Origin: a virus
Length of the DNA stretch: 21,459 nt
IMG/VR virus record: IMGVR_UViG_2088090015_000068
Location: 1 to 21,459 of that record
Strand: one strand, 5' to 3'
Of the stretch, positions 1 to 21,459 are shown piece after piece; the first letter of the stretch is position 1, and the number at the start of each line of letters is the position of its first letter. The notes under the pieces are model-generated. The model did no database searches. It saw only the letters and a list, made by a program, of their open reading frames with translations, and was not told the origin of the DNA. The translations under genes and the position numbers were made by a program.

Positions 1-48
1 CCCGCTACCCCGCCCGAGCCGCTCCTTTGGACGGAAGGAACTGAGATC
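1..48 (+). other. Left edge, probable 3' end of an upstream gene
   Basis: These 48 bases precede the first complete gene. The second reading frame stays open from the edge to a TGA at 50-52, which would overlap the next ATG as ATGA, the junction style common elsewhere in this window. The third frame stays open to a TGA at 42-44. The first frame is also open and runs in frame into the next gene, so that gene could begin outside the window. Too little is present to say which is real or what it encodes; in phages with this capsid family a portal or scaffold gene often lies here. Confidence 0.35.
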
Positions 49-459
49 ATGAACGAAGTACAGATGCACCCAGACGACTATGTCCTCTGGCTCAAGGGCA
101 TGTTTGACACCCTGGGCGACCGGATGCCTACCCGCGAGGAGTGGAACCGCCTCCGGGAACAGAATGTGATGCAGGTAGGCGACGTGGTAATGCGCCGGGT
201 GGAGGAGCGGGAGATCGCCCACCGGGAGAAGATGCGACGGGCCAAAGAAGCAGAGGAAGTAGAAGCGAAGATGAAGGCATATCAGCACATGCAGGATATG
301 TACGCGCAGAAGGCGCAGGATCCCAACGCGAAGACGATTGTGTCGTACCAACCTGGCATGGTCCTGATGGTGGATGACTCCTACACAAATATCAGCCCGC
401 AGCTCGCCGCAAGGGCGATGAGCGAAGTTAACCTACCCGCTTCTGCTAAGAAGCGCTAA
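49..459 (+). CDS. Small charged phage protein upstream of the capsid gene, function unknown
   Basis: This 136-aa soluble protein has no signal peptide or membrane segment. Its N-terminus (DDYVLWLKGMFDTLGDRMP) looks like a short helical domain. Residues about 45-90 are strongly charged and Glu/Lys/Arg-rich (REIAHREKMRRAKEAEEVEA), predicting a single amphipathic helix or coiled coil. The ATG at 49 has an AAGGAA Shine-Dalgarno at 35-40. I do not recognise the family. Its position just before the major capsid gene, with a long coiled-coil-like helix, would fit a scaffold or head-assembly accessory, but 136 aa is short for a scaffold and this is only positional inference. The frame is open to the left edge, so an earlier start outside the window cannot be excluded. 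Confidence 0.7.
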   Translation: MNEVQMHPDDYVLWLKGMFDTLGDRMPTREEWNRLREQNVMQVGDVVMRRVEEREIAHREKMRRAKEAEEVEAKMKAYQHMQDMYAQKAQDPNAKTIVSYQPGMVLMVDDSYTNISPQLAARAMSEVNLPASAKKR

Positions 460-474
460 TTTAACTCTAAGTTA

Positions 475-504
475 TTGACAACGCTGAACATCGGGGCGTA
501 TCAT
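475..504 (+). promoter_or_regulatory. Sigma70-like promoter for the capsid operon
   Basis: A perfect -35 hexamer TTGACA (475-480) is followed after 18 bases by TATCAT (499-504), one mismatch from TATAAT. It lies in the gap between gene 49-459 and the capsid gene. Transcription would start near 511, giving a leader of about 128 bases. The -10 box lies inside the left arm of the inverted repeat at 490-532. A small palindrome, TAACT-cta-AGTTA at 462-474, sits directly upstream of the -35. Host RNA polymerase is the expected user. Confidence 0.65.
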
Positions 505-532
505 CCATGTAACTCGGATGGTATGCCCCGAT
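490..532 (+). promoter_or_regulatory. Long stable hairpin / inverted repeat overlapping the capsid promoter
   Basis: Arms 490-506 and 516-532 pair over 17 positions with a 9-base loop (507-515). Fifteen pairs are Watson-Crick and the two others (498/524 and 501/521) are G-U wobbles, so the stem is unbroken as RNA. No T-run follows, so it is not a standard intrinsic terminator. On transcripts reading through from upstream it could act as an RNase processing or stability element. As DNA it is an imperfect dyad covering the -10 box and probable start site, hence a possible operator. Confidence 0.6.
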
Positions 533-541
533 AGCGCATAC

Positions 542-628
542 GGAGTTCGACCTCCTAAAAAGTCGATTCCGCTGGTCGAAGGCGACATTTCGACAAAAGA
601 ACCGACTTTCCCCCATCTCGCCAGGAGG
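542..628 (+). promoter_or_regulatory. Structured capsid-gene leader with possible Shine-Dalgarno sequestration
   Basis: The capsid ribosome-binding site AGGAGG (623-628) has an exact six-base complement CCTCCT at 551-556. Between them two nested stems are visible: AAAGTCG (559-565) with CGACTTT (603-609), and inside it GTCGAA (575-580) with TTCGAC (589-594). An alternative hairpin pairs GGAG (542-545) with CTCC (552-555) around a six-base loop, which would free the ribosome-binding site. The two folds exclude each other. That this is a working switch is inference; pairing was done by eye without energy calculation. Confidence 0.4.
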
Positions 629-638
629 CGAACCCCCA

Positions 639-1745
639 ATGTTGACTAATTTCAGTCTGCTCACCGACGAGCAGAAGACGATCTGGTCGAAGGACATGTG
701 GCATCACGCGCGTAACTACGCGTTTACCAACAAGTTCCTCGGCAATGGATCTAATTCCATGATCCAGCACATCACCGAGCTCAAGAAGTCCGAGAAGGGC
801 GCGCGAGCCGTGATCACGCTGCTGGCCGACCTCGAAGGCGACGGTATCGCCGGCGATCGCACCCTCGAAGGTAACGAGGAGGCGATGAAGTCGTACGACC
901 AGGTGATCCGAATCGATCAGCTGCGTCACGCCAGCCGCCACGAAGGCCGCATGGCCGACCAGAAGTCGGTCGTCGAGTTCCGTAATAACGCCCGTGACGC
1001 CCTCGCGTACTGGCTGGCCGACCGTGTCGACCAGATGGCCTTCCTGACCCTGTCCGGTGTCAGCTATGCCATGCAGAACAACGGTGTTGCCCGTACCGGC
1101 TCCGACCTGCAGTTCCTGGAGTTCGCGGCCGATGTCGCCACCCCCACCTCGCAGCGCCGTCTGCGCTGGGATGCGACGAACTCGGTGCTGGTCCAGTCCG
1201 GTGCTACCTCGGCCGTGACGACTGCGGACACCCCCAGCTACAAGATGCTGGTGCTGCTCAAGGCCTACGCCAAGACCCAGTACATGCGCGGCGTTCGCAG
1301 CGGCGGTGAGGAGACGTTCCACGTCTTCATGACCCCCCAGGCGATGGCCAAGCTGAAGCTGGACCCGGATTACATCGCCAACCTCCGCTACGCCCAGACC
1401 CGCGGTGACAGCAACGAGCTGTTCACTGGCGGTACGGTCAAGGTGGATGGCATGTTCATTCACGAGTTCCGCCACGTGTACAACACCTCGGGCGCCGCTT
1501 CCGGCTCGAAGTGGGGTGCGGCCGGCGCGGTTGACGGTTGCCAGATCCTCTTCTGCGGCGCCCAGGCGCTCGCGATGGCAGACATCGGCGACGCCACGTG
1601 GGTCGAGAAGGGCTTCGACTACGACAATCAGCAGGCCATTTCGACCGGCAAGATTGTTGGCTTCCTGAAGCCTCGTTTTAACTCCATCTACTCCGGCAAC
1701 ACCGTGCAAGACTTCGGTGCCCTGTCGGTGTACGTGGCCCAGTAA
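639..1745 (+). CDS. Major capsid protein, N4-gp56 family
   Basis: This 368-aa protein forms the icosahedral shell. It matches the N4-gp56-type major capsid family (HK97-like fold) in length and in several recognisable stretches: the N-terminal region with KFLGNGSNSMIQHITELKKSEKG, here residues about 32-54; a GDGIAGDRTLEGNEEAM segment; the conserved basic stretch around residues 95-130 with the pattern RHEGRMADQKSVVEFRNNA followed by WLADRVDQM; and a C-terminal IVGFLKPRFNS. The ATG at 639 is preceded by AGGAGG at 623-628 with 10 bases spacing. Codon use is strongly GC-ending, as expected for a highly expressed gene; one 60-base line I counted (1081-1140) is about 67% GC. It is first in a probable two-gene transcription unit with the next gene, between a strong promoter and a terminator. 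Confidence 0.93.
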   Translation: MLTNFSLLTDEQKTIWSKDMWHHARNYAFTNKFLGNGSNSMIQHITELKKSEKGARAVITLLADLEGDGIAGDRTLEGNEEAMKSYDQVIRIDQLRHASRHEGRMADQKSVVEFRNNARDALAYWLADRVDQMAFLTLSGVSYAMQNNGVARTGSDLQFLEFAADVATPTSQRRLRWDATNSVLVQSGATSAVTTADTPSYKMLVLLKAYAKTQYMRGVRSGGEETFHVFMTPQAMAKLKLDPDYIANLRYAQTRGDSNELFTGGTVKVDGMFIHEFRHVYNTSGAASGSKWGAAGAVDGCQILFCGAQALAMADIGDATWVEKGFDYDNQQAISTGKIVGFLKPRFNSIYSGNTVQDFGALSVYVAQ

Positions 1746-1756
1746 GGAGAAGGATA

Positions 1757-2185
1757 ATGGCTAATAAGCTTGCAACTCGTAGCTCTGGCCGAGTCCTCTC
1801 GGCGGAGTTTATCTTCAACCTGACCGACACGATGGACACCACGGCGGGGGTCAACCAGGCCTTCAGTACCGCCGCGGGCGTCTACGACGTCATTCGCCTT
1901 CCGGCAATGGCGTACGTGGTTGGGGGCGAAATCGTGGTGGAGACGGCTTCCAACGACTCCAGCACGGCGACCCTCGCGGTTGGTGATTCGGCCTCGGCGG
2001 CTCGTTACCTGGCGGCGACCTCGATCAAGACTGCGGCCCGTACGGCCCTGGTCCCGACCGGGTTTGTCACCACCGGCAATGACCTCCGGATTACCCTGGC
2101 CAATGCTGGCGGCGACGCCACGGCGGGCAAGGTCCGAGTCCGGGTTGAGTTCGTGATCCAGAACAACGTTCACGAAAACAACTAA
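1757..2185 (+). CDS. Candidate capsid decoration protein
   Basis: This 142-aa beta-rich protein is rich in Ala, Thr, Val and Gly, with no cysteine and no membrane segment. The sequence alternates short strands: VYDVIRLPAMAYVVGGEIVV, then TATLAVGDSASAARYLAA, then a VTTGNDLRITLANAGG segment and a final KVRVRVEFVIQNN strand. Small beta-rich proteins of this style commonly sit directly behind N4-gp56-family capsid genes. The ATG at 1757 has a strong ribosome-binding site, AAGGAGAAGG, starting at 1745. It follows the capsid gene by 11 bases and is followed immediately by an intrinsic terminator, so both are probably made together in large amounts. A role in decorating or stabilising the capsid is inferred from position, size and composition; no catalytic motif is visible. 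Confidence 0.7.
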   Translation: MANKLATRSSGRVLSAEFIFNLTDTMDTTAGVNQAFSTAAGVYDVIRLPAMAYVVGGEIVVETASNDSSTATLAVGDSASAARYLAATSIKTAARTALVPTGFVTTGNDLRITLANAGGDATAGKVRVRVEFVIQNNVHENN

Positions 2186-2208
2186 TATCCTGGCAAGGTG
2201 CGGTAAAC

Positions 2209-2239
2209 TAAAGGGGCCCAACTCGGGCCCCTTTATTTT
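2209..2239 (+). terminator. Intrinsic terminator after the capsid/decoration pair
   Basis: Arms 2209-2219 and 2225-2235 form an 11-bp perfect stem (TAAAGGGGCCC / GGGCCCCTTTA) with a five-base loop AACTC, followed by TTTT at 2236-2239. It lies 24 bases after the stop codon of the decoration gene. The A-tract on the left arm and the T-tract on the right are consistent with a rho-independent terminator. It separates the high-output head genes from the connector genes, whose own entry would need read-through or a promoter nearby (see TAAACTAA at 2204-2211). Confidence 0.9.
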
Positions 2240-2253
2240 GAGACGGAGTTCCC

Positions 2254-2652
2254 ATGCAGAAGCAGATTCGCGTTAAGTCCAGCCGTAATTTTGTGATGGT
2301 CTCGACGCTAGGCCATGCCATCCAGTTCGTGAAGAACGAAGAGACCACTATTCCTGCGGTCCTCCTGTCCGAGGCCCTCGCTCAGGGCGTCGTCCCGATT
2401 GAAGACGACGACCTGCCCCAGGACCCGGCGATGATGGACAGCGCCCCGGTCGACCCCATGAAGCGCAAGGCGGACCTGAAGGCAGCTATCCAGGCCATCA
2501 AGAACCGCAATCACCGCGAAGATTTCGGCGCCACAGGCAATCCGAAGGTCGCAGCGACGGAGAAGTACCTGGGCTGGCACGCCTCGGGCAAGGAGATCGA
2601 AGCGGCGATCCAAGAGCTCAATGACGAAGCCGCGGATGCCGGGCTGAAGTAA
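2254..2652 (+). CDS. Small conserved-type phage protein between capsid and adaptor genes
   Basis: The product is 132 aa. The N-terminus (SRNFVMVSTLGHAIQFVKNE) looks like a short beta-hairpin domain and is followed by TTIPAVLLSEALAQGVVPIE, a pattern found in small proteins encoded next to capsid genes in other podovirus-like genomes. The C-terminal half is helical and charged, with KRKADLKAAIQAIKNRN and REDFGATGNPKVAATEKYLGW. This second half resembles a short helical DNA- or protein-binding module, but I cannot name a family. A GGAG Shine-Dalgarno at about 2245-2248 serves the ATG at 2254, just after the terminator. Its stop overlaps the adaptor start as TAATG. It is probably a head or head-tail completion accessory by position only. 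Confidence 0.75.
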   Translation: MQKQIRVKSSRNFVMVSTLGHAIQFVKNEETTIPAVLLSEALAQGVVPIEDDDLPQDPAMMDSAPVDPMKRKADLKAAIQAIKNRNHREDFGATGNPKVAATEKYLGWHASGKEIEAAIQELNDEAADAGLK

Positions 2653-3338
2653 TGACCCCTGGTGAGCTGCTAGCGCTGTTCCGTACGGAAAGCCGCGATC
2701 TCCAGTCCCCCTATCTATGGGAGGACCCGGAGGTCTACGGCTACATGAATGCCGCGCAGGAGATGTTCTGCCGCTTTACAGACGGCATCAATGATTCTAG
2801 CTCGTCAGTGACGCAGCTGGTGGTCACTGCCAATAGTCCTACGGTGGACTTGGATCCCTCGCTCCGCCGTATTCGCCAGGCTCGCCTACTGAGCACGAAC
2901 CAGTTCCTGACAATCCTCAACCCCGAGGATGTGGAGCTGGGGAACTTCGTCTATGACGACTACGGTATCCAGCGCAGTTCAGGCCTCGACCTGACTGCGA
3001 CTGGTACACCACGCTATTTGATCACTGGCATGGATGACACCGCCGCCAGGCTGTCCCCCATCCCGGTAGCTGACGACACGATTGCCTTGGTCGTTCAGCG
3101 GCTTCCCATTACAGCCATTGAGGACGACGCTGACGACCTGGAGGTGGCCGAGCGGCATCATCGGTATCTGTTGTGGTGGATGCAGCACCTGGCCCACCTC
3201 AAGCAAGACGCGGAAGCCTACGACCGTGGCCGAAGCCAGATGTTCAGGGATATGTTCCAAGCCTATTGTTCCCAGGTCTACGGGGAGCAGCTCCGTATGC
3301 AACATAAATATCGGGCTATGTCCTACGGAGGCATCTAA
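2652..3338 (+). CDS. Head-tail adaptor/connector protein (gp11/DUF6682-like)
   Basis: This 228-aa protein probably docks under the portal ring and joins head to tail. The first 40 residues carry the typical adaptor start: an amphipathic helix (MTPGELLALFRTESRDL), then a YLWEDPEVYGYMNAAQEMF helix. A beta-rich middle follows (VTQLVVTANSPTVDLDP, RRIRQARLL) and then a long C-terminal helical part with ERHHRYLLWWMQHLAHLKQD and a conserved-type aromatic/basic tail (YRAMSYGGI). This order of a helix bundle around a beta insertion matches adaptor proteins of short-tailed phages. The start overlaps the previous stop by TAATG, so translation is probably coupled. Family assignment is by pattern recognition only; the exact family name is uncertain. 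Confidence 0.7.
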   Translation: MTPGELLALFRTESRDLQSPYLWEDPEVYGYMNAAQEMFCRFTDGINDSSSSVTQLVVTANSPTVDLDPSLRRIRQARLLSTNQFLTILNPEDVELGNFVYDDYGIQRSSGLDLTATGTPRYLITGMDDTAARLSPIPVADDTIALVVQRLPITAIEDDADDLEVAERHHRYLLWWMQHLAHLKQDAEAYDRGRSQMFRDMFQAYCSQVYGEQLRMQHKYRAMSYGGI

Positions 3339-3748
3339 TGAGTCGCACGCCTGCTTCTTACAACATGACTGTGGTGCGCGGCTCGACTTGGGAGGACGAG
3401 TTCAGCTACACCGATGACGCCGGCGTAGCCATTGACCTGACTGGATATGAGGCCAGGATGCAGGTTCGCTCGCTCACGGGCCAGTACGGAACCACCACTA
3501 CTACGACATTGTTGTTGGAACTTACGACCGATGGCGCCGATCCACTGCTGGTGTGGGACACCGCGGCCGCCGGTGCGCTCAAGATCGTTGCGTCACCAGA
3601 CCAGCATGCCGTCCTCAACCCAAGTAATGCCAGGTCGGCTAAGTACGCTTACAGCATTGAGGTCTATCGGCCAGCCGGCGCCAACCCCGAGTACGTCATC
3701 CCGCTGGTGCAAGGCAAGCTCACGGTCCGGGGCGAGGTCACACGCTGA
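3338..3748 (+). CDS. BppU N-terminal-like Ig-type phage structural protein
   Basis: The product is 136 aa and essentially one beta-sandwich domain. It shows the signature order of the small phage domain seen at the N-terminus of baseplate protein BppU and in many stand-alone phage proteins: a charged start MTVVRGSTWEDEFSYTD, the hallmark AIDLTGYEARMQVRS, a central strand region ending LVWDTAAAGALKIVAS, a helix-like DQHAVLNPSNA, then YAYSIEVYRP and a final VPL-like strand with QGKLTVRGEVTR. Such proteins connect fibres or form small collar elements. ACGGAGG at 3325-3331 is a good ribosome-binding site for the ATG at 3338, which overlaps the previous stop. It sits immediately before two fibre-like genes, which supports a fibre-anchoring role (inference). 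Confidence 0.65.
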   Translation: MSRTPASYNMTVVRGSTWEDEFSYTDDAGVAIDLTGYEARMQVRSLTGQYGTTTTTTLLLELTTDGADPLLVWDTAAAGALKIVASPDQHAVLNPSNARSAKYAYSIEVYRPAGANPEYVIPLVQGKLTVRGEVTR

Positions 3749-4299
3749 TGCCAGTTATCGTCGCCAGTGGAATGACACCGCGTATCGTTGTGGTTAACAA
3801 CACCACCAGCGTTGGCAGCGTTACCGCGCGTAGCAGTAGCGTTCGCATTCCGGATCAGGGGGTCTCGCTTGGCGCCGTGACTGAGCGCACGACGGTCGTA
3901 CAGGTGGCGTCAACGGGGGTTCAAGGCGCCGCGGGCGCCCCCGGCGGGACCAGCGAGCCCCGCATCGCCAGTGAAGCACTCGGTGGCCACCGCGTTGTCC
4001 GCTCCACGGGGGCCGATACGGTCGGCTACGCCAGTAGTGACAATCCACTACACGGCGACGATACCCAGGGCATGACCTTGGGTGCCGCCAGCAGTGGGGC
4101 GACAGTCACCGTGCAGCGCACCGGTTCCGTGACCTTCAACGGCTGGGCATGGACGCAGGGCGAGCCAGTGTTTCTAGGTACTGGCGGCCTGCCAACGCAA
4201 AACGTACCGACCGCCGGCTTTGTGCAGGTGATTGGCCACGCAGAATCGGCCGACACGCTGTTCCTGCAGATCGAACCACCCATCTACTTCGAGGATTAA
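3748..4299 (+). CDS. Short fibre-like protein with collagen-like segment
   Basis: The product is 183 aa. Residues 1-55 are Val/Ser/Thr-rich and beta-like. Residues 57-67 hold a short collagen-like run, GVQGAAGAPGG, as found in trimeric phage fibres. Residues about 74-100 hold ASEALGGHRVVRSTGAD, a stretch of a type seen in phage head or tail fibres. The C-terminal module (about 119-180) has the order WAWTQGEPVFLGTGGLPTQ, then PTAGFVQVIGHA, then IEPPIYF. A related C-terminal module occurs in the next gene. GAGG at 3733-3736 may serve as ribosome-binding site, and the ATG overlaps the previous stop as TGATG. It is probably a trimeric fibre or head-fibre protein; which particle part carries it is not determined. 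Confidence 0.65.
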   Translation: MPVIVASGMTPRIVVVNNTTSVGSVTARSSSVRIPDQGVSLGAVTERTTVVQVASTGVQGAAGAPGGTSEPRIASEALGGHRVVRSTGADTVGYASSDNPLHGDDTQGMTLGAASSGATVTVQRTGSVTFNGWAWTQGEPVFLGTGGLPTQNVPTAGFVQVIGHAESADTLFLQIEPPIYFED

Positions 4300-4304
4300 C
4301 TCTC

Positions 4305-4904
4305 ATGGCTGCTCCACGCTTTCTTGCCAACATCGCTGGCCGTATCAAGATGGTCGCGACGATCGCGACGTCCGCGGGGGCGGGCGACGCCGATAAGATC
4401 CCAGCGACCAACGCCGCCGGCATCCTCGATCCGACGATCATTAACGCGGTCAACACGTCGGCCGGGGCAGGCAGTGCGGACAAGGTCGTTCTACTGGACA
4501 GCTCCGGTAAGATCGACACGACGATGATGCCGACGGGCATCGGCGCCGATACGATCAACATCGCCACCAGCGAAAACCTTGCCGCCGGGAACTTGGTCAA
4601 CATCTACGACAACGCGGGCACGGCAACGGCGCGCAAGGCCGACGGGACCGCCGAAGGCAAGGAATGCCACGGCTTCGTTCTGGCTGGCACCACGAGCCCG
4701 GCCAACGCCACGGTCTACTTGGAGGGCCAACTTACCGGCCTGACGGGACTGACGCCAGGCGCCCGGCAATATTTGACCACGACGGCCGGCGCGACTAGCG
4801 AAACCGCCCCGTCCACGGCCGGCAATGTCGTCCAGTGCGTTGGCGTTGCCGTGTCTGCCACTGCGATCGACTTCGAGCCGCAAGAGCCAATCACCGTCGC
4901 CTGA
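4305..4904 (+). CDS. Second short fibre-like protein with tandem N-terminal repeats
   Basis: The product is 199 aa from the ATG at 4305, which has GAGGA at 4291-4295 nine bases upstream; longer versions beginning inside the preceding gene lack support. After a short N-terminal helix, residues 22-47 and 51-76 are two tandem copies of a motif, TSAGAGDADKIP... and TSAGAGSADKVV..., each ending in a DPTIIN or DTTMMP turn. This start is common in phage tail and decoration proteins that carry repeats of the ADKI(P/V)xLDxxGKID type. The C-terminal 70 residues (ANATVYLEG, LTPGARQYLTTTAG, NVVQCVGVAVS, EPITV) resemble the C-terminus of the gene just upstream, suggesting duplication. The stop overlaps the next start by TGATG. 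Predicted role: fibre or capsid-surface protein. Confidence 0.7.
   Translation: MAAPRFLANIAGRIKMVATIATSAGAGDADKIPATNAAGILDPTIINAVNTSAGAGSADKVVLLDSSGKIDTTMMPTGIGADTINIATSENLAAGNLVNIYDNAGTATARKADGTAEGKECHGFVLAGTTSPANATVYLEGQLTGLTGLTPGARQYLTTTAGATSETAPSTAGNVVQCVGVAVSATAIDFEPQEPITVA
4368..4532 (+). repeat. Two tandem ~26-residue protein repeats
   Basis: The copies correspond to residues 22-47 and 51-76 of the encoded protein. Both share TSAGAG, an acidic A/S-A-D-K stretch, a small loop with AAG or SSG, and a final D-x-T-hydrophobic turn. The two are more alike in protein than in DNA, so the duplication is old or under selection for the protein. Confidence 0.6.
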
Positions 4905-6076
4905 TGGCTACGAAAAAGCCGCTCGCGCTCTACGCCGGCCGCATGAAGGAGCTGGCGACCGCCGACTCTGTATCTATTCAGTGGTCGTGGGTCGGCGGTG
5001 CGCCGACGACTCTGGCTGGTTATGGCATTACTGACGCGGTCAATAACTTCGGCGCCCAGAGTATCGCCGGCGCTAAACAATTTAACGGCGCTGTGCTGTT
5101 AACTGGCAGCTCTGGTGTCAAGCAGGCCAATCCAAAGTGGGAGTATCAGACTGAAACCGCCACGCGTCGGTGGCGCAATATATACAACGCCACCGACGCG
5201 ACTGACGGTACATTTAGCTGGGATAAGTGGAATGGGTCTACATGGGTGACCATCGCCAGCTTTGATACTAGTGCTTCTAATCTGTTCATCGGGGCCAACG
5301 CCGTCTGGCACGCTGGGAACCTGACCCCCTATACGGATAGCGCCGCTCGCGCGGCGGTTATCACAACGGCGATCACCAACGGCGACACCACGCACAGCCC
5401 CAGCGGCGACGCGGTGTTCGACGCACTGGCCCTGAAGCTCGATACCGCGCTCGGTATCAATATCGTCACCAGCGCCCCCTACACATTGGTCATGTCGGAC
5501 GCAAACAAGTCCGTTCGCATGAACATCGCATCGGCCAACGTCTGCACTTTCCCCCCAAATAGCGACGTGCCGTTCCCGATAGGTACGGAAATCTGGGTCG
5601 AGCAAGCGAATACCGGCACCACCACGGTATTGCCCGGCGCCGGCGTTACTTTCCGCGGTGCTGGTGCGGCGTATTCGCCCTCCGCGCAGTACGGCGTTGT
5701 TTGCTTCCTGAAAACCAACACCGACACGTGGACCGTCATTTCGCGAACGTCCATCCCCGAAACCGATAGCGAGTGGAACGCTCCGACTTTGTTGAATAGC
5801 TGGGTGAACTTCGGCGCCGGCTTCGATACGGCTGCTTACAGGAAAGTAAACAACCAAGTGATGCTGCGCGGGGTGATCAAGTCGGGGACGACCACCAGCG
5901 GAACGGTGCTCTTTACGCTTCCGGCCGGGTTCTTCCCGTCATCGCACCGGGTTTTCGCGGCCCTTAGTGGCGCCTCCATGGTGCGCGTAGATGTCCGAAG
6001 CACCGGCGACGTACAGCTTGGTGGTGCCGCCAGCGCCGTTTTCCTAACTCTGGACGGCATCAGTTTCTTCATTTAG
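4904..6076 (+). CDS. Tail fibre / receptor-binding protein
   Basis: The product is 390 aa from the ATG at 4904 (TGATG overlap with the previous stop). The N-terminus (LALYAGRMKELATADSV) is the type used to attach fibres in many phages. LAGYGITDAVN at about residue 43-53 is a classic phage tail-fibre repeat motif, and NAVWHAGNLTPY near residue 138 is another frequent fibre element. A middle beta domain of common fibre type follows (YTLVMSDANKSVRMN, then TCTFPPNSDVPFPIGTEI-like order, then TTTVLPGAGVTFRGAG). The last 100 residues (SWVNFGAGFDTAAYRK, then VMLRGVIKSG, then LFTLPAGFFPSSHR) form a beta-sandwich-like tip that probably binds the host receptor. No chaperone or peptidase domain is seen. 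It closes this module, just before the lysis cassette. Confidence 0.85.
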   Translation: MATKKPLALYAGRMKELATADSVSIQWSWVGGAPTTLAGYGITDAVNNFGAQSIAGAKQFNGAVLLTGSSGVKQANPKWEYQTETATRRWRNIYNATDATDGTFSWDKWNGSTWVTIASFDTSASNLFIGANAVWHAGNLTPYTDSAARAAVITTAITNGDTTHSPSGDAVFDALALKLDTALGINIVTSAPYTLVMSDANKSVRMNIASANVCTFPPNSDVPFPIGTEIWVEQANTGTTTVLPGAGVTFRGAGAAYSPSAQYGVVCFLKTNTDTWTVISRTSIPETDSEWNAPTLLNSWVNFGAGFDTAAYRKVNNQVMLRGVIKSGTTTSGTVLFTLPAGFFPSSHRVFAALSGASMVRVDVRSTGDVQLGGAASAVFLTLDGISFFI

Positions 6077-6077
6077 G

Positions 6078-6083
6078 TATAAT
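6078..6083 (+). promoter_or_regulatory. Perfect TATAAT box ahead of the lysis cassette
   Basis: TATAAT starts two bases after the fibre stop codon, 39 bases before the TTG start of the PAS-protein gene. I find no good -35 hexamer at 15-19 bases upstream, so this would be a weak or activator-dependent promoter, or chance. Its position in the only gap ahead of the lysis genes makes it worth recording. Confidence 0.35.
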
Positions 6084-6116
6084 TTGGGGGGCGATTGACG
6101 CCAAAAGGAGACGTCG

Positions 6117-6773
6117 TTGCTCGCCAGGATTCCCGAACTATTTAGCTGGTTAAACACTATAGGAGGGGCTTTAGCCTCGTTTGCGGCATTAATGGTCACT
6201 ATCGGCTTCGGAAAATGGGGTTGGCCCCGCGTTCGTTCCGCCGTGGGCGCCTCGGCTCGCTTCTTCAAAGGCGTGGCCGCCATCGGCGATCTCCAGGAAA
6301 CCGTAAGTAAGATCCACAAAGAGGTTGTGCCCAACGGCGGGGGCTCGCTCCGAGATGTCGTGAATCGCACAGAAATGGCCCTAACCGTGTTTATTAATTC
6401 CAGTCGCGCTCAATGGGACGGCATGGGGATGTTCGGTATCTTCGAAGCATATCCATCTGGGGAGTTTAACTACGTGAACGGAGTCCTCCAAAAATGGACT
6501 AATCGTTCGGAACTTAGTTTTAAAGGTAACGGCTGGGTTAATAGCATTTCCGCGCCCGACCGCGAGGCGGTACGGCAGGAGTGGGAGTCCTGTACTGAAG
6601 ACGTACGGGAATTTTCCATGAAATTCAATATGCGCCGTGCTGACGGCGTTGAGTTTCCCGTTTTATGGACCGCTACCCCGGTTACTGACCGTAATGGCGG
6701 CCCAATTGTGAAGTGGGTAGGCGTCGTACGCCGCCTTAACGAACCAGGAGAGTCCAGTGCTGCGCCTCATTGA
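6117..6773 (+). CDS. Membrane-anchored PAS-domain protein at the head of the lysis cassette
   Basis: The product is 218 aa with a TTG start at 6117, preceded at 6-base spacing by AAGGAG (6105-6110). Residues about 13-33 form one membrane segment (IGGALASFAALMVTIGF) followed by positive residues. Residues 57-90 form a linker helix with the motif NGGGSLRDVVNR. Residues about 104-206 read as a PAS fold: MFGIFEAYPSGEFNYVNG, then LSFKGNGWVNSISAPDRE, then FNMRRADGVEFPVLWTATPV, and GGPIVKWVGVV as the PAC end. No LOV-type cysteine motif, kinase, GGDEF or HTH output is present. PAS domains sense small ligands, redox or partners. It overlaps the next gene by 17 bases. Two 60-base lines (6421-6540) average about 45% GC, lower than the virion genes, which fits later acquisition. 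Topology and role in lysis timing are inferred. Confidence 0.8.
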   Translation: MLARIPELFSWLNTIGGALASFAALMVTIGFGKWGWPRVRSAVGASARFFKGVAAIGDLQETVSKIHKEVVPNGGGSLRDVVNRTEMALTVFINSSRAQWDGMGMFGIFEAYPSGEFNYVNGVLQKWTNRSELSFKGNGWVNSISAPDREAVRQEWESCTEDVREFSMKFNMRRADGVEFPVLWTATPVTDRNGGPIVKWVGVVRRLNEPGESSAAPH

Positions 6774-7143
6774 CCGCGTCAAGAAGCTCGCCGGCGAGTA
6801 CCAGGAGATTGTTTTCTGGCTTCCCCCCGCCCTCGTTTTACTGTTTATCGCCTTTAAACAGTTGCCGGCCCTTGATCCATATAGCAGCATCGACGGCTTC
6901 GGCCAGCTGTACTCCATGCTGATGAATATCGCGGGGGGCATCATGGTCTGCTTCAGCGCCTGGCTTACTAAGCGCGCCTACCTAGGGGTGTGGTCGGACG
7001 AAGATATATTGCAGGCACAGACCTTCCTGGTCAGCGCCTCAATGACGCCGGGCGAGAAATTCGCCCTTCTCGCCGCCGTCGGCCTTGACCTAGTGAAGTG
7101 GATCCTATGCTTCGTTTTCTGGTATGTAGTTGTCTTCTCCTGA
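6757..7143 (+). CDS. Three-helix membrane protein, candidate holin
   Basis: The product is 128 aa, starting at GTG 6757 with AGGAGAG just upstream. Three hydrophobic segments are visible: residues about 17-36 (VFWLPPALVLLFIAFKQL), about 52-70 (MLMNIAGGIMVCFSAWL), and about 101-128 (FALLAAVGLDLVKWILCF and following). The third ends at the C-terminus. The N-terminus is short and basic (RLIDRVKKL). Three membrane helices, small size and position before the endolysin would fit a class I holin. It lacks a strongly basic C-terminal tail, which many holins have, and the loop with DEDILQAQTFLVSASM is rather long. It could instead be a membrane partner of the PAS protein, whose gene overlaps its start by 17 bases. 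Confidence 0.6.
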   Translation: MLRLIDRVKKLAGEYQEIVFWLPPALVLLFIAFKQLPALDPYSSIDGFGQLYSMLMNIAGGIMVCFSAWLTKRAYLGVWSDEDILQAQTFLVSASMTPGEKFALLAAVGLDLVKWILCFVFWYVVVFS

Positions 7144-7343
7144 CGGGGTGTGCCGCACTCCCTAGCGCCGCCCCCCAGTCAGAACCTACTAGCAGCAGCT
7201 GCCCCCAAGCGGCTATCACCTATCTGCAGAAGGCGGAGACGTACGCACGCTGCCTGTCCACGATCGGTTGCATCGTTGATTTCCAGGCCACAAAGGAACG
7301 AGACCTCGCCAAGGCCCGTGCGGAAGTGGCATGCGCGGAGTAA
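7107..7343 (+). CDS. Small lipoprotein inside the lysis cassette
   Basis: The product is 78 aa from ATG 7107; a GTG nine bases earlier (7098) is the alternative. The first 15 residues give a very short signal peptide ending in the lipobox LLTGC, so Cys15 would be lipidated. The mature part has four further cysteines (in SSSCPQ, YARCLS, IGCIVD, EVACAE), enough for two disulphides in the periplasm, and a helical charged end (KERDLAKARAEV). It overlaps the preceding membrane protein gene by 37 bases and the endolysin gene by 13 bases, each in another frame. It is not the Rz1-like gene, which lies at 8746-9009, so this is an additional lysis-cassette lipoprotein of unknown function. An endolysin regulator or superinfection-exclusion lipoprotein are possibilities only. 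Confidence 0.6.
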   Translation: MLRFLVCSCLLLTGCAALPSAAPQSEPTSSSCPQAAITYLQKAETYARCLSTIGCIVDFQATKERDLAKARAEVACAE

Positions 7344-7990
7344 TTCTGGGCCTGCTGGTTATCTGCTGTGGTGCGGTTATGGCCGCGCCACCCACGAGGG
7401 TATCCCAGCGCGGCGAAAACCTAGTGGTAAAGTGGGAGGTAGGCGGACCCGCCACCTACACTAAAAAGTACCAGCATCCGCTATGGCCTGGAAATAGCGC
7501 CAGCGGGGTCACCATAGGTATTGGTTATGACTTGGGGCATAACTCTGAGTCGCAGATCCTGCGCGATTGGCAGAAGCACCCCCATCGTGGTTATTTGGCG
7601 GCAATGTCGGGGTTTAAGGGCCAAAGCGCTGGAAACCTAGCCGCCCGGCGAAAGTGGATCGTGACCCCTCTGCCGCTGGCAATGGATGTTCTGCGTGACC
7701 CCACCCTGATCCGATACACGAATATCGCGCTGCGCGCTTTCCCAGGCCTGGAAGAGATGCCTCAGCCGGTCATTGATGCCATCGTGGACTTAGTCTACAA
7801 CCGCGGCGGTAACATGCTCGGCAGCGCCCGCCTGGAGATGCGAACCATCCGGGATGTTTGTATCCCAGCTAAAGATTCGCAGTGTGTCGCCAATCAGCTT
7901 CGTGTAATGAAGCGGGTCTGGCGGAACGCCAAGTTGGGGAAAGGCCTCATGGCCCGCCGCGAAGATGAGGCTCGATTGATTGAGCTATGA
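7331..7990 (+). CDS. Exported lysozyme-like endolysin
   Basis: The 219-aa product degrades the peptidoglycan at the end of infection. Residues 1-19 are a hydrophobic export signal (GVILGLLVICCGAVMAA), so it is secreted by Sec or held as a signal-anchor-release form rather than needing a large holin hole. The catalytic region has the lysozyme-like order: Glu36 in VVKWEVGG, a spacer containing YQHPLWPGNSASG, and then VTIGIGYDLGH with Thr61 and Asp67, consistent with the Glu-Thr/Asp arrangement of T4-lysozyme-like and related families. A helical C-terminal part follows, with VIDAIVDLVYNRGGN, where N-R-G-G is a familiar element of these enzymes. GGAAG at 7322-7326 sits only four bases before the ATG. 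The stop overlaps the next start as ATGA. The exact glycosidase family is uncertain. Confidence 0.85.
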   Translation: MRGVILGLLVICCGAVMAAPPTRVSQRGENLVVKWEVGGPATYTKKYQHPLWPGNSASGVTIGIGYDLGHNSESQILRDWQKHPHRGYLAAMSGFKGQSAGNLAARRKWIVTPLPLAMDVLRDPTLIRYTNIALRAFPGLEEMPQPVIDAIVDLVYNRGGNMLGSARLEMRTIRDVCIPAKDSQCVANQLRVMKRVWRNAKLGKGLMARREDEARLIEL

Positions 7991-8271
7991 TTCGGTGGTT
8001 GGCCCGCACTAGCCTGGGAGTCTTCCTCCTCATAATTGTATACTTAGCCTACTTCGCGACGTATATTACAATCCAATACCCCCTGGAGAACCGGCATGGC
8101 CGAGTGGCGAAAGAACCTGTGGCTGACCAAGGACGAGGCCAAGGAAGCGGGAATGACCCACGAAGGGACCCTGTACGGGATCCCGGTGTATCTGGGCGAC
8201 ACGGACAACCCGGAAGCGTTCTTGGCGGTTCCCAAGATCCCCCTGCTGGTGCTTTGGACGCTGTTTTGTAA
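7987..8271 (+). CDS. Small single-pass membrane ORF with a dubious C-terminus
   Basis: The ATG at 7987 overlaps the endolysin stop (ATGA), giving a 94-aa product. The first 38 residues look real: a basic start (MIRWLAR) and a long hydrophobic helix (LGVFLLIIVYLAYFATYI) ending at YPLENRHG. From 8096 on the frame overlaps the next gene out of phase, and the encoded residues become Gly/Pro/Asp/Arg-rich (GRGQGSGNDPRRDPV), as expected for the shadow of another gene. Either a short membrane protein carries a non-selected tail, or a +1 slip near the C-run at 8079-8083 joins the helix to the following protein. It could be a holin or antiholin by its position after the endolysin. Function unknown. Confidence 0.5.
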   Translation: MIRWLARTSLGVFLLIIVYLAYFATYITIQYPLENRHGRVAKEPVADQGRGQGSGNDPRRDPVRDPGVSGRHGQPGSVLGGSQDPPAGALDAVL

Positions 8272-8353
8272 TAGCGCCTTCGAGTTCTTCGCTATGTTTT
8301 GCCCCGATTCGGTAGAGATTCGAGTCCCAGTTACTTTCGGGGACAAGCTGTGA
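8096..8353 (+). CDS. Small conserved-looking lysis-region protein
   Basis: The product is 85 aa. Residues 1-40 are hydrophilic with clear coding character (MAEWRKNLWLTKDEAKEAG, GTLYGIPVYLGDTDNPE), and residues 49-68 are hydrophobic (IPLLVLWTLFCNSAFEFFAM), followed by a short polar end. A GGAG at 8085-8088 seven bases before the ATG supports its own translation start. The hydrophobic segment contains Asn and Glu, so it may be a weak or re-entrant membrane segment. It is fully nested between the overlapping membrane ORFs at 7987 and 8350, and its stop overlaps the next start as GTGA. I do not recognise the family. Confidence 0.65.
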   Translation: MAEWRKNLWLTKDEAKEAGMTHEGTLYGIPVYLGDTDNPEAFLAVPKIPLLVLWTLFCNSAFEFFAMFCPDSVEIRVPVTFGDKL

Positions 8354-8511
8354 CTGATCCTGTTCCGTTTTTCAAACAGCCTAAATTTCTGCTGACCGCG
8401 GGGGTGATAGCGTTGCTAACTAGTCTTCTAGTTTGGGCCCTGATAAAGCCCGACCAGTATCTGGATGCCGTTAAGTTCCTCGCCGGCGCCTATCTGGGCA
8501 GCCCGACCTAA
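8350..8511 (+). CDS. 53-aa single-helix membrane protein, candidate pinholin or antiholin
   Basis: The GTG start at 8350 overlaps the previous stop (GTGA) and is preceded by the purine-rich GGGGACA near 8338-8344; a longer frame starting at ATG 8299 lies inside the preceding gene and is less likely. The product has one membrane helix at residues about 11-30 (LLTAGVIALLTSLLVWALI) and a short C-terminal helix (YLDAVKFLAGAYLGSPT). Tiny single-helix proteins next to an exported endolysin and spanins are good candidates for pinholins or antiholins; this is based on context. The stop shares bases with the Rz start (TAATG). Confidence 0.6.
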   Translation: MTDPVPFFKQPKFLLTAGVIALLTSLLVWALIKPDQYLDAVKFLAGAYLGSPT

Positions 8512-8882
8512 TGCTCAACTTCGTCTTCCCTCCCTGGGCCCGAGTTGCCCTCATGCTGCTGATCTTCGGTGCCGGCTACTGGACCCGCGGCTCGATCGAG
8601 GCCAGGAAAGAGGTGCGCGAGCTTAAATACCAAGTTAAACAGGCCGACAGGGCCGACGAAACTGTGGCCGACAAACTCCGCAATGAAGCCCGCGCCGATG
8701 CTCAACTATCTGCAGCCCAGCGCAAGAACCAGGACGCAGCCAAACATGACTCATCGTACAACGACTATCTTGATAGCCCTCTGCCTAAGCAGTCTCTTGA
8801 GTTCCTGCGCGACGCAGAGGCTGTCGATCCAAGCCCTGACGGTGCAAAGGCCCGGGTGCGACCTAACCACGGCTCGAACTAA
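8511..8882 (+). CDS. Rz: Rz-like inner-membrane spanin
   Basis: The product is 123 aa with one N-terminal membrane helix (residues about 9-24, WARVALMLLIFGAGYW) and a long charged periplasmic helix (EARKEVRELKYQVKQADRA, then DKLRNEARADAQLSAAQRK), the architecture of i-spanins, which span the periplasm and fuse the outer to the inner membrane after peptidoglycan is degraded. The C-terminus (LRDAEAVDPSPDGAKARV) is less helical. The identification rests strongly on the second reading frame that begins inside it and encodes a lipoprotein (8746-9009), the hallmark of Rz/Rz1 pairs. It is translationally coupled to the small membrane gene before it through TAATG. Confidence 0.82.
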   Translation: MLNFVFPPWARVALMLLIFGAGYWTRGSIEARKEVRELKYQVKQADRADETVADKLRNEARADAQLSAAQRKNQDAAKHDSSYNDYLDSPLPKQSLEFLRDAEAVDPSPDGAKARVRPNHGSN

Positions 8883-9009
8883 CGGCGAGCTGCAGGACTG
8901 CGCCGCCGTCAACCGGCTGGAGCTGAAAAAGGCCAACGCTGACAAGGCCCGGATCCAAGAACTGATCCGCCCAAAGCCTTGGTGGGAAAAGCTTTTTTTC
9001 TGGAAGTGA
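8746..9009 (+). CDS. Rz1: Rz1-like outer-membrane lipoprotein spanin
   Basis: The ATG at 8746 lies inside Rz in another frame, giving 87 aa; the frame is open further upstream but only this start gives a signal peptide. Residues 1-20 are a lipoprotein signal with lipobox LLSSC, Cys21 being the lipidation site. The mature part is longer than lambda Rz1 and not proline-rich; it contains two more cysteines (GCDLTT, QDCAAV), a charged helix (RLELKKANADKARIQEL) and an aromatic end, KPWWEKLFFWK. The gene overlaps the last 137 bases of Rz and extends 127 bases beyond it, so the pair is overlapping rather than embedded. Partner of the i-spanin in outer-membrane disruption. Confidence 0.82.
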   Translation: MTHRTTTILIALCLSSLLSSCATQRLSIQALTVQRPGCDLTTARTNGELQDCAAVNRLELKKANADKARIQELIRPKPWWEKLFFWK

Positions 9010-9022
9010 CCCGCCGGCGCTC

Positions 9023-9028
9023 TATAAT
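9023..9028 (+). promoter_or_regulatory. Perfect TATAAT box directly before the tail module
   Basis: TATAAT ends six bases before the ATG at 9035, in the 25-base gap after the lysis cassette. If used as a -10 box, transcription would start at or near the A of that ATG, giving a leaderless message; the ATG has no Shine-Dalgarno. No convincing -35 hexamer is visible 15-19 bases upstream. Confidence 0.35.
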
Positions 9029-9034
9029 GCAAGT

Positions 9035-10378
9035 ATGAGCAAGCGGGTTACTGACAACGAGCTGCAGCGCCTGGAGGGGTGGCCGCAGGGCATCGACAAC
9101 CTCTCTCAAGAGACGGCCCTCCCGATGGGCAAGGCCGGACGTGGCGGCGTTGTTACCGGTAGCTTGCGTGAGGCCGAGAACCTGGATCTGGACAACGAGG
9201 GGCACCCCTCTCGTCGACCCGGCTACTCCCAGGTCGAAGCCCTCCCCGACCTGCACTCACTATGGGCTAACAAGCGCTTCCCCTTCATGTTTGCTGTCTA
9301 TAACGGCAATCTTGTGGCGTTCGATGAGAACGAGGCGCGTACCACGGTCACCAACCTGGTCTCCCGCTCTTCTAAGATGAGCTATGACTATGACGCCGGC
9401 TGGGTCTACTACACCAACGGCTTCGACAGCGGCCGGGTGAACATGGACCTGGGCCGCCAGCCCTGGGCCATCCAGGCACCCATCGGCCAGCCCTTGGCCG
9501 ATCCGACCGCCGGCACTGGCGGCCTGCCTGGTGGGGTGTACCAGGTGGCTATCACTTACCTTGACGTAGATGGCCGCGAGAGCGGCTCCACGCTCGCTAC
9601 AGAGGTCGAGATCGCCGATGGTGAGGGAATCGCCCTGACATCCATCCCGCAGCCCTCAGACGCGTCCGTGACGGCTGTGAGGGTCTACGCCTCCAAGGCT
9701 AATGGCGAGGAGCTCCGCTACGTTCGTGACCTGGCTGTGGGCATGACTAGCGCGACCATCGCCGTGCATCAGCCAGGCAAGGTCTTGGCGACTCAGTTCC
9801 AAGAGGCTATGCCGCCCGGCCAGATCATCCGCCTGTACAAAGGCTATATGCTCGTTGCCCGCGGCAAGGTCCTCTATGTCTCTGGCGCCGAGCACTATGG
9901 GCAAGCCGTACTACATAACAGCTACGTTAGCTTTAATGAGGACATCTCCCTGCTCGAGGGCGTCCATGTCGATGGCTCGCCGGGTTTGTATCTTGCCGCC
10001 GGTAAACGTACGTACTATCTAGCCGGGGATACTCCCGACCAGTGGCGACGTGCCATTGCCCACCCCCATGGCGCAGTGCCGGGTAGCTCGGTGTTGGTCG
10101 ATGCCACGGTTCTGGGTCTGGAGGTCGCCGGCGATATCCCGTTCTGGCTTGGCGATGACGGCCAGTTTGTGATCGGCACCCCCGCAGGGCGCGTCCAGCC
10201 TCTGCATGCAGAGCGCTACGCGGCTCCCTCAGAGGTCGAGTCGGCAGCAGTGATGTTTCGTGAGGCGGGCGGCCTCCGTCATTTGATCGCCACCCTGCAG
10301 GGCGGGGTATCGAACTCCCTGGCGGTAGGCGACCGGGCTGAAGCGGAGGTCTGGCGCGATGGCGTTCGGATTAGCTGA
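9035..10378 (+). CDS. Nozzle/stabilisation-like tail protein
   Basis: The product is 447 aa. Its start is typical of short-tail nozzle or packaged-DNA stabilisation proteins: GWPQGIDNLSQETALP followed by SLREAENLDLDNEGHPSRRP, a stretch recognisable across many podovirus-like genomes. The rest shows repeated beta-strand blocks consistent with a propeller-like fold: MFAVYNGNLVAFDEN, WVYYTNGFDSGR, a fibronectin-like insert at about residues 160-250 (GGVYQVAITYLDVDGRES, VTAVRVYASKANGEEL), then GYMLVARGKVLYVSGAEH and PFWLGDDGQFVIGTP. It would form the distal tail channel that docks to the adaptor. The ATG has no ribosome-binding site but a TATAAT just upstream. The final 20 bases overlap the next gene. 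Confidence 0.72.
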   Translation: MSKRVTDNELQRLEGWPQGIDNLSQETALPMGKAGRGGVVTGSLREAENLDLDNEGHPSRRPGYSQVEALPDLHSLWANKRFPFMFAVYNGNLVAFDENEARTTVTNLVSRSSKMSYDYDAGWVYYTNGFDSGRVNMDLGRQPWAIQAPIGQPLADPTAGTGGLPGGVYQVAITYLDVDGRESGSTLATEVEIADGEGIALTSIPQPSDASVTAVRVYASKANGEELRYVRDLAVGMTSATIAVHQPGKVLATQFQEAMPPGQIIRLYKGYMLVARGKVLYVSGAEHYGQAVLHNSYVSFNEDISLLEGVHVDGSPGLYLAAGKRTYYLAGDTPDQWRRAIAHPHGAVPGSSVLVDATVLGLEVAGDIPFWLGDDGQFVIGTPAGRVQPLHAERYAAPSEVESAAVMFREAGGLRHLIATLQGGVSNSLAVGDRAEAEVWRDGVRIS

Positions 10379-10544
10379 TGCTAAGGCCAGGCTAGCGACC
10401 TGCAAAGAGTGCCCCGAGTTTGCCCCTGGCCCTATGCGTAATTTAGCCTATTGCCGCTTATGTCGTTGTATAATCAACGCCAAGGTGCTGCTGCCGGCAT
10501 CGACCTGTCCCCTTGATAAATGGCCTAAACCGGAATCCACCTGA
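10359..10544 (+). CDS. Small Cys-rich putative zinc-binding protein
   Basis: The product is 61 aa with a strong ribosome-binding site (GCGGAGGT, 10343-10350) inside the preceding gene. The cysteines form CKEC near residue 15, then CRLCRC near residue 32, then STCP near residue 50, with KVLLPASTCPLDKW at the end. This is the pattern CxxC...CxxCxC...SCPxxKW found in many very small phage proteins of several lineages, thought to bind zinc. No enzymatic role is known to me. It overlaps the next gene by one base. A palindromic TATAAT element sits inside it at 10464-10479. Confidence 0.7.
   Translation: MAFGLADAKARLATCKECPEFAPGPMRNLAYCRLCRCIINAKVLLPASTCPLDKWPKPEST
10464..10479 (+). promoter_or_regulatory. 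TATAAT flanked by perfect inverted repeat
   Basis: CGTTG (10464-10468), TATAAT (10469-10474) and CAACG (10475-10479) form a perfect dyad centred on a consensus -10 hexamer, inside the Cys-rich gene and about 65-75 bases before the next start. No good -35 hexamer is seen. It could be a repressed internal promoter or a coincidence within coding DNA. Confidence 0.25.
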
Positions 10545-11122
10545 TGAACCTAATGGCAAAGCACCGCGCCGAGGCCCTGCGCCGCCTCCGTAGCGGTCAG
10601 TACGAAGTCTCGAAGAACGGCGCGATTCTGGTCCCCGCACTCGGATTGTCCTTTGCCGGTCATTGGGAAACTCAGATCGGTGACGCCCCCTGGGAAATCG
10701 ATCCGAATATCGTGGTCGATGAAGGCATCCTCCATATCCTCGACGTGGCTCTGGACCAGGGCGCTGCGAACTCGGCGTTCTATATCGCGCCATTCGGCGG
10801 CTCGGTCACCCCCGTGAATACCTGGACGGCGGCGAACTTCACCGCGAATTCGACCGAATTCACGAATTACACCGAGTCCACGCGCGTGGCCTGGGCAAAT
10901 GACGGCGCTGCAGCTAATGCCATCGGCAATACGACCACTCCCGCGACGTTTACGATTGGCACCGGCGGCGGCACCATCCGCGGCGCCGCCCTGATCTCGG
11001 CCTCGGCCAAGAGTGCTACGAGCGGCAAGCTGGTCGCTGCCGCGCGCTTCTCGGCGGACAAGGTAATGGCCGCGGCTGAAGAGCTGCGCGTCAAGTACAT
11101 CATCTCCGGCACGTCGAGCTAA
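10544..11122 (+). CDS. Virion-type protein with VDEGxxHxLDVAL motif
   Basis: The product is 192 aa. The segment NIVVDEGILHILDVALDQG followed by AFYIAPFGG is recognisable from a family of small phage structural proteins that carry the pattern VDEGLxHLLDxxL, then an aromatic strand, then a stretch with E(F/Y)TNYTESTRVAW, as here at residues about 105-120. The C-terminal half is small-residue rich and beta-like (TFTIGTGGGTIRGAALISAS). The ATG at 10544 overlaps the preceding stop as TGATG, and a second in-frame ATG follows at 10553; neither has a clear ribosome-binding site, so coupling is likely. Probably a tail or virion component; its precise place is unknown. Confidence 0.65.
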   Translation: MNLMAKHRAEALRRLRSGQYEVSKNGAILVPALGLSFAGHWETQIGDAPWEIDPNIVVDEGILHILDVALDQGAANSAFYIAPFGGSVTPVNTWTAANFTANSTEFTNYTESTRVAWANDGAAANAIGNTTTPATFTIGTGGGTIRGAALISASAKSATSGKLVAAARFSADKVMAAAEELRVKYIISGTSS

Positions 11123-11125
11123 AGA

Positions 11126-13714
11126 ATGGCCGGTCGATACGACCGGTGGCGGCGACTAAGGGGGGATAAAGATCGCCCCGACCTGGTGAAAGAGGGGGAG
11201 AAGATGCTCGGCTACCTAGCCGAGCAGCGTCGTATTTCCGGGGTTAAGTCCCAGGTTATCCAGCGCCGAATGCCGGACGGCTCTGTTGTACGGGCTCAGT
11301 TTGTGGGCGACCAGCCGATCATTGATGTCTTGGCGCCGTCGATTAAGCCGTCAGAACTACCGACTGACGTTGATGGCTTCGTTACCTGGCCAACCACGAG
11401 CACCGGCGACTTGGCGCTTCCGGACAGCCCGCGCGTTGTTGTCGCGGGACCGCAGTATCGAGCAGTCCATAAGGCGCGGTACTCGGGCCTGTTCCCCGAC
11501 ATCGTCGACGACGAACTCGGCGACTGCGACGGCCTCGGCCGGGCCGGGAATATTGACTGGCAGGGCAAGCGCAACAATGGCTGGATTGTGTCGTGGTATG
11601 GCCCGCGCACGCGCTACCTGGATGGTGGCGCTGTGCGCACACCATTTGTGTTCTTCAAGGGCGCGGAGTTGCTCGATGCTCGCGACTACGTCGATATTGA
11701 TGCCAAGATTCTGGGTGCGGCTGTCACCGAGGAGTTCGGCGGCCCCTGGCTGATTTTTGTGGTGGAGGAGTTCTTCTTCGCTCGGTACGAGCGCGTGTGC
11801 GCGATTAAGTTAGTTGGTAAGTCCACGGACGCACGTGTCGCAGTCGACGCAGATAGTTACGTGGAGCTGGAGTCGCGCAACCCAGATGATTACAACTTCG
11901 CGCAGCATCCGTGGTTCTTCAACCCGGACGGGACCGAGGGGCGCATGTTGACCGAGGGGGATACTTTCGATGGCACGGCTATTCTCGAGCACGTGATTCG
12001 ACTCGTCGCGTCTGGCGATCCGCCCGGTTTCACCGTTGAGCGCGAGACAATCGAACACACGATTGCTAGCTCTGTTGAGTCTTCTGGGTTCGACACAGCT
12101 ACGTACGGTTTCCTAGCGGGCCAAGTCAATAACCAGCGCGCGGTACCCTTCGCCATTGGCACGGGACTTCCGACGGGCAGCACCGCGGGATATCCCGAGG
12201 GTACGGTGATCACCACCGCTGGGACGTTCGCGCTGGAAACCGGGGCGGGTATTTATCAGGCGAGCCCCATCGGGCTGATTGACTATCAATATCGCCGAGT
12301 TGTTGAATGCGAAGAAGACTGGCAGCCCATCGCTGTGGACTATGCGCGTGACGGCACGGTCGTGTACGCGTACGGGCGACATGTGTCGGTTTCGAAGCAG
12401 CGCATCGGCGCGATCGAGCCAGAGGGGGTAGGCATTCCGGAGTTCAGCCCCTCGTTCACCGACAACTCGTATACGACGAGTGCATCGGTCATGGGGGGCG
12501 TGTGGGTCTACAGTATTAGCTACGATGAGGGGGTGACATATAGCGATAGTGCGTTTGCGACCCGCGCGTGGGGCAACGAAACGGAGACTACTACGCTCGG
12601 CGGTATCCGTATCGGCGAGCCCGGCGCCCCAGAGATTATCTACGGGGGCACTAAGGATTATATGGTCGAGACGCATTGGGCGTGGGCGAGTCCGGCGTTT
12701 AGTAACAATGCGCCCGCGAGCTTTGGTGGGGTGCTGGATCCGGCAACGCCTGCAAATTTTAGGAGCGATGTCGACGGCCGCTTCCGCGGGTTCAACTCGA
12801 CACTGCACACCAGTACGACGTCCACCAATCACGACGTGGGACAGGACCTCTTCCTAATGCGAATGGACCTTCGCTACAACGTCTTGTTCGCGGTGGTTGA
12901 GGAGGTGGAGACCACGAGCAACTATTCATATGAGATGGACTACGATTTCAGCATCAATACTGGCACGCGCCCCGGTGGGTCTGGCACTACTACCTTGCAG
13001 GACGTCAAGACTAAGAAATACCGCACTCTGGGGTGGGTCAACGGGGTCAGCGTACTCGATGACTTGGTAGTGACCGCGGATAACTCCGCAGATCCGCCTC
13101 TGGAACTTGCGGCGCTCCCCTCTCCGTGGTCCAGCTTTCCTGGATACACAAGCCCCCTGACCTTCTGCTCTTGGTATGACGACTACGCCTCTGAGGTGCA
13201 CGGCAACTCCTTCGGCGTCTGGCCATGGCCCACTGATGACGCATATGGGTACGCGAATGTTGTGGAGGACTTCGTCATCGGGGAGACCACGTCCCCACAC
13301 ACTTACACCCCCCAGGTTGCTTGGCCGCTGGAATCCTCTATCGACTACGCAGTCACGAACATCTCAGACCCGGTGATTGCCCAGCTTATAAGCACGTGGC
13401 AGGGAGAAGTCGAGGCGGGCACCGGCTCAAATGTTGGTTACACCTTCGGTGGCATCGGAACTGGCCGCGCCAAGATCCGCTGGAAGCGCGATTTGGATGG
13501 CATCGGGGACGCCGGCGGCTGGGGGTTCCTTAATACCCGCTGGGCTATCTCCATGGCGCTACCCGCCCCGGAGGCCGAGGCGGCGCCATTCCGGTTCTTC
13601 TCCGAATGTGGTGGCTTTGACTTGGCCCAACACGTGCTCGAGGAGGACGAGACTGCTGAGCACTTCTACCCTATCTGGGTTCTAGGAACTACCCGCGGGT
13701 TCCGCCCAGCCTGA
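11126..13714 (+). CDS. Large virion-module protein, family not recognised
   Basis: The product is 862 aa. It begins with a basic helical segment (MAGRYDRWRRLRGDKDRPD) and a second helix (VKEGEKMLGYLAEQRRISG) leading into QVIQRRMPDGSVVRAQFVGD, an opening suited to docking on another virion protein. The rest is long, acidic, rich in Tyr, Trp, Gly and Thr, and looks beta-structured, with no signal peptide, membrane segment or visible catalytic motif. I cannot assign it. It starts three bases after the preceding stop without a clear ribosome-binding site. By eye, codon choice in roughly 11,600-12,800 uses more T/G-ending codons than the last third, so the gene may be mosaic. Candidate roles are a tail-spike or tail-side adaptor, from position between nozzle-like and fibre genes. 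Confidence 0.75.
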   Translation: MAGRYDRWRRLRGDKDRPDLVKEGEKMLGYLAEQRRISGVKSQVIQRRMPDGSVVRAQFVGDQPIIDVLAPSIKPSELPTDVDGFVTWPTTSTGDLALPDSPRVVVAGPQYRAVHKARYSGLFPDIVDDELGDCDGLGRAGNIDWQGKRNNGWIVSWYGPRTRYLDGGAVRTPFVFFKGAELLDARDYVDIDAKILGAAVTEEFGGPWLIFVVEEFFFARYERVCAIKLVGKSTDARVAVDADSYVELESRNPDDYNFAQHPWFFNPDGTEGRMLTEGDTFDGTAILEHVIRLVASGDPPGFTVERETIEHTIASSVESSGFDTATYGFLAGQVNNQRAVPFAIGTGLPTGSTAGYPEGTVITTAGTFALETGAGIYQASPIGLIDYQYRRVVECEEDWQPIAVDYARDGTVVYAYGRHVSVSKQRIGAIEPEGVGIPEFSPSFTDNSYTTSASVMGGVWVYSISYDEGVTYSDSAFATRAWGNETETTTLGGIRIGEPGAPEIIYGGTKDYMVETHWAWASPAFSNNAPASFGGVLDPATPANFRSDVDGRFRGFNSTLHTSTTSTNHDVGQDLFLMRMDLRYNVLFAVVEEVETTSNYSYEMDYDFSINTGTRPGGSGTTTLQDVKTKKYRTLGWVNGVSVLDDLVVTADNSADPPLELAALPSPWSSFPGYTSPLTFCSWYDDYASEVHGNSFGVWPWPTDDAYGYANVVEDFVIGETTSPHTYTPQVAWPLESSIDYAVTNISDPVIAQLISTWQGEVEAGTGSNVGYTFGGIGTGRAKIRWKRDLDGIGDAGGWGFLNTRWAISMALPAPEAEAAPFRFFSECGGFDLAQHVLEEDETAEHFYPIWVLGTTRGFRPA

Positions 13715-13724
13715 ACCTAAGTGA

Positions 13725-13740
13725 TAAACTAAGCTATATT
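13725..13740 (+). promoter_or_regulatory. AT-rich element in the gap before the second fibre gene
   Basis: The 43-base gap 13715-13757 contains TAAACTAA (13725-13732), also present in the gap before the terminator at 2204-2211, and TATATT (13735-13740), a possible -10 box. CTGAAC at 13711-13716 is 18 bases upstream of it but is only a weak -35 match. A promoter for the fibre genes is possible. Confidence 0.25.
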
Positions 13741-13757
13741 TACCAACCGGTGATCCC

Positions 13758-14936
13758 ATGAGCGCCCGCGCACGAGTCAAGCAAACCGCAGTAGCCACAA
13801 GCGCCTACGCCTTTACCCTCGACGGTGGCGTCGCAGACGGAGACCTGCCAGCCCTTCTTTTCCGCGATGCTTTCCAGGTGCCTTCGGTCGCAACCGTGGC
13901 TGGTACGGTCATTTGGTATGACGTACCCGTTTTGATCGAGGTCACCAGCGGCACCGAGGCCGGAAAATGGCAAGTTTGCACAGGCACCCTAAGTCGCAGC
14001 GGTACGGACGTACTTACTTTTACGACTTCGGCTACTAAGATTGCTGGGGTATCAACCCAGACCGGCGACGCGGTATTGACCCCGCTGACCATAGCTTCCG
14101 GCGATACCGCCACCCTAAGCGTGGTTCCGCCGGGATACGAGTTGATCAGCCTACGCGGCCGCGCCCCGCTGACGGACATCAAGGCTGGCGCGGACAGCAT
14201 CGGGTCCTCGTTCTCCGGCGCAGAGCACACCATCCGGCTGTCTTCAGCCCTGCTGGCCTTAGGCGCCGGCGCACTGGCATACGGCGACGCTTCGATTGCC
14301 ATTGGCGATGGCGCCAGTACGCCATATGGCACGACTGCGGGCGTTGGTGCGTGCGCGATCGGCTACCAGGCCATCGCTGGGCCGCCCTTTAGCGCGTCGC
14401 TCGGGGGCCACAAGTCGTTCTCCAATGGCCCCTACGAGGTATGCATTGGCGGGATGAGCGATATCCAGATGCTGCAAAGTGGCACTACACCATCGGAACT
14501 ATGGCTAACCCACAGCGTGGGTATCAAGGCGGTAAGCACGACCGACGCGACGCCCACCAATATGCAGGCATACAACCCAGTTGGGTGGGTATCAGGCGAC
14601 ACGGCAGCCATCGCTTCCAGCCACAAGATCTATTGCGACTCCGGAATTACCCGGGTCACGGGGCGCCTGACGGCGATCAATCCCGCCACCGGCGACATGA
14701 AGTGCTGGGACCTTGACTGGACCGTTAAGACGACGCTGGACTACGCCACGACGAGCCTGTTCGTCACCCTGTCCAAGACGGTCGTCGCCAACGACACCGG
14801 CGCGGCGTCTTGGGACTGTGATGTGACTACGGATAGTGCCACCAATACGTGCGCAGTCCAGGTTACCGGCGCCGCAGCAACGGAGATCGTGTGGTCGCTG
14901 GCCTATGACGCCCACTACAGCACGGTCTACATCTAA
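13758..14936 (+). CDS. Fibre-like protein with YadA-head-type repeats
   Basis: The product is 392 aa. Residues about 60-110 (VPVLIEVTSGTEAGKWQV, GTLSRSGTDVLTFTT) are a common phage fibre shaft element. Residues about 170-225 carry repeats of the type seen in the beta-roll head of YadA-like trimeric adhesins: LGAGALAYGDASIAIGDGAS, then GACAIGYQAIAG, then ASLGGHKSFSNG, with small residues spaced by about 14-16. This points to a trimeric left-handed beta-roll that may contact the host surface. The C-terminal 140 residues have alternating strands with conserved-looking cysteines (KIYCDSG, MKCWDL, SWDCDV, TNTCAV). A GGTG seven bases before the ATG is a modest ribosome-binding site. The stop overlaps the next start as TAATG. 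Confidence 0.7.
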   Translation: MSARARVKQTAVATSAYAFTLDGGVADGDLPALLFRDAFQVPSVATVAGTVIWYDVPVLIEVTSGTEAGKWQVCTGTLSRSGTDVLTFTTSATKIAGVSTQTGDAVLTPLTIASGDTATLSVVPPGYELISLRGRAPLTDIKAGADSIGSSFSGAEHTIRLSSALLALGAGALAYGDASIAIGDGASTPYGTTAGVGACAIGYQAIAGPPFSASLGGHKSFSNGPYEVCIGGMSDIQMLQSGTTPSELWLTHSVGIKAVSTTDATPTNMQAYNPVGWVSGDTAAIASSHKIYCDSGITRVTGRLTAINPATGDMKCWDLDWTVKTTLDYATTSLFVTLSKTVVANDTGAASWDCDVTTDSATNTCAVQVTGAAATEIVWSLAYDAHYSTVYI

Positions 14937-16159
14937 TGTATGGCGCAACCCCTTTCGGCGCGGCGGCCTTTGGCAGCTTTGGCATCAGTGGCGATGCAAC
15001 TATTTACGACGGCCTAATCCTACACGCTGGGTTGACCCCGGCCCTGACCCAGCGCCTCTCGGAGACGCTGGGTTTCTCTACGTCCTTCCCTCCGACCGCC
15101 TTCACCCTGACCTTGGAAGAGACCCTCGCCCTGGCTCACACCCTCGAAGCCACGGAGTGGGCCACGTCAATCATCGAGATCATGGCCCTGAGCGGTACGG
15201 CCACCGCCGCGGCGCTCCGCTTGGCGACGTTGACTGAGACCCTGAACCTCGGGGATGCCGTGCGCATCGTCCTGAGCGCCATGGCCACCGAGACCCTGTC
15301 CCTGACGGCCTCTGCGGTCCCCACCCGGTCTGCCCTGGTCTCAATGGTTGAGACTCTGCGCCTCACCGGTGCGCTCACCAACACCTACCGGGCCCTGGCG
15401 ACGATCAGCGAGGCCTTGGCCCTGCGCGAAGTCACCCGCCTGGTGGAGATCGGGGATATTACTGACGTGATGGCCCTGACCGAGGCAATCACCACCCAGC
15501 TCTCGGCTTACGAGGTACTGACCGTCAGCCTATATCTGGCCGACACTGTGACGGGCATGGCTGATGTCACGGTCCTGGTGGAGGAGTCGTTCGAGCTGAA
15601 CGACACGATCACGCCCACTGGTCTGTTCCTGGCAACGATCACGGAAGGCCTGGACTTCTCGATCGGGTTTGTCTTTGACGGTGAGCCGTATATCGGCTAC
15701 TCCATGAATGCCGCGACTAAGGCCCTGTCTACTTATACGAACTACCCCTTCAACTCCATGGCAACGTTCAATGGCCGTAATTACGGCGCTTCGAGCGAGG
15801 GGCTGTATCGGATTGGTGGCGCGGACGACGCCGGCGAGACTATTACCTGGCGCTTGCGCACGGGTATGACTAACTTCGGTACAGGCCGAAATAAAGGCCT
15901 GGATGCGGCTTATTTGGGGTATACCGCGGATGGGCGTATCGCCTTGAAGTGTATAATCGTCTCTGCTACTGGCGAGAAGATTGGGTATTGGTACAACCTT
16001 ACTCCGAAGTCAGCGGCAAACCCGCAGCCGGGCCGTATTCCCACCGGCCGCGGCCTTAAGTCCGTTTATATGGGGTTTGAGTTGACCAACGTTGACGCCA
16101 GCGAAATTGAGCTTGATGTGATTGAGCTCCATCCGATCATCTTGGAGGGCCGTCTGTAA
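14936..16159 (+). CDS. Tail protein with about ten ETLxL repeats and a conserved-type C-terminus
   Basis: The product is 407 aa. It opens with a Gly/Ala/Phe-rich stretch (MYGATPFGAAAFGSFG). Residues about 35-245 consist of roughly ten degenerate repeats of 17-21 residues with the core ETLxL, for example LEETLALAH, LTETLNLGD, ATETLSLTA, MVETLRLTG, ISEALALRE. The C-terminal part (248-407) looks like a separate domain recognisable from short-tailed phage tail proteins: YIGYSMNAATKALSTYTNYP, FNSMATFNGRNYGASSEGL, then TWRLRTGMTNFGTGRNKG and AAYLGYTADGRIALK. The repeats would form a solenoid or extended shaft, with the C-terminus as a folded cap; the assignment is by pattern only. The start overlaps the preceding stop and the stop overlaps the next start (TAATG). 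Confidence 0.72.
   Translation: MYGATPFGAAAFGSFGISGDATIYDGLILHAGLTPALTQRLSETLGFSTSFPPTAFTLTLEETLALAHTLEATEWATSIIEIMALSGTATAAALRLATLTETLNLGDAVRIVLSAMATETLSLTASAVPTRSALVSMVETLRLTGALTNTYRALATISEALALREVTRLVEIGDITDVMALTEAITTQLSAYEVLTVSLYLADTVTGMADVTVLVEESFELNDTITPTGLFLATITEGLDFSIGFVFDGEPYIGYSMNAATKALSTYTNYPFNSMATFNGRNYGASSEGLYRIGGADDAGETITWRLRTGMTNFGTGRNKGLDAAYLGYTADGRIALKCIIVSATGEKIGYWYNLTPKSAANPQPGRIPTGRGLKSVYMGFELTNVDASEIELDVIELHPIILEGRL
15038..15670 (+). repeat. Degenerate tandem protein repeats, ETLxL type
   Basis: About ten or eleven copies of a 17-21 residue unit cover residues 35-245 of the encoded protein. The most regular copies contain A-x-x-x-x-x-E-T-L-x-L. DNA identity between copies is low, so the array is old and maintained for protein structure. 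Confidence 0.65.
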
Positions 16160-18063
16160 TGGCAGGCCCTGGCGTAGACGTCTGCAACACGATCGGCGGC
16201 GACATCGCCCCGGTCCTGGTTTCTGACGCCTGGGCGGTTTTCCAAGGTTTCGCTGGCCAGGCCTACACGCTTGCCCAGGAGCAAGCTGCAACGCTCAACA
16301 ACTTCCAGATCCAGTTCCACGACTGGGACGCCAGCTTCCAGGTCGACGACACCTTGAGCGGCTTCCAGCGCCCCGCGCGCCCGGTTCTGCCCACGATCAC
16401 ACAAGTCGACCTGTCGGATCAGATCCCGGCTGCTCCTAGCATCAACATCCCGGTGCTGCAGGTTGGGGGCGCGCCTGCCGAACCAGCTGACCTGCTGAAT
16501 CCGCCGTCGATCAATATCTCGGTCAATGCGCCTGACGCCCTCCCCGACCGGCCCGACACCGCACCCACGCTGAACATCCCCGACGCTCCCACGTCGCCGA
16601 CGTTCACAGAGCGGACGGAGCCGACCCTCATCGACCCCACCCTCCCCGCGGCGCCGCTGATCACCATCGAGGAATTCCTCGAGGAAGCCCCCGAGTTCAC
16701 GGCCGCACCGCCCTCGGATCAGATTAACTTCGTCGAAACCCCCTACACCTCGTCCATGCTGACCGCGGTGCAGGCCCACCTGCAGACGATGCTCAACGGG
16801 CAGGTCCTGCCGCCCGAGGTTGAGGATGCCCTGTGGGGGCGCCAGCTGGACCGCCAAGACCAGGCTGACCTACAGGCGCTGCAGACCGTACGCGAAGAGT
16901 TCGCCGCCCGTGGCTGGGGTCCGGAGCCGAACGGCTTGATGGGTAAGCGTATCCAGCAGGTAGTGCAGGAGAGCCGTAAGGCCAAGAGCGCGGCGAGCCG
17001 CGACATCTACATCCAGAATCAGCAGATCGCGATCGAGAACACCCGGTTCGCGGTAACCCAGGGCATTGCCCTTGAGGGTGAGCTGATCCAGATGCACATG
17101 CAGGTGCAGCAGCGGAAGCTGGACTTCGCGGTCAAGCTCAAGGATGTGGCCATCGCTGTATTCCAGGCCCAGGTGGCGCAGTACAACGCTGTGGTACAGG
17201 CGTTCAACGCCCGCATTGCCGCTTACCAGGCCTTCCTCGAAGGCCAAAAGGCCCGCGTGCAGGTCTACAGCGCGCAGGTCGATGCCGCCAAGGTCGAGAG
17301 TGAGATCAACACCCAGCGTGTCCAGGCGTTCACGGCGCTGGTCCAGGCGGATGGCGTAAAGGCTGAAGTCTACAAGGCGCAGGTCGATGGCTTCCGTGCT
17401 GTGGTCGACGCCGAGCGCGCCCGCATCGAGGCTTACGGCGAAGAGGTCAAGGCCTACGCCTCCCTGGTCGAGGCTTACAAAGCTGAGTGGGAAGGCGAGA
17501 AGACCCGCATCGAGGCCGAAGCCCAGCGCGGTGAGCTCTACAAAACTATGGTCGACGCATACGCCACTCGCGTCGAGGTGTACAAGACCCAGTCCGACGT
17601 CAGCATCGCCTCTCACCGCGAGAACCTGCTTGGCGCCCAGATGCTGATCCAGCAGCATGACGCGCAGGTCAAGGTCGTGCTAGGCAAGCTCGAGGCGGTC
17701 CGCACTTTGATCCAGGCCCAGAGCGCTCAGTCTGACGCAACCTCGCGTATGTACCAGGCTGACGCCTCTATCGAGACCGCCGCCGTCGAGGCAGATACCC
17801 GGTCCTTCAACGCGGCGGTGGCCTCCGAGCAGGCGCGCGTGGAGCTGATCCTCAAGGACGCCGAGCTCCAGATCGCCCAGCTCAACCAGCGCGCCAGCCT
17901 GCTGCTGCGCGCCGCCGAGTCCGCGTCCGCTGCCGCCGCGCAGCTGGCGGGCAGCGCCATGTCTGCCGTTAACTTCTCCGCCGGCGTCTCCTCTGGCCAC
18001 AGCAACAGCCAGAGCTGCAGCACGTCCTTCTCGTATTCCGGTGAGATTCTGGACGCCGCCTAA
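16159..18063 (+). CDS. Long coiled-coil virion protein with SYSGEI end
   Basis: The product is 634 aa. Residues 1-70 are a compact N-terminal part. Residues about 71-187 are a Pro/Asp/Ile-rich linker with repeated short units (PSINIPVLQ, PPSINISVNAP, APTLNIPDAP). Residues about 225-590 are an almost continuous Ala/Gln/Glu/Lys helix with recurring units such as VYSAQVDA, VYKAQVDG, AYGEEVKAYASLVEAYKAE and VEVYKTQSD, suggesting hendecad-like coiled coil. The Ser-rich end carries SCSTSFSYSGEI, a C-terminus of a type seen in other phage coiled-coil proteins. GGAGGG at 16145-16150 is a good ribosome-binding site. It may be a long rod in the tail or an internal ejection protein; no tube or tape-measure neighbour is present, so the role is open. 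Confidence 0.72.
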   Translation: MAGPGVDVCNTIGGDIAPVLVSDAWAVFQGFAGQAYTLAQEQAATLNNFQIQFHDWDASFQVDDTLSGFQRPARPVLPTITQVDLSDQIPAAPSINIPVLQVGGAPAEPADLLNPPSINISVNAPDALPDRPDTAPTLNIPDAPTSPTFTERTEPTLIDPTLPAAPLITIEEFLEEAPEFTAAPPSDQINFVETPYTSSMLTAVQAHLQTMLNGQVLPPEVEDALWGRQLDRQDQADLQALQTVREEFAARGWGPEPNGLMGKRIQQVVQESRKAKSAASRDIYIQNQQIAIENTRFAVTQGIALEGELIQMHMQVQQRKLDFAVKLKDVAIAVFQAQVAQYNAVVQAFNARIAAYQAFLEGQKARVQVYSAQVDAAKVESEINTQRVQAFTALVQADGVKAEVYKAQVDGFRAVVDAERARIEAYGEEVKAYASLVEAYKAEWEGEKTRIEAEAQRGELYKTMVDAYATRVEVYKTQSDVSIASHRENLLGAQMLIQQHDAQVKVVLGKLEAVRTLIQAQSAQSDATSRMYQADASIETAAVEADTRSFNAAVASEQARVELILKDAELQIAQLNQRASLLLRAAESASAAAAQLAGSAMSAVNFSAGVSSGHSNSQSCSTSFSYSGEILDAA

Positions 18064-20300
18064 TGAACAACATGACCAAGAACTTCAAGAACAAGTCCCT
18101 GCTCCGGCACATGGCTGATGGTGGCCAGGCCAAGGCGCACAACGACGACCAGTTCAACGGTCCGATGCGTGCGGTCGACGCCATGGAGCGTGGCGAGGAC
18201 CCGAACGCCGACCGCATGAAGAAAGGCGCCGAGTACGGCATGAAGGCTCCGGAGAAGAAGACCGAGCCAACGTTCCTGGACAAGGCGAAGGCTGCGGCCG
18301 ACAAGCTGCGCGCTACGATCGGCTTCGCCGAAGGCGGCGAAGTGGATGGCGCCGGCGGCCCGACCGACGACAAGATCCCGGCCATGCTCAGTGATGGTGA
18401 GTTCGTGCTGCCGGCTGACACGGTCCAGCATGTCGGCCTTGAGCACCTCGAGAACTTGGTCGCACAGACCCACAAGCCTGTCGGCGGCTCCAAGCTCCGC
18501 GGCATGGCTGACGGCGGCCTAGCCACGCGCCTCATCCCCGACACGGAGATCCCGCCGGTGCGCTCGTCGGCGATGGACCCGATCGAGGAGCAGCGCCGCC
18601 GCGTGGCAGCCCGTATGGCGAACCCGAGCGGCGCAGCGCGTGGACCCACCCCGCTTCCCCAGGCAACGGAGATTCCGCGCGCTGAGTTCGACGCGGCTCG
18701 TGCTGCGCGTCAGCCCGCCGTTGATTTCGGCGCCTCTCGCAGCGACCAGCTAGCGGAAGAGAGTATGCGCCGCGCGCAAGCGGCTTCGCGTGCAGGTAAC
18801 GCTGTTCCCGGCCGAGCGGCGGGTATGGCCCAGGACGCACTGCAGGCCGGTAAAGCAGGGGCTTCCCGCATCGGCGGTATGGCGTCCAGGGGCGTTAGTG
18901 CTCTGCGCGCTGCCCCCGGCGCTCTTGGCCGCGCTGCTGCGGGCGGCCTCGGCAAAGCCGGTCTGGCAGGTGCGGCCATCGTCGCTGCGCCGACGGCCTT
19001 CGGCACTAGCACAGACGACTACGCAGCTCGCTTTCCGTCGGCTCCTAACCGCGGTACGGTAAGCGACGACCTGCGCCTGCGCACTCTCGGCGCGGCGTCC
19101 GACGTTGCTGATGCCGCCACCTTCGGTAATCTGTCGCGCTTCTACGCCGACAAACAAGGCGCTCAGGACCCGGCCCTGCAGCAGGGCGGCAACGCTCCGA
19201 TGATCATCACCGGCGACAACAACGCTCAGGTTCCGCAGTCCGCGCTTCGTCTAACCCCCGAACAGGCCGCCGCCCAGCAAAGCAACGGGGGTATTACTCC
19301 AGTCAGCGCGCGCACGGGAGACCCCAACGAGGTGCTCGGCACCTTCCAGGGGCGGGCTATCACCCGCGGCATGTCCGATAACATGGGCGGGAACGTCCAG
19401 GGCGCTCCGCAAGAGGACCCGATTCAGGGAGCCCTTCGCAACATGCTGCGCCAGGGCGGTAGCGGCACGTCCATGATCAATAGCCGCGCTGGCGACATCA
19501 ACCACCAGTTCGACTCGCTGCAGAAGCAAATCATCGACACCTATGGCGGCCGCGCGCAGGGCACCATGATCTCCAAGCTGCTGGACCTGCAGCAGGCCCG
19601 CGCTAACGCACTGGGCCAGGATCAAGGCGCTCTGGTGAATTCCCAGGGTAACGTGGTCAGTGCAGACAACTCCGTTCGCGGCCAGCAGTCCTCGGCGCTA
19701 GATAACATGACGTCTATGCGCAACAGCGATCGGACTAACCAGACTAGCCTGCTGCGCGAGCAGCTCGAGGGTATCCGCGCCGCAGATGCCGCGCAGCGCG
19801 GCGGTATTAAGGATAACCGTGACAACTTCCTGGCTGACATCCAGGCGCAGACCCCGATGGACAAGGATGGTAATCCAGTTGCTGGCTTCCGTCCGGATGA
19901 GATCATGGCGCGATTGGCCAAGACCAACCCCGAAGTGATGGACATGGACCGCGCCTCTCGCGCGCAGCTCATCGCCAGCACCATTGCGTCCATGCAGGGT
20001 ACCAAGGGCTTCAACGACTCCCGCGGCATCTTCGGGACCGAGGACAGCACGGCGACGCCGACCGGCGTATTCAAGGACGAAACTAACGCCCTGGATATCC
20101 CGGCACTGGCCTTGGGCGGCATTGGCGCCCCGTCTATTCTCCGCCATATGCTGCCGTTCCAGACTAACGACCGCGTGCTACAGATGGGGGTCGATGCCGA
20201 CGGTAACCCACAGCTCGCTTATGAGTCGGACATTGGCGGCGATGAGCGGTTCCAACAGGAAGTGGCGAAGAAGAGTACCAACCGCAATAAGGATAAGTAA
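18063..20300 (+). CDS. Internal-virion-type protein with DGEFVLPAD motif
   Basis: The product is 745 aa. Short glycine motifs recur: HMADGGQ (about residue 16), FAEGGEV (about 88) and GMADGGL (about 147). Residues 111-121 read DGEFVLPADTV, preceded by TDDKIPAMLS; this arrangement is common in phage virion proteins and near tape-measure C-termini. A Gly/Ala-rich segment at about residues 245-330 (GGMASRGVSALRAAPGALGR, AAAGGLGKAGLAGAAIVAAP) could insert into or span membranes. The remainder is polar, with a helix-rich stretch around HQFDSLQKQIIDTYGGRAQG. It starts at TAATG with the preceding gene and ends in the same way with the next. Together with its neighbour it may form part of the ejected internal core; this is inferred. 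Confidence 0.7.
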   Translation: MNNMTKNFKNKSLLRHMADGGQAKAHNDDQFNGPMRAVDAMERGEDPNADRMKKGAEYGMKAPEKKTEPTFLDKAKAAADKLRATIGFAEGGEVDGAGGPTDDKIPAMLSDGEFVLPADTVQHVGLEHLENLVAQTHKPVGGSKLRGMADGGLATRLIPDTEIPPVRSSAMDPIEEQRRRVAARMANPSGAARGPTPLPQATEIPRAEFDAARAARQPAVDFGASRSDQLAEESMRRAQAASRAGNAVPGRAAGMAQDALQAGKAGASRIGGMASRGVSALRAAPGALGRAAAGGLGKAGLAGAAIVAAPTAFGTSTDDYAARFPSAPNRGTVSDDLRLRTLGAASDVADAATFGNLSRFYADKQGAQDPALQQGGNAPMIITGDNNAQVPQSALRLTPEQAAAQQSNGGITPVSARTGDPNEVLGTFQGRAITRGMSDNMGGNVQGAPQEDPIQGALRNMLRQGGSGTSMINSRAGDINHQFDSLQKQIIDTYGGRAQGTMISKLLDLQQARANALGQDQGALVNSQGNVVSADNSVRGQQSSALDNMTSMRNSDRTNQTSLLREQLEGIRAADAAQRGGIKDNRDNFLADIQAQTPMDKDGNPVAGFRPDEIMARLAKTNPEVMDMDRASRAQLIASTIASMQGTKGFNDSRGIFGTEDSTATPTGVFKDETNALDIPALALGGIGAPSILRHMLPFQTNDRVLQMGVDADGNPQLAYESDIGGDERFQQEVAKKSTNRNKDK

Positions 20301-21459
20301 TGGCTCTGCCCAGTCCGCTTCGTACTGGTACTCAGCTACTGGTGCCTGATGCTCTGGATCCTACGGAGCTGCCGGTCCCAAGTGCTATGGCTACGCAGCC
20401 CGTCACCGAGGCTGACCGCGCGCAGCAGTCCCCGTTCGAACGCGGCCTGCGTACCGCAGCGCTAGGCATGACCGCTGGCGATACTGGCAAGCAGGCGCTC
20501 CAGGCGGAACTCCAGGGCCAGGCCGACCGCGCCTCGGCCCTGCGCCAGCAGGCGCTTGAGCAGGCCACCCTGGCGCAGCAGATTGCGCCAGCGATCAACT
20601 CCTACACCCAGGTGCACGGCGTCGGTGACGCAGTGGACTACGCTGCCGGCGCACTCGGCCAAGCGATCCCTACCATGGCGCCCTCGATCCTAGGCGCTGC
20701 GCTGCTCCGCGGCCGTGGCAACGGCCTGATCAGTCGCGGGCTGTCCTACGCCGGCGCCTACGTCCCCGCCTACCTGCAGGAGCGCAACGAGGCGATCATC
20801 AACCAGGCCCAGGACCCGGTCCAGATGGCCCGCTCCCCCCAGGAGCGCCTGGACGTGGCGCGCGGCAAGGGTGGCGCCAACGCTGTGCTCGAGGCGCTGG
20901 TCCCCAGTATGCTGGGCCATGGCTTCGGCCGCGCCGGTGGATCTGCCCTGCGCACGGTAGGCTTGGCTACGGCCGAGGAGGGCCTGACCGAAGCCGCACA
21001 GGAGAAAATCGGCCAGCTCGCTCAGAGCCAGCTTAATCCGAACCGGGACACCAGCCAGGACAATCAGAACATCATCGACGCCGGCCTCCAGGGCGCCATT
21101 GGCGGCGGCGGTATCTCCACCCCCACCGCTCTCAGCCAGGTCGCTGCCAACGCCGTGCAGGACAGCGCTAACAAGGCTGTGGAGCTCGGCAAGGCGGGAG
21201 CCGCCAAGACCCAGGATGCGCTGTCCAAGACCCAGGTCCCAGAGCGTACCAATGACATCATGGACCGCATGTTCCGCGCCGCGGACAGCGTGGACCTGGA
21301 TAAACTCCGCAAGGGCGTGATGGACCCGGCGCTGGCCAAGGGCAAAGACCTGGCCGAGACGATCCGGAACATGGACCTACGCGAGCAGGAGCTTCCTCAG
21401 CTCGCCAAGCGGGTCTACGACAACCTCAAGTCCCGGGCCCCCGGGCTGATGGCGAAGGT
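20300..21459 (+). CDS. Very large internal virion or polyvalent-type protein, 3' end missing
   Basis: The ATG at 20300 overlaps the previous stop, and the frame stays open for at least 386 codons to the right edge. A polar Pro/Ala N-terminus is followed at residues about 110-140 by a Gly/Ala hydrophobic stretch, GDAVDYAAGALGQAIPTMAP and SILGAALLRG. Later come GTVGLA-like and EEGLTEAAQEKIGQLAQ, then QNIIDAGLQGAIGGGG. The order AAGxLGQxIPxMA ... EEGLTEAAQE ... IIDAGLQGxIGG recurs in giant phage internal virion proteins and polyvalent proteins that carry further domains downstream (such as protease, ADP-ribosyltransferase, methylase or lytic domains). Which domain follows cannot be seen here. 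The last part is alpha-helical and charged. Confidence 0.8.
   Translation, partial: MALPSPLRTGTQLLVPDALDPTELPVPSAMATQPVTEADRAQQSPFERGLRTAALGMTAGDTGKQALQAELQGQADRASALRQQALEQATLAQQIAPAINSYTQVHGVGDAVDYAAGALGQAIPTMAPSILGAALLRGRGNGLISRGLSYAGAYVPAYLQERNEAIINQAQDPVQMARSPQERLDVARGKGGANAVLEALVPSMLGHGFGRAGGSALRTVGLATAEEGLTEAAQEKIGQLAQSQLNPNRDTSQDNQNIIDAGLQGAIGGGGISTPTALSQVAANAVQDSANKAVELGKAGAAKTQDALSKTQVPERTNDIMDRMFRAADSVDLDKLRKGVMDPALAKGKDLAETIRNMDLREQELPQLAKRVYDNLKSRAPGLMAK

What the first reader, a model, noticed from the sequence alone, without database searches (positions are those of the whole stretch)
6117..6773. Membrane-anchored PAS sensor encoded at the head of a phage lysis cassette
The protein has one N-terminal membrane helix, a linker helix with NGGGSLRDVV, and a PAS fold with its PAC end, but no kinase, cyclase or DNA-binding output. 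It heads a run of lysis genes and overlaps a three-helix membrane protein. A sensor without an output domain that is membrane-bound and coupled to a possible holin suggests that lysis timing may respond to a host signal (ligand, redox or membrane state). Local GC near 45% in two counted lines, below its neighbours, is consistent with acquisition. The PAS call is by pattern; the lysis-sensing role is inference.
Basis: partly seen in the sequence, partly recalled or inferred. Interest (0 to 1): 0.72.

Follow-up and report, generated by a model that had tools for sequence, protein, structure and literature searches.

The report
Membrane-anchored PAS protein in phage lysis operon
This phage begins its cell-bursting gene block with a membrane-anchored, sensor-type (PAS) protein whose design recurs in about 14 groups of phages; its job, possibly tuning when the host bursts, is inferred and not shown.

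Summary
Window 6117-6773 encodes one N-terminal membrane helix, a PNGGGSLRD turn, a helical linker and a real PAS domain (Pfam PAS_3 3.7e-10; AlphaFold2 pLDDT 89-97 over the PAS; Foldseek best hit NifL PAS, 8.6e-9), with no output domain. It heads a genuine lysis block and overlaps a multi-helix membrane gene; both features recur in a 50%-identical relative (L001). The N-terminal module belongs to a phage membrane family, 'TM + PNGGxS[LIMV][RK]D', seen in about 180 viral loci, mostly without PAS and often beside holins and endolysins. PAS-bearing versions form 14 clusters, but only 3 lie clearly in lysis blocks; others adjoin terminase, tail, Mom or transporter genes. Charge bias puts the PAS in the cytoplasm. 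The closest tested example is LysF1b, a one-helix N-out/C-in holin-like lysis regulator of mycobacteriophages, but its Pfam model (PF10874) matches none of 41 records tested. Best explanation (about 0.4): a cytoplasm-facing PAS regulator tuning holin triggering in this phage. A lysis-independent membrane sensor is a serious rival. The GC claim is overstated: 54% for the gene against 61% for the window.

The parts
6117..6773 (+). Membrane-anchored PAS protein, 218 aa, TTG start
   Evidence: Open frame with AGGAG at 6106-6110; PAS_3 3.7e-10; AF2 model
6129..6200 (+). N-terminal membrane helix (residues 5-28), predicted N-out/C-in
   Evidence: Hydropathy and AF2 helix; net charge higher after the helix than before in 89% of 178 family members and in 20 of 20 with PAS
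6330..6356 (+). PNGGGSLRD motif (residues 72-80): turn between two predicted helices plus helix start
   Evidence: Pattern match with 0 expected by chance; near-universal in the family, partly because it was the search pattern
6426..6737 (+). PAS domain (about residues 104-207)
   Evidence: Pfam PAS_3, AF2, Foldseek and VIA-align
6757..7143 (+). Membrane protein with 2-3 helices, holin candidate, GTG start overlapping the PAS gene by 17 nt
   Evidence: Hydropathy; weakly similar (pairwise E 4e-6) to AhaSv WRQ05415, the gene directly before that phage's endolysin; L001 relative begins alike
7107..7343 (+). Small putative lipoprotein (LLTGC lipobox)
   Evidence: Sequence; no PHROG match
7331..7990 (+). 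Endolysin with N-terminal hydrophobic signal
   Evidence: phrog_7910 endolysin 3.6e-6; PF00959 9e-4, below its cut-off; 44% identity to the AhaSv endolysin
7987..8271 (+). Small ORF with one membrane helix
   Evidence: Hydropathy
8096..8353 (+). Small ORF matching phrog_6519 (unknown function)
   Evidence: E 4.3e-7
8299..8511 (+). Small ORF with one membrane helix
   Evidence: Hydropathy
8511..8882 (+). Rz-like i-spanin
   Evidence: phrog_214 Rz-like 0.011, one N-terminal helix; weak, supported by the embedded Rz1-like partner
8746..9009 (+). Rz1-like o-spanin lipoprotein overlapping Rz
   Evidence: phrog_456 Rz-like 2.2e-7 on the longer ORF 8569-9009; lipobox LLSSC

Best explanation
The protein is a membrane-tethered, cytoplasm-facing PAS regulator built on an anchor module that phages mostly use in lysis blocks. 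The N-terminal helix sits in the inner membrane (N-out, C-in). A PNGG turn and SLRD helix start link it to a long helix that carries the PAS domain. It is encoded just before, and probably translationally coupled to, a holin candidate (6757-7143). Most likely a change in the PAS (small-molecule binding, redox state or partner exchange) travels through the linker, alters assembly of the helix in the membrane, and so speeds or delays holin triggering. Shown by computation: domain make-up, gene order, overlaps, recurrence and predicted topology. Inferred: contact with the holin, any signal, and any effect on timing.
For: PAS and anchor confirmed. Genuine lysis block, same slot as in KPP25. PAS gene plus overlapping membrane gene kept in L001 at 50% identity. 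Two further PAS-bearing clusters adjoin lysis genes: L024/L045/L049/L050 (PG-binding endolysin-like protein) and L076 (Rz-like). PAS-less members of the anchor family sit beside holins and endolysins; an r1t holin, where found, is within about 1.3 kb of the motif in 7 of 7 records and directly downstream in 5. Predicted C-in topology in 20 of 20 PAS-bearing members. LysF1b, a one-helix N-out/C-in protein with lysis-timing phenotypes, gives a worked precedent for the layout (PMC13056207).
Against: 11 of 14 PAS-bearing clusters are not shown to lie in lysis blocks. KPP25 lacks the gene, so it is not needed for lysis in that lineage. No sequence match to PF10874, the LysF1b family. No cofactor-type His or Cys is invariant in the PAS. 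No experiment.
Confidence: 0.4

Rival explanations
1. A lysis-independent membrane sensor or host-takeover protein: the anchor places a PAS at the inner membrane to act on host energy metabolism, transport or signalling, and its place before the lysis genes is one of several late-gene positions.
For: PAS-bearing relatives adjoin virion structural genes (L015 group), terminase (L023), tail genes (L040 group), Mom (L137), EamA (L061), a papain-like peptidase (L058) and a glycosyltransferase (L029).
Against: Does not explain why PAS-less members of the same anchor family keep to holin and endolysin genes, nor the overlap with a holin candidate in both the window and L001.
Confidence: 0.3
2. A lysis accessory in which the PAS is a signal-blind dimerisation or scaffold domain that sets oligomer state of the membrane helix.
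For: No invariant His or Cys and few invariant PAS residues beyond fold-typical Gly and Trp; most family members do without PAS and end in a short helical tail, so the PAS may merely replace it.
Against: A dimerisation helix would suffice, as in the PAS-less members; PAS is retained across 14 divergent clusters. Neither point is strong.
Confidence: 0.2
3. A decoy or adaptor that pairs with PAS domains of host sensor proteins and disables or redirects them.
For: PAS without output domain, predicted cytoplasmic and membrane-bound; varied genomic contexts.
Against: No host partner known; does not explain the lysis-block link of the anchor family.
Confidence: 0.1

Closest known systems
LysF1b of mycobacteriophages Girr and NormanBulbieJr (HHpred match to DUF2746, PF10874; PMC13056207)
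   Same: One N-terminal membrane helix, predicted N-out/C-in, basic residues after the helix, helical cytoplasmic part, gene in a lysis block beside another membrane gene
   Different: No PAS domain; PF10874 matched none of 41 records of this family including the window; LysF1b has an experimental phenotype, this protein has none
PAS-less TM-PNGGxSLRD proteins of actinophages (mu1/6 gp52, TurkishDelight gp37, P1312_040, Sonali gp22) and PHROG 9869
   Same: Same anchor and motif; lysis-block neighbours; PHROG 9869 matches all 16 PAS-bearing proteins tested
   Different: No PAS; short tail instead; function untested
'PAS domain' proteins of uncultured Caudovirales phages (A0A6J5NY05, A0A6J5QVN9)
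   Same: Similar length and fold, best two matches among predicted viral structures
   Different: No function or context assigned here; whether they carry the PNGGxSLRD motif was not checked
Phage Mu releasin and the phiKZ type IIIb holin (as described in PMC13056207)
   Same: Single-helix membrane proteins of lysis; releasin is described as most similar to LysF1b in topology, and the phiKZ holin has a globular cytoplasmic domain
   Different: No PAS; the phiKZ holin is described as N-in/C-out; no sequence comparison was made here
VqmA of vibriophage VP882 (from memory)
   Same: Phage-encoded PAS protein linked to the lysis decision
   Different: Soluble transcription factor with a DNA-binding output; this protein has none and is membrane-anchored

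Membership tests
PAS domain (PAS_3, PF08447) | Score over the curated Pfam cut-off | tested here: met
   40.4 bits against 25.6
PAS domain (PAS_3, PF08447) | PAS fold | tested here: met
   AF2 confident over 107-206; Foldseek 8.6e-9; VIA-align Z about 16-17, rmsd about 1.7-2.8 over about 100-118 residues
LOV or FixL-type haem PAS | Conserved photo-active Cys or haem-ligand His | tested here: not met
   No His or Cys invariant or nearly so in the PAS of 23 relatives; this does not exclude flavin or other ligands
Sensor histidine kinase, cyclase or PAS transcription factor | Output domain in the same protein | tested here: not met
   Only PAS families match above cut-off; the frame ends just after the PAS, here and in relatives
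TM-PNGGxSLRD phage membrane family (defined here; PHROG 9869 in part) | Membrane helix shortly before PNGGxS[LIMV][RK]D | tested here: met
   the PHROG 9869 match of the window protein alone is weak (E 0.0031)
LysF1b / DUF2746 (PF10874) | One N-terminal membrane helix, N-out/C-in | tested here: met
   By hydropathy and charge bias only
LysF1b / DUF2746 (PF10874) | Match to the PF10874 profile | tested here: not met
LysF1b / DUF2746 (PF10874) | Deletion changes lysis timing | not testable with these tools
   Needs a phage in culture
i-spanin (Rz) | N-in/C-out with periplasmic C-terminal part | tested here: not met
   Charge bias predicts C-in; a separate Rz-like gene is present at 8511-8882
Lysis block | Adjacent endolysin, spanins and holin candidate | tested here: met
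   only 3 of 14 PAS-bearing clusters show this

The most novel reading that the evidence does not exclude
Several phage lineages carry a one-protein input to lysis timing: a membrane-tethered PAS that reads a host cytoplasmic signal (metabolite, redox or energy state) and gates the holin, so that lysis time follows host physiology.
Probability: 0.2. Interest if true: 0.85.

Novelty: new variant of a known kind. Interest (0 to 1): 0.52.

Why it matters
How lytic phages match lysis time to host state is an old open question with few known inputs. A recurrent PAS fused to an anchor that phages use in lysis blocks is a concrete, testable candidate. Separately, the TM-PNGGxSLRD module is a widespread phage membrane family for which no Pfam entry was found here and whose neighbours point to lysis.

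Tried and rejected
Kinase or transcription-factor fragment: rejected, the frame ends at the PAS and the same end is kept in relatives. LOV or FixL-type haem PAS: rejected on conserved residues. Spanin: rejected on predicted topology. Membership in LysF1b/DUF2746: not filed, no profile match in 41 records. Sequence relatives in the PDB: none. Promoter before the gene: TATAAT at 6078-6083 but no scored sigma-70 site, and 5 TATAAT in the window against 2.3 expected, so no weight. The idea that PAS-bearing homologues always adjoin lysis genes failed: 3 of 14 clusters. Endolysin families PF00959, PF01510, PF13539 and PF00182 found little in PAS-bearing records; in the L050 phage a lysozyme lies 27 kb from the PAS gene, which argues against a single lysis block there; PF00182 rang in no control, so that search says nothing. 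Relatives of 6757-7143: none in annotated phages or viral contigs by search. Literature searches for phage PAS with lysis, holin or endolysin gave nothing relevant; the library is open-access only. Searches failed for technical reasons.

Full report
1. Observation. The frame 6117-6773 encodes 218 residues from a TTG with AGGAG six bases upstream. Pfam PAS_3 matches residues 119-203 at 3.7e-10, above the curated cut-off. With an alignment of 23 relatives, AlphaFold2 gives a membrane-type helix 5-28, helices 36-69 and 76-103, and a PAS fold at 107-206 with pLDDT block means of 89-97; mean pLDDT is 82.2 and pTM 0.59, so the placement of the helices against the PAS is not reliable. Foldseek finds 636 PDB chains at E<=1e-3, best the NifL PAS; VIA-align ranks many PAS domains as tied at Z about 16-17. 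Fold similarity does not tell a ligand.

2. Surroundings. The gene follows a tail protein gene (4835-6076) by 40 nt and overlaps the next membrane gene, 6757-7143, by 17 nt. Then come a small putative lipoprotein, an endolysin (PHROG 3.6e-6; 44% identity to the AhaSv endolysin), small membrane ORFs, a weak Rz-like gene and an embedded Rz1-like lipoprotein, then the head-closure gene Hc3. The major capsid protein is 65% identical to that of Pseudomonas phage KPP25, which has the same order: structural genes, two small membrane proteins, an Rz-like protein, an endolysin, Hc3, with no PAS gene. So the slot is a lysis block. The 6757-7143 product is weakly similar to the AhaSv gene product encoded directly before that phage's endolysin (pairwise E 4e-6).

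3. Relatives. One viral contig (L001) carries a full-length relative at 50% identity in the same order, with a TTGA overlap to a gene that begins like 6757-7143. A degenerate DNA pattern for PNGGxSLRD[AV] gave 62 viral stretches, and PNGGxS[LIMV]KD gave at least 120, the scan having stopped at its limit. Apart from two unrelated matches in the first set (L025, L031), almost all have a membrane helix upstream of the motif (119 of 120 in the second set). Most are short and lack PAS. PAS-bearing ones fall into 14 clusters at 40% identity, the weakest case being L155. PAS_3 matches 13 of the first 16 at E<=0.01. In bacterial genomes one scan found eight loci; only L076, a 5-kb contig with an Rz-like neighbour, carries the PAS. 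No Pfam entry matched the anchor module above cut-off in ten PAS-less proteins; PHROG 9869, of unknown function, covers part of it. In isolate phages the motif protein is rare.

4. Gene context. PAS-less members: mu1/6 and TurkishDelight (after the holin), P1312 and Sonali (overlapping the lysin); L021 VanY, L039 PG-binding, L042 and L053 r1t holin, with weaker NlpC or CHAP in L027 and L028. In 50 PAS-less records an r1t holin occurs in 7, always within about 1.3 kb of the motif and 5 times directly downstream. PAS-bearing members: lysis genes adjoin in window/L001, in L024/L045/L049/L050 (PG-binding protein) and in L076. Elsewhere the neighbours are virion structural genes (L015 group), terminase (L023), tail genes (L040 group), a Mom-family gene (L137), a papain-like peptidase (L058), EamA (L061), glycosyltransferase (L029), and, judged by eye only, portal (L092 group) and a ribonucleotide-reductase-like gene (L105). 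The contigs are fragments and lysis genes diverge fast, so absence is weak evidence, but the lysis link of the PAS form is clearly not universal.

5. Topology and mechanism. Net charge is higher after the helix than before it in 89% of 178 members and in 20 of 20 PAS-bearing ones, which predicts N-out/C-in and a cytoplasmic PAS. PNGG falls between two predicted helices, and S-x-x-D is a common helix cap (general knowledge); I infer a hinge plus helix start. LysF1b, the functionally tested protein most like this in layout, is a one-helix N-out/C-in protein whose deletion disturbs lysis timing; phages with LysF1b alone can be triggered early by energy poisons (PMC13056207). By analogy the SLRD-PAS protein would act at the membrane on holin assembly, with the PAS as input. 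Contact, signal and effect are inferred.

6. Membership. It is a PAS protein and a member of the TM-PNGGxSLRD family as defined here. It plausibly works like LysF1b but is not filed in DUF2746, because that model did not match in 41 records. It is not a kinase, a transcription factor or a spanin.

7. Composition. The gene has 54.2% GC and GC3 of 57%, against 61.2% for the window, among the lowest 1.6% of windows of its length; other lysis ORFs are also low. This is compatible with acquisition or with weaker codon constraint and does not decide.

8. Verdict. Observation confirmed; interpretation partly supported. New variant of a known kind: PAS fused to a lysis-associated phage membrane anchor, in many lineages. 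The probability of a lysis-timing regulator is about 0.4, and of a true signal-gated lysis input about 0.2.

Noticed in passing
L014-L073 and L090-L209 (loci): A large phage membrane-protein family, one helix followed by PNGGxS[LIMV][RK]D, mostly under 120 residues, found in well over 100 viral contigs with holin or endolysin neighbours in many cases; no Pfam family matched it.
   Followed up: partly
window 3748-4299 and 4149-4904: Two overlapping ORFs in different frames both match the same part of phrog_4368, which suggests a tandem duplication rather than a frameshift.
   Followed up: no
window 14936-16159: A virion structural protein also matches an amidase PHROG weakly (1.4e-4), possibly a virion-borne wall-degrading part.
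   Followed up: no
window 7107-7343: An additional small lipoprotein with a lipobox sits between the holin candidate and the endolysin, besides the Rz1-like gene.
   Followed up: no
window 1757-2185: Matches a PHROG named Rz-like spanin (6.1e-8) but lies next to the capsid gene, where KPP25 has a structural protein; the PHROG name is probably misleading.
   Followed up: no
L137:1965-2738, L208:6663-7169, L061:744-1100: PAS-bearing relatives adjoin a Mom-family DNA-modification gene, a PagL-like lipid A deacylase gene and an EamA-type transporter gene.
   Followed up: no
window 6078-6083 and 9023-9028: TATAAT hexamers lie just before the PAS gene and just after the lysis block, but the count in the window is not above chance.
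   Followed up: partly
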